NCBI RefSeq assembly: GCF_030273315.1
Contig: NZ_CP127174.1
Span: 310,001 to 374,000, forward strand
DNA from: Natrialbaceae archaeon AArc-T1-2
GTDB taxonomy: Archaea > Halobacteriota > Halobacteria > Halobacteriales > Natrialbaceae
DNA: 64,000 nucleotides
Direction of reading: 5' to 3'
Shown: one piece after another, positions 1 to 64,000 of the stretch
Layout: the number at the start of each line of letters is the position of its first letter
Numbering within the stretch: position 1 is the first letter of the stretch
The notes under the pieces: generated by a model
Databases searched by the model: none
What the model was told of the DNA's origin: nothing
Seen by the model: the letters and a program-made list of their open reading frames with translations, nothing else
Program-made: the position numbers and the translations under genes

Positions 1-870
1 CGTGCGATTCTGCGACCACAGCTCCGACGTCGAGTGGACGAACACCGTCTGGATCGCAAGCGGGACGAACCAGAGGAACTCGGCGAGCGTGAGCGCTGCT
101 CGGTAGTTTCCGACTGCTGTGCTCTCTCTGAACCGCTGGAGCATCACGATGTCGATGTGATACAGCGACATCAGAAGGAAGATGAGAACGACGTTCAGCG
201 AGTTGAACGTGAGCATTCGCTTGCGGGGAAACGTCCTCGACGGCCGGCTGAGCACACACGACAGCGACACTCGACGGTGGACGAGCGCCAGTCCGATGCC
301 GGCCACGAGGAGGCTCGCGACCAGGTGGCCGGCGAGCGCCCCCATCACGCCCACGCCGACGTAGGTAAGCGGAATCGCGACCACGACGAACCCGACTTTG
401 TCGAGGATCTTCAGCGGCTCCGAGTACCGCTCCAGGCCGAACCCCATGAGCGTCTTCCGGGCATAGTCACGAAACTGCGCCGAGATCACGAGGATAGCGA
501 GGACGTAGAAGTAGATCGCCACGTCGGCACCGAACGCGGTAGCGACGAGACCGTACTGGGTCGCGACCACCAGCAGGGCCGCACCGACGATGGCGAGAAC
601 CACTGCGAGCCGAAAGTAAAAGCCGACGACGTATCCGTCCCAGCTCGGAGCACTGCGGTCTTCCGCGAGAAACTTCCTGACGCCGTCGGTAATTCCGGAA
701 CTGACGAAGATCATGTAGATGGCAAAGACCGACAGCAAGAACGCGTACTCGCCGAACGCCGACGCGCCGAGAAACCGGTACAGAAGCGGCGTCGAGATCG
801 CCGTCACGACGAGAACGACGATCTTCGAACTGACGACCGAGAAGATGCCACTCGCGATGCTCCTGTTCAC
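1..870 (-). CDS. Polysaccharide flippase (Wzx/RfbX-like), 3' end missing
   Basis: Reads leftward off the window edge, so only the first 290 codons are visible. The frame starts with GTG at 870 (VNRSIASGIFSVVSSK); the in-frame codon two before it is TGA, so no earlier start is possible. GGGGAT lies just upstream as a possible ribosome site. The protein is a chain of hydrophobic helices, with early segments such as KIVVLVVTAIS, then FLGASAFGEYAFLLSVFAIY, which resembles the FGxYxxxxS region of membrane O-antigen and polysaccharide transporters. Members of this family flip lipid-linked glycans across the membrane. The divergent secreted polysaccharide deacetylase fits a surface-glycan locus extending to the left. 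The substrate cannot be told. Confidence 0.8.
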   Translation of the reverse strand, partial: MNRSIASGIFSVVSSKIVVLVVTAISTPLLYRFLGASAFGEYAFLLSVFAIYMIFVSSGITDGVRKFLAEDRSAPSWDGYVVGFYFRLAVVLAIVGAALLVVATQYGLVATAFGADVAIYFYVLAILVISAQFRDYARKTLMGFGLERYSEPLKILDKVGFVVVAIPLTYVGVGVMGALAGHLVASLLVAGIGLALVHRRVSLSCVLSRPSRTFPRKRMLTFNSLNVVLIFLLMSLYHIDIVMLQRFRESTAVGNYRAALTLAEFLWFVPLAIQTVFVHSTSELWSQNRT

Positions 871-944
871 GGTTCATCCCCCAGCGACGGCACCCGACCG
901 TTCCCGAGACCGTTCGGTCGGCCGCGTTCGCAAACGATATCCAC
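867..944 (-). CDS. Possible leader ORF of the flippase gene
   Basis: A GTG at 944 opens a 25-codon frame ending in TGA at 869-867, which overlaps the flippase GTG start as GTGA. The start lies only a few bases after the transcription start expected from the TATA box at 973-983. This could allow translational coupling on a leaderless message. In GC-rich DNA such frames also arise by chance, so this is a candidate only. Confidence 0.2.
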   Translation of the reverse strand: MDIVCERGRPNGLGNGRVPSLGDEP

Positions 945-972
945 GGTACCGACGTGATGTCCTCGAGTTGGC

Positions 973-983
973 CTTATTATAGC
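973..983 (-). promoter_or_regulatory. Probable TATA box for the flippase
   Basis: The minus strand reads GCTATAATAAG. Transcription would begin near 951, about 80 bases before the GTG start at 870, which is a long leader for a haloarchaeon. The opposing deacetylase has its own TATA at 1031-1039. Confidence 0.5.
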
Positions 984-1030
984 GCCACTAAACGCCGATC
1001 GAGCCGACGGCCCGACAGCCGTTAACGACG

Positions 1031-1039
1031 GTATAAGTA
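1031..1039 (+). promoter_or_regulatory. Probable TATA box for the polysaccharide deacetylase
   Basis: GTATAAGTA lies about 40 bases before the ATG at 1073. Transcription would start near 1061, giving a leader of roughly ten bases. Confidence 0.5.
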
Positions 1040-1072
1040 TTGACGCTCTCGCTCGAGGGATCCTCGAATACG

Positions 1073-2179
1073 ATGAGTCAGGAACCGTCACGTCGTCGCT
1101 TCATCGGGGCGGCCGGCGCGGGCACGATCGGAACGACTGTGACCGTCGGATGTCTACGCGGATCGACCGACGACGAGACGTCGGGCGATCCGAACGGAGA
1201 GGGCGAGTCAGACGGCGACGACGCTGGAGACGCGGACGATGCTGTCGACGAGGACGACGTCGACGATCCGCCGGCGGGCGAGGAAGACGACGCTCCGAGC
1301 ATCGACGGCGGTGCAATCGTCTTCGTCTACGACGACGGCCCTATCGAGGACTACGACGCGGCGTTTCCCGTCCACCAGGAGTTCGACGCCCCCGCGAGCG
1401 CGGGAATCGTCACCGAGTGGATGGGCCGCGAAGACTACAACGGCACCGACTGGATGGGCGTCGAAGAACTCGAGGAGCTCGCGGCCGCCGGCTGGGAGAT
1501 CACCTCTCACACGACCGCCCACACCGCCCTCGGGGAGTTCGAACTCGTCGCGGACGCCGGGCCGGACGACGTCCGGGTCTACCCGGAACAGCGCAACCAC
1601 GGCTTCCATCACGGACACGAGATTGAGGTCACCGACGGCGAGAAGAGCGTCCGCCGAACCGTCGTCGGTTCCGACCACGACGATACCGGCGGCTATCTCG
1701 AGTTCGACGAGCCACTCGGCGAGTCGTTCCGGGCGGGCGAGACGGTCGAACGACATCCCGAAGACGTCATGCACGCGTTTCTCGGCGAGTCGAAACGCGA
1801 ACTCGAGGACCTGGGGTTCGAGGTCGACACGCTTCTGGCACCGTACGACATAGCGGACGAGTGGACGATCGAAATTGCACGCGAGTACTACGACGGCATC
1901 GCGAACGTCCGGCCGGGGTCGATGATCAACGATCCCGACACGTTCGATCCGTTCGAGACGCGACGCGACTATTTTATCGAGTTCACTAGCCCCGAGACCG
2001 TTCGAGACGAACTCGACCGGGTCGCCGAGGAGGAGGCGATCGGCGTGGTCGGTGCACATACGTTCAAAGAGGAAGTCACGTCGGATCGGATCCGTGAGAC
2101 CCTCGAGTGGGTTGACGAGCGCGATCTCGAGGTCCTGACGTTTCGCGACGCGATCATGGCGACCGCCGGGAACGGCTGA
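1073..2179 (+). CDS. Secreted polysaccharide deacetylase (NodB-type) lipoprotein
   Basis: A 368-residue predicted lipoprotein. The ATG at 1073 is preferred over an upstream in-frame TTG at 1040 because it starts directly at a Tat signal: SRRRFIG at residues 6-12, a hydrophobic stretch and lipobox cysteine 27 (TVGC). An Asp/Glu/Gly-rich spacer (about 33-75) follows, typical of haloarchaeal surface lipoproteins. The catalytic domain shows VYDDGP at 85-90 (NodB motif 1 with the catalytic and metal-binding Asp pair) and SHTTAH at 145-150 (metal-binding HxxxH). The family removes acetyl groups from N-acetylhexosamine polymers. An insertion of about 65 residues (roughly 155-220) after the HxxxH motif is not part of the core fold I recognise. 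Its role in cell-surface glycan processing is inferred from the flippase alongside. Confidence 0.85.
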   Translation: MSQEPSRRRFIGAAGAGTIGTTVTVGCLRGSTDDETSGDPNGEGESDGDDAGDADDAVDEDDVDDPPAGEEDDAPSIDGGAIVFVYDDGPIEDYDAAFPVHQEFDAPASAGIVTEWMGREDYNGTDWMGVEELEELAAAGWEITSHTTAHTALGEFELVADAGPDDVRVYPEQRNHGFHHGHEIEVTDGEKSVRRTVVGSDHDDTGGYLEFDEPLGESFRAGETVERHPEDVMHAFLGESKRELEDLGFEVDTLLAPYDIADEWTIEIAREYYDGIANVRPGSMINDPDTFDPFETRRDYFIEFTSPETVRDELDRVAEEEAIGVVGAHTFKEEVTSDRIRETLEWVDERDLEVLTFRDAIMATAGNG

Positions 2180-2453
2180 TACTGTCGGACACGTAAACGA
2201 CAGAAGACGGCAACAGGACAGCCGACGAAACAGCGGGGTGAAGAACGGGGCTGCTGTCCCGTGATGAGCGCCCGGACACCGTCGTCTCGTCGCCGGTGAC
2301 GACGAGTCCGTTCCGATCGGCACCGTCGCGGCCGGAGTGGTCGACGGTCACGTGGCTGAACCGACAGCTGTCCCGGTCACACCGAATCCCGTCGCGGAGT
2401 CCGACCGACGTGACGCCGGCTTCGCCCGACACGTCGAGGCGTTCGACGAGCAC
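2154..2453 (-). CDS. Possible small hypothetical protein, possibly with a decayed 3' end
   Basis: A GTG-started frame of 99 codons. Roughly the first 60 codons have a strong G/C third-position bias and an acidic composition like real genes here (for example SVGLRDGIRCDRDSC), with two cysteines five residues apart. A TTTAAA sequence near 2500 could act as its TATA box. The C-terminal third is Ser-rich, loses the codon bias and runs into the convergent deacetylase gene and the element end at 2178. It may be a short gene that lost its original stop, or chance. I do not recognise the family. Confidence 0.35.
   Translation of the reverse strand: MLVERLDVSGEAGVTSVGLRDGIRCDRDSCRFSHVTVDHSGRDGADRNGLVVTGDETTVSGRSSRDSSPVLHPAVSSAVLLPSSVVYVSDSISRSRRSP
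2178..2204 (+). repeat. Single end of a MITE-like element
   Basis: GATACTGTCGGACA and the following bases resemble the left end of the two MITE-like elements at 26015 and 36824, including a CGTnAAC sequence inside. I find no matching right end nearby, so this may be a truncated copy. It begins inside the stop codon of the deacetylase gene. Confidence 0.35.
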
Positions 2454-2696
2454 GCGACCCTGTTTGTCGGTCTCTCGAATTCAGAGCGGGTAGCGGACCT
2501 TTAAACCCGCTATCGACTCGAAGCGCCGGTTGACCCGCCATTGGTGTGAAAATTGCAACGGTTTCACGAGCTACAACTGTTCGATATGTGTGCCGCTACG
2601 ATTCTGAACTGGTGTTTAACACACGTCTACGTGCTGGTCGAGGAGGAGAAAAGACAGTGGACGCGATCACGGAGTCGAACTGCGGAGGATCGACGA
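2454..2696. other. Intergenic stretch without a recognised gene
   Basis: Apart from the TTTAAA near 2500 I see no coding bias, RNA gene or clear repeat. The part between about 2520 and 2640 is less GC-rich than its surroundings. Confidence 0.5.
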
Positions 2697-3356
2697 TCAG
2701 CCGTGTCTATCGGCCGTGCGATCGTTCTCGACCATGGCTGCGATCAGCTCCTTGACGGCGCGACGGAGTCGCTGTGAGACGGCGGAGTCCGAGATGCCGA
2801 GTTGCTCGGCGAGATCGTCCTGGGTGATCGATCGCGGAATGTCGAAGTAACCGCCGTAGTACGCCATCGAGAGGATCTCGTGTTGTCGATCGGTCAGGAA
2901 GTACGCGCTATCGTCGGAGACGGCGGAGTCGTACAGCTGGCACATTCGAAACGAGACACCTTGGCCCCGGCAGTAGTCTCGAAACGCGGTCAGCGTCGCC
3001 CGATCCGGGAGGAGAACGCGGACGATCCAGCAGCCGTCGCCGCTGGTGATCGTGAAGACGAACAGTCCGTGTTCCAAACAGTGGGGAGGGACGATCTCGC
3101 GGTCGGTGTCGACGGTCACGCGATAGATCGCCCGGTTCTCGAAGCTCGCTACTCGCGTCGGATCAGAGACGGTCGGATCCGACTCCATCGTCTCCGCGAA
3201 CGCCGTATACTCGTCGCTGAAGACGGAGACGAACCCCGTCGTCTCGTCGGTCCGGACGGTGTACTCGTACCTGAGCGTCACCCCTGGATGTCGTTCGATC
3301 GTCGGTATCAACGGCAGTCCGTCGTGGGCGACGCGAACCTCTGCGGTAAATCCCAT
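2697..3356 (-). CDS. HTH-10 family (Bat-like) transcription regulator
   Basis: 219 residues. The N-terminal 150 form a mixed alpha/beta region of the kind found before HTH-10 domains and presumed to sense a signal. Residues about 153-210 form the HTH-10 (bacterio-opsin activator type) DNA-binding domain: LTDRQHEILSMAYYGGYFD, then PRSITQDDLAEQLGISDSAV with SQRLRRAVKEL. This domain is expanded in haloarchaea. It is transcribed alone from a TATA box at 3396-3407, 40 bases before the ATG. The target is unknown; neighbours are the polysaccharide deacetylase and an AlkP-superfamily phosphatase. Confidence 0.85.
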   Translation of the reverse strand: MGFTAEVRVAHDGLPLIPTIERHPGVTLRYEYTVRTDETTGFVSVFSDEYTAFAETMESDPTVSDPTRVASFENRAIYRVTVDTDREIVPPHCLEHGLFVFTITSGDGCWIVRVLLPDRATLTAFRDYCRGQGVSFRMCQLYDSAVSDDSAYFLTDRQHEILSMAYYGGYFDIPRSITQDDLAEQLGISDSAVSQRLRRAVKELIAAMVENDRTADRHG

Positions 3357-3395
3357 ATCGATACCCGTCAGCTGTGGAGTTCAGTCCGACCGCCC

Positions 3396-3407
3396 ATACT
3401 TATAAGC
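3396..3407 (-). promoter_or_regulatory. TATA box of the HTH-10 regulator
   Basis: The minus strand reads CTTATAAGTATG. The expected transcription start near 3375 gives a leader of about 20 bases before the ATG at 3356. Confidence 0.5.
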
Positions 3408-3477
3408 CAGATAACGGTGGTTGTGGCACCTGCGATCGTCACGAGTCGGGGTATTCATCCACGCGTCGCCACAACGT

Positions 3478-5157
3478 TCAGCCCAGGTATCCGAGGTCGG
3501 CCAGTCGTTCGGTCACGTCCTCGTCGTGGCCCGGTCGCACGCTCTCGTCTCCGTCGTACGATGGATACGTGGTCGGCTCGACCGGATCGACGACTGGAAC
3601 GACACTGCCGTCCATCCGATCGCTATAGGGCAGGCCCATCGCGGCCATGACCGTCGGTGCGACGTCGAAGACGTGAGCCCGGTCGACGGGGGCGTCCTCG
3701 TCGATACCGTCACCTGCCGCCACGAAGAGGCCCTCGAGCTTGTGGTTCCAGGGCTCGGCCGGGCCGAAGTAGTCGCCGTTGCCCAGCTGTTCGGTGAGCG
3801 TGTGCTCGAAGTCGGCAGGGATCGTCACGACGTCGACGGTCGCGTCCATCCGATCGCCGTGAAAGTACTGCTCTCGTGGTGCGACCGTTTCGAACACCGG
3901 TTCGCCGTCGGGCGTTTCGACAGCTCGCAAGGTACGGATGAGCTCGTCGCGAACCGACTCGTACTCCTCGGGCGAGACGACGCCTGTCGGATCCCGCCCC
4001 TCGAGGTTGATCCGGACGCCGAGTTCCGTGCGCGCCCGGACGTAGGCCATCGACGCGGCGAAGTCGACCTGTTCGTTCGCCGTCCGCGAGACGCCGTCCG
4101 GCGCGTACTCGATCGCGAGCTCGGCTAACCCGACTCGCTCGAGAATCGTCCTGATTCGACGAGCGGTAACGCCGAACCGGGCGGCGACCGACGCGACGCG
4201 TGCAGTCGCGCCGGGATCCCAGCGTTCACACTCCTCGCCCTCGCGAAGCCGTCTGCGCATCGGCGTCCACGACGGCATCCCTTTCCCGCTCGTGGTCGTC
4301 TCGAGGTAGCCCCGGTCGCGAAGGAACTCGTTGATCCGGAACTCGTAGCCGTCGTAGGGCCCCATCCCGTGATCGCTCACGAGAAAGACGCGGTCCGGAT
4401 CGCAGGCCTCGAGAATCGCTGCGATCTGGTCGTCGGTCGCGTCGTAGACGCGTTCGACGTGTCGTTCGTCGCCGTCGAACTCGTGGAAGACCGTATCCGT
4501 CTTCTGGAACTGAACGAATCCGAACGCCGGCTCGAACTCGTCGACGAGGTAGCGAAACGCCTCGCCGCGCATTCGGATCAATCGTTCGTACTCCTCGATC
4601 TTCTCGGCATCGGAGAGGGAGTCGTCGTCACGCGTATAGTTCGGATAGACACGGTACTCGCCGATCGCCTCGCGGACCTCCTCTAAGAGTCCGTCGGGGT
4701 GACAGGGTGGATCCTCGGGACCGAGGAAGCCGGGAATCATCGCCCCGTCGAACTCGTCCGGCGGGTGTGTGACCGGGACGTTGACGACGACGCTCGAGCG
4801 GTCGTGGTAGTCGAGCAGCGTCCACAGCGGGTGTTCGTGGACGTCGTCGCTGTTCGTCACGTGCCAGTCGTAGCCGTCGTAGCCAACGAAGCCGATCGCG
4901 CCGTGTTTACCGGGGTTGACGCCGGTGTAGATCGACGGCCAGGCACTCGGCGTCCAGGGCGGAATCTGTGACTCGAGCGGTGCGGTTACGCCCGCAGAAC
5001 AGAGTCGCTCGATGGTCGGGAGACGATCGGTGTCGAACAGTCGCTCGAAGACCGTCGGGCTGGCGGCGTCGATGCCGACGAGGAGCGTCTCGAGATTCGA
5101 GTCGCCCGTGGCGTTCGACGCCGGTCCCGTCTCGACTCGAGAGGTAGGTTGAGTCAT
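3478..5157 (-). CDS. Alkaline phosphatase-superfamily phosphodiesterase/phosphatase
   Basis: 559 residues from the ATG at 5157 ([11 protein letters not shown]). The frame stays open to 5343 but the upstream part overlaps the next gene and lacks a plausible start. It belongs to the AlkP superfamily, nucleotide pyrophosphatase/phosphodiesterase branch. [13 protein letters not shown] holds the first metal-binding Asp. [21 protein letters not shown] has a threonine or serine in the nucleophile position. [14 protein letters not shown] in mid-protein gives the D-H metal ligands, and a C-terminal histidine ([11 protein letters not shown]) completes the site. There is no signal peptide, so it probably acts in the cytoplasm or at the inner membrane face. 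Proteins of this type often sit in haloarchaeal glycan loci; substrate unknown. Confidence 0.85.
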
Positions 5158-5234
5158 CGGTCCGGCAGCGTCCGGTCGCGTCCGGGAAGCTGTTCGATCG
5201 CTATCGAATACGACGACAACACGACAGGTTGCAT
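5154..5234 (-). CDS. Possible 26-codon leader ORF of the phosphatase
   Basis: The ATG at 5234 opens [15 protein letters not shown] and ends in TGA at 5156-5154, overlapping the phosphatase ATG as ATGA. The TATA box at 5261-5270 predicts transcription from about 5239, so this would be the first, nearly leaderless, start on the message. Coupled re-initiation into the phosphatase is possible. No expression evidence. Confidence 0.35.
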
Positions 5235-5260
5235 GGTCGACCGAGCGATCCGAGGTGGTT

Positions 5261-5270
5261 TTCTTATACT
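5261..5270 (-). promoter_or_regulatory. TATA box of the phosphatase transcript
   Basis: The minus strand reads AGTATAAGAA followed upstream by an AT-rich run. It places the transcription start near 5239, about 80 bases before the phosphatase start but only about five before the short ORF at 5234. Confidence 0.5.
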
Positions 5271-5324
5271 GACGATAAGCCAGACGAGTCGGCGGGTTTC
5301 GTCGCTCGAGTCGTGCCGGTCGTC

Positions 5325-6380
5325 TCACTCGAGCCGCGTCCACTCCAGGCCGAGCGGATCTGCGGGTGGCTCGAGCGGACTCGTCTGCAGCTCGGTCCTG
5401 ACGTCCGGTTCGTTGTACGACCGCGGTGCCACGTCGTTCGGTCCGTCGGGATAGAAGATCGACGCGAGCAGCTGCGCGTGTGCGCGCCCGACGCAGAGTT
5501 CGAACTGACCGCCGCCGTACATCCTGACGTCGTGGCGTTCACAGTACTCGATCGTCTCGAACAGCGACCGGATCGTGCCGAACCGCGACGGTTTGATGTT
5601 ACACCACTGCGCCGAAAACGGCCTGTCGCGAACGTCCTCGACGCCGGTGATGGGTGCGTCCCACGAGAGGCGATCCCGATTCGCTTCGAGCAGGTCCCGG
5701 ACGCCGTCGTCGACGGCCGGATCCTCCACGACTGCGTCGGGGAACGTCTCGAACACCGCTCGATAGAGCTCGCGCGAGGGCTGCTGGCCGACCTCGAGGT
5801 CGTCGTAGTGGCCTTTCAGATCGAGCACGCTGACCGCGTCGGTCGCCGCAAGCGTCGCGAACGTCTCCTCGGTCCAGTCCTCGCTCGGATCGAGTTTGAA
5901 CTCGCAGTCGGGATTGACCGCGAGGACGTCGGTCACTCGCGTGGGGTCTCCGTCCGGGACGCGATCGCTGGCGACGAACCGAACTGGGGACAGGTCGCGA
6001 TCGAGAACCGACGCGAGGTCCGTGTCGTTTTGGGTGAGTGCCAGATCGAGCGCTGCGCTTTCGAGCGCCCACCGTCTGTAGTTTCGGAAAACGTCCCGCT
6101 CGGGCGGTTTCGTCGGGAAGAGATCGGTCTCCTCGAGTCGTCTCGAGAACTCCTCGACGGTGTACTCGCCCGCAAAATCGAACGCCGGGGGGTCGGGCAT
6201 CGCCTCGTGATCGACGGCCTCGTAGGTGACGTCCTCGCCGGCCCCGAAGGCGTCGTCGGCGAGCAGGACGAACGTGGAGGTGACGCGGGTGGAACCGCCC
6301 GGTATCTCTCGACGGCGGCTGGTCCGCTCGTCGGTCTCGATCGCGAGCGGGAGGTCTGCGATACGATCGTACAGCGCCAT
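5325..6380 (-). CDS. Enolase-superfamily protein, specific reaction unknown
   Basis: 351 residues from the ATG at 6380 ([15 protein letters not shown]). It has the two-part layout of the enolase superfamily: an N-terminal capping domain and a barrel with [32 protein letters not shown] and [13 protein letters not shown], the last carrying the lysine expected late in the barrel. The Asp in LDLKG and the Glu in VEDP sit where metal ligands occur. A C-terminal [15 protein letters not shown] matches the conserved glycine-rich end of mandelate racemase/muconate lactonizing relatives. o-Succinylbenzoate synthase is a conceivable role, but no menaquinone genes are nearby. It is divergent from aroA. 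Confidence 0.7.
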
Positions 6381-6485
6381 TACTACTCTTGGTGGCCGAG
6401 CACTCGTGAATCTTCGCCCGTCCGATCGATCGGATATCGAACCCATACCGGTACCGTGATAGGCCGACCGAACGACACGACGCCT

Positions 6486-7781
6486 ATGGACGTTACCATC
6501 TCCCCCTCGAGCGTACGTGGCGAGGTACGGGCACCACCCTCGAAGAGTTACACCCACCGAGCGATCCTGTCGGCCGGCTACGCCGACGGCGCGCTCGTCT
6601 ACGACCCGCTCTGGAGCGCCGACACGCGCGCGACCGCTCGCGCCGTCGAGGCCTTCGGCGGCGACGTGACCCGTGACGACGACACCGCCGCCCTCGAGGT
6701 CGACGGCTTCGGCGGTCGACCCGAGGTTCCACCGGACGTCATCGACTGCGGCAATAGCGGAACGACGACGCGACTCGTTACGGCTGTGGCCGCACTTGCA
6801 GACGGGACGTCGGTGCTCACCGGCGACGCCTCGTTGCGCTCGCGACCTCAGGGGCCGTTGCTCGAGGCGATCGCCGACCTCGGCGGCGAAGCTGCGAGTA
6901 CCCGCGACAACGGCCAGGCACCGCTCGTGATCACGGGACCGATCACAGGCGGTGAGGTCTCGATCCCCGGCGACGTCTCCTCGCAGTACATCACCGCGTT
7001 GTTGATGGCCGGCGCGGTCACCGATGAGGGGATCGAGATCGAACTCGAGACCCAACTCAAGTCCGCACCCTACGTCGACATCACGCTCGAAGTGCTCGAG
7101 GCGTTCGGGATCGACGCCACCCACACTCCCGAAGGCTTCGCGGTCGAAGGCGGCCAGCACTACGAGCCGACGGACGGTGAGTACCACGTTCCCGGGGACT
7201 TCTCGTCGATCTCGTATCTCGCCGCGGCCGGGGCCGTCGCCGGCGACGATTCCGTCACCATCCAGGGTGCGTATCCGAGCGCCCAGGGCGACACCGCGAT
7301 CGTCGACGTCTTAGCGCGTATGGGGGCCGACGTCGACTGGCGTCGCGAGGACGGCGTTCTCGAGGTCGCCCGCTCCGACCTCGAGGGGATCGAGGTCGAC
7401 GTCGAGGATACGCCGGATCTGCTGCCGACGATCGCCACGCTGGGGGCGGTCGCAGCGGGTGAGACGACGATCACGAACGCCGAACACGTCCGTTACAAGG
7501 AGACCGACCGCGTGAGTGCGATGGCCGAAGAGCTCGCGACACTCGGCGTCGAGACGACCGAACGACGAGACGAACTGACGATCCACGGCGACGAGTCGAC
7601 GCTTACGGGCGGGACGGTCGACGGACGGGCCGACCACCGGATCGTCATGTCACTCGCCGTCGCCGGCCTCGCCGCCGAGGGCGAGACGATCATCGAGGGA
7701 AGCGACCACGTCGACGTTTCCTTCCCCAACTTCTTCGAAGTGCTGTACGAACTCGGGGCCGACCTCGAGCGCCACGAGTGA
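6486..7781 (+). CDS. aroA: 3-Phosphoshikimate 1-carboxyvinyltransferase (EPSP synthase)
   Basis: 431 residues from the ATG at 6486. Catalyses transfer of enolpyruvyl from PEP to shikimate 3-phosphate, the sixth step of aromatic amino acid synthesis in the cytoplasm. Diagnostic sequences: SKSYTHR at 19-25 (substrate-binding Ser-Lys and Arg), [12 protein letters not shown] near 85-97 (the NSGT phosphate loop), [12 protein letters not shown] and late [17 protein letters not shown] with the catalytic and PEP-binding Lys and Glu. The length is normal for the family. It is divergent from the enolase-superfamily gene and followed after 87 bases by the Mrp gene on the same strand. Confidence 0.96.
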
Positions 7782-7868
7782 TCGATCGCGTCGACGAAGC
7801 GACGACCCGTCCGTCGTGACAGGTGAGAGAGCACAACCCTTTTCGAGCGGCGGACGCCAGGGTTGAGC

Positions 7869-8951
7869 ATGGACGAAACCACCGTTCGCGACCTGTTGAA
7901 AGAGATCGAGGACCCCGATCTCGACGACGATCTCGTCTCGCTCGGACTCGTCAACGACATCGACATCGATGGCGAGAAGGTGACGATCGACCTCGCACTC
8001 GGCGCTCCGTACTCGCCGACGGAGACGGCAATCGCCAGTGAGATACGCGAGACGCTCGCGGCCGAGGGGATCGAAGCCGATCTCTCGGCGACCGTCCCCG
8101 GCCGCGACGACTCCGTCGACTCGGTACTGCCGAACGTCAAGAACGTCATCGCCGTCGCCTCCGGAAAGGGCGGGGTCGGCAAGTCGACGGTCGCGGTCAA
8201 CCTCGCGGCGGGGCTTGCAGACCGTGGTGCACGCGTCGGTCTCTTCGATGCGGACGTCTACGGCCCGAACGTCCCGCGAATGGTCGACGCCGACTCGCCG
8301 CCGATGGCGGCCGACGACGGGACGCTCGTTCCGCCCGAGAAGTACGGCACGAAACTGATGAGCATGGCCTTTCTCGTCGACGACGACGATCCCGTCATCT
8401 GGCGTGGCCCGATGATCGACAAGATCATCACCCAGCTCACCGAGGACGTCGAGTGGGGCCACCTCGATTACCTCGTCATCGACCTTCCGCCGGGGACCGG
8501 TGACACCCAGCTGACGATGCTCCAGACGATGCCCGTCACCGGCGCGGTGATCGTCACGACGCCCCAGCACGTCGCCCTAGACGACGCCCGGAAGGGACTC
8601 CAGATGTTCGCCCGCCACGACACCGTCGTGCTCGGCATCGCCGAGAACATGGCGACGTTCGTCTGTGACGAGTGTGGCAAACGCCACGACATCTTCGACG
8701 CCGGCGGCGGCGAGGAGTTCGCCGACACCCACGACATGCCCTTCCTGGGCTCGATCCCGATCGATCCCGCCATCCGGGAAGGCGGCGACGAGGGCCGACC
8801 GCTCGTCCTCGAGGACGACGCCGATTCGGGCACGGCCTTTCGCGAACTGGCAGCGAACGTCGCCGACAACACCGGCATCGTCCACCGCCGGAACGTCGCG
8901 AACTCGGTGTCGGCACGATCGCCGCCGGCGGAGCACGATATCGAAAAGTAA
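7869..8951 (+). CDS. mrp: Mrp/ApbC-type iron-sulfur cluster carrier ATPase
   Basis: 360 residues from the ATG at 7869; a TTG two codons earlier is less likely. Residues 1-80 are an MIP18/DUF59 domain, absent from the shortest archaeal members but common in haloarchaeal ones. The P-loop ATPase follows with the deviant Walker A SGKGGVGKST at 98-107, FDADVYGPNVPRM and DYLVIDLPPGTGDTQL. Cysteines 266 and 269 (FVCDECGK) form the CxxC that in this family bridges a 4Fe-4S cluster between two subunits. It presumably loads clusters onto apo-proteins in the cytoplasm. The neighbouring uracil-DNA glycosylase is itself a likely Fe-S protein, although no functional link is shown. Confidence 0.92.
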   Translation: MDETTVRDLLKEIEDPDLDDDLVSLGLVNDIDIDGEKVTIDLALGAPYSPTETAIASEIRETLAAEGIEADLSATVPGRDDSVDSVLPNVKNVIAVASGKGGVGKSTVAVNLAAGLADRGARVGLFDADVYGPNVPRMVDADSPPMAADDGTLVPPEKYGTKLMSMAFLVDDDDPVIWRGPMIDKIITQLTEDVEWGHLDYLVIDLPPGTGDTQLTMLQTMPVTGAVIVTTPQHVALDDARKGLQMFARHDTVVLGIAENMATFVCDECGKRHDIFDAGGGEEFADTHDMPFLGSIPIDPAIREGGDEGRPLVLEDDADSGTAFRELAANVADNTGIVHRRNVANSVSARSPPAEHDIEK

Positions 8952-8998
8952 GTCGCCGCAGACGCGTCGCTTTTGTGCTCGAGTCCCCGAACGCGAGT

Positions 8999-9631
8999 GT
9001 GGACGCGAATCAGGACACCCTGGCGAACCCGTTCGGGATGGACGAGACGTGTCAGAACTGCCCTGTGCTCTGTGAGCGCCGCAGGCAGGTCGTCCACGGC
9101 TACGGCGACGTGAGCGCCGATTTCCTGTTCGTCGGCGAGGCTCCCGATCCCGACGCCGACGCTTCGGGCGTCCCGCTCGTCGGGGATGGCTGGGGGAAGA
9201 CGTTGCGACGGCTCCTCGAGCGAGTCGGACTCTGTGCGATCGACGCCGATGCCGACCGGCCGACTCTCGAGAACGCCTACGTGACACACCTCACGCGCTG
9301 TCGCCATCCCGAGCGCCCGCCGACCGACGAGGAAATCGCCCGCTGCGAGCCGTTTCTCTCCGCCGAGATTCGCATGATAAACCCCGAGATAATCGTGCCG
9401 ATCGGCGAGCGGGCCCTCGCCGAGGTCGCCACGGAGTACACCACCACGCCCGCCGACGACCTCGCGCTCGAGGACTCCCACGGCGAGCGCATTCGCGGCC
9501 GCGGCTTCGAACTCGTCCCAATGATCGATCCGCTCGAGGCAAGCGACGACGAGCGCCAGGCCTGGCTCGAGTCGTTCGCGGCGCTTCTGGCCAGCGATTA
9601 CCGCCAGACGAAGGGACGGCGGGGACGGTAG
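8999..9631 (+). CDS. Uracil-DNA glycosylase family protein (4Fe-4S type)
   Basis: 210 residues with GTG at 8999 as the most likely start; the frame is open further upstream, but that part overlaps the Mrp gene. Cysteines 18, 21 and 25 (CQNCPVLC) plus a later one in HLTRCRHPE suit the 4Fe-4S cluster of family 4/5-like enzymes. VGEAPDPDADASGVPLVG at about 45-62 is the motif that places the catalytic residues (GExPGxxED in the family; Pro-Asp replaces Pro-Gly here), and FELVPMIDPLEA replaces the usual HPS motif at the C-terminus, so catalytic activity is not certain. It would remove uracil from DNA in base-excision repair. Confidence 0.82.
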   Translation: MDANQDTLANPFGMDETCQNCPVLCERRRQVVHGYGDVSADFLFVGEAPDPDADASGVPLVGDGWGKTLRRLLERVGLCAIDADADRPTLENAYVTHLTRCRHPERPPTDEEIARCEPFLSAEIRMINPEIIVPIGERALAEVATEYTTTPADDLALEDSHGERIRGRGFELVPMIDPLEASDDERQAWLESFAALLASDYRQTKGRRGR

Positions 9632-9673
9632 TGTAGTCGAGTTCGCGGTGTTCGACGGGGCGGTTCGGCGTCG

Positions 9674-9895
9674 TTACCAGTACGTACTCGCCAGGCCGCC
9701 GCTCGAGCGCGAGCCGAGTCCGATCAGGACGAGCACGAAAAGCGTCGTGACGACGAGGGTCGCGATCGTCGGCACCGAGAGTCCGGCAGCCGGCGTCTCG
9801 AGGCCGTAGCTCGTGACGAACCCCCAGACGCCGACAGCGACGACGGCAACGACGGTAACGACTGCGAGCACTCCAGAGAGCGTGCGTCCGTTCAT
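9674..9895 (-). CDS. Small two-helix membrane protein
   Basis: 73 residues. Residues about 7-27 (LSGVLAVVTVVAVVAVGVWG) and 42-61 (VPTIATLVVTTLFVLVLIGL) are two transmembrane segments, and the tail is short and polar. Codon bias is like its neighbours. I do not recognise a family. It lies alone between two genes on the other strand. Confidence 0.6.
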   Translation of the reverse strand: MNGRTLSGVLAVVTVVAVVAVGVWGFVTSYGLETPAAGLSVPTIATLVVTTLFVLVLIGLGSRSSGGLASTYW

Positions 9896-10036
9896 ACGGA
9901 CTGCCTCTGTGTGTGATCACATAACAGTTTTCGTGACCGACGAGTTCGGGACGGCGCCACGTCGTCGAAACCGCGGACGTGAGACTGACGGGTGCGGACC
10001 GCCGCGTTCAAGGTTGTCACCTCCTCACGAACACGT

Positions 10037-10768
10037 ATGATCGTCGTCGTTCCCGTCGAGCCGCCCCGTGACGGACTCGTCCTGTCCACACTCGCCGAGA
10101 CCACGCCGCTTTCGACCGCGGAGGCGACGCGGCTCTACGAAGCCGCCACGATGGACGTCCTCCACGCCGTCGACAGAAGCGGCGGCGACCTCCTCGTGAA
10201 CTACCGCGACGGAGAGACCCTGCCAGAGAGGTACGACGACGGCGATCCGGAGGCCGAGATCAGGGCGCTCGCGGCCGACGTCCTCGAGGACACCGACGAG
10301 GTCCGGTTCGAACGCCAGGTCGGCTCGACGCGATCGGCCCGGATCGGCAACACCGTCTCTCACCTCTTAGAGCGCGAGGATGCAGGCGGCGTCGGCGTCG
10401 TCGAACCGACGGCCGCACTACTCGCCCGCACCGACGTCGACGGCGCGGCGATGTCGCTCCGGCGCAACGACGTCGTTCTCGGCCCCTCGACGGGCGGGGA
10501 GCCGTCGCTCGCCTGCTTCGCCAAGCCAATCGACTTCGAAGACGCGTACGCGGGGCCCGCACTCGGGACGTTCGCACGGCGAAGCGCCGACGCGGGCCAC
10601 ACGGTCGGATTCGCGTCCCGGATCCCCACGCTCGCGACCGCGGCCGGCCTCCGGGCGACCCTCGCCGAACTCGAGGCACGTCGTGTGACCGACACCTCCC
10701 ATCCGGTAGCGACCGCGACGGCGGTCGACGACCTCGAGCTCGCCCTCGCCGAGGACGGGACGCTGTAG
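10037..10768 (+). CDS. DUF2064-like / GT-A fold nucleotidyltransferase-like protein
   Basis: 243 residues from the ATG at 10037 (MIVVVPVEPPRDGL). The start resembles GT-A fold enzymes of the DUF2064/CofC kind, which open with a beta strand and a short proline-containing loop. Further features are DVLHAVDRSGGDLLVNYRDG, an Arg-containing segment QVGSTRSARIGNT and LRRNDVVLGPSTGGEPSLAC, where the D-V-V-L-G-P-S-T-G-G run matches the DVVLGPATDGGYYL region of DUF2064. The usual DGGY is altered to GGEP. Substrate and reaction are unknown. It precedes the tRNA-Ser gene on the same strand. Confidence 0.7.
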   Translation: MIVVVPVEPPRDGLVLSTLAETTPLSTAEATRLYEAATMDVLHAVDRSGGDLLVNYRDGETLPERYDDGDPEAEIRALAADVLEDTDEVRFERQVGSTRSARIGNTVSHLLEREDAGGVGVVEPTAALLARTDVDGAAMSLRRNDVVLGPSTGGEPSLACFAKPIDFEDAYAGPALGTFARRSADAGHTVGFASRIPTLATAAGLRATLAELEARRVTDTSHPVATATAVDDLELALAEDGTL

Positions 10769-10862
10769 ATCCATATCCGGTCGGCGACGGATCGCATACC
10801 GCCAGCGAGGGTTCGACCGAGACCGACAAGGATTTTTGAACGGGTGGCGAAGGCGTACTCGA

Positions 10863-10946
10863 GGTGGGGTGGCAGAGCGGCCCAACGCGCCTGCCTTGAG
10901 AGCAGGTGGCTGTCAAGCCTCATGGGTTCAAATCCCATCCCCACCG
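10863..10946 (+). tRNA. tRNA-Ser (anticodon UGA)
   Basis: 84 bases without encoded CCA. The acceptor stem pairs GGTGGGG (10863-10869) with CCCCACC (10939-10945), followed by discriminator G. The anticodon stem CCTGC/GCAGG encloses loop CTTGAGA with anticodon TGA at 10897-10899. A long variable arm (about 10907-10921) is as expected for class II serine tRNA. The T-arm is ATGGG-TTCAAAT-CCCAT. No intron is seen. Confidence 0.95.
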
Positions 10947-10947
10947 T

Positions 10948-10980
10948 ATTTTGCCGCGAGCAACGTCGCGAGCGGCAAAT
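10948..10980 (+). terminator. Hairpin just after tRNA-Ser
   Basis: TTTGCCGC (10950-10957) can pair with GCGGCAAA (10972-10979), with a 14-base loop, starting two bases after the tRNA. It may be a terminator or processing signal. The same design follows tRNA-Glu at 34534-34563. Confidence 0.5.
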
Positions 10981-11069
10981 CGTAACGGATGGATTTGAAC
11001 GAGAGGCGTCACAGCGCGCGAACGCAGTGAGCGAGCGCCGTCACGTGGTTCGGATCCCATCCCAGCCGT
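10981..11069 (+). repeat. tRNA-tail module with degenerate second copy of the tRNA-Ser 3' end
   Basis: Carries TGGATTTGAA (10990-10999, an inverted T-loop sequence), a GTCAC, a GCG-rich palindromic stretch with GAGCGAGCGC, and ends in GTGGTTC..ATCCCATCCCAGCCG (11045-11068), a mutated copy of the tRNA-Ser 3' end. The order and several blocks match the module after tRNA-Glu at 34564-34650. It resembles a relic of insertion at a tRNA attachment site. Confidence 0.55.
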
Positions 11070-11159
11070 GTCTCGATCGTTCCAGGCCAGCGGCCAGTCG
11101 AACCGGCAACAGCACGCCCGACCGTCGGGTTGATCACGCCAGCCGACCAACCATGGCCC

Positions 11160-11882
11160 ATGGCACCAATACCCGCGTACGACCTCGAATTCGACGACAC
11201 CGTCGCCGTGATCACCGGGGCAAGTGGCGCACTCGGCAGCGCCGCCGTCGAGCGATTCCGCGAGGCGGGCGCGACCGTCTGTGCCGTCGACGTGATCGAA
11301 CCCGACGACGAGGAGGCCATGCTCGAACCCGATTCGGGGACGCAGTTCTATTCGGCCGACCTGACCGACGAAGGCGACGTCGAAGCGCTGATCGAACAGG
11401 TTGTCGACGATCACGGCCGGATCGATCACCTGCTGAACGTCGCCGGCACCTGGCGCGGCGGCGATCACGTGGAGGAGACCGACCTCGAGGAGTTCGAACT
11501 GCTCGTCGACGTGAACCTGAAGACGGCGTTTCTCGCCTCCAAACACGCCTTACCCCACCTACAGGACAGCGAGGGGGCGATCGTCAGCATCAGCGCCAGG
11601 TCCTCGCTCGAGGGCGGTGCGGGCGACGGACCCTACCGGATTACGAAGGCGGGCATTCGACTGTTGACCGAGACGCTCGCGGAGGAAAACCGCGGGACGG
11701 TGCGGGCAAACTGCGTGATGCCGAGCGTGATCGACACGCCGGCAAACCGCGAGATGATGCCCGACGCCGACCACGAGTCGTGGGTCGACCCGGGAGACAT
11801 CGCCGACGTGATGGCGTTTCTCTGCAGCGAGGGGGCGTCCGTGACCAGCGGGGCGGCAGTCCCGGTCTACGGCGAGGCGTGA
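11160..11882 (+). CDS. Short-chain dehydrogenase/reductase (SDR)
   Basis: 240 residues from the ATG at 11160. The classical SDR layout is visible: TGASGALG (TGxxxGxG) at about 17-24 for NAD(P) binding, DVI near 44 as the residue after beta-2 (an acidic residue here favours NAD), LNVAGTW in place of NNAG, SISARSS with the catalytic serine, and YRITK with the catalytic Tyr and Lys. It would oxidise or reduce an alcohol/ketone group; the substrate cannot be deduced. It lies between tRNA-Ser and pccB on the same strand, 139 bases before pccB, so probably not in one operon. Confidence 0.85.
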   Translation: MAPIPAYDLEFDDTVAVITGASGALGSAAVERFREAGATVCAVDVIEPDDEEAMLEPDSGTQFYSADLTDEGDVEALIEQVVDDHGRIDHLLNVAGTWRGGDHVEETDLEEFELLVDVNLKTAFLASKHALPHLQDSEGAIVSISARSSLEGGAGDGPYRITKAGIRLLTETLAEENRGTVRANCVMPSVIDTPANREMMPDADHESWVDPGDIADVMAFLCSEGASVTSGAAVPVYGEA

Positions 11883-12021
11883 CGGCGGCGTGACGACGCA
11901 GATTGGTTCGTTACAACGTATCAAACCAGCACGAGCGGCGCTTGCGTCGTCTCGTTACAGAACGTTTTTTGTGGCGGTGATCATTGCACCGAACAATGAC
12001 TCGACACGGGAGGCCACAGCC

Positions 12022-13572
12022 ATGACGATGGAAGATCGCATCGAGGAACTCGAGGAAATGCGCGCTGAGGCACTCGAGGCCGGTGGCGAAGAGCGTATCG
12101 AGAAACAACACGACAAGGGGAAGATGACCGCCCGCGAGCGGATCGATTACTTCCTCGACGACGGCACGTTCACGGAGTTCGACCAGCTCCGGACTCACCA
12201 GACGAGCCAGTTCGGGATGGACGAAAAGAAGATTCCCGGCGACGGCGTCGTCACGGGCTATGGCGAGGTCAACGGCCGGACCGTCTTCGTCTTCGCACAC
12301 GACTTTACCGTCTTCGGCGGCTCGCTCGGCGAGGTCTTCGCCGAGAAGATCACCAAGGTGATGGACATGGCGATGGAGGTCGGTGCCCCCATCGTCGGCC
12401 TGAACGACTCCGCGGGCGCACGCATCCAGGAGGGCGTCAAGAGCCTCGCCGGCTTCACCGAGATCTTCCGGCGCAACCAGGAGGCAAGCGGCGTCGTTCC
12501 GCAGATCTCCTCGATCATGGGGCCGTGTGCCGGCGGTGCAGTGTACTCGCCGTCGATCACCGACTTCATCTTCATGGTGAAAGACACGAGCCACATGTAC
12601 ATCACCGGGCCGGGCGTCACCAAGACCGTCACCGGCGAGGACGTCACCCACGAGGAACTCGGCGGCGCGATGACCCACGCTGACAAGACCGGCGTCGCCC
12701 AGTTTGCCTGCGAGAGTGAAGAGGGGGCCCTGGACAAGATCAAGCGCCTGCTGTCGTACCTGCCACAGAACAACGTCGAGGATCCGCCACGCGTCGAGCC
12801 GTGGGACGATCCCGACCGCCGGGACGAGGCCCTCGAGGCGATCGTCCCCGACAGTCCACAGAAGCCCTACGACATGAAAAACGTCATCGACAGCGTCGTC
12901 GACGAGGGCTCCTTTTTCGAGGTTGCGGATAACTTCGCACAGAACATCGTCGTCGGCTTCGGTCGGCTCGACGGCCGTTCGGTCGGTGTCGTCGCCAACC
13001 AGCCGCGAGTCAACGCGGGTACGCTCACCGTCGACGCCTCGATGAAAGGCTCTCGCTTTGTCCGCTTCTGTGACTCGTTTAACATCCCGATCGTCACCTT
13101 CGTCGACGTCCCCGGCTACATGCCCGGCACCGACCAGGAACACCGCGGGATTATTCGCCACGGCGCGAAGCTGCTCTATGCCTACTCCGAGGCGACCGTC
13201 CCGCTGCTCACCGTTATTACGCGCAAGGCCTACGGCGGCGCCTACTGTGTCATGGCCTCGAAGAATCTCGGAGCCGACGTCAACTACGCCTGGCCGACCG
13301 CCGAAATCGCCGTCATGGGCCCACAGGGCGCGGTCAACATCCTCTATCGGGAGGAACTCGCGGAAGCGGACAACCCCGACGAACTCCGGGACGAACTCAT
13401 CGAGGAGTACCGCGAGGAGTTCGCCAACCCCTACACCGCCACCGACAAAGGATTCCTCGACGACGTCATCCTCCCGACCGAGACCCGCCCGCGGCTGATC
13501 GACGACCTCGAGATGCTCGAGACGAAACGCGAGGACAACCCCGACAAGAAACACGGCAACATCCCGCTGTAA
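12022..13572 (+). CDS. pccB: Acyl-CoA (propionyl-CoA) carboxylase, carboxyltransferase subunit
   Basis: 516 residues from the ATG at 12022 ([14 protein letters not shown]); the ATG two codons later is nearly as likely. Two crotonase-like halves are visible: the N-half with [14 protein letters not shown] and [17 protein letters not shown], the C-half with [36 protein letters not shown] and [12 protein letters not shown]. The two G-G pairs build oxyanion holes for acyl-CoA and carboxybiotin. It carboxylates propionyl-CoA (possibly acetyl-CoA) with a biotin-carrier partner that is not in this window. The stop codon overlaps the start of pccX (TAATG). Confidence 0.94.
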
Positions 13573-13868
13573 TGAGCCGACACGACACCGACGACAGAGA
13601 GTCGAACCCGCTCGAGGGCGTCGAACTGACGCTTCCGGAGACTGCAAGCGAGGACGAGGCCGCCGCGATCGTCGCCGCGATCGGTGCACACGTCCGCGAC
13701 CTCGAGCTCGCCGCCGTCGCCGCAGCAGCCGACGGCGAGGAGAGCTGGGACGGCAAGCGCTGGGCGTTTACCGGGCGGGTTCGAGGACAGCAAGGTCGCT
13801 CCGTTCGCGTTCCGATCGACGCACCGACGGATCCGTGGGCCGCGGCCGGTCGAACCGATCGCTTCTAA
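13572..13868 (+). CDS. pccX: PccX-like small subunit of acyl-CoA carboxylase
   Basis: 98 residues, starting on the last base of the pccB stop codon (TAATG), so translation is probably coupled. It is acidic, and [21 protein letters not shown] followed by a tail with [14 protein letters not shown] is the pattern of acc-epsilon-like small subunits. Haloferax mediterranei propionyl-CoA carboxylase has a third small subunit, PccX, encoded beside pccB; position and size match. The role would be stabilising or activating the holoenzyme. Confidence 0.75.
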
Positions 13869-13882
13869 CCCCTCGGTCGACG

Positions 13883-14491
13883 TCACTCGACGGGAACCCG
13901 ACTCCGGCCCCCGAGTGCGAGTTCGGCTCGATCGCGGACGGTCGGCGCCGGATCGTTCTCGAGGACGGCCTCGAGCAGCCCGGTCGCCGGCTCGATCGCG
14001 GACGGATGCGTCGTCGAGAGCGTGGCAAAAAGCGTCACGCCCGCCGGGCCGAGCCCGGCGTCGGCGTCTTCCAGCGCGTCGACGAGGACGTCGATGTGAC
14101 CGACGACGGTGTCGGGTCTCGCTTCGGCGATCCGCGCCAGACATCGAAGAGCGTGCGTCCGACCCGGATGAGACGGCCGTGACCGAACGAACCGAACGAC
14201 GGCATCCGTCGACGGCGCGACGTCGGCCGGCGAGACGGCAGCGAGCGCTGCGAGACAGTACGCGACGCTTTCGTGACAGTCGAGCGACGACTGCTCGAGG
14301 AGTTCTCGGAGCTTCGGCACGGTCGGTAAACACCGTCTCGGATCGTTCTCGACGACTTCGCGGACGGTTTCGACGGCCTCGGCGCTGACGTCCGGGTCCG
14401 GGTCGTCGAGCCGGGCGAGTAACGTCGGTACGTCGACGTCCGCTCCCGATGTTGTCCCCCCGTTCGCTGACTGGTGAGTGTCCCCCGACAT
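13883..14491 (-). CDS. HEAT-repeat protein
   Basis: 202 residues from the ATG at 14491 (MSGDTHQSANG); an in-frame start ten codons earlier at 14521 is possible. Helical HEAT/armadillo-like units begin at about residue 20: LLARLDDPDPDVSAEAVETV, then blocks with LREL, DCHESVAYCLAALAA and HALRCLARIAEARPDTV. Such solenoids are scaffolds for protein contacts. The gene is convergent with pccX (14 bases apart) and follows the SpoVR gene by 47-76 bases on the same strand, so it may belong to the PrkA-SpoVR transcript. The partner is unknown. Confidence 0.75.
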   Translation of the reverse strand: MSGDTHQSANGGTTSGADVDVPTLLARLDDPDPDVSAEAVETVREVVENDPRRCLPTVPKLRELLEQSSLDCHESVAYCLAALAAVSPADVAPSTDAVVRFVRSRPSHPGRTHALRCLARIAEARPDTVVGHIDVLVDALEDADAGLGPAGVTLFATLSTTHPSAIEPATGLLEAVLENDPAPTVRDRAELALGGRSRVPVE

Positions 14492-14567
14492 CCCATCAGA
14501 TACGTTTCCTATCGGGAGCAAAAACGTTCCGGCCGAGAACGCCGGCTCGCGAGGTCGTTTGGCGGAG

Positions 14568-16586
14568 TTAGGCGAGCCACTCGTCGGGTTTCGTGTCGTA
14601 GTCGACGTCGTCGGCGGCGAGGTGGTCGACTTCCTCCCACGGTACGTCCTCGATCGTCACCTCGTCGCCGTCGTAGCGGATGCGCTTGCCCCGCTCTTCG
14701 GGTTCGGGTTCGCGGTTGCGGCGTTTCGCGACCTCGACGTCGTGTTCGTCGACCTCCTTGACGATCGTCAGCAGGTTCACGGGCCGACCCCAGAGTTTGA
14801 ACACTCGCTTCAGAGTCTCTTTGGCCTGCTCGAGATCGAGCATAACGCCGTTGTACTGGTGGCCGAGCAACAACTCGCCGGCGTTGTTGTAGTTGCCGTC
14901 GTAGACCGCGATCGTCGGCTTCCCGAAGTTGGTAAACTGCAACAGCAGTTTCTTCTTGACGTCCGCAGCGTCGACACTCGAGACGTGGAAGCCGCCGGTC
15001 GCCTGGGAGTACTCGTAGGTGAAGTAGTCGTTCTCCGTGATGAACTCCTGGGTGAGAAACTCATCGAGGAAGGTCACGTCGTTGTGACTCTCACGGACGT
15101 CTCCCATCCGATCCCAGCCGGCGGTGTACTCGACGTCGGCGAGTGCCTCCTCGACCGACGAGTACCGTGCGTCGTCGAAGAGATACCGGCCGATGCGCTC
15201 GAGTTCGTTCTGGCCGACCCGGGAAAGGAAGCCCCGGTGCTGGCGTTTCACAAGCGAGTAATGTCGTCGAGCCAGTCCCTCGTAGGTGAGCACCTTCCAG
15301 GGGTAGCGGTCGACGTCGATCTCGCCTGCGCGGGCGCGCTCGAGCGCCTCGTAGTCGACGTAGCGGTCGTCGACGTCCTCGAGGGCCGAAAGCGAGTCCG
15401 CATCGACCGCAGCGATCGCCTCCGGCGGTTCGAGTTCCGCGAGGACGTCCTCGAAGTCGACGACGTCGGTGAGGTTGCGCCAGGAGATTCCTTCGACTCG
15501 CAACAACCGCTCGAGCACCTCCCGGCGATTCGTCGTGTTCTCGACGTACTGCCACAGCTCGAAGCCGAGGCTGTACGGGTTGAGCCCGCCGGAACCGAGC
15601 ACTTTCGCCATGTGATCGGCGTAGCTCAGGAACTCGTCGTCGCCGGCGAAGGTCTCGTCGCCCATCATCAGCGACTCCCAGTAACTCGCCCATCCCTCGT
15701 TCATCACCTTCGTCATCTTCTGGGCGGCGAAGTAGTACGCCTCCGCCCGCATCATGTCCAGGACATCCCGTTGCCACTCCTCCATCTCGACTGCCTTGCC
15801 AACCTCCTCGTCGTACTGTTTGCCGTACTCCCTCGCGAAACCCAGGACGTCCTTCTCGGGTTCGTCGGGGAAGCTGACGGCCGCGTCCTCCTCGTCGAGT
15901 TTCTCGAGCCACTCCTCGTCGAAGACCTCGCCTTTGATCTCCTCTGAGAGCTCGAGTTCGTCGAGTTTCTCGGCGAGGTCCTCGTCGATGGCTTCCTCGG
16001 GTGCGCCGTCGAGATCGAGTCGCCGGCTGAACACCCGATGCTGGTCGACGTTGTCCTCGAGACAGAGCGCGTGGTCGATCCACTTCTCGACCTCTGCACG
16101 GTCGATCTCGGGGTCGGCCATGTACTCGTCGATCGCGCGGGCGTGTCGCTCGAGCATGGCCGCGGCGTCGACGGACTCCTCGTCTGCTCGACCCGCGGTG
16201 AACATGGCGAACCACTCGTTGTTCGCGAAGAAGTCGGAGTGGGCCTCGACGTGGGTGATCACCGCCTTCTGGTCGGCAAGCGCGTTCGACTCCTGTAAGA
16301 ACGCGTGGGCGGGGTTGTCGTTGTTGACGATCTCGAATGCCTTGCCGCCGGTGTAGCGGTCCTGTTTCTGCTGGCGGTCGTACTGCATTCCCCACCGCCA
16401 GTGTGGGTACCGCGACTGGAAGCCGCCGTAGGCGATGAGCTCGTTCATCTCGTCGTGGTCGACGATCCAGTAGTTGACCGGATACGGCTCTAAGCCGAGC
16501 TTTTCGGCGAGCTTACGCGCCTCGAAGACCGGTTTCTCCAGATCGTCGGCGATCGCCTGTTTGCGGAATCTGTCCGAATTACTCAT
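14568..16586 (-). CDS. SpoVR family protein
   Basis: 672 residues from the ATG at 16586 ([12 protein letters not shown]). Its first bases ATGAGTAA contain the stop of the upstream DUF444 gene, so the two are translationally coupled. SpoVR family signatures are visible in [50 protein letters not shown]-like [14 protein letters not shown] and [15 protein letters not shown]. coli YcgB is in this family and acts with YeaG and YeaH in stationary phase and nutrient stress; the biochemistry is unsettled. It is somewhat longer than bacterial forms. Last gene of a four-gene chain with two PrkA kinases. Confidence 0.93.
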
Positions 16587-17907
16587 CCGTATCACTCTCC
16601 GTACTGAGAATTTCGTAGATCGCGTCGGTCACGTCCCCCTCCTCGTTGACGTAGGCCACCGCCACGTCCTCGTCGTCGCCGAAGTGACGTTCTAACTCCT
16701 CGGCGTGGGTGGCGTTGATCGCGTTGCCGCTTGGCTGGGTCTCGACGTAGGCGTGGAGGTTCGCCGGAATCGACTCCATAAGCGGGATCACCCGCTCTTC
16801 GGTGTCGTTGCTGGAGTTCTCGCTGTCGCCGGCGGCGAAGACGTACCGGTTCCAGTCGCTCCAGGGATACTCCTCTAACAACTCGGCGGCGAGTTCGTAC
16901 GCACTCGAGATCTTCGTTCCGCCACCGCTTCGAATGCCGAAGAAGTTCTCGCGGGAGACTTCCCAGGCGTCGGCATCGTGGGCGATGTAGACGAACTCGG
17001 CGTTGTCGTACTTACCGGTGAGATACCAATCGAGCGGGGTGAACGTTCGCTCGACGAGTTCGCGTTTCTTTTCGCGCATCGAGCCCGAGACGTCACGGAT
17101 GTTGACGACGACGACGTTTTTCTCCCGTTCCTCGACGATCTCGGGGTAGCGGTAGCGTTCGTCCTCTCGGCGGAAGGGGACGTGTTTGATCCCTTCCCGG
17201 CGGATCTTCTGTTGGACCGACTCGCGTTCGACCTCGGATTCGACCTCCTCGATCGAGGTCCACGTGCCGCGTTCGTCGTCGGGGATCTCTCGGAAGGCGT
17301 CTTCGATCCAGGCCATCGAAACGGGGAGGTTCTCCTCGCGTGCCCACTCGAAGACCTCGCGCGGGGAGATGTCTTCGACCTTGCAGACCTCCCGCAGAAA
17401 GTCTTCGTCGAAATCCATCGCGAGTTTTCGTTTGAGCCCCTCCTTGAACATCCGTTCGAAGTCGAGGGTGCTGTCCGGTCCCGACCGCGTGAGGTCGGTG
17501 AACGGGCCTTCTTTCTCCTCGATCACCTTCTTGCCCTTCGGCTCTAAGTCGAGTCCGAGTTCCTCGTCGAGTTCCTGGGCGAACTCTTCGGGATCCATCT
17601 CGTAGTACTCGTGCTCGCCGCTTTCTTCGCCTGGCTCGTCGCCGTCTTCCTCGCCGTCCTCGCCCGGCTGTGGCTGGGGCTGGCCGACGGGTTGACCGAC
17701 GTCCGGCGTGTCGCCGTCGCCCTGGCCGACGCCACCTTGATCGCGCTGGTCGTACTCGAAACTCGGCAGCGAGACGATCTTCACCGGGACGTTGATCTCC
17801 TCGCGGCTGCTTCCGCCGAGGTCGCCGTATCTGATGAAATCGGCGAGATCCTCGCGGCGCTTTTCGCCCACTTCGCGGAATCTATCGAGGTCCTCTCTTA
17901 GTCCCAT
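16579..17907 (-). CDS. DUF444 (YeaH-type) von Willebrand A-domain protein
   Basis: 442 residues. Residues about 50-110 form a Gly/Gln/Pro and acidic low-complexity stretch; the C-terminal half is a VWA-like domain with DVSGSM at 272-277 as the MIDAS metal-binding loop and [13 protein letters not shown] supplying the next MIDAS residues. DUF444 proteins (YeaH in E. coli) are encoded beside PrkA kinase (YeaG) and SpoVR. The start overlaps the end of the upstream prkA by ten bases and the stop overlaps SpoVR by eight. It probably works as a metal-dependent adaptor in the kinase module. Confidence 0.92.
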
Positions 17908-20183
17908 CTGTAGCTCACCTGTCCCATGACGTGCCTGCTGGTCAGTTCAGCGGACGCCCGCGAGTACTCGAACAGCTCGACCATCCGATCGATCGTCTCC
18001 GCTTTGACCGCCGCCGTTTCGGTGCCACTCGGCGGATCGTCCCACTGTTTGGGATCGAAGTCCTCGAACGTACGACGGACGTCGTCCCAGTCGTGGCTCT
18101 CTAAGACCGTCTTGATCACCGGGATCGCGGTGAGGTCGACGTCTTCGACCGTGAAGTCCTCGTCGCGTTGCTCCCAGGCGTGGCGGTTCAGCGCCGTGAT
18201 CACCTTCTCCCGGCGGAATTTCCGGACGCTCTCTCGCGGCAGGTTACCCTGGTAGGCCTCCTCCGAGAATCGGCCGAGGTGTTCGATCTCGAACACCTTC
18301 ATCGTCAGCGGATCGGGTTCGACGCGTTCGCCGCGGTCGTTGTACAGCGGTTCGTCCGTCTCCCAGGCGTAGACGTGCTCGACGTACTCGGCGACGGTTT
18401 CCTCGTCGACGCGTTTGTCGTGCATGATCGCCTCGATGACGTCTGCCTCCTGGCGGTCGAAGACGTGGTTTTTCACGGGCACCACGCGGGTTTCGAACTC
18501 GGAACGCTCGGCTGTAGAGAAGACGGGCGCATCGGCCAGCCCATCCGCCATCGCGTTCAACACGTCCCGCGGCATGATGACGTCCTCGACCGGGAGGTCG
18601 GGGTGGTGGCGATCTCTGTCCTCCTGGAGCAAGTCCGCGAGCACGTCCCGGATGTAGGTCACCGGAATGCCGTGGTCGCCGTCCGTACCGTCGCCGTCGA
18701 AGTCGAACTCGTCTTTCTCCCGACGGCTGTCGCCTTCCTGGAGGTAGCCCTGATCGAAGATCAGCGCCTTGTCGACGAGATCGAGCCCGGACGGCAGGTC
18801 GTCCTCGTCGAGTCGACTCACGACGGCGTACAGCGACGCCGCCTCGAGTGCGTGCGGTGCGAACTCGCGTTCCCGTACTGTCCCCTCGCCGTCTTTGACC
18901 GAAATCGCCACCGGTTCGCGGATCTTCTCTTCGAGTTCGTCGTACCTGTCTGCCTCCCAGACGGCAGTCTCGCCGGTCAACTCCCGGCGGATGAGTTCGG
19001 TCTCGAGCGAGAGGTTCGTCAGGTAGCCGAACTCGTGTTTGTCAAGGCGTCGTTTCAGCGCCTTCAGCGGGTCGGTGCCGTTGCGGTCGGCGTGTTGGTT
19101 GAGCTGGGCCTCGAGGTCGGGGTTCGAGATGATCAACAGCTGGGTGTCGACGTCCATCCCGATCCCTTTGTCGAGCTTGACCGACTGTTCGTCGGGGACG
19201 TTGAGCAGCTTCTGTAACAGGTCGGCGTGCTGGGCGGCGTCCTCGACGATCGTCAGCCCACCGTTGCCCTGTGAGAGGACGCCGTCGTAGCTGAACGCCT
19301 GCGGGTTCTTCCGGCCACGGGAGTCGAGTTCCTGAAGCATCCCGTGCATCCACGAGCCCACGAGTCGTTCCTTCGGCGGTCCCTCGTCCTCGCTGTGGAG
19401 GACGCCGACGCCCTGGCCGACGCCGACGACGTAGTTTTTCACCCGCAGGTGGCTCTCGTCGGTGATCGCCGAGAACAGCTCCTCGCGCCCCTGCCGGCGG
19501 TACCGCTCCTCGAGGAAGTCGTAGGCTTCCCGCGAGAACGGATCGAGCCGGGTGTCGACCTCGATCGGAGCGTGATCTTCGAGATCGCCGTTGAGTTCTG
19601 CGAGCAGGTCTTCGCGAATCTCCTCGGGGAACACCGACAGCGGATGCGCCTGGACCGGGCTCTCGAACCAGTTCTCGTCGTCCGTCGCGGTGGGGTCGGT
19701 GCCGTAGCTTAGTCCGCGCGATTCGGCGTCTGCCGTCCGGACGTTCCACTCGATGGTGTATCGCCGGCCCGCAGGCGTCTTCGAGTACTCGCGCAGTCCG
19801 TTGACAAGACACCGTTTGAGCTCGGATTTACCCGTCGCCGTGGGGCCCTCGAACCAGATAATTTTCTCCTCTTTCCCGCGGCCGGCTGCGATCGAACGCA
19901 GATCGTCGACGAAGCCGTTCAACACCTCGGTGTTGCCCAGGATCGCGTGTTCGCCGTCGTTGTGCGGATCGTCGAAGAACCGATAGCGCTGTTTCTCCTC
20001 GCCTTCCTCGACGACGGTGCGGGTGCCGGCGTCTTCGATCGCCTCGAGCAGGTACTTCGAGGCGTGGGAGGCAATCTGTGGGCTCTCGAAGATCCGGTCG
20101 ACGTACGCCGCGAGGCTCATCGGCTCCTCGTAGGTCTCCTCGAGCGTGCGGTCGGCCGCGCTGACGTACTCCTCTCCGGTCAT
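17898..20183 (-). CDS. prkA2: PrkA-type serine kinase, second copy
   Basis: 761 residues starting on the stop codon of the upstream prkA (single-base overlap at 20183). The PrkA AAA+ region starts near residue 85, with Walker A GPTATGKS at 113-120, and a C-terminal kinase/anchor region follows. Compared with the first PrkA, it has a shorter N-terminus and is diverged, so the two are probably different subunits rather than recent copies. PrkA proteins phosphorylate protein substrates in bacteria; more recent work treats Bacillus PrkA as an ATP-dependent protease, so the activity is uncertain. The numbering of the two copies here is mine. Confidence 0.9.
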
Positions 20184-22255
20184 CAGTCTTCAATCTCGGC
20201 TTTGGCGACCTCCGCACCGGCGAACTCGAGGACCTCCTTTGCGCCGTCTTCGGAGTAGCCCTGCTCGGTGAGCGCGTCGATCCAGGAACTGCGTTCGTCG
20301 TCGTCGACGTCGCTCGCGCTGACCAGCGCGGAGAAGTTGATGTTGTGTTTCTTGTCCTCCCAGAGTTTGCGCTCTAAGGCCCGGCGGAGACGCTCGTTGT
20401 CCTGGGGGTTGAACGTATCGCCCTCGCGAGCCCTGCGGGAGACCCAATTGCTCACTTCCTGGCGGAAGTCTTCCTTGCGGTCTTCGGGAATGTCGAGTTT
20501 CTCCTCGACGCTGCGGAGGAAGGTTTCGTCCGGCTCCTGTTCGCGGCCCGTAAGTTCGTCTTCGATCGTGTCGTCGTCGATGTAGGCCATCACGTGGTCC
20601 ATGTACTTCTCGCCCTGGCGTTGAATCTCGTCGACGTCGTAGGCGAGTGCGTGCCGGACGTCCTCGATCGCCCGCTCTTTGTACTCCTCGCGGACCGTCT
20701 CGAGGTAGCGGTAGTAGGTCTCGAAGTGTTCTTCGGGAATCGAGCCGTGGTGCTCTAAGTTCTCCTCGAAGAAGTTAAACACCGTAAGCGGCGAGAGGAA
20801 GCCACGCTGGCGGTGTTTCGAGTCCATGATCGCCTCGGCGATCTCGTCGCCGATAAAGCGCGGCGAGATGCCGATCATCCCCTCGCCGATCTCGGCCTTC
20901 TGTTCGGCCTCCTCGCGGAGTTTCTTGACGTCGATGTCGTCGCCCTCGTCGATCTCGCCGTTGTAGGCTTTGGCCTTCGAGAGCAGGTCGATCGTCTCGG
21001 TGTCGGGCTCCTCGACCCGGGTGAGGACGCCGAACAGGCCGGCCATCTCCAGGGTGTGTGGCTCGACGTTGATGTCGGGCACGTCGGCGTTTGCCAGCAT
21101 CTTCTCGTAGATGCGAGCCTCGTCCTCGTAGGAGAGGACGTACGGGAAGTCGATCCGTTTGGTACGGTCGTTGAACGCCTCCATCTTCTCGTCGCCTTTC
21201 TTGTCTTTGTACTCGGGCATGTTCGTCCGCCCGACGATCACCTGGTCGATGTCGATCCGGGGGTTGTTCTTCGGCTTGATCGTCATCTCCTGGGTGGCAT
21301 GCAGGAAGTCATAGAGGAACTCCCGCTGGAGTTTCAGCAGTTCCTCCCCGGAGAAGACCCCGCGGTTGGCGTTACAGAACGCCCCCGAGTAGTCGAACGC
21401 GCGAGGGTCTGACTCGCCGTAGATGGCGATCTTCGAGTAGTTGACGTCGCCCGTGAGCTCGGTCTCATCCTGGTTTTTCTTGTCCTTGGGTTCGAACGTC
21501 TCGAGGCACTGGCGTTTGTTCTCGTCGGCGACGAGCCGGACGATCTCGACGTGGTTTCGCAACACCTGCTCTAAGTCGTCCTCGTAGTGAGCCAGCAGCC
21601 GGTCCATGTAAAACTCCGACTCGGGATCGAGGCTCTGTTCGTTTTGAATCGTGTACGGGGCGTCGAGCCGGTCGTTTATGTCCTCGATCACCGACTGGCG
21701 CTGTGCGAGCGGGAGGAGGACGAGCGGATCCTGGTTCATCGGCGACCGGACGGTGTCGTCGGCGGGATCCTGGTCCTCGATGACCTCACAGAGGTTGGTC
21801 CATCGGAAGGTGTACATCCGGCCCTCCTCCCGGAGCGTGTAGTCTTCGAAGTAGGTCCGGACCTGCCGGTCGAAGTGAGATTTCCCGGAGCCGACGGGGC
21901 CGAGCAGGAGCTTGATCCGGCGTTCCGGCCCGAGTCTGCGCGCGCCGGATTTGACCTTATTGACGAACTCGTGGATCGACTGGTGGATCACCTTCCCGTA
22001 GAAGGTGTTCTCACCGTCGTTGAGTGGGTCCTCGCTCGCGAGCTGGTACTCGACGACGCCTTCGGTCTCGTCGTAACTGGTCCCGTAGTAGTCGAACATG
22101 TCCGCGACGCGCTGATGGGCGTTGCGGGCGATCTTCGGATCCTCGTACACTTCCTCGAGGTACCAGTCGAACGATTTGGTCTCCCGCAGGTCTGCGGGCA
22201 TCGACTCCTTGTATTCGCTGCTTAAGTTTTCGAGCGTCTCGATGTCACCGTTCAT
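20183..22255 (-). CDS. prkA1: PrkA-type serine kinase, first copy
   Basis: 690 residues from the ATG at 22255 (MNGDIETLENLSSEY); an open extension upstream has no homology-like features. Residues 25-45 (KSFDWYLEEVYEDPKIARNA) and Walker A GPVGSGKS at 119-126 are typical of PrkA, as are IDQVIVGRTNMPEY and LLGP. It is the first gene of prkA1-prkA2-DUF444-SpoVR, all joined by overlaps of one to ten bases, so a single polycistronic message is likely. A possible TATA-like AACATATGATAGG lies near 22338. In bacteria the homologous set responds to nutrient stress. Confidence 0.93.
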   Translation of the reverse strand: MNGDIETLENLSSEYKESMPADLRETKSFDWYLEEVYEDPKIARNAHQRVADMFDYYGTSYDETEGVVEYQLASEDPLNDGENTFYGKVIHQSIHEFVNKVKSGARRLGPERRIKLLLGPVGSGKSHFDRQVRTYFEDYTLREEGRMYTFRWTNLCEVIEDQDPADDTVRSPMNQDPLVLLPLAQRQSVIEDINDRLDAPYTIQNEQSLDPESEFYMDRLLAHYEDDLEQVLRNHVEIVRLVADENKRQCLETFEPKDKKNQDETELTGDVNYSKIAIYGESDPRAFDYSGAFCNANRGVFSGEELLKLQREFLYDFLHATQEMTIKPKNNPRIDIDQVIVGRTNMPEYKDKKGDEKMEAFNDRTKRIDFPYVLSYEDEARIYEKMLANADVPDINVEPHTLEMAGLFGVLTRVEEPDTETIDLLSKAKAYNGEIDEGDDIDVKKLREEAEQKAEIGEGMIGISPRFIGDEIAEAIMDSKHRQRGFLSPLTVFNFFEENLEHHGSIPEEHFETYYRYLETVREEYKERAIEDVRHALAYDVDEIQRQGEKYMDHVMAYIDDDTIEDELTGREQEPDETFLRSVEEKLDIPEDRKEDFRQEVSNWVSRRAREGDTFNPQDNERLRRALERKLWEDKKHNINFSALVSASDVDDDERSSWIDALTEQGYSEDGAKEVLEFAGAEVAKAEIED

Positions 22256-22614
22256 GGTATCGTGATGGTCGTGATGGGGTCTGTCCGTTCTCGGATCCGA
22301 CGGCGGGGCACGTGCGTTCGGACGGCGGTCGATCCTATCATATGTTGGCACTTACCACTCCACCGGACCGTGAGCCGACGTCGGGCGAGGACGTCGCGGC
22401 GGGAACCGGCGGCGAGTGGCTCGGTCCGTCGAACGGATACCGATAGTATTTAATGTGTGAGTGATGCACATACTTAAGGCTTTACCCAAAAGCTATTTAC
22501 CAGAAGCAAATTCCAGCCCGCCTCCGGCAGAATCGTATGCTGTCGGTCCACATCGCACCGGGTCCACGGGTCCCTGACGGATAAACTGTCGGCCGGAACA
22601 CTCCGGTTGCAGTC
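22256..22614. other. Upstream region of the prkA operon
   Basis: No gene seen. The stretch from 22440 to 22500 is AT-rich compared with the rest and holds TTAAATACT and TTAAGTATG on the minus strand, which could be distal promoters for prkA1. An 82-bp palindromic element starts at 22615. Confidence 0.5.
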
Positions 22615-22696
22615 ATACGGACTGCTGGAACTGTGTACCGGCGCGGCCGCGGGACGGTCCCCGGTCGCGGCGGTACTGACTTACAGCAGTCCGTAT
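22615..22696. repeat. 82-bp near-perfect palindrome (MITE-like)
   Basis: Perfect 13-bp terminal inverted repeats, ATACGGACTGCTG (22615-22627) and CAGCAGTCCGTAT (22684-22696). The inversion continues inward with few mismatches (GTACCGGCGCGGCCG against the complement of the right half), so the whole element can fold into one long hairpin. No target-site duplication or ORF is seen. It lies between divergent transcription units (prkA leftward, 22750 gene rightward). Confidence 0.7.
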
Positions 22697-22749
22697 CGGT
22701 CCGGACCGTATGCGACGAGGATTTAGGACTTCCTCGCGTAGCGTTTTCC

Positions 22750-23142
22750 ATGGCGGAGTTCGTGAATCTTCCCGACGGTTGGGTCGTCTGGAGCGACGAG
22801 GACGACGGCAGATGCGTCCTCGCGTACCGGCCCGACGTCTTCGACGCCGACACGTTTCCGGCCGTCTGTCTTCCGACGCTGTATCTCACGCACGGGCGTC
22901 GATCACGCCGACCGGGACGAAACCCGACAACGCCCGACGACGACTGGTACGTCACCGTCTACCTCGAGCCCGACGTCGTCCTCGAGCAGTGCCGACTCGA
23001 CACCCGCGAGGCGGCCGTCGACCGTGCCCGTTCGCTCGTCCGACGTTTCGCCGACGGCGAGCTCGACTACCGTAGCGCCTACCAGGTCCCACGCGAGCGA
23101 TACCTCGACCGGCTCGACGACCTCACCGGGAGAGACGGCTGA
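22750..23142 (+). CDS. DUF5820-like small conserved haloarchaeal protein
   Basis: 130 residues from the ATG at 22750 (MAEFVNLPDGWVVWSDEDD). A compact soluble alpha/beta protein: RCVLAYRPDVFDADTFPAVC, then DDWYVTVYLEPDVVLEQ and a C-terminal helix with TREAAVDRARSLVRRFADGE. It resembles a family found throughout haloarchaea with no known role. Probable start region TTTTCCATGG, 53 bases after the palindrome. Confidence 0.75.
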   Translation: MAEFVNLPDGWVVWSDEDDGRCVLAYRPDVFDADTFPAVCLPTLYLTHGRRSRRPGRNPTTPDDDWYVTVYLEPDVVLEQCRLDTREAAVDRARSLVRRFADGELDYRSAYQVPRERYLDRLDDLTGRDG

Positions 23143-23198
23143 CGACGGACCGAGCGCGGGAAGCCACGCTTAACCGGACACGCCACCAACACCGGAGT

Positions 23199-23645
23199 AT
23201 GTCGACCGTCACCCTCATCGGCACTCGTCTCGCAGAGCCCGGCACCGAGTTCGTCTACCACGGCGAAGCCGACGCCTGCACCGGCTGTCCATACCGGAGC
23301 CAGTGTCTCAACCTCGAAGCCGAGACGCGATACCGCGTCGTCGACGTCCGTGAGAACGCCCAGACGCTCGAGTGTGCCATGCACGACGGCGGCGTCCGCG
23401 CGGTCGAGGTCGAGCCCGTCGCGGTGACGGCGAACGTCTCCTCGCGGGGCGCATTCGCCGGCAGCAAGGCCTCGCTCGAGGGCCCGTGTCCCTACGTCGA
23501 GTGCCCGAGCCACGCGTACTGCGAACCCGACGGGATCGACTTCGGGACGGAGTACCGGATCGCGGCGGTTCTCGGCGAGCCGCCACACGAGCGGTGTCAC
23601 CTCGATCGCTCGCTCGAGCTGGTCGAACTCGAATCCGACTCGTAG
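23199..23645 (+). CDS. UPF0179 family protein
   Basis: 148 residues. Cysteine pairs CTGCPYRSQC near residue 28-37 and CPYVECPSHAYC near 98-109, plus a late ERCHLDRSLE, are the pattern of UPF0179, an archaeal family predicted to bind metal or an Fe-S cluster. The start MSTVTLIGTRLAEPGTEF is as in the family. Function not known. It follows the 22750 gene by 56 bases on the same strand and may be co-transcribed. Confidence 0.88.
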   Translation: MSTVTLIGTRLAEPGTEFVYHGEADACTGCPYRSQCLNLEAETRYRVVDVRENAQTLECAMHDGGVRAVEVEPVAVTANVSSRGAFAGSKASLEGPCPYVECPSHAYCEPDGIDFGTEYRIAAVLGEPPHERCHLDRSLELVELESDS

Positions 23646-23706
23646 CCGGCCGTCTGCGAATCTCCGAACGGACGAGTCGACGGGACCGCGACCGCGCGAC
23701 GAGCGA

Positions 23707-24255
23707 TCAGTCGTTTTTCAGCTCACCTCTCTCGACGAACTCCTCGACGTCGATCTCGTCCTCGACGAGTTCGATGGCCCACTCGACGTCGATTCCGAAC
23801 ACGAGGACTTCGGTATCGTTCTCGTCGGAGACGGTGAGTACGATCGTATCGACCGCCGTCTGGAACTCGTACGGATTGTCGATCGAATCGGCGACGGCCT
23901 CGCCGACGGGCTCGAGTTCCTCGGCCAGCTGTGCCGGGTCCGGCTCTCCTTTCGTCGTGACGACCTCGATGTCGAGGGTACGGTCGTCGTGTTCGACGCC
24001 GTCGATCGTGACGTCGTAGCCGTCGAGGTCCAGTTTCGTCTCGTCGAATCCGGGAACGTCGTCGACCGAGTCCCCGCCGGTTCCGTCGCTGTCCGTCCCG
24101 TCGTCTCCGGTAGTGTCGTCGTCGCCGGTATCGTCGTCTCCACCGCCGACGTCGTCGTCTCCGCCGTCGCCGTCTTCGTCGCCGGCGCTGAGACAGCCGG
24201 CCAGCGCGGTCGTGAACGCGACACCACTGCCGTACAGGAGGGCACGTCGCTCCAT
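23707..24255 (-). CDS. Small secreted lipoprotein, unknown function
   Basis: 182 residues from the ATG at 24255 (MERRALLYGSG); a GTG seven codons earlier is possible. The signal peptide ends at LAGC with cysteine 20, followed by a Gly/Asp/Thr repeat-like acidic linker (about 25-70) that tethers haloarchaeal lipoproteins. The remaining 110 residues form a small domain (VTIDGVEHDDRTLDIEV, then AVDTIVLTVSDENDTEV). I do not recognise it. Transcribed alone, convergent with the UPF0179 gene. Confidence 0.75.
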   Translation of the reverse strand: MERRALLYGSGVAFTTALAGCLSAGDEDGDGGDDDVGGGDDDTGDDDTTGDDGTDSDGTGGDSVDDVPGFDETKLDLDGYDVTIDGVEHDDRTLDIEVVTTKGEPDPAQLAEELEPVGEAVADSIDNPYEFQTAVDTIVLTVSDENDTEVLVFGIDVEWAIELVEDEIDVEEFVERGELKND

Positions 24256-24693
24256 ATCAGCGAGGTTGAATTCCACCCCGATTAGTAATTAGCAGCTACC
24301 GAACCGATGGCTCGACCTCCCGTCCGAATGCCGTCACGTCGGGCGATTCAGGGACCATCTTCTGAACGGCTCCCGGCTCGAAACCGAGACGACGATGCAG
24401 TAGGCGACCGACTACCGCCGGCTCGGCTCGGGTATCTAGCCCGTTTCTCGACGCCGAGATGGGTCTCCTCAGGTCCGCGACGGGAGTGAGGTACGTGGCC
24501 CGTACCCGAGGCTCGGTCTCGGCTCACGCCGGTTCGTCCGTGACGCCGTCGAGAACTCACGAGAGCGTTCGCGCCCGTGGGGGTCGTGATACGAGTACCC
24601 ACGGAGACGGATAGTGGTTCGGAACCGAACCGGGCGTGTCGGCAGGCGGACGAACCCGACAGGTACAAACCGCGAATCGACGCAGTTCGTGGT
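24256..24693. other. 438-base intergenic region
   Basis: No convincing gene. AT-rich TAATTAG near 24283 may serve the lipoprotein promoter. A 7-bp inverted repeat GGTTCGG-AA-CCGAACC occupies 24616-24631, and TACAAA at about 24664 is positioned as TATA for the AIR-synthase-like gene, leaving almost no leader. Confidence 0.5.
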
Positions 24694-25665
24694 ATGCCCG
24701 GCAAAGTACCTCCGGACGAACTCCTCTCGCACGTCTTCGACCGAACGGGGACGACGGACGAGACGGTGTTGCAGGGGCCGGCGATCGGTGAGGACGCCGC
24801 TGCGATCGACCCACCCGACGGAACGCTCGTCGTCAGTTCCGATCCGATCTCGCTCGCCGCTTCACAGATTGGTCATCTGGGCGTCCACATCGCCTGTAAC
24901 GACGTCGCCGTCTCCGGTGCGGATCCGCGATGGCTCACCGTCGTCGTCTTGCTCCCCGACGAGAGCGACCTCGAGGTGATCAGCGCGGACCTCGATCGGG
25001 CCGCCCGCGAGGTCGGCGCGACCGTCGTCGGCGGCCACAGCGAGTACGTCGACGCCCTCGAGCGGCCGATCGTCTCGCTGACCGCGATGGGCGTCACCGA
25101 CGCGTTCGTCCCGACCGGCGGGGCAGCACCCGGCGACCGCGTGGTGCTCACGAAGGCGGCCGGCATCGAAGGAACGGCCATCCTCGCGTCGGACTTCGGC
25201 GCCGACCTCGAGGTCGCGACCGACGTCCGCGATCGCGCCGAGGAGTTTCTCACGGAGGTGAGCGTCCTCGAGGACGCCCGCGTGCTGCGTGAGTACGCGA
25301 GCGCGATGCACGACCCCACGGAAGGCGGCGTCGCCGCTGGCCTGTACGAACTCGCCCGTGCGTCCGACGTCCGCCTCGAGATCGACCGGGACGCGGTTCC
25401 GATCCGGGAGGCGACCCGACTGTTGTGTGATGCCGCCGGCGTCGATCCGCTGCGGATCTTCGGCTCTGGCGCAGTGCTCGCGACGGTACCCGAATCTGAC
25501 GTCGACGCGGCACTCGACGGTCTCGAGGCGACGGGACACGAGGCGGCGGCGATCGGGACCGTCCGCGAGGGCGATGCGGTACTCGAACTCGGCGACGAGA
25601 CGATCCGCGACCCCGTCGAGGACGACCTCTATCCCCTCTGGGCGGACGCCGACGCCGAAGCGTGA
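24694..25665 (+). CDS. AIR synthase-related protein (HypE/ThiL/PurM fold)
   Basis: 323 residues from the ATG at 24694 (MPGKVPPDELLSHVF). Two-domain PurM-like fold: GPAIGEDAAAIDPPDGTLVV (ATP/metal site) at about 28-48, LGVHIACNDVAVSGADPRWL at 65-85, VVGGHSEYVD where HypE/ThiL have GGDT, and AMHDPTEGGVAAGLYEL, closest to the MxDPTxGG of HypE. No hydrogenase genes are present, so hydrogenase maturation is unlikely; an ATP-dependent activation of a small molecule or protein is inferred. Confidence 0.8.
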   Translation: MPGKVPPDELLSHVFDRTGTTDETVLQGPAIGEDAAAIDPPDGTLVVSSDPISLAASQIGHLGVHIACNDVAVSGADPRWLTVVVLLPDESDLEVISADLDRAAREVGATVVGGHSEYVDALERPIVSLTAMGVTDAFVPTGGAAPGDRVVLTKAAGIEGTAILASDFGADLEVATDVRDRAEEFLTEVSVLEDARVLREYASAMHDPTEGGVAAGLYELARASDVRLEIDRDAVPIREATRLLCDAAGVDPLRIFGSGAVLATVPESDVDAALDGLEATGHEAAAIGTVREGDAVLELGDETIRDPVEDDLYPLWADADAEA

Positions 25666-25759
25666 TCGTCCGTCTCGCAGTCGACGCCACCACCTCTCCG
25701 GCCTGGCGACCGGTGAGTACGCCGACGTCGTTTCGCGAAGATTGATTCAGTGTAGTGAG

Positions 25760-25773
25760 TTAGACGACCCTAA
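25760..25773 (+). promoter_or_regulatory. Candidate SirR/DtxR-type operator of an orphan promoter
   Basis: TTAG-N6-CTAA, the same spacing as at 26912-26925, followed by AT-rich DNA with TTTATTT and ATTATAAGT (about 25779-25800) as possible TATA boxes. No long gene starts downstream for 450 bases. Confidence 0.35.
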
Positions 25774-25857
25774 AAAATTTATTTCTAATGGCAAATTATA
25801 AGTGGTTCTGTTGAGTATCTCACAAACGCGCTTCGAGAGAGGCGCAAGATCGAAACC

Positions 25858-25920
25858 ATGTGTATCGTCTCGTGTTCCGGTTTCGCTGGAGCGCTGAACT
25901 GCCCCCAGGTGAGCTCCTAA
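25858..25920 (+). CDS. Possible 20-residue small ORF downstream of the orphan promoter
   Basis: The ATG at 25858 opens MCIVSCSGFAGALNCPQVSS with three cysteines, and the TAA lies inside a perfect hairpin GCTCCT/AGGAGC (25913-25918 and 25924-25929). It sits about 35 bases after the transcription start expected from the TATA near 25797. It could be a small protein or the transcript could be a non-coding RNA. Speculative. Confidence 0.2.
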   Translation: MCIVSCSGFAGALNCPQVSS

Positions 25921-26014
25921 CACAGGAGCGGTCGTGATGACTCGTGGTCCCGTACCCGGATCACCCTCTTCGAAGACGGCTGCAACTCGCGTCGTTGCCT
26001 ACTCCGATCGGGTG

Positions 26015-26117
26015 ATACTGTCAGTCATACAGACGTGAACGCGACGAGTGACACCAGACACGCGTTCACCGGCCGGCTCACCCGGACGCCAATTCACCGG
26101 TCCATGACCGACAGTAC
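26015..26117. mobile_element. MITE-like element, copy A
   Basis: About 103 bp with ends ATACTGTCAGTCAT and CATGACCGACAGTAC, which are inverted repeats of each other with few mismatches. Internal ACGTGAACGCGACGAG and CCAGACACGCG blocks are shared with copy B at 36824-36930. No ORF and no clear target duplication. It lies just upstream of the sirR promoter. Confidence 0.65.
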
Positions 26118-26158
26118 GAGCACCGGCCCGTCCTCGACGACGCGATCGAGATACTTCT

Positions 26159-26176
26159 TTAGCTAACTCTAACTAA
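26159..26176 (+). promoter_or_regulatory. Likely operator and promoter of sirR
   Basis: An 18-bp imperfect palindrome, TTAG-N10-CTAA with internal TA symmetry (TTAGCTAACTCTAACTAA). A TATA-like CTTATAATG follows at 26199-26206, placing the transcription start on or next to the ATG at 26229, so the gene looks leaderless and probably autoregulated. Confidence 0.5.
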
Positions 26177-26228
26177 TTTCTTATCCCTACCAACAATCTT
26201 ATAATGTTTCTATAGTAAGGACAATTGG

Positions 26229-26900
26229 ATGGAGCTCAGTCCGGTCGCACAAGACTACCTGAAGGCGATCTTTCACCTCGAGGAAGAGTACGGTCGGCCG
26301 GTCCGTACCGTCGAGATTGCCGACGCCGTTGGCGTTACCTCGCCGTCGGTGACGAATATGGTGGAGACGCTCGACGAACGCGACCTCGTGGAGTATACCC
26401 CGTACAAGGGTGTCGAACTGACCGAAGAGGGTGAGACGGTCGTGTTGAATCTCGTCAGGAAGCACCGGTTGCTCGAGACCTTCCTGACGGAGTGTCTCGA
26501 CGTGCCCTGGACCGACGTCCACCGGGAGGCCGACCGCCTCGAGCACCACGTCAGCGACGAACTGGCCGATCGACTCGCCGACTTCCTCGGCGATCCGGCG
26601 ACCGATCCCCACGGCGATCCGATCCCGGGCGCGGATCTGACCGTCGCCGACGAGCGATCGTACACGCCACTGACCGCGTACGACATCGGCGAAACCGTCG
26701 TCGTCGAACGGGTTCCCGACCGCGATCACGACGTTCGCGAGTACCTGTTCGAGCACGGACTCGAGCCGGGGACGGAACTCGCCCTCGAGGCGGTGACGCC
26801 GGTCGGGATCGTCGACGTCGTGCCCGACGACGCCGACAACTCGGTGGCTATTCCGACACAGGTTGCACGACGTATCGGCGCTCGAGCGACGTCACGCTGA
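26229..26900 (+). CDS. sirR: DtxR/MntR family metal-dependent repressor (SirR-like)
   Basis: 223 residues. The N-terminal winged helix is VAQDYLKAIFHLEEEYGRP with recognition region VTSPSVTNMVETLDERDL (about 36-53). The dimerisation and metal-binding domain follows with HRLLETFLTECL, ADRLEHHVSDELADRL and DPHGDPIPG (His and Asp ligands typical of this family). An FeoA/SH3-like C-terminal domain runs from about 150. It would repress uptake genes when Mn2+ or Fe2+ is plentiful. The position beside the ABC importer and the TTAG/CTAA palindromes in both promoters support that. Halobacterium SirR regulates a similar Mn importer. Confidence 0.88.
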   Translation: MELSPVAQDYLKAIFHLEEEYGRPVRTVEIADAVGVTSPSVTNMVETLDERDLVEYTPYKGVELTEEGETVVLNLVRKHRLLETFLTECLDVPWTDVHREADRLEHHVSDELADRLADFLGDPATDPHGDPIPGADLTVADERSYTPLTAYDIGETVVVERVPDRDHDVREYLFEHGLEPGTELALEAVTPVGIVDVVPDDADNSVAIPTQVARRIGARATSR

Positions 26901-26911
26901 TCGTAAGCAAA

Positions 26912-26939
26912 TTAGCTCTATCTAATCTATAATATAGAT
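26912..26939 (+). promoter_or_regulatory. Operator and promoter of the metal-importer genes
   Basis: TTAG-N6-CTAA at 26912-26925 abuts ATCTATAATATAGAT (26925-26939), a palindrome containing a TATA-like core. A purine-rich GGGGAGGTA precedes the ATG at 26979, one of the few strong Shine-Dalgarno sites here, so this message has a leader of about 20 bases or more. Confidence 0.5.
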
Positions 26940-26978
26940 ACCAAAAACTCAAATAGAGGAGTACCGAACGGGGAGGTA

Positions 26979-27977
26979 ATGAGATCCGACGAAAACGATT
27001 CACGTGTCGTATCGCGCCGGAGTTTTACCGCGCTCAGTGTGGGGGCGCTTGCTGCAGGGTTCGCCGGCTGTCTCGGGGACGACCCACAGGAGAATAACGG
27101 CGGAGGCAACGGTGGCGCAGGAAGCAACGGTGACGCTGAGTACACCGTCTTCGCGTCGATGCCCGCAGTCTGGGACTTCGTCCGACAGACCGCTGGCGAT
27201 CACATGGAGGCGATCGACCTCGTTCCGATCGGCGAGCACGGCCACGACTGGACGCCCGAACCCGGGACGGTCGAGGAACTCGACGAGGCCGACGGCTTCG
27301 TCTATCTCCGTGACTTCGCGACCTGGCAGGACGACGCCGCAGATCAACTCGAAGAACGCGACGACGTCGTGGTGATCGAGGCCACAGAAGGGATCGAGTT
27401 CTTCGACAGCCCTGCGGAGGACAACGACGAGCACTTCTGGATGGACCCAGTCGAGTGCCAGGACGGCGTCGAGAACATTGCCGACGGCCTCGCCGAGATC
27501 GACCCGGACAACGCCGACGACTACGAGGCAAACGCCGCGGCGTTCAACGACGAACTCGAGGCACTCAACGACGACATCCACGACATCGTCGACCGGGCGG
27601 AACTCGAGGACATCGTCGTCGCTACCCACGACTCCTTCCAGTGGTGGAACCGTCGCTACGACATCAACATCCACTCGCCGGTCGGGACTTCGCCCGACGA
27701 CGCCGCTTCGGCGGCCGATGTCGAGGAAATCGAGACCCTGATCGAGGACATTGGTATCGAGCACGTCCTCTACGACGTCGGCGAACCCGCCCCGCTCGCG
27801 GATTCGCTCGCCGACGAGGTCGACGCAGAGATCCTGCCGCTCTCGCCGATCGAAACCCAGATCGACGGCAGCCCCGAGGTCGACCCCACCGTCGAGATGG
27901 AGCCTGACTGGGGGTACGTCGAGCACTTCCGTGAGATCAACCTGCCGACGCTCGAGACGGCACTCTGGGCGGAGTAG
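26979..27977 (+). CDS. Metal ABC transporter substrate-binding lipoprotein (Mn/Zn, cluster A-I)
   Basis: 332 residues. Tat and lipoprotein signal: SRRSFT at 12-17 and lipobox GFAGC with Cys 31, then a Gly/Asn-rich linker. The ZnuA/TroA fold is shown by IDLVPIGEHGHDWTPEPG, EHFWMDP and ATHDSFQWWNRRYDI, whose histidines are placed as metal ligands, and a late aspartate/glutamate (SLADEVDAEILPLSPIE). No long His-rich loop, which in this family is common in Zn carriers, so Mn is favoured. Encoded between sirR and the matching ATPase. Confidence 0.88.
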   Translation: MRSDENDSRVVSRRSFTALSVGALAAGFAGCLGDDPQENNGGGNGGAGSNGDAEYTVFASMPAVWDFVRQTAGDHMEAIDLVPIGEHGHDWTPEPGTVEELDEADGFVYLRDFATWQDDAADQLEERDDVVVIEATEGIEFFDSPAEDNDEHFWMDPVECQDGVENIADGLAEIDPDNADDYEANAAAFNDELEALNDDIHDIVDRAELEDIVVATHDSFQWWNRRYDINIHSPVGTSPDDAASAADVEEIETLIEDIGIEHVLYDVGEPAPLADSLADEVDAEILPLSPIETQIDGSPEVDPTVEMEPDWGYVEHFREINLPTLETALWAE

Positions 27978-28037
27978 AATTAGCCCAATCAAAAGGTTTG
28001 GGTAGGTAGAGCGAATAAACGCCGCTAACTGACTACT

Positions 28038-28790
28038 ATGACCCGCGCAATAACCGTCGACAACGTCCACTTCGCCTACGACGAGCAGCCGGTGTTGAGA
28101 GACGTCTCGCTGTCGGTCGAGGAAGGGGAGTTCCTGGGATTGATCGGTCCGAACGGCTCGGGCAAGACGACGCTGCTGAAGATCATGCTCGGCCTGCAGA
28201 CGCCCGACACCGGCCGCGTCGAACTGTTCGGGACGCCGTCGACGGCGTTCTCGGAGGGGACCCGGCTCGGGTACGTCTCACAGCAGTCGACCGAGGCCGA
28301 GACGATGATGCCCGTTACCGTCCGGGAGGTCGTGACGATGGGACGATATCCACACGCCGGACTCCGGCGGCTGAGCGCCGACGACCGTGAGATTATCGAC
28401 GACGCACTCGAGGAAGTCGGGATCACCGATCTCGCCGACCGACGAATCAACCGTTTGTCGGGTGGCCAGCGACAGCGGGCCTACATCGCCCGGGCGCTCG
28501 CCTCCGAGGCGGACCTGCTGGCACTCGACGAGCCCACCGTCGGCGTCGACGCGGGCTCGGTCGAGCAGTTCTACGACCTGCTCGAGGAGCTCAACGACGA
28601 CGGCATCACGATCGTCCTCATCGAACACGACCTCGGCCGCGTCACTGATCACGCCGACACGATCGCCTGTCTCGACGGGGAACTGTACGAACACAGCGCG
28701 ACCGAACAGTTCCTCGAGAGCGACACCTTGGATCGGGTGTTCAGCTCGACTCGAGCGGTCGGAACGGCGGCGAGCGCCGGTGGGGATTGA
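28038..28790 (+). CDS. Metal ABC transporter ATP-binding protein
   Basis: 250 residues. Walker A GPNGSGKTT at about 36-44, Q-loop in GYVSQQ, signature LSGGQRQR at about 141-148, Walker B LLALDEP and H-loop in IEHDLGRV. Family of ZnuC/MntB ATPases, driving import with the permease two bases downstream. The 60-base gap from the binding protein holds an imperfect inverted repeat (TAGCCCAATC against GGTTTGGGTA), possibly a partial terminator or attenuator that tunes expression of the membrane parts. Confidence 0.92.
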   Translation: MTRAITVDNVHFAYDEQPVLRDVSLSVEEGEFLGLIGPNGSGKTTLLKIMLGLQTPDTGRVELFGTPSTAFSEGTRLGYVSQQSTEAETMMPVTVREVVTMGRYPHAGLRRLSADDREIIDDALEEVGITDLADRRINRLSGGQRQRAYIARALASEADLLALDEPTVGVDAGSVEQFYDLLEELNDDGITIVLIEHDLGRVTDHADTIACLDGELYEHSATEQFLESDTLDRVFSSTRAVGTAASAGGD

Positions 28791-28791
28791 G

Positions 28792-29757
28792 ATGGCCGTT
28801 GGAACGAACACCTCGAGACGACAGCTCTCCGCGCTTGCCCTTGCCATCCCGCTCGTCTTGCTTGCACTCGCCGGCTTCATCATCTGGGTGTTTCCACCGC
28901 TGTTCGAGCGATTCTGGGGGGCAGCGTGTTCGGCGACCGACACGTGGCTGGTCTGTAGTGGCTTCCTCCAGCGAGGGTTCACTGCCGGCGTCCTCATCGG
29001 GATCACCGCGCCGATCGTCGGCACCTACCTCGTCAACCGGCAGATGGCGCTGATCGGCGAGGCGCTCGCGCACACGGCCTTCGGCGGGGTCGCGATCGGC
29101 CTGTTCATCGGTGCGGCCGTGCCGCGGTTCGACTATCCGCTCCTGTTCGCACTCGTCGCCGCGGCGATCTCCGCACTCGGCATGCAGTACATCGCCGTCA
29201 AGACCGACGGCTACGCCGACATCCCGATCGCGATCATGCTCACGGGCGGATTCGCCGTCGGAATCGCCGTCATCTCCTACGGCGTCGTCTTCAGTGCGAC
29301 CGTCGAGAGCTACCTGTTCGGGGACATCCTCTTTGTCCCCTTCGAGAACGTCCAGCTCATGGTCGCGCTCACGATGCTCGTCCTCGGGACCGTCGCGCTT
29401 ACGCACAAACAGCTCCTGCTCATCACCTTCGACCGCGAGGCTGCACGGCTCGCACGCATCAACGTCTGGTTCTACGACACGCTGTTGATCGTGCTGACCG
29501 CGCTCGTCGTCGTCGCGGCGATGCAGATTCTCGGGGCGATCCTTGTCGCCGGGATGCTCGTGATCCCCGTCGCCGCGGCGATGCAGCTGACGACCGGCTT
29601 CAACCGCGGGTTAATCATGTCGGTACTGCTCGGTCAGGTCGCCGTCTTCGGTGGTATCTTCCTCTCGTACTACTGGAGCGTCGCGACCGGTGCGATGATC
29701 ATCATCGTCGCGATCGTCCTCTACATCTGGTCCGTAGTTGGTGAGCCGATCTGGTAG
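28792..29757 (+). CDS. Metal ABC transporter permease (ZnuB/MntB family)
   Basis: 321 residues from the ATG at 28792, one base after the ATPase stop. The hydrophobic profile suggests 8-9 transmembrane helices. ABC-3 permease features: FLQRGFTAGVLIGITAPIVG, LIGEALAHTAFGGVAIG (the coupling helix region) and LQ/AMQILGAILVAGMLVIPVAAA. It completes the binding protein, ATPase and permease set for Mn/Zn import. The end is followed after 84 bases by the HTTM gene with its own TATA. Confidence 0.92.
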   Translation: MAVGTNTSRRQLSALALAIPLVLLALAGFIIWVFPPLFERFWGAACSATDTWLVCSGFLQRGFTAGVLIGITAPIVGTYLVNRQMALIGEALAHTAFGGVAIGLFIGAAVPRFDYPLLFALVAAAISALGMQYIAVKTDGYADIPIAIMLTGGFAVGIAVISYGVVFSATVESYLFGDILFVPFENVQLMVALTMLVLGTVALTHKQLLLITFDREAARLARINVWFYDTLLIVLTALVVVAAMQILGAILVAGMLVIPVAAAMQLTTGFNRGLIMSVLLGQVAVFGGIFLSYYWSVATGAMIIIVAIVLYIWSVVGEPIW

Positions 29758-29841
29758 CCCTCAAGACGTCTCACCATCCAGGACGCCTCCTCGGGGACTG
29801 ACCGAAATAAATATGTTGATCAACGGTATGAACGGTAGCAG

Positions 29842-31425
29842 ATGGTGCCTGCTCCGTCGCTCGATTCGTCCTCCCTCTCGAGAGCTCGGACCTACCTCGA
29901 GCGCCGCGTCGCAATCGATACGCGGACGCTTGCTGTGTTTCGCGTGTTCGTCGGCCTGTTAGTCATCGCGGACCTCCTGCTTCGGGCCCGTAATTTCCCG
30001 TTTTACTACACGAACGACGGCGTCGTTCCGCGATGGCTCGCGATGGAACAGACCGCAGACTACGCGTTCTCATTCTATTATCTGACGACAGATCCGTATC
30101 TCATCGCCGGACTGTTCGTCCTCCAGGGGCTGATCGCCGTCCAGCTCATCGTCGGCTACAAGACCCGGATCGCCTCGATACTGACGTTTCTGTTCGTCGT
30201 CTCGCTCGATCACCACAACCCGCTGGTGTTGAGCTACGCCGACACGCTGTTTCGGCTGCTTCTGTTCTGGGCGATGTTCCTCCCGCTCGGGGAGCGGTGG
30301 TCGATCGACGCCGTCCACCGCGGTCGGGAACCGCGCGCGTCCATTACGAGCTTCGCGTCCGCGCTCATCCTCGGCCAGATGGTCTACATGTACGTCATGA
30401 ACGGCTATCACAAGTCCAAGGACGAGTTATGGACCAGCGGGGACGCCACGCCGCTTATCATGGGGCTCGACAATACGACCTTCCTGCTCGGGGAGTTCAT
30501 GCGGAACTTCCCGACGCTGCTTCAGCTCGGGGGACTGACCTGGTACTACATGCTCCTGTTTGCCTGGCTTCTCATCCTCCTGCCGGGCCGAGCCCGGATG
30601 GCGTTCGCCGGGATGTTCCTCGTCGCACACGCCTCGTTCGCGGTGACCGTCCGCATCGGCGCGTTCCCCTACGTCGCCATCGCCGGCGTGTTGTTGTTCC
30701 TACAGGCCCAGTTCTGGGACGACACGGCCCGGCTCGCACGACGGCTCGGAATCGACCTCGACCGACTCCGGGCGCAACTCACCGACCTCGAGGATCTCGC
30801 CGCTCGCGTTCCGGACTACCGGTTCGATTCCGACCGACAGCGCCAGGTCAAAGACGGCCTCTACACGTTCACGATCGTCGTCGTCGTCGTGACGATCGCG
30901 ATGGTCGCCGGCATCTCGGCCCTGCAGCTGGGCGGCGTCGTCGACGACGACATCGGCCACGACCAGGAGGTCGAACGCGTCGCCTCGAGTCTGTCGATCG
31001 ACCAACCCGACTGGAGCGTGTTCGCGCCGACGCCGCGGACGACTGACCGCTACTACGTCTTCCCGGCCGAGACCGCAGACGGCGAGTACGTCGACGTCTA
31101 CAACGAGCGGCCACTGACCTACGATCGACCGGGAGACGAACTCCAGAAGCAGTACGATACGTACCGCGAACGCTTCTTCATGGGCGACATTCGCCGTGCG
31201 AACGACGGCGATCCGGAACCAGAGCTCCTCGCGGAACACCTGTGTACCACCTGGGAAGAAGAACACGGCGACGAACTCGTCCGGATCAACATGTACCTGA
31301 TTTCCGAGGACGTGACGATGGAGACGATCGACGACCACGAAGACCGTGATCGATCGATCCGGCTGCTGTCCAAACACGGCTGTGGCGACAACGAACCGGA
31401 GCGTATCGATCCGCCCGAAGACTGA
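29842..31425 (+). CDS. HTTM-domain membrane protein (vitamin K gamma-carboxylase-like)
   Basis: 527 residues, preceded by TATA-like AAATAAATATG near 29805. Roughly the first 300 residues form the HTTM domain with several membrane helices (RTLAVFRVFVGLLVIADLLL, FYYLTTDPYLIAGLFVLQGL). YVMNGYHKSKDELWTSGDAT near 181-200 retains the lysine that is catalytic in vitamin K-dependent carboxylase. The rest is a helix near 342-366 and an acidic domain likely outside. Whether it carboxylates anything is unknown. It is followed by a DCC thiol-oxidoreductase, a pairing often seen with HTTM proteins. Confidence 0.85.
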   Translation: MVPAPSLDSSSLSRARTYLERRVAIDTRTLAVFRVFVGLLVIADLLLRARNFPFYYTNDGVVPRWLAMEQTADYAFSFYYLTTDPYLIAGLFVLQGLIAVQLIVGYKTRIASILTFLFVVSLDHHNPLVLSYADTLFRLLLFWAMFLPLGERWSIDAVHRGREPRASITSFASALILGQMVYMYVMNGYHKSKDELWTSGDATPLIMGLDNTTFLLGEFMRNFPTLLQLGGLTWYYMLLFAWLLILLPGRARMAFAGMFLVAHASFAVTVRIGAFPYVAIAGVLLFLQAQFWDDTARLARRLGIDLDRLRAQLTDLEDLAARVPDYRFDSDRQRQVKDGLYTFTIVVVVVTIAMVAGISALQLGGVVDDDIGHDQEVERVASSLSIDQPDWSVFAPTPRTTDRYYVFPAETADGEYVDVYNERPLTYDRPGDELQKQYDTYRERFFMGDIRRANDGDPEPELLAEHLCTTWEEEHGDELVRINMYLISEDVTMETIDDHEDRDRSIRLLSKHGCGDNEPERIDPPED

Positions 31426-31442
31426 TACCCGTCGGGCGGACA

Positions 31443-31490
31443 CTGGCCTGCCTCCCGTCGTGTTTCCTGGCCTGCCTTCCGTCGTGTTTC
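31443..31490 (+). repeat. Two tandem copies of a 24-bp unit
   Basis: 31443-31466 and 31467-31490 are identical except one C/T change (unit starts CTGGCCTGCC). Located between the HTTM and DCC genes; no ORF. It may be a recent slippage duplication. Confidence 0.7.
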
Positions 31491-31555
31491 CTGTACCGCG
31501 TACGCGAACAGCGAAAAGCCAACACTGATTGGGACGGCCACCGTCGTGGCCGACA

Positions 31556-32005
31556 ATGACCGAAGACGCGACCGAGCATCCGGTGATCCTCTTCGACGGC
31601 GTCTGCAACCTCTGTGCCGGGTCGGTCCAATTCGTCATTCGCCGTGACCCCGAGGGCGTCTTTCGGTTCGCACCGCTGCAGTCGTCGGTCGGAGAGCAAC
31701 TCCTCGCCGAGCACGGCCTCGAGGACCACGACCTCGATTCGGTCGTCCTGCTCGAAGACGGCGAGGTCTACGTAAAGTCCGACGCCGCCATCCGCGTCGG
31801 TGCCCGTCTCGGCGGCGTCTACAGACTGCTCTCGCCGTTTCGATACCTCCCGCGTCGGCTCCGGGACGCCGTCTACGACGTCATCGCCGATCGACGGTAC
31901 GACTGGTTCGGGCAGAAAGACCAGTGTATGATGCCGTCGCCGGAGATCGAATCGCGGTTTCTCGCCGGCGGACCGGCGTCGGGCTCTCAGCCGAGTGACG
32001 AGTAA
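31556..32005 (+). CDS. DCC family thiol-disulfide oxidoreductase (DUF393)
   Basis: 149 residues from the ATG at 31556. DGVCNLC at 14-20 carries the conserved D-x-x-C-x-x-C (Asp14, Cys17, Cys20), followed by SVQFVIRRDPEGVFRFAPLQ and LLEDGEVYVKSDAAIRVG, all family hallmarks of a thioredoxin-like fold. DCC proteins often occur beside or fused to HTTM-domain proteins, suggesting the CxxC recycles a cofactor or substrate of the membrane partner. It ends 23 bases before the convergent channel gene. Confidence 0.9.
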   Translation: MTEDATEHPVILFDGVCNLCAGSVQFVIRRDPEGVFRFAPLQSSVGEQLLAEHGLEDHDLDSVVLLEDGEVYVKSDAAIRVGARLGGVYRLLSPFRYLPRRLRDAVYDVIADRRYDWFGQKDQCMMPSPEIESRFLAGGPASGSQPSDE

Positions 32006-32028
32006 CGACAGTCCTCGCTCTCGGTGGC

Positions 32029-33129
32029 TCATCTCCGCTCGAGCGTCGCGTCCGCAACTGCATCCGCGACCACCCGCCAGGGATCGACGGCGACGTCGAC
32101 GCCGGCTCCCTCGAGTGCGGCGACGTTGCCGTCCGGGGCGAGTGCGAGGAGGAAGACGTCGGCGTCGGCTGTCCGCACCGCGAGCACGGTGGCCCCTACC
32201 CGTCCTGGGTCGTCCATCGCGACGACGGCGGCGTCGGCTCGTTCTAGCTCTTCGAGTGCGGTCGCATCGGTCGGATCGCCACGACGGGTTTCGACGCCGC
32301 GAGACTCGAGCCACGCTGCCGTATCCTCGTCGTCGGTCACGACGAGCACCGACGCGTGGCCGATTAGCGTCGCGAGCATCGGAAAGGTGGCTGCGTCACA
32401 GCCGAGGACGACGATCCGCTCGGCGTCGTCGCCGTCCGATCGGTCGGCCGACTCACGTTCCGTCCGGCCGAGGCGCGTCTCGAGTGCGGGGCCGACCAGA
32501 CTACTGACGACGACGGCGACGGCCGTCGGACCGAGGACGACGAGCGAGACGGCGAACAGCCGTGCACTCGCCGTCGTGGCGTGGACGTCGCCGTAGCCGA
32601 CCGTGCTCGCGGTCACGAAGGCGAAGTAGAGGGCATCGAATCCGGTTGAGACGCCGTCGAACCCGTCGCGAAGCTCGTACGCCCCTGCGGTGCCGTACGC
32701 GAGCACGCCGACGATGGCGAGTGTCGCGCCGAGTTGGGTCGCATCGAACGGGGCCGGCCTGTGGAACCGCCGGACCGTGAGCACGAGGACGACGAGCGCG
32801 ACGAGCGAGAGCACCACGAGGGGGATCGAGAGCACTCGCGAGTGAGCGAGGCCGTGGACGGCTGCGAGCACGACCAGCACCGTCGCAGCGATGGAGGCGA
32901 TCCGATACCCCCGGCGCATTCCCCAGGCGGCCACGAGCAGGGCGAACCCGACGATCGTCGCGCTGAACTCGGCGAACAACCGGACGGGCTCGAGGGCTCC
33001 GTCCCACGCGAGCATCGGCTCCGTGACGATCGAGCCGACGCCGGTCGTGATCGAGACGAGCGCAACGGCGACGACGAGTCGGACGGCGACTCGAGGACCG
33101 GGACGACGCGAACGGAGGGGGTCGAGCAT
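32029..33129 (-). CDS. Potassium channel-like protein with RCK/TrkA-N domain
   Basis: 366 residues. The N-terminal half has four or five transmembrane helices; TVGYGD at 176-181 is the K+ selectivity filter between the last two. After SSLVGPALETRLG the cytoplasmic domain starts with ERIVVLGCDAATFPML (a Rossmann strand with GxDxxT in place of GxGxxG, so weak nucleotide binding) and contains ADAAVVAMDDPGRVGATVLA. Regulated K+ movement fits a salt-in halophile. Extra helices before the pore are an addition to the minimal 2-TM channel. Confidence 0.88.
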   Translation of the reverse strand: MLDPLRSRRPGPRVAVRLVVAVALVSITTGVGSIVTEPMLAWDGALEPVRLFAEFSATIVGFALLVAAWGMRRGYRIASIAATVLVVLAAVHGLAHSRVLSIPLVVLSLVALVVLVLTVRRFHRPAPFDATQLGATLAIVGVLAYGTAGAYELRDGFDGVSTGFDALYFAFVTASTVGYGDVHATTASARLFAVSLVVLGPTAVAVVVSSLVGPALETRLGRTERESADRSDGDDAERIVVLGCDAATFPMLATLIGHASVLVVTDDEDTAAWLESRGVETRRGDPTDATALEELERADAAVVAMDDPGRVGATVLAVRTADADVFLLALAPDGNVAALEGAGVDVAVDPWRVVADAVADATLERR

Positions 33130-33206
33130 GGGCTATACAGGACGGGGATCGGAATAAAGCCGGACCGAGGGTCGACCGCGCCGACACGACGACTAGCAAT
33201 CGGTGT

Positions 33207-33389
33207 CTAACAGTAGTAGACCCAGAAGGGATGGTCATTCGAGCACGCAACTTTCGTGTGATCGCCGAAGGCAGCGACGGTGGATCTGATCCGTAGCTCC
33301 GTATCTCGTTCGGGAATCGACACGGTGATGCTCTCACCACACTTCGGGCAGTTCACGTACGCTGTATCCGGCGGTGTTGTGGTTGTCAT
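33207..33389 (-). CDS. Small zinc-ribbon-like protein
   Basis: 60 residues. CPKCGE at 14-19 and CSNDHPFWVYYC at the C-terminus supply four cysteines and a histidine for one zinc site, as in the many one-domain zinc-finger proteins of haloarchaea. Its role is unknown; such proteins are usually regulators or partners. Single gene, GC-rich codon bias as in neighbours. Confidence 0.7.
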   Translation of the reverse strand: MTTTTPPDTAYVNCPKCGESITVSIPERDTELRIRSTVAAFGDHTKVACSNDHPFWVYYC

Positions 33390-33551
33390 GGCAACAGTTC
33401 ACTGTATTCGAGGGTGAGTCACATAACGGCACCTGCTACCGAGCCGTCACTTCCTGATCTGGATGCACCGTCTGACGACGGTGCACTGTCCGACTCGAGA
33501 ACAGCGCCCGACGGATCGGTCCGTCGATCAGGACGGAACGTCTAGCGTTTG

Positions 33552-34292
33552 CTACGCTTCGCGAGGAATCCGGATCGAGTGCTCGAGCGTTCCGACGCCC
33601 TCGACGTCGATCTCGACCTCGTCGCCGTCCTCGAGGGGGCCGACGCCCTCGGGCGTGCCGGTTGCGATCACGTCGCCGGGCTCTAAGGTGAGATAGGTCG
33701 TGATCTCTGCGATCAGCTCGGGGACGGAGAAGATAAGCTGCTCGCGCGAGCCATCCTGTCGCACCTCGCCGTTGACCCGCGAGCGGACGGCTGCGTCCTG
33801 GGGGACCTCCTCAGGCGTCGCGAGGACGGGCCCGATCGGCGCCGAACCGTCGAAGGCCTTCCCACGGACCCAGTTCTGTTCCTCGCGCTGGTCGTCGCGA
33901 TTCGAGATGTCGTTGACGCAGGTGAAGCCGGCGACGACGTCCATCGCGTCGCCCTCTGCGACGTGACGACACTGCTCTCCGATCACGACGCCGAGTTCTC
34001 CCTCGTGGTCGATCCGATCTTTGCCCGCTGGCGCGGTGACGGTGTCGCCGTGGCCTGCGAGAGCGTTCGGCGGTTTCAGAAAGAGCATCGGGCGATCGGG
34101 AACGTTCGAGTCCATCTCGGCTGCGTGGTCCGCGTAGTTGCGGCCGATACAGACGATCTTCGACGGCTCACACGGCGGGAGGACGTCGATCGCCTCGAGG
34201 TCGTAGCTCTCGTTTGCGAAGCGGACGCGGCCGTTCTCGAGTTCGCCACGTCGGGTCGCACCTGCGGGATCGCGGAATCGTACCGTTCGCAT
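33552..34292 (-). CDS. Fumarylacetoacetate hydrolase-family protein
   Basis: 246 residues from the ATG at 34292 (MRTVRFRDPAG). FAH fold: KIVCIGRNYADHAAEM at about 49-64, PMLFLKPPNALAGHGDTV, DHEGELGVVIGE with the metal-binding glutamates and VNDISNRDDQ, then FDGSAPIGP. The metal-dependent enzymes cleave C-C bonds or isomerise beta-keto acids (for example acylpyruvates) in aromatic or sugar breakdown. No pathway neighbours are present to narrow the substrate. Single gene. Confidence 0.88.
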   Translation of the reverse strand: MRTVRFRDPAGATRRGELENGRVRFANESYDLEAIDVLPPCEPSKIVCIGRNYADHAAEMDSNVPDRPMLFLKPPNALAGHGDTVTAPAGKDRIDHEGELGVVIGEQCRHVAEGDAMDVVAGFTCVNDISNRDDQREEQNWVRGKAFDGSAPIGPVLATPEEVPQDAAVRSRVNGEVRQDGSREQLIFSVPELIAEITTYLTLEPGDVIATGTPEGVGPLEDGDEVEIDVEGVGTLEHSIRIPREA

Positions 34293-34457
34293 GCGAGGGG
34301 AGTCGCGTTCGAACCCGAAAAGCGTTGAGAAGACGGCGAACGAGCGGTGCGTGAGGTGGTGCCATCGCCGTCGCGGAACGGAACGTTTTTTACTAGCCCC
34401 TGGCAACCAACGAGTGAAGCGTCACGGGCCACAGACGTGGTGAGTGACGTGGTGTCA

Positions 34458-34532
34458 GCTCCGTTGGTGTAGTCCGGCCAATCATTTCGGCCTTTCGAGC
34501 CGATGACCTGGGTTCAAATCCCAGACGGAGCA
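34458..34532 (+). tRNA. tRNA-Glu (anticodon UUC)
   Basis: 75 bases. Acceptor GCTCCGT (34458-34464) pairs with ACGGAGC (34525-34531), with discriminator A. The anticodon stem TCGGC/GCCGA encloses CTTTCGA, anticodon TTC. T-arm CTGGG-TTCAAAT-CCCAG. No encoded CCA, no intron. Confidence 0.96.
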
Positions 34533-34533
34533 C

Positions 34534-34563
34534 TTTTCCGCGAACAAATTCGTGAGCGGAAAA
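34534..34563 (+). terminator. Hairpin just after tRNA-Glu
   Basis: TTTTCCGC (34534-34541) and GCGGAAAA (34556-34563) form an 8-bp stem with a 14-base loop. Same position and loop size as after tRNA-Ser. Confidence 0.5.
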
Positions 34564-34650
34564 TGCGACCCTGGATTTGAATCAGACCAGTCACGCGCAG
34601 CGTAGCGAGCACGTCTGGGCGTGGTTCAAATCCCAGACGGAGCACTTTTC
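34564..34650 (+). repeat. tRNA-tail module with a perfect copy of the tRNA-Glu 3' end
   Basis: Bases 34623-34650 repeat 34511-34538 exactly over 28 bp (T-loop to acceptor end plus CACTTTTC). Between the copies lie the hairpin, an inverted T-arm-like TGGATTTGAA (34572-34581), GTCAC and a GCGCAGCGTAGCGAGC stretch. No integrase or cargo gene is present. It looks like a tiny insertion at a tRNA attachment site. Confidence 0.7.
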
Positions 34651-34841
34651 TGAGGAACGACGTGACGACGATCGTTCCGATCCGACGCCCGAACTCGAGC
34701 AGACGTCCATCACCGCTAGCAGCTCGGGTGCTGCTCAGAAGCCGGATCGCCGGTAATCGATGCTTACTCGAGAATCGCAAGACGGCAGTGCCGTAACGGT
34801 CGTCGGTCCTTTTGTCGGCTCGAGTCGAATTGATAGCTGCT

Positions 34842-35306
34842 ATGAGTGACGCTGTAGACGACAGCGACACCGGTGTCCCATCGGAGACCGAGAGACAGGA
34901 CGAGTCGACCCTGATCGCCAACGACGAGCGGCGGCGGAACATGTCGGCCATCAGTGGGATCGCGGCCATACTCGGCGCGTGGGTCGCCCTCTCGGTGTTG
35001 ATCTACGACGTCGGCGAAGCGACGCTGTGGAACAACGTCCTGATCGGGGCGGTCGTGTTCCTCGCTGCCGGGTACAACTTCTACCGGCTGAACAACGACA
35101 TCCCGTTGAGCGTCGGCGTCTCGGCGCTCGTGGCGGTGCTTGGTATCTGGTTGATCGTCGCGACGGCCGTCTTCGGGATGGCAGCGGGTGCGTTCTGGAG
35201 TACGGCCATCTCGGGGCTTCTCATTGCACTCCTCTCGGGATACAACGCCTACGAAGCCCGTGAAGCCGAGACGGTCGTCACCGAGGGCGAAGCCGAACCG
35301 CCCTGA
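34842..35306 (+). CDS. SPW-repeat-like membrane protein
   Basis: 154 residues from the ATG at 34842. An acidic hydrophilic head (1-35) is followed by two copies of a two-helix unit: SAISGIAAILGAWVALSVLI with LWNNVLIGAVVFLAAGYN, and SVGVSALVAVLGIWLIVATA with FWSTAISGLLIALLSGYNAY. The internal repeat of G-x-W...N-x-x-x-G-x-x-x-x-x-x-G-Y-N is the SPW-repeat pattern. Four membrane helices; function unknown. Confidence 0.75.
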   Translation: MSDAVDDSDTGVPSETERQDESTLIANDERRRNMSAISGIAAILGAWVALSVLIYDVGEATLWNNVLIGAVVFLAAGYNFYRLNNDIPLSVGVSALVAVLGIWLIVATAVFGMAAGAFWSTAISGLLIALLSGYNAYEAREAETVVTEGEAEPP

Positions 35307-35322
35307 CTCTACCTCTACTGGT

Positions 35323-35568
35323 CTACTGGCTGAGATCGCGCTCGAGTCGGCGCAGGCGGTATTCGGCGGCGTGGTGGCCGGTGGCGACGATCGCGAACGC
35401 GACCATTACGATCGCGAACGCGAGCGAGACGAGCGGCGAGACACCGTTGACGTAGCTGTTTACCAGCTGGCCGAGTGCCAGTACGAGCGGACCGATAGCG
35501 AGCAACGAACTCTGTACGGGCGTGGCGAGAAAGAGGTCGACGGTCGAGGTGATTCGGCGGGCGGACAT
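35323..35568 (-). CDS. Small membrane protein, unknown
   Basis: 81 residues: an amphipathic start, two hydrophobic helices (SSLLAIGPLVLALGQLV and LVSLAFAIVMVAFAIVATGH) and an Arg-rich C-terminal tail RLRRLERDL likely facing the cytoplasm. No recognised family. It is convergent with the SPW protein gene (16 bases apart). Confidence 0.6.
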   Translation of the reverse strand: MSARRITSTVDLFLATPVQSSLLAIGPLVLALGQLVNSYVNGVSPLVSLAFAIVMVAFAIVATGHHAAEYRLRRLERDLSQ

Positions 35569-35729
35569 GGATCAAACGTCGGTTACCAGTTCTCGACCGG
35601 CGGGTCGTAGCCTTTTCGGTTCCGACGTCGCGAATCGATCCGACGGAAATCGGTCGTTTACTCGGGCGAGACGTCGCTGGACCGTCGCCGATCGATACGT
35701 TCTTTCCGTCCGACTCGAAACGAGTACGT

Positions 35730-36281
35730 ATGCGGATTCGCGAGTGGCAGGACGTACTCGAGGACGTCATCGAACGGGACGTCGACCCGGACGACTGGCG
35801 AGCCGTCGCCGGCGACCGCGCAGGTGGCGTCGGCGAGGACATGTATCTCGCGCATCCCGGCGTCGGCGTCTACTTCCTGAAGACCTACGCCAAGAATCCC
35901 TTCGAGGTCCGCGGCATCGGCACGCAGGTCGCCCGGAACATAGACGACGAGATCGGATCGTTCATGCCCGAAGACGACGCTTGTGGACGGTTTGCCGTCC
36001 GCTCGCCGCCCGAAGACGAAGACCAGGCCGAAGACCAGGCGACGAAACTCGAGCAAGTCGTCAAAACCCACGCCGACGCGCCGACCACGCCCGACGCGTT
36101 CTTCGAGGACGTGATGGACGCCCTCGAGAGCCCGGCCTTTGGCCCGATGGAGTACGATCAGTACGACCGCCCCGACGAACTCGAAGAGCTGTCGAGCCGG
36201 TTCGAGGAGGCCGACGAGCTGTTGAACGCCGAACTCGACGACCTGATCGAGACCGACGAGGTCGACCGCGGATTCATGTAA
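35730..36281 (+). CDS. DUF5806-like conserved haloarchaeal protein
   Basis: 183 residues. Soluble and acidic: REWQDVLEDVIERDVDPDDW, then GEDMYLAHPGVGVYFLKTYAKNPFEVRGIGT, and a C-terminal helical half rich in Glu/Asp (ELEELSSRFEEADELLNAEL). It resembles a haloarchaea-specific family without known function. No catalytic motif is visible. Followed after 56 bases by the SnoaL-like gene on the same strand. Confidence 0.75.
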   Translation: MRIREWQDVLEDVIERDVDPDDWRAVAGDRAGGVGEDMYLAHPGVGVYFLKTYAKNPFEVRGIGTQVARNIDDEIGSFMPEDDACGRFAVRSPPEDEDQAEDQATKLEQVVKTHADAPTTPDAFFEDVMDALESPAFGPMEYDQYDRPDELEELSSRFEEADELLNAELDDLIETDEVDRGFM

Positions 36282-36337
36282 CCGCAAGCGTCGACGCCGT
36301 CGGTGAGCCTTTACCCTCGGCGCACGACCGTTCGAGT

Positions 36338-36730
36338 ATGTGCGCCGAGGCCAAAGCCGAGGTCGAGGCGGTTATCCGGGACTACTACGAGGCATTGCGC
36401 CGTGGTGAACCGCTTTACCCGTACTTCCTCGAGGGCGAGACGACGGTCAAAGTCGGCGTGAGCGAGACGCTGTACGGCTACGACAACGTCGTCGACGGCC
36501 TGCTCGAGCAGACGCGTACGACCGACGATTGGACTGTCGCGAGTCACGGTCTCGTCGTCGACGACCGCGACGGCTACGCCACCTTTGCCGACGAGGTGGG
36601 GCTTTCCTGGACCGACCTCGAGACGGGGGACCGTCACGACTTCGAGACGCGCTGGAGCGGCATGCTCGAACGTCGCGACGAGGAGTGGTTGTTCGTCTCG
36701 GTGCACGTCAGCGCGCCGCACGATCTCTGA
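36338..36730 (+). CDS. SnoaL-like / NTF2-fold protein
   Basis: 130 residues from the ATG at 36338 (MCAEAKAEVEAVIRDYYEAL). An initial helix, a turn and mixed strands (DWTVASHGLVVDDRDGYATF, FETRWSGMLERRDEEWLFVS) match the NTF2-like fold of SnoaL-type and AtzH/DUF3225 proteins. Such domains bind small molecules or act as isomerases; nothing here indicates which. Possible partner: the DUF5806-like gene just upstream. Confidence 0.75.
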   Translation: MCAEAKAEVEAVIRDYYEALRRGEPLYPYFLEGETTVKVGVSETLYGYDNVVDGLLEQTRTTDDWTVASHGLVVDDRDGYATFADEVGLSWTDLETGDRHDFETRWSGMLERRDEEWLFVSVHVSAPHDL

Positions 36731-36823
36731 AGGGGCGACACGCCCCGGCACGGTCGCCGCCGTGGACGGAGAAACCACTTAGGACGACAGTACGCGCGTG
36801 GAAGGGTAATGCGTTGTATCCTC

Positions 36824-36930
36824 ATACTGTCGGTCAAATACGTGAACACGATGAGCGACAGAACATCCAGACACACGCTAAACGGACGAATTAACCAGAC
36901 CCACGTTCACAGATCCATGACCGACAGTAT
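36824..36930. mobile_element. MITE-like element, copy B
   Basis: 107 bp with inverted ends ATACTGTCGGTCA and TGACCGACAGTAT, a perfect 13-bp match. It shares internal ACGTGAACACGATGAG and CCAGACAC blocks, and the right-hand ATCCATGACCGACAGTA, with copy A at 26015. It ends four bases before the stop codon of the gene at 36935-37132. Confidence 0.7.
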
Positions 36931-36934
36931 AACG

Positions 36935-37132
36935 TCACGCCGCGCGTTCGCCGTGCGAGGACGCGATCGACGGCGGGACTTCCACGGCGACGACGGCGTG
37001 GTCGGTCTCTCGTCGGTGATCGCTTCCGATCTCCGTCGCTTCCTCGCGCCCGTCGGCCGTCCGTTCGAACGTACAGCCCTCGCACGTTATGAGATACTGT
37101 CTCGTCTCTGCTCGACCGAGTGTCGTGGACAT
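36935..37132 (-). CDS. Small CxxC protein
   Basis: 65 residues (MSTTLGRAETRQYLITCEGC). A CEGCTFER motif at 17-24 supplies only one cysteine pair, followed by DGREEATEIGSDHRRETDH and AVVAVEVPPS; this pattern of one Cys pair and a later His is common among small haloarchaeal proteins and may bind zinc as a dimer. The stop codon is four bases from MITE copy B, so the element may have altered the original 3' end. Confidence 0.6.
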   Translation of the reverse strand: MSTTLGRAETRQYLITCEGCTFERTADGREEATEIGSDHRRETDHAVVAVEVPPSIASSHGERAA

Positions 37133-37246
37133 ACCCCTCTCTTCAGTGGCGCAGTACTTGAGCCGTTTTCCAAACGGGTTTGGGACTCACAGTCGTCAGT
37201 GTGACGCGACGGCCCAGAAGTCACAGCCAAGTCGCGCTCGCTACGG

Positions 37247-38203
37247 TCAGGGATCGACCCGACGGAGCCACTGCCCGGGTTCGTCGAGTTCGTCGTGAGT
37301 CGGCAGACACTCAGAGCCCTCCCAGACCGCGCCAGCAGCCTCGAGACCGCGGGCGTCTGCGACCTCCTCGAAGAAGGTCTTCCCGCGTTCGTACTGGCGG
37401 CGTTTCAGGCCGAGCCCGAGCAGCCGGCGAAACAGCTCCTGTAACGGACCACGTCCCTGTCGGCGCTCGTCGAGTTTCCGACGGAGGTCGGCGTACTCGT
37501 CGTCGAAGGCGTGGTCCATCAGTAGTTCGGCGTACCCCTCGACGACGGTCATCGTCGCGTCGAGTTCCCTGAACGCCTTCTTGTCGAAACTGCCCTCCGC
37601 GAGGGCGTCGATTCCCGCCTGCATGTTGGCCTCGAGGTGACTCGAGAGCCACGGGGCTGCGCCGAACTCCGCGGCGTGGGTCACCTCGTGGAAGGCGATC
37701 CAGCGTCGGAAGCGAGGGTACTCGACCTCGAGGGCCTCGGCGACTCGCAGGATGTTCGGTCGCACGAAATAGAGCGCGTGATCGTCCTTGGGCGTGTCTG
37801 CGAGCAAGAGCGGATCGTACTGGCCAAGGACGTTCCGGCCGAGAAAGGCGAGCAGGACGGTCATCGTGCCGGTGTTTATCGTCCGGGCGACCCCGTGGAA
37901 CGCGTTAGCGTGGTCCTCGACGGGGGCCATCACCCGCTCGAAGGTCGCGATGTTGGCGTCCATCCAGTGGTGGCGGTTCTGAATCTCGACGACGTCGGGG
38001 ACCTCGAAGGCGAGGTCGGCGGTCGCACGTACTTCCCGACGCGCGTCGCGAACGTCGCGGGCGTAGCCCTCGCGCTCGCCGGGTTCGAGCGAGATCGATC
38101 CGGGCTCGGTCGACGCCTTGGCGGCCTCGGCGGCGGCCGCCCAGTCGACGGCGTGATCGCCGGAGGCCCCGGCGACGGCCCGGGCGCTACGATAGATATT
38201 CAC
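37247..38203 (-). CDS. Zinc-dependent metalloprotease-like protein (DUF2342, F420-associated)
   Basis: 318 residues from GTG at 38203 (VNIYRSARAVAG), the position where homologues start; an ATG 20 codons earlier adds an Arg-rich stretch. HEVTHAAEFGAAPWL near 185-199 is the HExxH-like zinc site, followed by GYAELLMDHAFDDEY with the third acidic ligand and RRKLDERRQGRGPLQELFRR typical of DUF2342. Proteins of this family co-occur with coenzyme F420 genes, which haloarchaea have. Whether it is a peptidase is unproven. Confidence 0.85.
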   Translation of the reverse strand: MNIYRSARAVAGASGDHAVDWAAAAEAAKASTEPGSISLEPGEREGYARDVRDARREVRATADLAFEVPDVVEIQNRHHWMDANIATFERVMAPVEDHANAFHGVARTINTGTMTVLLAFLGRNVLGQYDPLLLADTPKDDHALYFVRPNILRVAEALEVEYPRFRRWIAFHEVTHAAEFGAAPWLSSHLEANMQAGIDALAEGSFDKKAFRELDATMTVVEGYAELLMDHAFDDEYADLRRKLDERRQGRGPLQELFRRLLGLGLKRRQYERGKTFFEEVADARGLEAAGAVWEGSECLPTHDELDEPGQWLRRVDP

Positions 38204-38324
38204 GAGAAGACGTAGGCGAAGGAAAGCCAAAAGCGTTCGGCTCGGCCGGATGCGGGCGACCAACCGTGCCGGCGTGGCTTCGACCGCCCGTCCGGTCGAA
38301 CCGTTGGTATCCGGCCCCGTCCCC

Positions 38325-38654
38325 TCAGTTGACGACGACGTCCGGCTCGTCTCGCTGTGGGGACTCTTCGTCGTCTCCCCCGCGGAACTTCTTCACCGCG
38401 ACGCCGAGTGCGACGAGTACGACGAGTGCGACCACGAGCCCGACCGCGCCCTTGCCGCCGGAGTCGTCTGCGGCCGTGGCCGCGCCGACGTCTTCGTCGG
38501 TTTCTATTTTCGTCTCCGTCTCCGTTTCGGGCGTCGTCGACTCGTCCTCGGCCTCGGCCGACTCACTCCCGAGAATGTCTGTCAGACGCGCCGGTCCGAG
38601 CTGGGTGTCGCCGTCGAGATGCAGTTCGATGACGGTGAATTTCTTGTCGCCCAT
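38325..38654 (-). CDS. Single-pass membrane protein, unknown
   Basis: 109 residues from the ATG at 38654 (MGDKKFTVIELHLDGDTQLG). A short folded head is followed by a Glu/Thr/Asp linker (about 33-66) and one membrane helix GAVGLVVALVVLVALGVAV, then a basic and acidic cytoplasmic tail. No signal peptide at the N-terminus, so the head may be translocated without cleavage. Not recognised. Confidence 0.6.
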   Translation of the reverse strand: MGDKKFTVIELHLDGDTQLGPARLTDILGSESAEAEDESTTPETETETKIETDEDVGAATAADDSGGKGAVGLVVALVVLVALGVAVKKFRGGDDEESPQRDEPDVVVN

Positions 38655-38797
38655 ACGACCGGTGTCGACGAGCGCGTACTTAGGGGTTGTGCTGGCTCGC
38701 CTCGAGTGCGACACACCGGGGCGGCGTCCCCCAACCGGCGTCTGACGGAGACGCTTCGACCGGTACGGTTAAGTGTCCGTCACAAGCGGTGTTTCGT

Positions 38798-39025
38798 ATG
38801 AGCGGACGACCGCTTGACGTCCTCGAGGAATCTCTCGGCGAACGCGTCACGGTACGCCTGAAAAGCGGCGAGGAGTACGCCGGCGAGCTGGCTGGCTACG
38901 ACCAGCACATGAACCTCGTCCTCGAAGACGTCGGCATCTCGGCCGAGACGGACATCGAATCGGAATCGCCGTCTGAAGACACAACCATTATACGCGGCGA
39001 TAACGTCGTGTCGATAACTCCATGA
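38798..39025 (+). CDS. lsm: Sm-like archaeal protein (Lsm)
   Basis: 75 residues. Sm1 motif [20 protein letters not shown] and Sm2 motif [12 protein letters not shown], with an acidic loop between them. Forms a ring that binds U-rich RNA and sRNAs. Its stop overlaps the start of the L37e gene (ATGA), an arrangement common to archaea, suggesting translation coupling of the two. Confidence 0.96.
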
Positions 39026-39198
39026 CTGGTGCAGGTACCCCGAGCCAAGGAAAGAAAAACACGACGACCCACACCAAGTGTCGCCGCTGCGGAGAGAAGT
39101 CCTACCACACCAAGAAGAAAGTCTGCTCGTCGTGTGGCTTCGGCAAGTCGGCCAAACGACGCGACTACGAGTGGCAGGGCAAATCCGGCGACAACTGA
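39022..39198 (+). CDS. rpl37e: Ribosomal protein L37e
   Basis: 58 residues ([20 protein letters not shown]). Four cysteines in [12 protein letters not shown] and [13 protein letters not shown] form one zinc ribbon, and the basic tail contacts 23S rRNA in the large subunit. A basic protein unlike its acidic neighbours, as expected. ATG overlaps the lsm stop by four bases. Confidence 0.96.
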
Positions 39199-39250
39199 CG
39201 CTTTCTTCTCGAGCCGAACGCTTTTCGCCCTCGTCGGGCCAACTGTCGGT

Positions 39251-39949
39251 ATGACCGTCAGCTACGATGCGATAACGGTCGACTGGCTCGGCTACGCGAC
39301 CGTCCGACTCGAGGGCCGTACCGGCGTCGTCGTCTACACCGACCCCGGCCGCTACGGCGTCCTCGAGGACTACGACGCCCGCGACGGCGACCTCGTTCTC
39401 ATCACCCACGCACATCACTATGACCCCGACGGCATCCGGCGGGTCGCCCACGAAGACGCCATCGTGCTCGTTCACGACGCGATCGACGCGAGCGAGATCG
39501 ACCGCGTCGACGAACGGCCGGAGGACCTTCCCTACGAGATCGAACGCGTCCGAGCCGACGAGAGCTTCGTCCTCGGACCGCTCGATCTGTTCACCACGCC
39601 GGCGTACAACGATCCCGACGGACCACACACCCGACCGGACGGCACGCCGCACCATCCACGCGGCGAGGGATGTGGCTACGGCGTCACGATCGACGGCGTC
39701 ACCGCCTTCTGGGCCGGCGACACCGACGTACTGGCGGCCCACGAGGAGCTCGCTATCGACGTGGCGATGCTCCCGATCGGCGGGGCGTACACGATGGACC
39801 GTCACGAGGCGGCCGATCTCGCGGCGGCGATGGATCCCGGTCTCGTCGTGCCGATCCACTACGATACGTTCGCGGAGATCGAGACGGACGACGAGGCGTT
39901 CGTCGTCGACGTGGCGACCCGAGGGGTACCCGTCGTGCTCGATCGGTGA
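39251..39949 (+). CDS. Metallo-beta-lactamase fold hydrolase (UlaG-like)
   Basis: 232 residues from the ATG at 39251. ITHAHHYDPDGI near residue 53-64 is a variant of the THxHxDH metal site (one residue shifted), then FWAGDTDVLA gives the bridging Asp and LVVPIHYDTFAEI the last His, as in UlaG/RomA-like zinc hydrolases. Strand start VDWLGYATVRLEG is also as in UlaG. Substrate unknown. It follows L37e by 52 bases. Confidence 0.88.
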   Translation: MTVSYDAITVDWLGYATVRLEGRTGVVVYTDPGRYGVLEDYDARDGDLVLITHAHHYDPDGIRRVAHEDAIVLVHDAIDASEIDRVDERPEDLPYEIERVRADESFVLGPLDLFTTPAYNDPDGPHTRPDGTPHHPRGEGCGYGVTIDGVTAFWAGDTDVLAAHEELAIDVAMLPIGGAYTMDRHEAADLAAAMDPGLVVPIHYDTFAEIETDDEAFVVDVATRGVPVVLDR

Positions 39950-39958
39950 GGGAGCCGA

Positions 39959-40462
39959 TCACGCGGTTTCAGAAAAGAGCGCAGCTGAGCTGTCGCCGTC
40001 GGTCCAGCGAACCGTCACCTCGTCGCCGCGGTCGACGTCGACGATTGAGATCGCATCGCCGTCTGTCACCCGGTCGACGTCGCTGTGGCTCGCCCACGAT
40101 CCGCGCGAGGTCCCGTCGACGGCCACGACCAACGTCTCGGCGTCGATTTCGTCGCCGCCGTCGTGAACGATCGTCGCCTCGCCGTCGGTCGCGTCCAGAT
40201 CGAACGTCACCGACGGCGCGCCGGCCGGCAGCGACCGACGGTAGCCCCGACCGAGGAATGCCGCGACGACGATGGCGAAAAGCACCAGAATGAGAGCCGC
40301 CACCGATGCCGGTAACGGACCGCCGACCCCGGCGGCGGTCGCGACGAGCGTCCCAAACGCGAGCAAGCCGATCGCCACGAGCATAAACGCGAGTATCGCG
40401 ACGAAAATCACGGCGAGAAACCCGGTGAGTGCCGCTCGCAGTCCTCGCAAGATCTCGCTCAT
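39959..40462 (-). CDS. Membrane protein with a beta-rich C-terminal domain
   Basis: 167 residues from the ATG at 40462 (MSEILRGLRAALTGFLAVIF). Two membrane helices (about 10-40 and 50-75) are followed by a roughly 85-residue domain with FDLDATDGEATIVHDGGDEIDAETLVVAVDG and a late VDVDRGDEVTVRWTDGDSSA, a pattern like the C-terminal domain of haloarchaeal type IV pilins (DUF1628-like), where the DGGD motif binds Ca2+. The two-helix start differs from a pilin signal, so it may be a fusion. Convergent with the MBL gene. Confidence 0.65.
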   Translation of the reverse strand: MSEILRGLRAALTGFLAVIFVAILAFMLVAIGLLAFGTLVATAAGVGGPLPASVAALILVLFAIVVAAFLGRGYRRSLPAGAPSVTFDLDATDGEATIVHDGGDEIDAETLVVAVDGTSRGSWASHSDVDRVTDGDAISIVDVDRGDEVTVRWTDGDSSAALFSETA

Positions 40463-40537
40463 GGATGGACCAACGAGAACGGTCACAAAAAGGGATCCGA
40501 TACGTCGGTGTCTCCCTGCAGGGAGCGTAGAGACGGA

Positions 40538-41629
40538 CTAAACGACGTCCATCTCCTCGAGTCGCTCGGGAAGGTAGGTCTCGGTGACGAAATCGAGCCC
40601 GTAGGAGGCGAGCGACTGCTGTTCCGATTTCTTCCCGATCTCGAGCTGTAACTCGATCTGTTCTTCCCAGTACTCCGTCTGGAATCGCGGATCCTCGAGT
40701 TCGCTCTCTAAGGCGTTCTCGTCGGAGTCGCTAAGCGGATCGGTCGGCAGGTCGTACTCGACGATGTCCTCGGGCTGGATGCCGACGAACTGCGCTTCGG
40801 GCGTCGCGAGATACTCGGAGAGGTGGGCCGATTTGATCGAGCCGTAGGCGACCGAGCCGTAGATGCGGTACGACCACGGATCGCCGTCGGTAAAGACGGT
40901 CACCGGGAGCTCGAGTTCGTCGCGGAGGCGTTTGGTGATCCGCCGGGTCGCTCTCGCTGGCTGGCCCTTCAGATGGACGATGAGCGCGTCGTAGGCCTCG
41001 TCGAAGCCGTTCTCGACGAGCCGGTCGCGCATGCCGCCGGTTTCGACGGCGAGGACGAACTCGGCGTCACAGTCGAGAAACTCGATCGTGTCCGGGTTGT
41101 TGGGGATCTGGTAGCCCCCCTCGCCGACGTCTTTCTGACAGTGGATCTCACGTTCTCCACGGCGGGTCTGTTCGCGGAGGTACAACGGTCCCATGATCGT
41201 CGCGCCCGACTCCTCGGGGCGCATGTGAAAGTCCTCGCGGGTGACGCCCGTGACGATCTCCAGGTCCTCGACCAGTCCGTTCGACTCGTCCTGGCTCGAG
41301 AACTGGGCGTGTTCGTTGTCCCAGGACTCAGAGAGGTAGTACAGTTCACGCAGCGTCGAGGAACGATCTTGCTCGAGTTGGTCTGCGAGAAACTCGATCG
41401 TGTAGACGGCTTTCAGCAGTTTCCGCGCGCCCCGGACGGAGTTTGCAGACCGAGTCGAGGTCCGGTCGCCGTAGACCCAGACGCCGGCGTCCTCATCGTA
41501 CTCGATGTTGCTTTTCGTCCGCGTCGGCACCGACATCTCGGGAATCTCGCCCAGTTCGAACTGGTCGTAAAACTGTGCCGCGAGGTCGATCAACTGCGCT
41601 CTGGCCTGCTCGTTCGTGTCCGTGCTCAT
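40538..41629 (-). CDS. top6A: DNA topoisomerase VI subunit A
   Basis: 363 residues. The Spo11/Top6A winged-helix (CAP) part has LRELYYLSE with Tyr97/Tyr98, one of which is the DNA-linking catalytic tyrosine. The Toprim region shows FVLAVETGG with Glu196 and [10 protein letters not shown] with Asp248/Asp250 binding Mg2+. It makes and reseals double-strand breaks with Top6B to relax or decatenate DNA. The ATG overlaps the end of an 18-codon mini-ORF, not top6B itself. Confidence 0.96.
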
Positions 41630-41682
41630 GCTGACACCGTGATTTCGCTTCGCTCATCACGAGCAATCATTCGCGTGCTCAT
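41626..41682 (-). CDS. 18-codon mini-ORF 2 between top6B and top6A
   Basis: Reads [18 protein letters not shown] in the second repeat unit. Its start overlaps the stop of mini-ORF 1 and its stop overlaps the top6A start, both as ATGA. It differs from mini-ORF 1 by one base near the end. A peptide product is unproven; its main role may be ribosome hand-over. Confidence 0.4.
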
Positions 41683-41745
41683 GATGACACCGTGATTTCG
41701 CTTCGCTCATCACGAGCAATCATTCGCGTGCTCATGATGACACCG
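41632..41745 (-). repeat. 53-bp tandem repeat at the top6B-top6A junction
   Basis: Two full units, 41632-41684 and 41685-41737, plus eight bases of a third. Each unit begins at ATGAGCACG on the minus strand, which is also how top6A begins, and ends in ACGGTGTCA, which is also how top6B ends. Duplication of the original gene junction is the simplest explanation. Confidence 0.85.
41679..41735 (-). CDS. 18-codon mini-ORF 1 between top6B and top6A
   Basis: Reads [18 protein letters not shown] and shares ATGA with the end of top6B (TVSS stop). The last four residues copy the Top6B C-terminus. Stop overlaps mini-ORF 2 start. Basic and very short, so a stable product is doubtful. Confidence 0.4.
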
Positions 41746-44173
41746 TAAGCTTCTCCGCTTCGACACCTTTCACGTCGAGGTCGAACGACGCGTCTCCCCC
41801 CAGTTCGTACTCGAGGACGGCCTCCTCGCCGCTTTTGACTTCGGGCTCCCAGCTGACGAACCACTCGCCGTCCATCTCGACGACGCTCGCATCCTCGGGG
41901 AGGTTCGAGGGCTCGGCCGTGACGATGTCGGTGACCTCGAGCGACTCGTTCGTACTCGAGTTGTTCTCGACGACGAGTTCGACGCTCGTTGCATCGCCGT
42001 TTTCCCCGAGGCGGCGCTCGACGAGGACGTTGTTCATGATGCGGGCGACGGCGTCGTCGATGTCGGGGTCGGGCCGGTCGGTGACCTCGGCGACTTTCCG
42101 TGCCATCTCTGGGAGGATCTTGCCGAGGACGTTCTGTTTCTTCCGGCGTTTTTCCATCGAGCGCCGTTTGTTGAGATAACTCTTGAGGTCGCGGGCGGCC
42201 TCCCGGATGGCGAGTTCGATCTCGTCTTCGATCTCGGGAACGTTCGCGACCGCGTCTTTCGACTCGCTGGTGAAGGGCACGTTCGTCGAGGCGACGTGGA
42301 CCATGATCACCGCCGGCCCGTTCGGGAGCCCGGAGCCGCCGGGCTGGTCGAGCCCGTAGTTGCGCCAGCCGATGGACTTCACGACGTCGGTCGTCGCACA
42401 CGCACCACGCTGGTAGACCAGCGGGACGCGATTGGCAAAGCGAAGCACGTCGACGCCTCCCTCTGCCTCTACCTCGCCGCCGTAGGCGATGCCGGCCTCG
42501 ACGACGAACGGATCGCCGCCGTGTACTTCGGCGTTGCGACTCGCCGCAGCGTAGAAGTCGGCGTCGAACTCCTTTCGCAGCCCCGTCTCGATGAGGTCTG
42601 CAGAGATCGGCGAGAGACATCGCGTCGGCGGTGCCATGATGTCCGTTTCCCGCATCGCGTCGACGAGGTCGCTCGAGGCGTCTCTGTCGTCGACGAGTTC
42701 GCGAACGAGCGGCGGGTCGTCGGGGACGGTCGCCATGACCGTCCAGATCACCTCCGTGACGTTCTCGCGGGCGGTGTCGCCGAACGTCGCACCGTCGTAC
42801 TCCTCGGTGAGGTCGGCGGCCCGGTCGACGTGCTCGCGGAGCCGACCCCGGGTGAGCCGATGTCGGACGTCGTCCTCGTCTGTGAATCTACCCACGAGCC
42901 GGCTCGCGAACGCGTGGATCGTTTCGTCGTCCTTTCGCGTGCTCGTGGCCTCGTCGGCGAGAGCGTAGAGGTCGGAAACGGTGCGTGATTCCTCGCGTTC
43001 GCCGTCGGTGTCCTCGTCTTCGCCGCCGACGGCTGCGACTTCGTGCCAGACGGCTTCGACTGCGTGTTCCTGGACGGTGTCGCCGAACGTCGTGTCGTAC
43101 TCGTCGGCGACCGACTCGGCCGCGCGTTCGACGAGTTCGCACAGTACGTGGTGGGCGATCCGCTCCCGATCGACGACCGCGTCGGCGACGGATGCGGCGA
43201 ACGCCGCCGTCGCGTCGGGACCCTTGTTCGCGGTCGCCCGCGAGACGGCGTCCTCGAGATCGCTCGTCGTCTGTGGCGTCGTCCAGGTCATCTCACGGCC
43301 GTCGTGGCGGTCCCGGAAGGCGTCGACGATCGAGTCCGCGGTCTTCTTCCCGACCCGGGTGAACTCCTCTTGTACGAAGCCGGAGACGGTGTGTGAGTCC
43401 GTCGCGGCGAGCATCTTCATCACCGTCCCGAGCTCGACTCCGTGGGGGTGGGGACGGATCTCTTCGGTCTCCTCGGGAAGCTGATCAGTCGCGCGCTCGA
43501 ACTTGAAGTGGGCCTGGGGTTCGCGAAGCTCGAGGCGGGCGTGGGGGTTGACGACCGCCGTGTGCTTGATGTAATCGTGAAGCTGGGAGCGAGCGCGCAT
43601 GTTTGCCTCCATCTCGAGTTCGATGCGGGTGCCGTGGGGGCGGTCCCAACTGGTCGTCTCCTCGACGCTGATCTCCGGTTCGTTCTCGTCGGTGTCGACG
43701 ATGAGTTCGAAGTACTGGGCCTCACTCGAGCCCTGGGTGCGGCTGGTGATCTTCGCGGGTTTGCCACTCGTCAGCTGTGAGTAGAGCACGGCAGCCGAGA
43801 TACCGATCCCCTGCTGGCCACGTGCCTGCTCGCGGGCGTGAAACCGCGAGCCGTACAGCAGTTTTCCGAAGACTTTCGGCAACGACGCTTTGGTCAGTCC
43901 GGGACCGTTGTCCTCGACGATCAGTTTGTAGTAGTCACCCTCTTCCTGAATCTCGACGTAGATATCGGGGAGAATGCCGGCCTCTTCCGTGGCGTCCAGG
44001 GAGTTGTCGACGGCCTCTTTGACGGCCGTGACGAGCCCCCGGGCTCCACTGTCGAAGCCGAGCATGTGTTTGTTCTTCTCGAAGAACTCGGCGATCGAGA
44101 TCGCACGCTGGCTCTCGGCCAGCTCCTCGGCGATCCCCGGCTCCTCGCCGAGCGTCGACTGGAACGACGTCAT
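41732..44173 (-). CDS. top6B: DNA topoisomerase VI subunit B
   Basis: 813 residues, far longer than the 530-residue Sulfolobus protein. GHKL ATPase domain: [11 protein letters not shown] (51-61, N-box with the Mg2+-binding Asn), EDNGPGL (87-93), and [16 protein letters not shown] (118-133). The H2TH region starts at about 245 and is interrupted by an acidic 200-residue insertion (about 300-500) with an internal duplicated segment (347-382 and 448-483, both containing FGDT and a downstream W). The transducer domain carries [16 protein letters not shown]-like TTTTAAT at 44197-44203 puts transcription start on the ATG. Confidence 0.96.
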
Positions 44174-44196
44174 CGTCCTCCCATACTGGGGGCGGG

Positions 44197-44203
44197 ATTA
44201 AAA
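44197..44203 (-). promoter_or_regulatory. TATA box of top6B
   Basis: TTTTAAT on the minus strand, about 27 bases before the ATG at 44173, so the mRNA is probably leaderless. Confidence 0.45.
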
Positions 44204-44430
44204 GGGGTGCGCTACCGGCCCGGAAGTGGAACTGGTGTGCACGGAACCGTCTTCGGGACGGACTCTCGCTGACGCAGCCGCGCGCTCGGGTGACGAGAGC
44301 CGAGGGTTCCATCGATAACGCGTCACTTTTAGTTTCGCGGTCGGTAGACTCCCCACGTGCGGTTCGACGGATCCGAGACACGCAGACGCTCGAGCGGCCG
44401 AAGCGGGATCGTCCCGTCCCGGACGACACC

Positions 44431-45198
44431 ATGACCGACGACAAACATCCCGAACCAGATCGACAGCGATGCCCTCCAGCCGTCGCTGTCGTCGACGCCA
44501 GCTCGCCCGGCAACGTCGGTACCATCGCGCGGGCGATGAAGAACTTCGGCTTTTCGGAACTTTTGCTCGTCGACCCGCCCGAACTCGATCCCGACGGCGA
44601 GGCCTACGGCTTCGCGGGCCAGGCACGCGAGGACATCCTCCCGAACGCCGAGGAGCTCACATTCGATCAGCTCGTCACGAACTACCACACGATCGGCTGT
44701 ACCGCCGTCACCAACGAGGACGACCGCAGTCACGTTCGCTTTCCCTACTCGACGCCCGCCGACCTCGCGATGCGACTGCCGACCGTCGACGCACCCACTG
44801 CACTCGTCTTCGGTCGCGAACGCGTCGGACTCACCAACGAGGAACTCGCCCGGATCGACGAGATCTGTTCGATCCCGGCAAACGCCGACTACCCCGTCCT
44901 CAACCTGGGCCAGGCCGCGACGATCACCCTCTATGAACTCCGCGGCCTCGCACTCGAGGAAACCCAGCTGCCAGACGTCCAGCGCGTCCGTGCCCCAGAA
45001 CCCCTGCTCGAGCGACTCTACGACGACTGGGAGGCGTTGCTCGAGACGATCAACCATCCCGAGGAGAAACGCGAGAAGACGATGCGGATGATCCGTCGGA
45101 TCTACGGCCGCGCGGACCCGACCGAACGGGAGGTGAACACGCTGCTCGGACTGTTACGCCGGACGAGAGAGCGCCCCGACCGAGACGACCGGTCATGA
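44431..45198 (+). CDS. trmJ: TrmJ-type tRNA 2'-O-methyltransferase (SPOUT)
   Basis: 255 residues from the ATG at 44431; the frame is open further upstream but with no family-like sequence. SpoU/TrmH features: ASSPGNVGTIARAMKNFGF at about 28-46, ALVFGRERVGLTNEEL at about 127-142 and PVLNLGQAATITLYELR, which build the knotted SAM site. The C-terminal helices match TrmJ, which methylates position 32 of tRNA. The exact target is inferred from similarity. Confidence 0.88.
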   Translation: MTDDKHPEPDRQRCPPAVAVVDASSPGNVGTIARAMKNFGFSELLLVDPPELDPDGEAYGFAGQAREDILPNAEELTFDQLVTNYHTIGCTAVTNEDDRSHVRFPYSTPADLAMRLPTVDAPTALVFGRERVGLTNEELARIDEICSIPANADYPVLNLGQAATITLYELRGLALEETQLPDVQRVRAPEPLLERLYDDWEALLETINHPEEKREKTMRMIRRIYGRADPTEREVNTLLGLLRRTRERPDRDDRS

Positions 45199-45277
45199 AC
45201 CCTGGGTTACTTTCACCACTACACCTCGAGGTACGAACCCAAACGATTAATCGAGATGCCGGTGCATACGAGCCACG

Positions 45278-45592
45278 ATGGTCGAAACGCACAAGCCGGA
45301 ACTCGAGGGAGAAACGCTCCAGTACAGAGACGATGCGTGGGAACTCACCGGGACCATCGAAATCAAACGAAACGGCGAACTCATCGCCGCGGAGGCGCGA
45401 AAGACGGACCGGGTCCGCGGCGAGACCGGACGGCTCGCGTTTACGGTCGCGAACGGTGCCTCCTCGATCAACCCCGGTAACCCAGAGAACTTCGTGGCAG
45501 AGATCGAACCGCAGAATACGGGATACGCTCTGATCGCGTCCAGAGATCACACGACGGACCGCTACGAACTCAACAGCATGCAGTACGGCTAG
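45278..45592 (+). CDS. Hypothetical haloarchaeal protein
   Basis: 104 residues (MVETHKPELEGETLQYRDDA). Short soluble domain of probable beta strands: WELTGTIEIKRNGELIAAEA, RLAFTVANGASSINPGN and ALIASRDHTTDRYELNSM. No motifs, no membrane part. I do not recognise it. It has an AT-rich GATTAATCG upstream as a possible promoter and ends four bases before the convergent gatE stop. Confidence 0.65.
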   Translation: MVETHKPELEGETLQYRDDAWELTGTIEIKRNGELIAAEARKTDRVRGETGRLAFTVANGASSINPGNPENFVAEIEPQNTGYALIASRDHTTDRYELNSMQYG

Positions 45593-45596
45593 CGCG

Positions 45597-47465
45597 TTAG
45601 GCCCGTTTCTGGATCTCCTCGCGGAGCACCTGACTCACGAGGTCGCCGTCGGCCTTTCCGCGAAGTGCGCCCATACACTCTCCCATGAGTCCGGAGAACG
45701 CCTGCATCCCCTCTTCTTCGACCTGCGTTTCGTTTCGTTCGACGACCTCGCGGACCGCCTCGCGGACCTCGTCCTCGCCGACGCCGCCTAAGCCCGCCTC
45801 CTCGGCGGCGTCTTCGGCCGAGCGGTCGGGGTCGTCTGCGAGCGCTGCGAGCAGGTCCGGGACGCCCTCGTTGGGCAGGTCACCGTCCTCGACCATCGCG
45901 AGCACCTCCCGGAAGTGCCGGTCGGTCAGGTTCTCGACGGGGACGTCGTCGCGTCGTAGCTCGGTGACGGTCGACTCGAGCGTGGTCGCAGCGAGCGTCG
46001 GGTCAACGCCGTCGGCGACGACGTCCTCGAACAGCGGCATGTACTGGCCGTAGGCGACCTGCTCGGCGAGGCCGGCGTCGAGGTCGTACTCGTCCTGGTA
46101 GCGGTCGACCTTCTCGGTGAGCAGCTCGGGTTCGGGCACGTCGCTCGGATCCGGCTCGACCGGCGGGACGTCGGTCTCGGGGTACATCCGGGCTGCGCCG
46201 GGCAGCGGCCGGAGGTACCGCGTGGTGCCGTCGTCGTTTGCCCCGCGGGTCTCCTCGGGGACGCCCTCGAGGGCCGTCTCGGCACGCTCGGCGACGGCCT
46301 CGATCGCCTGTGTCGCGACGTCGTCGGCCGCGGCGACGATGGCGACGGCGTCGTCCTCGCCGGCACCGACCGCTTCTTTCAGGTCCATGACGTCGCCCTC
46401 GGTGACGCCATAGGCCGGGAGCTCGTCGGTGTGGAAGATGCCGCCCGCGCCGTGGCGCTTGGCGTGGTCGGAGAACTCGGTTCCGAGTCGTCGGTCGGGA
46501 GCGATCTCGCGGCCGACGAGTCCGTCGAAGCCATACAGCGGCACTGCCGTCACCGCGCCGCCTGCCTCGAGTGCGCCACGGATGACGCCGCTGTCGGTGT
46601 CCTCGAAGACGTCGGTCACGTCCGTCGTCTCGCCGACCGACGCGTCGCGTTCGGCGAGCTCCGCGGCGAGCTCGACGAGTGCGACCTGCCGGGCGACCTC
46701 GGTGCGGACGATGTCGTCGATGTCGTCGAGGCTCTGGACGCCTTTAATCTCGACCCGGGCACCGTCTTCGATCGAGACGTTGACGTCCTGGCGGATGGTT
46801 CCCAGCCCGCGCTTTACCTTCCCCGTCGAGCGAAGCAACATGCCGATCCGCTCGGCTGCCTCGCGGGCCTGTGCCGGCGTTCGGATGTCCGGTTTCGTCC
46901 CGATCTCGACGAGCGGGATACCCAGGCGGTCGAGGCTGTAGACGACGCCGTCGTCGGTCTCTTCGACGCGCTGGGCGCTTTCTTCCTCGAGCATGAGGTC
47001 TTCGATCCCGACCCCGCCGTCGCTCGTCTCGATTTCCCCGTCCGTGGCGATCAGCGACGAGCGCTGAAAGCCCGTCGTGTTCGAGCCGTCGACGACGATC
47101 TTTCGCATGACGTGGGCCTGGTCGACCGGCTCCATCTCCAGCAGCTGGGCGATCTCGAGGACCGTCTCGAGGGCTTCCTCGTCGAGTTCCGTCGGCGGCT
47201 CGTCGTCTTCCTCGACGAGACAGGTCGAGTCGTACGCGAGGTACGTGAACTCTCGTTCGACCTTGCTCTCTTCTAAGGCGGCCTCGTCGATCTCGCCCAG
47301 TTCGCTTCGCGTCGGGTGGAGATACCGGGCGAACTCCCGCGTCGCCGCCTCGGGGTCGCGCAGTTCGGTCGGACAGTTACAGAACAGCTTCGTCGCCGTC
47401 TCGAGTTGCTGGTGGATCTCCAGCCCGGCGACGAGTCCGAGGTCGTCGTAGTCGTAGTCGGCCAT
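45597..47465 (-). CDS. gatE: Glutamyl-tRNA(Gln) amidotransferase subunit E
   Basis: 622 residues. With GatD it converts Glu-tRNA(Gln) to Gln-tRNA(Gln), the archaeal route. GLEIHQQLETATKLFCNCP at 13-31 and KIVVDGSNTTGFQRSSLIA define the GatB/GatE kinase-amidase cradle; VDVNVSIEDGARVEIKGVQ-like QDVNVSIEDGARVEIKGV follows. An AspRS-type insertion domain (about 280-400) marks GatE rather than GatB, and a YqeY-like tail (from about 480) binds tRNA. gatD is elsewhere. Confidence 0.95.
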   Translation of the reverse strand: MADYDYDDLGLVAGLEIHQQLETATKLFCNCPTELRDPEAATREFARYLHPTRSELGEIDEAALEESKVEREFTYLAYDSTCLVEEDDEPPTELDEEALETVLEIAQLLEMEPVDQAHVMRKIVVDGSNTTGFQRSSLIATDGEIETSDGGVGIEDLMLEEESAQRVEETDDGVVYSLDRLGIPLVEIGTKPDIRTPAQAREAAERIGMLLRSTGKVKRGLGTIRQDVNVSIEDGARVEIKGVQSLDDIDDIVRTEVARQVALVELAAELAERDASVGETTDVTDVFEDTDSGVIRGALEAGGAVTAVPLYGFDGLVGREIAPDRRLGTEFSDHAKRHGAGGIFHTDELPAYGVTEGDVMDLKEAVGAGEDDAVAIVAAADDVATQAIEAVAERAETALEGVPEETRGANDDGTTRYLRPLPGAARMYPETDVPPVEPDPSDVPEPELLTEKVDRYQDEYDLDAGLAEQVAYGQYMPLFEDVVADGVDPTLAATTLESTVTELRRDDVPVENLTDRHFREVLAMVEDGDLPNEGVPDLLAALADDPDRSAEDAAEEAGLGGVGEDEVREAVREVVERNETQVEEEGMQAFSGLMGECMGALRGKADGDLVSQVLREEIQKRA

Positions 47466-47563
47466 TGCCGTCGTCTCGGAGGCGGAGGGGTAAAAAACCG
47501 TTCAGTTGGGCGTCGTCTCGGCCGCGCCGATCCGTCCGTCGACAGCGGCCGACGAGCTCGTCG

Positions 47564-48256
47564 TTAGTACTCGGTGCCTTTCCGTGCCCGCTGGCCGGCG
47601 TCGATCGGGTGTTTCTCCTTGCGGACGTTCGTCACGAGGTCGGCTTCCTCGAGCAGATAGTCGGGGCGCTCGTGGCCGCCGGTGAGCACGAGCTCGAGGC
47701 CGTCGGGTTTTCGCTCGAGGAGGTCGAGGACGTCCTCGGGGGCGATCAGCTCGCGGTTGGCCGCGTAGATGATCTCGTCTACGACGAGCATGTGGACGCC
47801 CGCTTCGGGGCCTGCCTCGAGCGCCAGTGGCTCGGCCAGGTCGGCCTCGCCGGCGGCGTCGACGAGCTCGCGGGCACGCTCGAGAGCCCCTTTCGCCTTC
47901 GCCTCGTGTTCGTCGTCCTCGGAGCCGTCGAGAAAGCCGTGCCAGCCGTAGCTGCCGGTGTTCTCGTAGCTCAGTCCCGGGATCTCGGCGATGGCGTTGT
48001 ACTCGCCGCGGACGTCCTCGACGCTGTCGGCTCCGCCTTTCATGAACTGCAGCAGGTGGACGCGGTAGCCGTGGCCGGCCGCCCGAAAGGCCATCCCGAG
48101 TGCGGCCGTGGTCTTGCCCTTGCCGTTTCCCCACCAGACCTGTGTCAGCCCGAACTCCTCGGGAGCGCGTGGCTCGATTTCGCGGGCGTCTGGCGTACGG
48201 CCCTTGCCTGGCGTGCGTGCGATCGGATCGGTGTCGGTATCGGTGTCGTCTGTCAT
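47564..48256 (-). CDS. cobO: Corrinoid adenosyltransferase (CobO/BtuR family)
   Basis: 230 residues from the ATG at 48256 (MTDDTDTDTDPIART). P-loop VWWGNGKGKTTAALGMAFRA at about 40-59 and VVDEIIYAANRELI (Walker B) are diagnostic, as is LVLTGGHERPDYLLEEADLV. Attaches the adenosyl group from ATP to cob(I)yrinic acid diamide or cobalamin. Last gene of the cobalamin run; 40-base gap after cobB. Confidence 0.93.
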   Translation of the reverse strand: MTDDTDTDTDPIARTPGKGRTPDAREIEPRAPEEFGLTQVWWGNGKGKTTAALGMAFRAAGHGYRVHLLQFMKGGADSVEDVRGEYNAIAEIPGLSYENTGSYGWHGFLDGSEDDEHEAKAKGALERARELVDAAGEADLAEPLALEAGPEAGVHMLVVDEIIYAANRELIAPEDVLDLLERKPDGLELVLTGGHERPDYLLEEADLVTNVRKEKHPIDAGQRARKGTEY

Positions 48257-48296
48257 GGTTGTGGTGTCTCGGCCGGAGCCCTTCGTCGCATCGGTT

Positions 48297-49661
48297 TCAC
48301 AGCCGCTCGAGGAACGTATCGAACGCCCCACTGTCAGCGTGGACGTGGACGTACGTGCCGAGCGCGTCGTACTCGGTCAGGCCGTCGTGATCGCCGTCGA
48401 TGCCGTCGCCGCGGACGGTCTCGAAGGCAAAGCGGGCGTCGCCGTCGACGTCGGCGCTCGAGTAGTGAAACTCGTGACCGCGGAGTCGCTCGCCCGCCTC
48501 GGCCGTCAGCGTTCCGTCCACGGCCTCGAGTTCGACGTGATCGAGCGCCTGGTAGCGGTCGTGCATGGTCACGTCGGCCGGCACGATCCCGGCCATCTCG
48601 TGGGTGTTCCCCTCGGCCGTCGTCAGCGTCTGGGACATCGCCATCAGGCCGCCACACTCCCCGAGGACCGGCAGGCCCTCGCTCGCCAGCCGGCCGAGTT
48701 CGGACAGTGTGCCCGCAGACTCGAGTTCGCCGGCGTGGAGTTCGGGATAGCCGCCCGGCAGGTAGACGCCGTCACAGTCGGGGACGGGGTCGCCCGCGAG
48801 CGGCGAGAACGTGACCAGGTCGGCTCGCTCGCGGAATCGCTCGAGGGTGGCCGGATACCGGAAACAGAACGCGGCGTCGTCGGCGACGGCGACGCGAGCG
48901 TCGACTGTCGGGCCGGGTTCGGGGCTCGAGGCTGGTTCCGGAGGTTCACGTGCTACGTCGGCAAGCCGGTCGGCCTCGAGCGTCTCGGCCGCCTCCGAAA
49001 GCGCCGCCTCGGGCAGGGCAGCCTCCTCGCCCATGTGTAGCCCGAGGTGGCGGTCGGGAATCTCGAGGTCCGGGTTCGGGGGAATCCGGCCGAAGTACGC
49101 GAGGTCGTCGGGCAGGGCGTCACGAATCCCCTGTTCGTGGCGGCCGCCGTGGGCGCGCTGGGCGATGATCCCCGCGACCTCGATCTCGCGGCCGATCTCG
49201 GCGGCGTACTCGCGAAAGCCGAGCGCGGTCGCGCCCACGCTCTCCATGCCGGCTTTCGCGTCGACGACGAGGACGACCGGCAGGGAAAGCGCTTCGGCGA
49301 CCATCGCCGTGCTCGAGCCGTCGCCGTCGTACAGTCCCATCACGCCCTCGACGACACAGATAGCGGGGGACGACGTCCCCCGGGAAGACGGGTGTGAGCC
49401 GTCGATGCCGCCCTCGCCGCGGGCGTAGTTGCGCCGGACGCCCTCCTCACCGCAGAGCCACAGGTCGAGGGTACGGGAGGGGCGGCCGGCGACCGCCTCG
49501 TGGTGGCTCGGATCGATGAAGTCCGGCCCGGCCTTGGCGGGCTGGACCGCGTACCCGGCGTCCTCGAGCGCCTGTATGATCGCCAGCGTCGCGACGGTCT
49601 TGCCGACGCCGGAGCTGACGCCGCCGAGGACGAACCCCGGCGGGCCACACGTCCCGGTCAT
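48297..49661 (-). CDS. cbiA: Cobyrinate a,c-diamide synthase (CobB/CbiA)
   Basis: 454 residues. The N-terminal dethiobiotin-synthetase-like ATPase has GVSSGVGKTVATLAI at about 14-28 and VEGVMGLYDGDG; the C-terminal class I glutaminase part has PVLGECGGLMAMSQ with the catalytic Cys and GHEFHYS. Amidates the a and c carboxylates of cobyrinate with glutamine and ATP. The start overlaps cbiE by four bases. Confidence 0.94.
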   Translation of the reverse strand: MTGTCGPPGFVLGGVSSGVGKTVATLAIIQALEDAGYAVQPAKAGPDFIDPSHHEAVAGRPSRTLDLWLCGEEGVRRNYARGEGGIDGSHPSSRGTSSPAICVVEGVMGLYDGDGSSTAMVAEALSLPVVLVVDAKAGMESVGATALGFREYAAEIGREIEVAGIIAQRAHGGRHEQGIRDALPDDLAYFGRIPPNPDLEIPDRHLGLHMGEEAALPEAALSEAAETLEADRLADVAREPPEPASSPEPGPTVDARVAVADDAAFCFRYPATLERFRERADLVTFSPLAGDPVPDCDGVYLPGGYPELHAGELESAGTLSELGRLASEGLPVLGECGGLMAMSQTLTTAEGNTHEMAGIVPADVTMHDRYQALDHVELEAVDGTLTAEAGERLRGHEFHYSSADVDGDARFAFETVRGDGIDGDHDGLTEYDALGTYVHVHADSGAFDTFLERL

Positions 49662-50452
49662 TCGATCGCTACCTCCCGGCGAACCGCGAGCACGACCAGA
49701 TCAGAAAACGGCGTGTCCCCCTTCCCGTCGCCGCCAGCGTGTTCCGCGAGCTCCCCGAGCGTGAACCGGTGGATCTGTTCGTCCTCGTGGGTCAGTTTCT
49801 CGAGTACCAGCGCCTCGAGGTCCGGGTCCGCACCGTTTTCGAGCAGAAACTCGGCGATATCCCCGGGCATGATGTCGTAGGGCCGTGGGAGCACGAGCAG
49901 GTGACGGTCGCCGACGACCGAAGCGAGGCGATCCACGTCCGCAGAGACGTCGCCGCTCTTGTGGAGGGTGACGAACGTCGAATCTTCCTTGGGCGTCCGA
50001 GCTCGGCTCGCAGCCACCTGAATCGAGGAGATGCCGGGGATCACCCGCACCGGAACGTCGGGGTCTTCGCGCTCGACAGCGTCCTGGACCTTCCCGACGA
50101 ACTGGTAGCCCGAGTGGTTGGGATCGCCCATCGCGACGGCCGTTCCCGACTCGCCGTTTGCGACGCGTCTGCCGAACTCCTCGAGCGCCTCGGCCTCGTC
50201 TTTGTACCCACAGGTCAGCAGGTCCGCGTCGGTACACTCCGCGACGAACTCGACGACAGTGGTGAAGCCGACGACGACGTCCGCCTCGCGGATGGCGCGT
50301 TCGCCACGCGGGGTCAGATACTCGAGGTTGCCCGGCCCGACGCCGACGGCGTAGACGGGGTCGTCCGTCGCTTCATCTATGTCGGACTCTGCCGCCGCAG
50401 CAGCGAACGTCGCCGGATCGGGGCCGGCCTCGAGGTCGTACTCGCCGCTCAT
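49658..50452 (-). CDS. cbiE: Cobalt-precorrin-7 (C5)-methyltransferase
   Basis: 264 residues. YAVGVGPGNLEYLTPRGERA at about 33-52 is the SAM-dependent tetrapyrrole methylase entry motif, followed by AVAMGDPNHSGYQFVG and RVIPGISSIQVAASR. The C-terminal PYDIMPGDIAEFLLENG and EKLTHEDEQI are closest to CbiE. An acidic 30-residue N-terminal tail precedes the fold. CbiT, the usual C15 partner, is not in the window. Overlaps cbiC by four bases. Confidence 0.88.
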   Translation of the reverse strand: MSGEYDLEAGPDPATFAAAAAESDIDEATDDPVYAVGVGPGNLEYLTPRGERAIREADVVVGFTTVVEFVAECTDADLLTCGYKDEAEALEEFGRRVANGESGTAVAMGDPNHSGYQFVGKVQDAVEREDPDVPVRVIPGISSIQVAASRARTPKEDSTFVTLHKSGDVSADVDRLASVVGDRHLLVLPRPYDIMPGDIAEFLLENGADPDLEALVLEKLTHEDEQIHRFTLGELAEHAGGDGKGDTPFSDLVVLAVRREVAIE

Positions 50453-51201
50453 TTCTCACCCTCGTCCGCTCTTCGGTCGTCGGCCACACGCTCGAGCTCG
50501 AGCTCGTCCGTCCGGACGTCCTTGGCGACGTGAATCAGTTCGTTCGTCAGCGCGGCTGCGAGGCCGCTTCCGCCGCGACGGCCGACGTTGGTGATCGCGG
50601 GCACGCCGTACTCCTCGCTGACCTCACGGATCCGCTGGCGGCTCTCCTCTGCCTTGACGAAGCCGACGGGGGTCGCGACGACGACCGCGGGTCGGGTGCC
50701 GTTCTCGATGCAGTCGGCCAGTGCGAAGGCAGCCGTCGGCGCGTTGCCAACCGTCGCGATCGAATCCTCGTAGATGCCCTGCTTGTCGAGCTCGAGCACC
50801 CCCGAGGCGGTCCGGGTCATGCCCGTCTCCTTCGCCAGTTCGGCCCCGTGGCCGATCGCCTTGTGTTTTGCACAGTCGTGGCCCCGACCGGTGATGCCGG
50901 CCTGGGGCATGGTGATGTCTGTGACGATGTTCGCTTCCTCGAGCACGGCCCTCGCGCCCGCCCGGACGGGGGCGTCCTCGTCGTCGTCCAGCTCGTCTCC
51001 GCCCGTAAAGCGGATCAGGTGCTGGAACTCGATGTCACCCATCGAGTGGACCGACTTCTGCCGCATCCTGTCGGCCAGGGTCTCGTCGGGGACGAACTGC
51101 CGGACGATGTCCATGCTCGTCTCGGCGATGTCCATCGCCTCCTGGGTCGTTGCCCCTAAATCGGCGTACTCTTTCTCGTATTCGCCGTCGGTGTCAGTCA
51201 T
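50449..51201 (-). CDS. cbiC: Cobalt-precorrin-8 methylmutase
   Basis: 250 residues. Moves the methyl group from C11 to C12, giving cobyrinate. Conserved sequences: KSVHSMGDIEFQHLIRFTG near 51-69 with the catalytic His, AKHKAIGHGAEL, GNAPTAAFALADCIENG and GFVKAEESRQRI. The start lies within the end of cobN (eight-base overlap) and the stop overlaps cbiE. Confidence 0.92.
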   Translation of the reverse strand: MTDTDGEYEKEYADLGATTQEAMDIAETSMDIVRQFVPDETLADRMRQKSVHSMGDIEFQHLIRFTGGDELDDDEDAPVRAGARAVLEEANIVTDITMPQAGITGRGHDCAKHKAIGHGAELAKETGMTRTASGVLELDKQGIYEDSIATVGNAPTAAFALADCIENGTRPAVVVATPVGFVKAEESRQRIREVSEEYGVPAITNVGRRGGSGLAAALTNELIHVAKDVRTDELELERVADDRRADEGEK

Positions 51202-54200
51202 CGGTGGTCACCTCCGCCATCTCGTTCGTGGTTCGCGCTTCCAGGTCACCCTCCACGGAGAGGGTGATGTCCCGGAGTCTGTCCTCTATCTCTTCGCTCG
51301 CGTCCCAGAGATCCCGGTCGATGGCCTCGAGCAACGTCGCCGTGATGGACTCGAGTGCCCACGGATTGACGTCTTTCATCCACTCCTGGCGATCCTCGTC
51401 GAAGGCGTAGGCTTCGGCGACGTCCTCCCAGAGCCGGTCGCTGATGACGCCCGTCGTGGCGTCCCAGCCGAGCGTGACGTCGACCGTCGTCGAGAGGTCG
51501 CCCGCGCCCTTGTAGCCGTGTTCCTCCATGGAGTCGAGCCAGTCGGGGTTGAGTACGCGGGCGCGCATCGCCTTGCGCACTTTCTCCTCGTTGGTGTAGA
51601 CTGAGACGTTGTCCGGGTCCGACGAATCGCCGACGTACGAAGCTGGCTCCTCGCCGGAGACCTCCGAGACAGCGGAGATGAAGCCCCCGTGGAAGGCGTA
51701 CCAGTCCGAGGAGTCGAACTCGTCCTGTTCCATCGTGTCCTCGATCTTGACGGTGGCGTCGACGTTCGAGAGCCGCCGCTCGAAGGAGTCGTGGGCATCG
51801 GAGACGCGTCCGCGCGAGCCCATCGCGTAGCCGCCCCACTGGACGTAGACGTCGGCGAGGTCGGATCGATCGTCCCAGTTGCCCTCGTCGACGGCCTTGT
51901 TCGTGCCGGCTCCGTAGCCGCCGGGTTTGGTGGTGAACACGCGATCCATGACGGCGTCGCGAGCCTCGTCGGCCTCGAGTCCCTCTTCGTCCTCGAGTGT
52001 CTCCGCTTCTTCCTCGACGTGCTTTTTCACGTAGTTCATCTCGTGGGGCTCGTCGAGATCGACCACCGCATCGACGGCGTCGTGGATGACGCCCGCCGCG
52101 GCGGGGAAGGCGTCGCGGAAGAGTCCCGAAACCCGGGTCGTGACGTCGATCCGCGGCCGGTCGAGTTCCTCGAGGGGGATCGGCTCGACGTCGTCGATCC
52201 GGCCCGCGTCGGTCCAGACCGGCTCGACGCCCATCATCGCGAGCACCTGGGCGATGGTCTCCCCGCGGGTGCGGATCGTGGGGGTTCCCCAGGCGACGAC
52301 GCCGATCTCTTCCGGATAGTCGTCGTTCTCTGCGTAGTGGCGCTCGAGGACGCCCTCAGCAACCTCCCGACCGACCTGCCAGGCGGCTTTCGCCGGCACC
52401 TTGCGGGGGTCGAGCGTGTAGAAGTTCCGTGCAGTCGGCAGCAGGTCGACGCCGCCGCGGGTCGGCGCGCCCGACCCGCCTGGTGGGACGTACTCGCCCT
52501 CGAGGGCGTCTGCAGTGCGCGGAATCTCGTCTTCCGCGCCGTGGACGCGCGGGGCGGCTTCCTCACAGATGAACGCCAGGGCTTCCCGCAGGTCGTCGTG
52601 TGCGCCCGGTTTCGCGCGCGCGTCGCCGATCGTCTCGAGGTCGACGATCAGCAGGTTGATGTTCACCTCGTCGTCGGGACCGCCCTCGAGTTCGGAGACG
52701 GGGACGTCGAACTCGTGCTCGGCGAGCGTCTCGATCAGCTCGACGCTTTGTTCGTGGACGACGTCGGCAGCCTCGGCGTAGGTCATGCCCAGATCCCCGT
52801 CGTAGGTTCCAGGCGAGGAGAGCATCGTCTCGTAGTCGACGCCGAGTGCGCCCGCGACGCTCTCGCGGAGGCTCGGCGCGCCGGGGTTTTCCAACCTGGT
52901 CAGCGCGACCAGGTACTCGACGAGCCGCTCGCCCGCCGGGGGTTCGCCCATCGTGTGCAGCCCCATCCGGATCTGGGTGGTCTTGACGTCGGTGAGGTAC
53001 TCGTGGATCCGCTCGACGAGTTCGTCGATATCCACCTCGTCGCCCTCGACGTCGCCCTCCGCCAGGCTCGAGCCGGCTTCGTCGGGGCCGCGGACGTCCG
53101 CCTTCTCGTCGATCGTGCCCGCAACGCCGAGCTCGACGGCCAGGTCCAACTCTTCGACCTTCTCCCGCAGCAGGGCCTCGAGCTGTTCGCCATCGTCGCT
53201 TCGGGCGTCTTCCATCCCGGCCTGGCGGTACTCACTCGCCAGCTCCTCGAGTTCGGAGAGGTCGTCGTAGGTTCCCGCCGCCCGCATCACGGGCGTGAGG
53301 TAGTCGACGATGGCGGCGTAGGAGCGCCGTTTGGCCTGGGTTCCCTCGCCGGGGTTGTTGACGATGTAGGGGTAGACGTTCGGCAGGTCGGAGACGAGCG
53401 CGTCGGGGGCGCTCTCGCCGTTGAGTCCGACCGTTTTCCCGGGGAGCCACTCGAGGCTGCCGTGGGTGCCCAGGTGGACGACCGCGTCGGCCTCGTAGGC
53501 CTCGCGCAGCCAGGCGTAGAAGGCGTAGTAGTCGTGTGGGGGCTGCAGGTCGGAGTCGTGGTAGACCTTCGAGGGATCCATCCCGAAGCCACGCGGGGGC
53601 TGGACGGTGACGAGCACGTTGCCACACTCCATGCCGGGGATGGCGAACGGTCGCTCGGGCGGTTCGCCCCACTCCTCGACGATGTGTTCCTGGAAGCGCT
53701 CGTCGGCGTCGGCGAACCACTCGGCGTACTGGTCGGGCGAGACGGTGTCGACGCTTAACTCGCGGACGTCCTCGGGGGCGACCCAGCGGTCCTCGAGGGT
53801 GAGCTGGGCGGTCAGCTCCTCGATCAGCGCCTGGCCGTCCTCGGGGCGGTCCTCGAGGTCGTAGCCCCGGGCCTCGAGTTCTTCCAGCAGGTTGATCGTG
53901 CTCTCGGGGCTGTCGAGCCCGAAGGCGGTCCCGATGCCGTCGTCGCTCGGCGGGTAGTTGTGGAGGACGACGGCGACGTTTTTCTCCTCGTTCGGGGTGT
54001 ACCGAAGCTCGGCCCAGTTGACCGCGAGACTCGCGACGTGCTCGACGCGATCCTCGATCGGGAAGTGCTGTTTCGGCGCGCTGCCGAGCCCGGCCTCGTC
54101 GTCCATGCGCTCCTTGCCACTGATGGGGTGGGTGACGACGTTGCCGTCGAACTCCGGCAGTGCCACCGAGAGAGCGAGTTCGAAGCCCATCACGCCCGTG

Positions 54201-55075
54201 TCACTCGCCTCGTAACGCGACCGCGAACGCATCGTCGTGATCGCCTGGAGGACCGGCACGCCCAGTTCCTCGAGGAAGATCTCCTCCGTCCCCCCTTCGT
54301 CACTCGCCGACCGGCCGCGCTCGCTCATCCCCAGCGAGAACATGAAAGAGCTGACGACGGCGTCGACGATCGGTCCCTCGTCGTCGCTGAACCAGTTCTT
54401 GGCGACCCACTCGGCGTTCTCCTGTCCTTCCTCGTCGGTCGCGGGGTTACAGAAGGCGGGGAGAACGTTCACACCCTCTGCCTCGAGCGCCCGGACGAGT
54501 GCGTCGACGTAGCGGGTGTTGGCGTGGGTCCAGTGAGATTCGTAGAACCAGACGCCCACCGTCGGCTTCCCGTCGTCGTGGGTCTCCAGCAGTTCCTCGT
54601 ACTCGACGGCGGGATAGTCTGGGTGGTAGACGCCCTCCGTCGGCAGGGAAACGGGGTCGTCGACCTCGCCGTCGTACTCGCCGTACTCGCCGGCGAGGTA
54701 GCGACAGCAGTGCTCGAGGTTGACGATCCCGCCCCGTTCGAGGTAGTCGTAGACCTGCTCGCGGTCGTCGTCGGCGACCGTCGTGTCCTCGAGCGCGTAG
54801 GCGTCGCCCGTCGATTTTACGACCAGCGGGACGCCCGCCTCGGCGAGGCGGTCGGTCGCCAGATCGTAGCCCGGCATGCTGTCTTCGGCCCCGTGCAGCC
54901 AGAAGACCGCCGCGTCGGCGGATTCGAGCGTCTCGACGAACGCTTCGATCTCGGTTTCGTCCTCGAGGTCGCTCTCGGAGCGAACCACCAGGTCGATTCC
55001 CTCGAGTCGGCTCGCGGCTTCCTGCAGCGCGCCCAACTCGTTTTCAGTCGCGGTGTATAGCCCGATCGTCGGCAT
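51194..55075 (-). CDS. cobN: Cobaltochelatase CobN-like subunit
   Basis: 1293 residues, usual for CobN. Large subunit of the ATP-dependent chelatase (relative of ChlH/BchH). Family stretches: MPGYDLATDRLAEAGVPLVV near the N-terminus, VVLHNYPPSDDGIGTAFGLD, VHLGTHGSLEWLPGK in the middle (His likely in metal/porphyrin handling) and YVQWGGYAMGSRGR near the C-terminus. Inserts Co into the corrin ring together with the ChlI/ChlD-type protein encoded divergently. Confidence 0.95.
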   Translation of the reverse strand: MPTIGLYTATENELGALQEAASRLEGIDLVVRSESDLEDETEIEAFVETLESADAAVFWLHGAEDSMPGYDLATDRLAEAGVPLVVKSTGDAYALEDTTVADDDREQVYDYLERGGIVNLEHCCRYLAGEYGEYDGEVDDPVSLPTEGVYHPDYPAVEYEELLETHDDGKPTVGVWFYESHWTHANTRYVDALVRALEAEGVNVLPAFCNPATDEEGQENAEWVAKNWFSDDEGPIVDAVVSSFMFSLGMSERGRSASDEGGTEEIFLEELGVPVLQAITTMRSRSRYEASDTGVMGFELALSVALPEFDGNVVTHPISGKERMDDEAGLGSAPKQHFPIEDRVEHVASLAVNWAELRYTPNEEKNVAVVLHNYPPSDDGIGTAFGLDSPESTINLLEELEARGYDLEDRPEDGQALIEELTAQLTLEDRWVAPEDVRELSVDTVSPDQYAEWFADADERFQEHIVEEWGEPPERPFAIPGMECGNVLVTVQPPRGFGMDPSKVYHDSDLQPPHDYYAFYAWLREAYEADAVVHLGTHGSLEWLPGKTVGLNGESAPDALVSDLPNVYPYIVNNPGEGTQAKRRSYAAIVDYLTPVMRAAGTYDDLSELEELASEYRQAGMEDARSDDGEQLEALLREKVEELDLAVELGVAGTIDEKADVRGPDEAGSSLAEGDVEGDEVDIDELVERIHEYLTDVKTTQIRMGLHTMGEPPAGERLVEYLVALTRLENPGAPSLRESVAGALGVDYETMLSSPGTYDGDLGMTYAEAADVVHEQSVELIETLAEHEFDVPVSELEGGPDDEVNINLLIVDLETIGDARAKPGAHDDLREALAFICEEAAPRVHGAEDEIPRTADALEGEYVPPGGSGAPTRGGVDLLPTARNFYTLDPRKVPAKAAWQVGREVAEGVLERHYAENDDYPEEIGVVAWGTPTIRTRGETIAQVLAMMGVEPVWTDAGRIDDVEPIPLEELDRPRIDVTTRVSGLFRDAFPAAAGVIHDAVDAVVDLDEPHEMNYVKKHVEEEAETLEDEEGLEADEARDAVMDRVFTTKPGGYGAGTNKAVDEGNWDDRSDLADVYVQWGGYAMGSRGRVSDAHDSFERRLSNVDATVKIEDTMEQDEFDSSDWYAFHGGFISAVSEVSGEEPASYVGDSSDPDNVSVYTNEEKVRKAMRARVLNPDWLDSMEEHGYKGAGDLSTTVDVTLGWDATTGVISDRLWEDVAEAYAFDEDRQEWMKDVNPWALESITATLLEAIDRDLWDASEEIEDRLRDITLSVEGDLEARTTNEMAEVTTDD

Positions 55076-55088
55076 CGATAGTAAAGCA

Positions 55089-55109
55089 TTATTTCGGTAC
55101 TACAAATAA
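55089..55109. promoter_or_regulatory. Back-to-back TATA boxes between cobN and the chelatase gene
   Basis: TTATTT (55089-55094) and AAATAA (55104-55109) form an inverted repeat inside the 48-base gap. Read outward, each serves as the TATA of one gene, with transcription starts four to six bases from either ATG. The two pre-initiation complexes would overlap, so expression of the pair may be mutually exclusive or jointly controlled. Confidence 0.45.
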
Positions 55110-55123
55110 GATTTCACATCGAC

Positions 55124-57175
55124 ATGGAGCGCCACCGCACGCCGTTCCCGGCGATCGTCGGACAGGAGGAACTGAAGCGGGCGCTGTTGGCCGTCGCGGC
55201 CAACGACGCGCTCGACGGGCTGCTCGTCCAGGGAGAGAAAGGGACCGCCAAGTCGACGGCCGTCCGCGGGCTCGTGGACCTGTTGCCCGACCAGCGCGTC
55301 GTCGCCGACTGCCCCTACGGCTGTCCGCCCGACGATCCGGCCGGCCAGTGTGCGGAGTGTCGGGAGCGCGACCGCGAGGACCTCCCGGTCGAGAGCCGCC
55401 CCGTCCCGCTGGTGACGCTCCCGCTCGGGGCGACCCGCGAGCGCGTCGTCGGCACGCTCTCCGTCGCTGACGCCCTCGAGGGGGAGGCCGAGTTCGACCC
55501 CGGCCTGCTCGCGCGGGCGAACCGGGGCATCCTCTACGTCGACGAGGTGAACCTGCTCGAGGACCACCTCGTTGACGTCATCCTCGACGCGGCCGCGAGC
55601 GGGGTCAACCGCGTCGAACGCGACGGCGTGAGTGTCGAACACCCGGCCGACTTCACGCTCATCGGAACGATGAACCCGGAGGAAGGCGAGCTTCGGCCAC
55701 AGCTGCGGGACCGCTTCGCGCTGCAGGCGACGGTCGTCGGCTGTCGCGAGATCGAGGATCGCGTCGAGATCATCGACCGCGCGCTCGCAGCGGGCACCGA
55801 TCCGGACCGGCGCGCGGCGTACGCCGAGGAGACGGCCGCGTTGCGTGACCGACTGCTCGAGGCCCGCACGCGCCTGCCCGACGTCGAACTCCCGGCGGCG
55901 TTCAGACGCGACGCCGCCGAACTCTGTCTCGAGGCTGGCGTCGACGGCCACCGGGGCGACATCGCCATCGCCCACACGGCACGGACGCTTGCGGCACTCG
56001 ACGGCCGGGAGAAGGTCATCGAGCCGGACGTCGAGGAGGCCGCCCGGCTCGCGCTCCCACACCGGCTGCAGAGTCGCCCGTTCGAGGACGAGCCCGACCT
56101 CGAGGACGTACTCGAGGACCAGTTCGACGACGAGAGCGATCGCGAGGACGAGGAGACGGACGCCAGCGATACGGAGGCGGGGGAAGAAGGCGACGACGAG
56201 AGGGGATCCGGGTCCGACGACGCCGGGGGCGACGACCGACGGGACGGCCACGACGGGGACGGCTCCGGCGGCGGCTCGAGCCAGCCGTCAGGCGAATCGC
56301 CGGCTGACGACGATGGCGATGGCGACGACGACAGTGATGGGCCAGACGAGGGCGAAGAGGAAGACGAGGCGACGCCGCTCGTCCCCGGCCAGCAGCGGGC
56401 CGACATCGGCGACGCCGAGACGCCGCCGGTCGAGGAGGTAGACGCCGGCGGCTCCCCGGGTGACGGCTCCCGGGCACGGGTCGACGCCTCGAGGCAGGGT
56501 CGGGGGTCGCGGGTCCGGACCGAACGTGCCGGACGCGACGACACGGTCGACGCCGCCGCCTCGATCCGGGCGGCCGCGGGCGAGGGTCGAACCGACCTCG
56601 AGAGCGAGGACCTCCGGACGTCGGTCCGGACCGCGACGGCCGGGACGCTCGTGGTCTTCGTCGTCGACGCCAGCGCCTCGATGGGGCCCGCGATGTCGGT
56701 CGCCAAGGGAACGGTCATGTCGCTGTTACAGGACGCCTACGAACGCCGCGACGAGGTCGCGTTCGTGGCCGTCGCCGGCGAGGAAAGCGAGGTCCTCCTG
56801 CCACCCACCGACAGCGTCACGCTCGCGGCCCGTCACCTCAAGGAGCTCCCGACCGGCGACCGGACGCCGCTTCCGTCCGGCCTCGAGGAGGCGACCCGGC
56901 TGGTCACACGGTCGGAGGCGGACGCGAGCCTGGTCGTCGTCGTCACCGACGGCCGGGCGAACGTCGCCGAGGGAAGCCCGACGGCGGCCACGCGCGAGGC
57001 GGCCGGGCGGCTGGCGCGGACCAACGCCGAGGTCGTTCTCGTCGACGCGAGCGAGGCCGACGACCGGACGGGACTGATCGGCGTCCTCGAGGCCGAGACG
57101 GACGGCCGGACGATACCACTGGCGTCGCTGTCGGCAGAGAAGGTCGCCGAGGCGACACGCTCGGCACACGAATAG
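55124..57175 (+). CDS. ChlI/ChlD-type chelatase subunit (cobaltochelatase partner)
   Basis: 683 residues joining the two AAA+/VWA chelatase subunits in one chain. N-terminal AAA+ domain: LVQGEKGTAKST (34-45, Walker A) with a CPYGC..CAEC cysteine cluster just after, and NRGILYVDEVNLLEDHLVD. A long Asp/Glu/Gly-rich linker (about 330-430) follows, then a C-terminal VWA domain with VVDASASMG as MIDAS. It would power metal insertion by CobN. Cognate target (Co versus Mg) is inferred from the neighbourhood; haloarchaea do not make chlorophyll. Confidence 0.9.
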   Translation: MERHRTPFPAIVGQEELKRALLAVAANDALDGLLVQGEKGTAKSTAVRGLVDLLPDQRVVADCPYGCPPDDPAGQCAECRERDREDLPVESRPVPLVTLPLGATRERVVGTLSVADALEGEAEFDPGLLARANRGILYVDEVNLLEDHLVDVILDAAASGVNRVERDGVSVEHPADFTLIGTMNPEEGELRPQLRDRFALQATVVGCREIEDRVEIIDRALAAGTDPDRRAAYAEETAALRDRLLEARTRLPDVELPAAFRRDAAELCLEAGVDGHRGDIAIAHTARTLAALDGREKVIEPDVEEAARLALPHRLQSRPFEDEPDLEDVLEDQFDDESDREDEETDASDTEAGEEGDDERGSGSDDAGGDDRRDGHDGDGSGGGSSQPSGESPADDDGDGDDDSDGPDEGEEEDEATPLVPGQQRADIGDAETPPVEEVDAGGSPGDGSRARVDASRQGRGSRVRTERAGRDDTVDAAASIRAAAGEGRTDLESEDLRTSVRTATAGTLVVFVVDASASMGPAMSVAKGTVMSLLQDAYERRDEVAFVAVAGEESEVLLPPTDSVTLAARHLKELPTGDRTPLPSGLEEATRLVTRSEADASLVVVVTDGRANVAEGSPTAATREAAGRLARTNAEVVLVDASEADDRTGLIGVLEAETDGRTIPLASLSAEKVAEATRSAHE

Positions 57176-57194
57176 GCTGCTCGAGTCCCCGCGA

Positions 57195-58190
57195 TCAGGG
57201 CCGTGGCGCTGCCTTCTGGAGTGCCGTCTCCGCGATGTTGCCGCCGTAGTCGGCGCTTCTCGAGAGCGAGTCGACGATGAGCCCGAGCGACTGGGCCTGG
57301 ACGGGCTCGAGGTCACGAAGCATGTCGTCGATCGTGCGGGTGTGCTGGTCGATCTCGAGGACGGACTCGAGGGCTTCGTGGCCCAGCCGGTTCGCCTCGG
57401 CACCGTCGTCGGCAAACAACGCGTCCATCGACTTCTCTAAGACGTCCGCAGCGTCGTCGTGCAGCGCCTGGAGGGCGTCGGCGACGTCGCCGGGTATCTC
57501 CTCGAGTTTGCGTGCGAGCGTGGCGATCTTGGCGGCGTGGTCGGCGACGCGTTCGAGCTGACGGGCGCTCGAGTGGTAGTCGAAACAGTCCTCCCGGGAG
57601 ACGCCGAGTTCTTCGGCCGCCCGCGGCGAGCGCAGCGTCGCCCGAAAGATCCGTGAGACGACCAGCCAGAGGCGATCGACGTCGTCGTCACGGTCGATCA
57701 CGTCGCGGGCGATGTCGTCGTCGTTTTCGATCAGCGCCCGGAGGGCGTCCGCGAGCATCGAGTTCGCGATGAGACGCATCCGGGAGACGGCGTTGACGAT
57801 CGACAGCTCTGAGGAGTCGAGCAAGTCCTGGATGACGACGCTGTCTGTCGTCTCCTCGAGTACTTCGACCCCGACGAGCCCCTGGGTGGCGTCGCGGATC
57901 GCGCTTCGCTGGTCGGTCGTGATCCGGCCGGCCTCGAGGGCGATGACGTCGAACCCGCTTACGTACATCGTCATCACCGCCCGGGTGAGCCGTTCGCCCT
58001 CGAGGTCGGAGACGTCCAGGGTTCCTCGCTGGCGTTCGGTGTCACTCGTCGGCGTCAACAGCAAGGCATCGTCTTCGGGATAGAACTCGACTGTCGTGCC
58101 GGCGCTGACGTCGTTCTCGGTCGCCCAGGACTTGGGCAGTGAGACGGTGTAGGTCGACCCACCGGTGACCTGGACCTTTCGCGTCTCCAT
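57195..58190 (-). CDS. AbrB-PhoU phosphate regulator
   Basis: 331 residues from the ATG at 58190 (METRKVQVTGGSTYTVSLPK). Residues 1-45 are a SpoVT-AbrB DNA-binding domain (the TVSLPKSWA signature); two PhoU helical repeats follow, with RDVIDRDDDVDRLWLVVSR and FDYHSSARQLERVADHAAK, and ELD/H-like E-x-x-x-D motifs for metal clusters. PhoU proteins signal phosphate status of the Pst importer; the DNA-binding head makes this a direct regulator candidate for the divergent pstS promoter. Confidence 0.92.
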   Translation of the reverse strand: METRKVQVTGGSTYTVSLPKSWATENDVSAGTTVEFYPEDDALLLTPTSDTERQRGTLDVSDLEGERLTRAVMTMYVSGFDVIALEAGRITTDQRSAIRDATQGLVGVEVLEETTDSVVIQDLLDSSELSIVNAVSRMRLIANSMLADALRALIENDDDIARDVIDRDDDVDRLWLVVSRIFRATLRSPRAAEELGVSREDCFDYHSSARQLERVADHAAKIATLARKLEEIPGDVADALQALHDDAADVLEKSMDALFADDGAEANRLGHEALESVLEIDQHTRTIDDMLRDLEPVQAQSLGLIVDSLSRSADYGGNIAETALQKAAPRP

Positions 58191-58337
58191 GCACCGGTCT
58201 TGTTGCCGGTCGAATATAAATTCGACCGTATCTATAGAGCCAGAGATGGTTCCGGATTGGATCCGCTGTAACTGACGGTATCGGGGTTTCGATAGTGTAT
58301 ATTTCGTCGTTAAGTGGTATGTGCTAGCTGGCATCGA

Positions 58338-58373
58338 ACATAGAGATATATAGAGAACATAGTAGAGTATTTA
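58338..58373 (+). promoter_or_regulatory. pstS promoter with shared upstream element
   Basis: ACATA, two bases, GATATATAGA, two bases, ACATAG, five bases, then TATTTA (58368-58373) as the TATA box. Transcription would start at about 58397, giving a leaderless pstS. The identical arrangement precedes pstB at 61301-61336. Confidence 0.6.
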
Positions 58374-58399
58374 GACCGAATAGACACAACCAGGCGGTG

Positions 58400-59455
58400 A
58401 TGGGAAACAAGCCGACGTCCGGCCGTGACACCACGACGACACGGCGTCGCGTCCTGCTCGGTACCGTGGGGGCGGTCCTGACTGGACTGTCGGGGTGTAT
58501 TACTCGCGGCTACGAGACCGACCTCTCGGGGGAGGTTTTAGTCGACGGCAGTAACACCGTCCTCCCTCACGGTGCTGTCGTCTCCGAGGAGTTCCAGTGG
58601 CGGAACAACCGCGTCATCATCCCCGTCCGGGGTTCCGGAACGGGAGCCGGCTTTCAGCGGTTCTGCGCGGGCGAAACCGACGTCCAGAACGCGAGTCGAC
58701 CGATCCTCGACGGCGAGTCGGAGATGTGTTCGGCAAACGGGATCGAGTACGTCGGCCTCGAGACGGCACTCGACGGACTCGCCGTCTTCGCCCACCCGGA
58801 CAACGGCTGGTGTGACGACCTCACCGTCGAGGAACTCCACCAGATCTGGCAGTCGGGGTCAGACGTCGACACGTGGAGCGACGTCCGTGAGGAGTGGCCC
58901 GACGAGGAGATCGAACTCTACGGTCGCGATCCGGCCTCGGGGACCTTCGATTACTTCACCGAACAGATCAACGACGAGATCGGTGACATCCGGTCAGATT
59001 ACTCCGCGAGCGCGGACACCAACGTCATCGTCCGTGGCGTTCGCGGCAGCGAGTACGCGCTCGGCTTCGGCGGAGCCGGCTACTACTACGAGAACGAAGA
59101 CGACCTGAAGCTGATCGGCGTCGACGACGGCGACGGACCGGTCGAGCCGACCCGAGAAACGATCGAGAGCGGAGAGTACACGCCGTTGACCCGGCCGCTG
59201 TACACGTACTTCCGGGTCAGCGCGCTCGAGCGAGACGTCGTGCGGGCGTTCGCCGAGTTCTACTTCGAGGAGATCGACGGCGAGGCGACCGAGGCAGACA
59301 TCGTCGAAGACGACGAGACGCTCGTCTGGACCCAGTGGGCCGCCCGCCGGGTCGGCTACTACGCCCTGCCCGACGAGGTCGACGATCCGGACGAGCCAAG
59401 CGTCGCAAAGAGCGAGGCGACACTCCGGGAGGCACTCGAGGAGGTGACGGCATGA
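58400..59455 (+). CDS. pstS: Phosphate ABC transporter substrate-binding lipoprotein
   Basis: 351 residues from the ATG at 58400 (an in-frame GTG precedes it). TTRRRVLLG at 13-21 is a Tat motif and LSGC gives lipobox Cys 33. PstS fold: [20 protein letters not shown], then [19 protein letters not shown], typical phosphate-binding Ser/Thr-rich loops, and [15 protein letters not shown]. First gene of pstS-pstC-pstA, with ATGA overlap into pstC. Confidence 0.94.
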
Positions 59456-60375
59456 GCACCGACCAGGACGTCGGCATTACGGCCCGTGGCAGCAGCGTCG
59501 ACGACCGGAAGAACGACCTCATCCGGCTGGTCTTTTTCTCCTGTGCGGCTGTCACCGTCCTGACGACGCTCGCGATCATCCTCGTTCTCGTCGACGGCTC
59601 GATCGACTTCTTCCAGCGGGTCTCGATCGTCGAGTTCTTCACCGAGGCCAACTGGTCGCCGGTCATCCGACCGCGCAGTTACGGCGTACTCCCGCTGATC
59701 TGGGGGACTCTCGCCGTCACGGTGGGGTCGGCGATCATCGCGATCCCCGTCGGTACGGCGACCGCGGTCTATCTCAGCGAGTACGCCGATCCGCAGGTCC
59801 GGAAGGTGATCAAGCCGACGCTCGAGATCCTCGCCGGAGTCCCGACGATCGTCTACGGCTTTTTCGCCCTCTCGTTTATCACGCCGCTGCTCCAGCGGGT
59901 GTTCCCCCAGACGGGGACGTTCAACCTGGCCGCGGGCGCGGTCGTCGTCGGGATCATGATCATCCCGATGGTCTCGAGTCTCAGCGAGGACGCGATGAGT
60001 TCGGTGCCGGACGAGCTTCGCAACGCCGCCTACGGCCTGGGTGCGACGAAGTTCGAGGTCTCGACGAACGTCGTCGTCCCGGCCTCGCTGTCGGGCATCA
60101 TCGCTTCCTACATCCTCGCGCTCTCGCGAGCGATCGGAGAGACGATGGCCGTCACCCTCGCCGTCGGGATGACCCCCCAGATCACGGGCAATCCCCTGGA
60201 ACCGATGCAGACGATGACCGCCTACATGGTCCAGATCGGGATCAGTGACGTGTCGGTCGGATCGATCCAGTACCAGAGCCTGTTCGCCGTCGGACTGACG
60301 CTGTTTGCGATGACACTCGCGATGAACCTGTTCAGCCTGTGGGTCAAAGCGCGCTACCGGGAGGAGTACGAATGA
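59452..60375 (+). CDS. pstC: Phosphate ABC transporter permease PstC
   Basis: 307 residues, ATG overlapping the pstS stop. Six membrane helices expected; [20 protein letters not shown] and [20 protein letters not shown] are typical, and the EAA loop [20 protein letters not shown] contacts PstB. Forms the channel with PstA. Confidence 0.95.
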
Positions 60376-61280
60376 GCACGGATACACGGACGCCGTTTGG
60401 CGAATCGACCGAGGACATCGAGCGAAAGCGTAAGATCGGCCGCGCGTTCGTCGCGGTCTGTTTCGCCTCGACGCTCGTTGGTATCGTCGCACTCGTGGCC
60501 TTGCTCGCCGACGTCGTCTACGAGTCCTGGGGCTGGGTCACCTGGGAGTTTCTCACGTACCCGCCATCCCAGACGATCGAGTACTACCTGCCCGGCGCTC
60601 GCGGTGCTGGTATCTACCCCGCGATCGTCGGCTCGATCTTCCTCATCGCGCTGACCGCCGTCTTCACCATCTTCCTCGGCGTCGGCGCGGCGGTCTATCT
60701 CGAGGAGTACGCCTCCGAGAGCCGGCTGAAGTCCTTTATCGAGGCCAACATCGCCAACCTCGCGGGCGTCCCCTCGATCGTCTACGGGCTGCTCGGGTTG
60801 GCGATCTTCGTCCGCGCGATACAGCTAGGCTCGAGTCTCATCGCCGGCGCGTTGACGTTGACGCTTCTGATTCTGCCGATCGTCATCGTCTCGACCCAGG
60901 AAGCGTTGCGTGCGGTGCCGGACTCCCAGCGACAGGCCGCCTACGGCGTCGGCGCGACCCAGTGGCAGGTAATCCGGGATGTCGTCCTTCCCCGTGCACT
61001 GCCCGGCATCATGACGGGGACGATCCTCTCGCTATCGCGAGCGATCGGCGAGACGGCCCCGATCCTGATGGTCGGTGCTGCGACCTCGCTGTTCGTCGGC
61101 CCCGACAGCCTCACCGCCCCGTTCAGCGCGATGCCGATGATGATCTTCGAGTGGGCGACCCTGCCCGAACCCGGGTTCCAGCACGTCGCCGCCGCGGGGA
61201 TCGTCGTCTTGCTGTCGATCCTGTTGCTGATGAACGCCGTCGCGATCTTCATCCGCAACAGGTACGATCCCCGGTCCTGA
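60372..61280 (+). CDS. pstA: Phosphate ABC transporter permease PstA
   Basis: 302 residues, ATG overlapping the pstC stop by four bases. [39 protein letters not shown] and EAA loop [20 protein letters not shown] match PstA. Pairs with PstC. Followed by 223 bases holding a second promoter before pstB. Confidence 0.95.
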
Positions 61281-61300
61281 GCGCACGACACCCTCGATCT

Positions 61301-61336
61301 ACATACCGATATATAGACCACATAGCGCCCTATTTA
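61301..61336 (+). promoter_or_regulatory. pstB promoter sharing the pstS element
   Basis: ACATA, two bases, GATATATAGA, two bases, ACATAG, five bases, TATTTA (61331-61336), the same blocks and spacings as at 58338-58373 (27 of 36 positions). Transcription should start near 61360, giving a 144-base leader before pstB. Confidence 0.6.
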
Positions 61337-61361
61337 TTCGACGACGTCGACGATCAACGTG

Positions 61362-61499
61362 ATGACGGGGAGACGACTGATCTGCACTCGTCGCGACGCT
61401 CCAGTCCGACCGGCAGTGGACGACCGCTCGGGGACGCCGACGACACGAGCGAGCACCGATTCGCAACAGGTAACTGCCCGAAGCGTCACGTATCGATAA
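61362..61499 (+). CDS. Possible 45-codon leader ORF before pstB
   Basis: The ATG at 61362 lies two bases from the predicted transcription start, preceded by an in-frame GTG as in pst[16 protein letters not shown] is Arg-rich and weak in haloarchaeal codon bias, so a functional protein is doubtful. The stop ends four bases before the pstB ATG, allowing coupled re-initiation. Confidence 0.25.
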
Positions 61500-61503
61500 C
61501 TGC

Positions 61504-62373
61504 ATGACCGCAAACCAGAGCGGGTCGGGGACCGTCTCGGAGACCCGGATCGAGGGCTCGGCACGGGAGGAAGTGGGGGCGGTCGATCGCGACCGCGTCG
61601 CGGGTTCGCCCCAGGTGGACGACGCGGTCATCGAAGCGCACGATCTGAATGTGTTCTACGGCGACGACCAGGCCTTGCAGGGGATCGACATGCAGATCCC
61701 CGAACGGAAGGTGACGGCGCTCATCGGCCCTTCGGGCTGTGGGAAATCGACGTTCCTTCGCTGTATCAACCGGATGAACGACCTGATCGACGTCGCCCGC
61801 GTCGAAGGCGACCTCTACTTCCACGGGAAGAACGTTTACGACGACGACGTCGATCCCGTCGCCCTCCGCCGGAAGATCGGGATGGTCTTCCAGAAACCGA
61901 ACCCCTTCCCCAAGAGCATCTTCGACAACGTCGCCTACGGGCTGCGCGTCCAGGGCAAAGACGACGGCAATCTCGAGGAGAAGGTCCGAACGGCACTCGA
62001 GCGTGCCGCCTTGCTCGACGAAGTCGACGGTAGACTCGACGAGTCCGGACTCGATCTCTCTGGCGGCCAACAACAGCGACTCTGTATTGCCCGTGCGATC
62101 GCGACCGACCCCGAAGTGATCCTGATGGACGAACCTGCCTCGGCGCTCGACCCCGTCGCGACCTCCCAGATCGAAGACCTGGTCGAGGAACTCGCCGAGG
62201 AGTACACCGTCGTGATCGTCACCCACAACATGCAACAGGCTGCCCGGATCTCCGATAAGACCGCCGTCTTCCTCACCGGTGGCCACCTCGCGGAGTTCGA
62301 CGACACGGCGAAGATCTTCGAGAACCCCGAGAGCCAGCGCGTCGAGGACTACATCACCGGGAAGTTCGGATAG
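61504..62373 (+). CDS. pstB: Phosphate ABC transporter ATP-binding protein PstB
   Basis: 289 residues with an extra N-terminal tail of about 35. Walker [10 protein letters not shown] at 75-83, [20 protein letters not shown] typical of PstB, signature LSGGQQQR near 180 and Walker B VILMDEP. Energises phosphate import with PstCA. It has its own promoter and lacks a downstream phoU. Confidence 0.96.
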
Positions 62374-62509
62374 TCGTTCCCTCGTTTTCAGATCCGTCGG
62401 TACCGATAGCATCGTCGCGAACGCGACGAGCAGGCGGTAAATCGTCACGCCAGCACGGCCAGCGCTCGCCCGTACTGTTGACAGGACGAACGGGTGTGTC
62501 GTCGGCGTC

Positions 62510-63130
62510 TCACTCGATGCCGCCGACGCCACGTTCCGAGTCGGGGAGATCGTATCGCTCGACCTCGAGACCGAGTTCCTCGAGGGCGGCCTCGAGGTGT
62601 TCGTCCTCGGCGTACTCCGCACCGTCTTCCTCGCGGAGCCGCTGGGCGGTCGCGAGCACTTCCGCCCGGCGGTCGTCGGGGACGTCGTACTTGTCCGTCG
62701 AGAGTTCGATCACGAGGCCGTCGTTGTCGCGGGTGTAGATCGAGTGAAAGATCCCCCGGTCGAAGACGTTGTAGCCACGGCCGTCCTCCTCGAGAGCGGC
62801 CATCACTTCCTCGAAGCGGTCGGGCGCGATCCGGAACGCGAGGTGATGGACGCCGCCGACCGAGGTACGCTGTTGTCGCGGGTCGGCGTCGCGGTCGTCG
62901 CTGACGAAGAAGGTGAGGAGTCGGCCGTCGCCGGTGTCGAAAAAGAGGTGCGTCTGTGAGGGGTCGTCGAGATTGGGCTGGCGAAGGACCAGCGGCATGC
63001 CGAGCAGATCCCGATAGAACGAGATCGTCTCCTCGGCGTTGCTTCCCCAGATAGAGACGTGGTCCGTACCGACGGTGTGGGCTGGACTGTCCGGACGGTC
63101 GGCCGTAACGGGTTCGCGGTCGCCACTCAT
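62510..63130 (-). CDS. VOC-family (glyoxalase/extradiol dioxygenase-like) protein
   Basis: 206 residues. The first metal His is in TDHVSIWGSNAEETISFYRD, a second in VGGVHHLAFRIAPDRFEEVM and the Glu in GLVIELSTDKYDVP, giving a two-His one-Glu metal site of the vicinal oxygen chelate fold. The acidic C-terminal 50 residues are an addition. Substrate unknown. Convergent with pstB. Confidence 0.82.
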   Translation of the reverse strand: MSGDREPVTADRPDSPAHTVGTDHVSIWGSNAEETISFYRDLLGMPLVLRQPNLDDPSQTHLFFDTGDGRLLTFFVSDDRDADPRQQRTSVGGVHHLAFRIAPDRFEEVMAALEEDGRGYNVFDRGIFHSIYTRDNDGLVIELSTDKYDVPDDRRAEVLATAQRLREEDGAEYAEDEHLEAALEELGLEVERYDLPDSERGVGGIE

Positions 63131-63272
63131 ACCCGGTCGAACGGCTGACGAACGAATATACCTTGTTCCGGACCGACCGGTATCGTCCGTCTCTTCCCGC
63201 GGCGTGACGTTCCGACCGTGTCGGGAGAAAGAGAGAAAGCTATTCCACCCTCGAGTGAACAGTCACGAGGTA

Positions 63273-63758
63273 ATGAACAAACGGGGGCACGTGCTGAACG
63301 CGGTACTGCTCGGCGTCGGTCTCGGTATCCTGCTCGAGCCGACGGCCGACGAACGAATGATCGCGACGATCGTGATGATCGCCGTCCCTGTAACACTCGG
63401 TGCAATGGTCCCCGACATCGACACCGAGTTCGGTCGGCATCGCAAAACGCTACACAATCTCCCCGTACTCGTCGGCTTCGTCGCCTTTCCGTACTTCTTC
63501 GGCAACCTCGAGTACGTCTGGATCGGCGTGTTGACCCACTACGTCCTCGACGTCGCAGGCAGCAGACGTGGGATCGCGCTCTTTTATCCGCTGTCGTCTT
63601 CGGAGTACGGGCTGCCGCTCGGCGTCCCCGTCAGCAGCAGCCGTGCCGGGATAGTGACGATCGCCATTACAACTCTCGAGCTCGCCCTCGCAGGGCTGCT
63701 CATCTACAGCGTCCCCCAGTGGGGCCTCGAGCTGGGACGCCAGGCGCTTGGAATCTAG
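63273..63758 (+). CDS. Membrane-bound metal-dependent hydrolase (YdjM-like)
   Basis: 161 residues from the ATG at 63273 (MNKRGHVLNAVLLGVGLGIL). His at position 6 and the later DIDTEFGRHRKTLHNL and LTHYVLD residues match the conserved His/Asp of the YdjM/LexA-binding membrane family. Four or five membrane helices. Role unclear, possibly phospholipid-related. Confidence 0.78.
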   Translation: MNKRGHVLNAVLLGVGLGILLEPTADERMIATIVMIAVPVTLGAMVPDIDTEFGRHRKTLHNLPVLVGFVAFPYFFGNLEYVWIGVLTHYVLDVAGSRRGIALFYPLSSSEYGLPLGVPVSSSRAGIVTIAITTLELALAGLLIYSVPQWGLELGRQALGI

Positions 63759-63902
63759 GCACCGATGCGACTGTCCTGTCCGCAAACGACGGCGACAGGG
63801 CGGCAACGACGCTCGTTCGTCGATGATGAACCGGCCGACACTCGATATGTGAATAGCTACCAATGGACAAGAACTAAGCGACTTCCCGTCCTACGCGCAG
63901 TC

Positions 63903-64000
63903 ATGAAGGCCGTCGAGCGTCCGACGTTCGAGTCCGAGACGAGCAAACGCATCTACGAGTACGTCGAACGACACGGCACCGCCAATCGGCACGCGCTTCG
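63903..64000 (+). CDS. Winged-helix protein, 3' end cut by window
   Basis: Only the first 32 codons are visible (MKAVERPTFESETSKRIYEY), with VERHGTANRHAL next, like the first two helices of a MarR/ArsR-type winged helix of haloarchaea. Rest lies outside the window. Confidence 0.55.
   Translation, partial: MKAVERPTFESETSKRIYEYVERHGTANRHAL

Follow-up and report, generated by a model that had tools for sequence, protein, structure and literature searches.

Short, gene-less units matched to their host tRNAs in the 3' flanks of haloarchaeal tRNA genes

Results

Related tails follow tRNA-Ser(UGA) and tRNA-Glu(UUC)

The window, which is the whole 64-kb stretch of DNA from Natrialbaceae archaeon AArc-T1-2 that was analysed, contains a tRNA-Ser(UGA) gene and a tRNA-Glu(UUC) gene that are each followed by a short structured tail (Table 1). 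An earlier note on this DNA had described a series of blocks behind tRNA-Ser, and all of these blocks were found in the claimed order and located by coordinates. Hairpin 1 of the Ser tail is composed of the stem TTTGCCGC/GCGGCAAA and the 14-nt loop GAGCAACGTCGCGA, which features GA/GA mismatches and an inner GC/GC. The block TGGATTTGAAC occupies 10990-11000 and is followed, in order, by AGAGGCGTCAC, GTGAGCGAGC, and CGTGGTTC. The sequence TGGATTTGAA had been suspected of pairing with the second T-arm. This suspicion holds, as TGGATTTGAA is reverse-complementary to nt 54-65 of the host, which comprise the T-loop and the 3' strand of the T-stem, and the two covary. The score of the degenerate copy that ends the Ser tail was reached by 0 of 5000 mononucleotide shuffles of that tail, and among the tRNAs of the genome, the best score against the copy, 16/20, is shared by two, each of which is predicted as tRNA-Ser(UGA). 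The Glu tail (34533-34650) shows the same block order and ends in a 20/20 copy of the tRNA 3' end. No gene was found between the tRNA and the copy, and the unit is too short to encode an integrase or other genes. Elsewhere in the window, Rfam assigned 19 nt at 25705-25723 (CTGGCGACCGGTGAGTACG) to the HIV-1 splice donor family at gathering level, which, in haloarchaeal DNA, we regard as a chance match.

Table 1. Positions of the two host tRNA genes and the parts of their downstream units in the window.
Feature	Position	Strand	Description	Basis
Host tRNA-Ser(UGA)	10863..10946	+		ARAGORN and Rfam RF00005, 52.3 bits
Ser unit, hairpin 1	10950..10979	+	8-bp stem, 14-nt loop	Sequence and folding
Ser unit, inverted T-arm GATGGATTTGAA	10988..10999	+	Reverse complement of host nt 54-65	Model R2 match, covariation
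Ser unit, variable central hairpin	11000..11048	+	CGTGG at end	
Ser unit, degenerate direct copy TTCGGATCCCATCCCAGCCG	11049..11068	+	16/20 to host 3' end, nt 54-73	
Host tRNA-Glu(UUC)	34458..34532	+		ARAGORN and Rfam
Glu unit, hairpin 1	34534..34563	+		Sequence and folding
Glu unit, inverted T-arm	34570..34581	+		Within model R2 match 34570-34636
Glu unit, central hairpin	34582..34624	+	CGTGG at end	
Glu unit, exact direct copy and trailer CTTTTC	34625..34650	+	20/20, exact 6 nt past tRNA	

The two tails belong to one family. A covariance model, R2, that was trained exclusively on 40 units from other genera, with the genus of AArc-T1-2 left out, recovers both the Glu tail (34570-34636, E = 4.8e-15) and the Ser tail (10988-11060, E = 1.1e-4) in the 64-kb window, which places the shared blocks above chance even though these E-values are rough because of a short calibration. 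The DNA similarity of the two tails in a direct BLAST comparison was not significant; when the Ser tail was searched against the genome, the Glu tail was absent among the matches listed, and the sole other strong match was the tail of tRNA-Lys(UUU) (E = 4e-10). A further R2 match at 30745-30834 (E = 0.01, both strands) falls in apparently coding sequence and is probably due to chance.

Across the family, a unit comprises hairpin 1, a linker, the inverted T-loop and T-stem of the host, a central hairpin that varies, and, in direct orientation, a repeat of the 3' end of the host. Units are approximately 70-170 bp long and hold two hairpins and no gene. Paired GA mismatches occur in hairpin 1, and its motif CGARC...GYGAG was found in 155 of 247 first hairpins, compared with 1.2 in shuffles. 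The copy and the inverted arm form a stem whose covariation is significant, with a score of 0.293 versus 0.151 when shuffled, and 0.325 versus 0.138 in another set; these shuffles do not keep relatedness, and slid registers scored 0.06-0.14. Between loci L113 and L108, the apex of the central hairpin apparently gains or loses sequence, while its base GGGAGG...CCGACCG is constant.

Units are widespread among Halobacteriales

We checked the 3' flanks of all 46 Rfam-detected tRNA genes of AArc-T1-2 for a downstream repeat of the last 20 nt. For 21 of the 46, the tRNA's own 3' end is repeated with at least 15/20 matches, and the remaining 25 reach at most 13/20. Nearly all of these 21 tails also feature hairpin 1 and the inverted arm, the exception being Arg(GCG) (L052, position 1241984 of contig C1 in G000), which bears a minimal unit of hairpin and copy that lacks the inverted arm. 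With a further unit behind tRNA-Pro(CGG), which Rfam missed, the genome has approximately 22 units. The earlier note had proposed two independent insertions of one element family, of which the single family stands; the Ser and Glu tails are not two isolated cases, given the number of units in this genome and their presence throughout haloarchaea.

Using a stricter filter, a second model, R1, matched 80 of the 83 sampled Halobacteriales genomes and 0 of approximately 309 other genomes sampled in the phylum, and the family appears to be confined to haloarchaea. Exact-pattern matches carry names that include Halorubrum, Haloarcula, Natrinema, Halococcus, and Haloferax larsenii. Of 92 matches in three other genera, 83 followed a tRNA at a distance of 35-203 nt and on its strand, with one to three matches per tRNA. 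Units are often arranged in tandem, and some arrays alternate unit types. In three haloarchaeal genomes, 31 of the 33 sampled tRNAs have no unit, which shows units to be dispensable; congeners of two of these genomes do have units. Rfam and a limited literature search yielded no description of haloarchaeal tRNA tail repeats. The descriptive claims on the units are strong.

Copy and inverted arm match the host tRNA

Comparison of approximately 320 distinct units with their hosts revealed per-position identities of 82-99% between a copy and its own host, as well as complementarity of the inverted arm to nt 54-65 of that host. In 83% of all units, the agreement between copy and host reaches 17/20 or better, compared with 2% for other isoacceptors, which bears out the earlier claim that the end copy is specific to each host. 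The copies follow the acceptor sequence of each tRNA, which rules out their origin from a common terminator. At the variable positions, copy and arm both agree much better with their own host than with other tRNAs; the arm complements nt 57 of its own host in 93% of cases and that of other tRNAs in 53%, and the corresponding values for nt 64 are 55% and 23%. Where a host has an unusual T-loop, for example TTCAATTC, the inverted arm carries its counterpart, GAATTGAA.

Host and unit also change together. In an orthologous Ser(UGA) unit with alignable flank, the tRNA, inverted arm, and copy have jointly switched between TTCGAA and TTCAAA (G018 versus G224), and T-loop, arm, and copy have likewise changed together at Leu(UAG) between G000 and G001. 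In units with a drifted copy, the inverted arm fits the tRNA in 68 cases and the copy in 17; the arm thus follows the tRNA and not the drifted copy, and stem compensation is therefore rare. At locus L110, the unit agrees with tRNA-Arg(CCU) in its left side and arm, but its copy resembles the end of tRNA-Val, and this unit is possibly the product of recombination between the arrays of two tRNAs.

Whole units are gained and lost

In comparison with G001, a sister species of the same genus, AArc-T1-2 has some tRNAs with a unit where the other genome has none, and vice versa, and units common to both genomes frequently differ in the central hairpin. At Leu(UAA), L233 has one unit more than L293, with the extra unit adjoining the tRNA, and at Leu(UAG), G021 has one unit more than G006. 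The 66-bp hairpin and copy behind Arg(GCG) in AArc-T1-2 are absent in G021, and the flank that follows the copy continues as the G021 flank does after the tRNA. Whole-unit differences between species fall at the T-loop-to-3'-end boundary, with only a few clean pairs representing gain or loss. An apparent gain in Natrinema (L265 versus L273) was rejected as a tandem tRNA gene.

The conservation of hairpin 1 and the linker follows the isoacceptor and not the genome. Between different isoacceptors, 1.6% have a similar hairpin 1 within the same genome versus 1.1% between genomes; units are therefore no more alike within than between genomes, which gives no sign of a recent transposition burst. Support for the earlier proposal of independent insertions is thus partial: gain or loss of whole units occurs at a few loci, but units of different tRNAs in the same genome show no raised similarity. 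The proposal that the Ser copy is the older one fits the decay of the Ser unit relative to the Glu unit (16/20 versus 20/20; 26 versus 65 bits). However, the same tRNA in G001 bears a different, intact unit, which suggests that turnover, and not simple age, may be involved.

Units and integrated elements

Elements that integrate into tRNA genes by means of a tyrosine recombinase target the tRNA 3' end and leave a copy at their far end and the tRNA whole (PMC8371274), and they use tRNAs that also host units here. The units, too, are flanked on either side by the 3' end of the tRNA in direct orientation; they differ from such elements in their small size, in the absence of genes and integrase, and in their two hairpins. 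We consider it very unlikely that the tails are scars of integrated proviruses or plasmids with integrases that target tRNA 3' ends. The T-loop-to-end duplication resembles an attachment site, and several orphan units are found immediately past genes that resemble tyrosine recombinases (identified by visual inspection of motifs), 5-20 kb from a tRNA, including those of tRNA-Pro(UGG) in AArc-T1-2 and of L104, L153, and L152. At four displaced loci, however, the left element ends, which adjoin the tRNA, are not hairpin-1-like, which suggests that elements push units aside and do not leave them. Furthermore, scars would not account for dozens of genera sharing a conserved unit of two hairpins whose inverted arm matches the host, and the complete unit pattern is missing from viral contigs save for one tRNA-Glu with a unit. 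Scans of the viral contigs with the type-1 core and the full core gave 0 matches, and a looser pattern returned mainly real tRNAs.

The single viral case is a metagenome contig in a viral database (L326, 13744-13909), in which tRNA-Glu is followed by a unit that is either virus-borne or part of the host flank of a provirus. In AArc-T1-2, tRNA-Pro(UGG) and its unit are approximately 10 kb apart, and G001 has a like unit beside that tRNA. The insertion of approximately 10 kb between tRNA-Pro(UGG) and the unit (G000, contig C1, approximately 1341100-1351600; L120, L038) has an integrase-like gene at its end and probably represents a mobile element that has integrated there. It seems that elements enter between a tRNA and its unit.

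DNA or RNA

The units may instead act as functional pre-tRNA 3' trailers, i.e., as a candidate structured RNA with a role in controlling termination, 3' processing, or decay, and with an inverted arm that could compete for the T-arm. We judge this possibility, the main rival to DNA cassettes, to be rather unlikely, yet several observations are in its favor. The covarying stem described above is one, as is the near-universal presence of units in the order. For hairpin 2, folding is more often stronger on the strand of the tRNA than on the other (287 versus 41, n = 331), and the GA/GA mismatches are conserved on the sense strand, with GA exceeding TC by 34:19 and 21:2, which suggests that the tRNA-sense strand carries a specific fold. 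In a joint fold of the Ser transcript, the inverted arm can pair with the T-arm of the tRNA. According to one paper, an earlier screen in Haloferax volcanii traced nearly all of its tRNA fragments to pre-tRNA 3' trailers (PMC3544259), which would accord with such a role.

Other observations argue against a trailer RNA. When stems are searched without gaps and with every type of mismatch treated the same, hairpin 1 has 24 GU and 23 AC mismatches and the central hairpin 60 and 46, whereas tRNA stems of the same genomes show GU:AC ratios of 56:16 (acceptor) and 93:0 (T-stem). The lack of the G-U excess seen in tRNA stems argues for evolution of the hairpins in the manner of inverted repeats in DNA. 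The ratio for the inverted arm, 172:110, is open to mutation-bias explanations, and its inner pairs give 52:43. The sense-strand folding bias of hairpin 1 vanishes with DNA parameters. Compensation within the stem is rare, as the drifted-copy units indicate, and half of the tRNAs and some species have no units. In joint folds of the AArc-T1-2 units, 61-65 pairs in, or stays within, the normal tRNA region in 17 of 21. Taken together, the missing G-U excess in stem mismatches and the existence of unit-less species favor DNA cassettes over trailer RNA.

A process that requires no function is replication template switching at tRNA genes, which would leave functionless copies and keep them alike. 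Template switching is expected to produce the order A, A-inverted, A with symmetric mismatches, but the order-wide motifs AGGGA...GACCG and CGARC...GYGAG, which lie outside the arms, are unexplained by copying alone, and we find this account highly improbable.

Discussion

The units share features with several known systems. In Escherichia coli, RtT repeats (Rfam RtT) are arranged in tandem behind a tRNA of the tyrT operon, each with a copy of the 3' end. The haloarchaeal units are also tandem and each carry a copy of the tRNA 3' end, whereas RtT is found at one tRNA in enteric bacteria, and we know of no host-matched inverted T-arm there. The Rfam RtT model had no match in the window (cmscan at the gathering score, which reported two tRNAs and one implausible hit only). 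MITEs and REP-like palindromic repeats are short non-coding hairpins that occur in many copies, as are the units, but the latter are restricted to positions behind tRNAs, share a single orientation, and have arms that match the host, and they do not form the bursts of near-identical copies seen for MITEs.

Integron cassettes are tandem units that end in an attC site with inverted-repeat arms, a variable apex, and the core GTTRRRY. The haloarchaeal units share the tandem arrangement, the inverted-repeat arms, the variable apex, and, at two loci, addition beside the fixed end. In contrast, they are gene-less, have no integrase nearby, and have the core GTTCRAAT, with C as its fourth base. An integron-like system, in which a host tyrosine recombinase would read the folded single strand of hairpin 2 and add units beside the tRNA, with the arms of hairpin 2 rebuilding the T-arm of the tRNA as an attachment site, is quite unlikely by our assessment.

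We favor the explanation, with a probability of about 0.5, that the Ser tail belongs, as a single unit, to a family of DNA cassettes that are specific to haloarchaea, lack genes, and are anchored at tRNA genes. The repeated segment begins at the T-loop and extends past the tRNA end, such that recombination between the tRNA and the copy could add or remove a unit while the tRNA stays intact. This exchange could proceed by homologous recombination or through a putative tyrosine recombinase that cuts at the T-loop, and it would keep units tied to one isoacceptor. The match between copy and arm may be maintained by gene conversion together with hairpin-templated correction, or by selection for the folded strand. 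Against this explanation, the near-universal retention of units in the order could be a sign of selection, the sense-strand folding bias of hairpin 2 would also follow from an RNA role, and similarity is no higher among the units of one genome.

If the units were trailer RNAs, they would add to RNA biology a new layer that is specific to individual tRNAs and that could plausibly be connected with the Haloferax trailer fragments. For the annotation of tRNA-integrated elements, a copy of a tRNA 3' end near the tRNA need not mark a provirus and may mislead. If cassettes recombine at the T-loop, this would explain how the 3' flanks of tRNA genes are gained and lost harmlessly and would offer a simple test bed for recombination at tRNA sites. 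Half of the tRNA genes across a whole archaeal order carry an extra structured unit that is matched to the tRNA.

Follow-up and report, generated by a model that had tools for sequence, protein, structure and literature searches.

Gene-free two-hairpin units behind haloarchaeal tRNA genes, bounded by copies of the tRNA 3′ end

Integrative elements that use tRNA genes as attachment sites (IMEs, proviruses and genomic islands) insert at the tRNA 3′ end, leave the tRNA intact and are bounded by a direct repeat of its tail. REP and BIME sequences are short intergenic hairpins present in many copies, with no tie to tRNA genes and no arms derived from a target, and the attC sites of integron cassettes carry an R′ box of the form GTTRRRY. 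According to the passages on attC in PMC2727003, such a site is an imperfect hairpin with asymmetric internal loops, a variable tip and one favoured strand. Haloarchaea also carry MITEs, SMRs and PATEs, which are small non-coding mobile repeats with palindromes and are set out in a table in PMC3119063.

The unit analysed here lies behind tRNA-Glu(TTC) in a 64,000-nucleotide stretch of the genome of Natrialbaceae archaeon AArc-T1-2 (contig NZ_CP127174.1, positions 310,001 to 374,000; hereafter the window, with position 1 its first nucleotide). Units of this kind run in the order hairpin A, inverted tRNA 3′ end, hairpin B, direct tRNA 3′ end. The features of the window are as follows.

34458-34533, plus strand: tRNA-Glu(TTC), host gene of the unit (ARAGORN, 34458-34533; Rfam, 34458-34532)
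34511-34532, plus strand: the ‘tail’, that is, the last 22 nt of tRNA-Glu(TTC) (ARAGORN, Rfam)
34534-34563, plus strand: hairpin A, TTTTCCGC..GCGGAAAA, 8 pairs, with the inner GA/GA motif GCGAACAAATTCGTGAGC (sequence)
34564-34584, minus strand: inverted copy of the tRNA 3′ end (sequence, repeat search, arm alignment), comprising the T-loop and T-stem part, 34571-34584, and a diverged acceptor part, 34564-34570
34585-34622, plus strand: core of hairpin B, AGACCAGTC..GCGTAGC..GTCTGGGCGTG (sequence, alignment)
34623-34650, plus strand: tRNA tail and 6 further nt in direct orientation, every base as in 34511-34538 (repeat search)
34646-34672, plus strand: what is left of hairpin A from a second, decayed unit, TTCTGAGGAACGACGTGACGACGA (sequence comparison)
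10863-10946, plus strand: tRNA-Ser(TGA), the window's only other tRNA (ARAGORN)
10947-11068, plus strand: unit behind tRNA-Ser(TGA), with hairpin A, inverted tail at about 10987-11000, hairpin B and tail copy at 11047-11068 (sequence, tail-copy scan)

A first-pass annotation of this DNA had pointed to an exact 28-bp repeat of the tRNA end with a 112-bp period that encloses a hairpin and an inverted T-loop sequence. The repeat search bore this out, with 28 of 28 bases identical between 34511-34538 and 34623-34650 at a spacing of 112 bp, and with an inverted pair, 34573-34584 and 34622-34633, matching at 92%. The insert of about 84 bp had also been taken to be gene-free; a mechanical minus-strand ORF (34514-34969) overlaps the repeat, and nothing suggests that it is a gene. 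The 3′ foot of hairpin B extends into the tail copy, and the strand downstream of tRNA-Glu is predicted to fold at -45.4 kcal/mol (z = -3.3). Searching 34300-34850 against Rfam returned no family except tRNA and a sub-threshold tRNA-like match; the gathering score was reached by the tRNA only, and the unit itself matched no known RNA family. The second unit to which the remnant at 34646-34672 corresponds is longer in genome G036. Behind tRNA-Ser(TGA), the tail copy matches the tRNA tail at 18 of 22 positions. Elsewhere in the window, a GCGAGC..GCGAGC hairpin motif lies on the minus strand at 27794-27811, with no tRNA nearby.

With the tRNA-site integrative elements these units share insertion at the tRNA 3′ end, a direct tail repeat around a precise insertion and an intact tRNA, but they differ from them in a period of about 90-140 bp, no integrase inside, an inverted tail, tandem arrays and two hairpins. 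Like REP and BIME sequences they are short multi-copy intergenic hairpins, yet only the units are tied to tRNAs and have target-derived arms. With integron cassettes, as portrayed in the relevant passages of PMC2727003, they have in common tandem units behind one fixed site, imperfect hairpins with asymmetric internal loops and a variable tip, and a partial target copy that ends each unit. They differ from integron arrays in that they carry no gene, the target is a tRNA T-loop rather than attI, the strand favoured by sequence polarity is the tRNA-sense strand and both arms copy the host tRNA. The unit periods, up to the roughly 280 bp covered, contain no cassette ORF, and the tail, GTTCAAAT/GTTCGAAT, has C at the fourth base of the would-be R′ box. 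A search of 21 genomes for the integron integrase (TIGR02249) gave none over the curated cut-off and weak partial matches only. Whereas MITEs, SMRs and PATEs, as tabulated in PMC3119063, have fixed ends and scattered sites, the end repeats of the units copy the target tRNA, and practically all units lie behind tRNAs. Their arms follow the local tRNA, in place of the fixed, transposon-related terminal inverted repeats of MITEs, and the tail is duplicated, as is not the case for PATEs and the IS200-IS605 type.

The arms were compared with the tRNAs across a larger collection of units. At least 7 of the 8 bases of the inverted T-loop are matched in 94 of 111 units. Beyond the T-loop, gapped alignment over 90 testable units singled out the unit's own tRNA as the sole best match of the inverted arm in 26, where chance would give at most 5.5, and in 38 no tRNA beat it; the mean rank was 0.193, against 0.5 by chance. 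(The other 12 of 102 units were left out for having too few comparison tRNAs or no tail.) An ungapped version of the test was weaker, with the own tRNA uniquely best in 14 of 102. Several inverted arms extend to the very end of the tRNA. Because the inverted arm fits the 3′ end of its own tRNA, a unit can be read as tail> A <tail B tail>, and one single-stranded period can form a dumbbell. Unit periods, searched up to about 280 bp, are mostly 90-140 bp and gene-free. Units occur, singly or in tandem, at 199 of 339 non-redundant tRNA loci of mixed origin, a share inflated by loci picked via the pattern described below; 57 of the loci have two to five. The five-unit array behind tRNA-Ser(TGA) in G115 (L308) contains a repeated two-unit block. 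In several genomes two to four tRNA-Asp genes stand in tandem, and some of the gaps between them hold units (L347, L367, L084).

The first-pass annotation had proposed a search for tRNA genes followed by a copy of their own 3′ end, and such copies proved abundant. Counting matches of at least 16 of the last 22 tRNA nucleotides that start no more than 200 bp downstream, we found them behind 20 of 45 tRNAs, about half, in this genome, and behind 15/43 in G036, 18/39 in G206, 10/39 in G247, 31/45 in G021 and 3/10 in G001. Pooled, these come to 97 of 221 loci, a count that takes in a few non-unit repeats, such as tandem tRNA-Asp genes, and that rests on 46 tRNA matches here plus loci of five relatives, three of them sampled in part (G001, 10 loci; G206, 39; G247, 39). 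A tRNA-Pro(CGG) of this genome, absent from our own tRNA list, also has a unit. We also scanned genomes for the pattern GATTYGAA-N15..45-TTCRAATC together with a control pattern. In this 3.36-Mb genome the pattern has eight matches and the control none; seven matches lie just behind a tRNA, and the eighth, inside a tRNA-Ser gene, was rejected as a unit. Across 294 genomes of the phylum, the pattern is present in 52 of the 53 that belong to the window's order, at 1 to 24 places each and with no control matches, and in 28 of the other 241, nearly all at a single place. The pattern is thus haloarchaeal. From the 38 matches in G115 and G058, 16 loci were read in detail. A stricter pattern for a family of B hairpins, run against about 85,000 species, hit at least 120 stretches. 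The 80 loci among the matches listed are haloarchaeal by title, bar one MAG titled only ‘Euryarchaeota archaeon’. Among the matches listed, 79 of 83 sit 33-327 bp downstream of a same-strand tRNA, of 27 isotypes in all, which is not the dispersed targeting of MITEs; three of the remaining four are cut off at the end of the locus and one (L438) lies behind a 3.1-kb insertion at tRNA-Val. The tail copy is identical over 20 of 20 nucleotides in 43 of these 79 listed matches, and matches at 17 or more of 20 in 75.

Three specific patterns found no unit in IMG/VR; a generic hairpin pattern gave at least 80 loci there, which we took as chance because that pattern is by itself unspecific. Phage records held no unit, only the tRNA-like attachment sites of Sulfolobus viruses. 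Plasmid records yielded mostly tRNA matches, along with two megaplasmid units, one lone tRNA-Phe tail and one tRNA-less B-like hairpin. The lone tail (L549:2501-2544), on Haloarcula taiwanensis plasmid pNYT1, is perhaps a plasmid attachment site, and the sequence behind it resembles the sequence behind the unit in L295. The B-like hairpin (L548:2470-2560), on a Halomicrobium urmianum plasmid, has neither tRNA nor T-loop.

At three tRNAs, Arg-GCG, His and Val-TAC, a filled site is longer than its empty counterpart by precisely one unit and its tail copy. In the Arg-GCG case, the flank found directly after the tRNA in G021 is, from its first base, the one that follows the tail copy in G036 (86% over 105 bp); at tRNA-His, G247 is empty and G206 filled, and at Val-TAC, G247 is empty and G001 filled, each with a precise junction. 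At tRNA-Tyr the offset is equal in three empty genomes and the filled G021. In all there were 28 filled/empty flank matches, most of which leave the junction unresolved because flank lengths differ; one, at Leu-GAG, was a repeat in the downstream flank with no unit and was discarded. The attachment-site geometry read earlier from the sequence alone is supported, and relatives have empty sites. The empty-site check proposed earlier was meant for tRNA-Glu; the precise junctions were found at these other tRNAs. A fixed feature of low divergence everywhere, with no empty sites and no copies at other tRNAs, had been named as the outcome that would speak against insertion; it is not what we see.

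Unit content differs between congeners at the same tRNA, and different tRNAs have hairpin cores in common. Among 99 units, hairpin B is common (at least 80% identity) to 144 of 4681 pairs at different tRNAs and hairpin A to 23, never both, while among 147 pairs at the same tRNA in different genomes A is shared in 15, B in 14 and both in 7. At tRNA-Glu of G206 an additional unit lies on the tRNA side of the one that G206 has in common with G036; this is the sole case of a unit gained between a tRNA and an older unit, too few for a rule of insertion polarity. A unit behind tRNA-Glu of G206 matches, base for base over 154 nt but between other flanks, a unit that follows a broken tRNA-Glu on a megaplasmid of Natrinema thermotolerans. 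In that locus (L295:2930-3190) an insert interrupts the tRNA-Glu gene, which ARAGORN misses, and the unit is kept. In G021, a chimeric orphan unit with no tRNA (L572, reverse strand, about 6130-6370) combines two isotypes: its left tail is that of Arg-CCT and its right tail that of Val-TAC, with the join at the T-loop.

Over 265 unit segments, the tRNA-sense strand carries 289 instances of the GA/GA hairpin motif, GA-RC-loop-GY-GAG, and the opposite strand 5. The two pairs just inside the inverted T-loop are G-T in 46 cases and A-C in 2; single mismatches deeper in hairpin B are G-T in 40 and A-C in 24, the latter mostly C-A (21), so that polarity is less clear there than at the outer pairs. 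When units were circularised, the sense strand was the more stable in 196 of 246 with DNA parameters and 208 of 246 with RNA parameters, the advantage with DNA energies being small (mean 1.9 kcal/mol). At ten tRNA-Glu loci the 8 pairs of hairpin A are 100% paired, and 4 of the 8 have changed on both sides. Loops of three nucleotides are GNA in 90 of 135 cases, and loops of four are GNRA in 0 of 38. In the relevant parts of PMC6479982 and PMC11101458, GNA loops are described as forming extraordinarily stable DNA minihairpins. The 289:5 polarity, together with GNA loops and no GNRA, is as would be expected of folded single-stranded DNA and hints at such a form; the polarity and the covariation are compatible with an RNA as well.

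What is best supported by these data is a non-autonomous element that inserts precisely at tRNA 3′ ends. By analogy with integron cassettes, we infer that a folded single strand may be joined to its target by a tyrosine recombinase acting in trans. One period, 112 nt here, would close on itself as a single strand into a dumbbell, with the tRNA tail as a double-stranded stem and hairpins A and B as caps. The stem would serve as the attachment core, which a tyrosine recombinase, host or element-borne, would join to the identical sequence of the tRNA (T-loop GTTCRAATC); the tRNA would stay intact and the insert would be followed by a copy of the tail. Later recombination between tails could remove, multiply or exchange units. 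In our judgement there is about an even chance that this reading is right: hairpin elements of haloarchaea, non-coding and non-autonomous, that form one family and insert at tRNA 3′ ends in this folded, recombinase-joined form. More tentatively, haloarchaeal tRNA genes might be platforms at which gene-free dumbbells of single-stranded DNA integrate, an archaeal counterpart of the integron in which each isotype has its private cassette lineage and cores are shuffled at the universal T-loop.

The suggestion in the first-pass annotation of a non-autonomous element mobilised in trans is largely upheld as regards the element, through precise empty sites and copies at many tRNAs. As regards the mobilising partner, we identified no gene-bearing parent or recombinase around seven tRNAs of G000, G036 and G021. 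Distal tail copies were found for three of the seven (G036 Thr, G036 Gly and G021 Arg-TCT), Tyr proved to be a plain unit, and for the other three a search of 40-60 kb gave none. At tRNAs of G036, two integrase-type insertions of 13.3 and 6.0 kb carry long repeats from the anticodon arm and have a right end without hairpin B, and so lack these hairpin ends; the G021 Arg-TCT insertion (20.3 kb) and that of L438 have B-like hairpins at the right end, which can be read as insertion into an older array. Integrase-bearing insertions were rejected as parents, having no consistent tie to hairpin A or B.

Several other explanations account for part of this evidence. Replication template switching, with A and B as fold-back points and the tail copied backwards after A and forwards after B, would create units on the spot, after which ordinary homologous recombination between tRNA sequences would disperse them. 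It accounts for an inverted arm that copies the local tRNA and for the constant abutment of A on the 3′ end and of B on the T-loop, and the repeated two-unit block in G115 resembles tail-tail recombination; but it leaves unexplained the strand polarity, the preference for GNA loops and, above all, the recurrence of the same B cores across tRNAs and genera, which keeps it from sufficing, and we consider it unlikely. Doubtful, too, is a functional RNA, a structured 3′ trailer co-transcribed with the tRNA that regulates its folding or 3′ processing and whose inverted arm has two possible partners, the T-arm of the tRNA and the tail copy. The sense-strand bias in motif, G-T pairs and fold and the compensatory changes in hairpin A suit it, as does the identity of 90-94% of the window's tRNA-Glu unit in G036, G021, G008 and G206 against some 78-82% for the syntenic region upstream in G021, G008 and G206 (the unit itself falls within two of these alignments; in G036 the upstream region is not alignable). 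Yet about half of tRNAs have no unit, orthologous tRNAs are filled in one congener and empty in another, so that occurrence is patchy with fast turnover, cores vary freely, and none of the four-nucleotide loops is GNRA.

It is improbable that the units are relics of ordinary integrative elements, left as attachment-site remnants after repeated integration at tRNA ends and internal deletion. The B-like hairpins at the right ends of two large insertions would be in keeping with this, but independent deletions would not yield one two-hairpin layout behind 27 isotypes among the matches listed, and the two G036 insertions lack that layout. A plain duplication of the tRNA tail, which the first-pass annotation had offered as its other explanation, is too simple, since the insert is structured and its inverted tail is matched to the local tRNA. 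A tail duplication of great age, or chance, draws on the age of the tRNA-Glu unit, old enough to be common to several genera, but is contradicted by the empty sites, by turnover and by the many tRNAs that have copies matched to them, and we regard it as very improbable indeed.

No description of these units came up in the open-access literature searched, including PMC3119063, PMC8371274, PMC12558985, PMC6479982, PMC11101458 and PMC2727003; novelty rests on that literature, and the units may have been described elsewhere. A feature that accompanies about half of the tRNA genes here, and is present in nearly every tested genome of the order, appears to be undescribed in the literature searched. 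The gain and loss of modules among related species suggests a tiny mobile DNA of an undescribed kind. Should the reading as single-stranded DNA be true, archaea would perform site-specific recombination of folded strands that carry no genes, and fast-evolving DNA would form a layer behind the ends of their tRNA genes; should the units act as RNA instead, they would constitute a tRNA-specific trailer system that spans much of the tRNA set.
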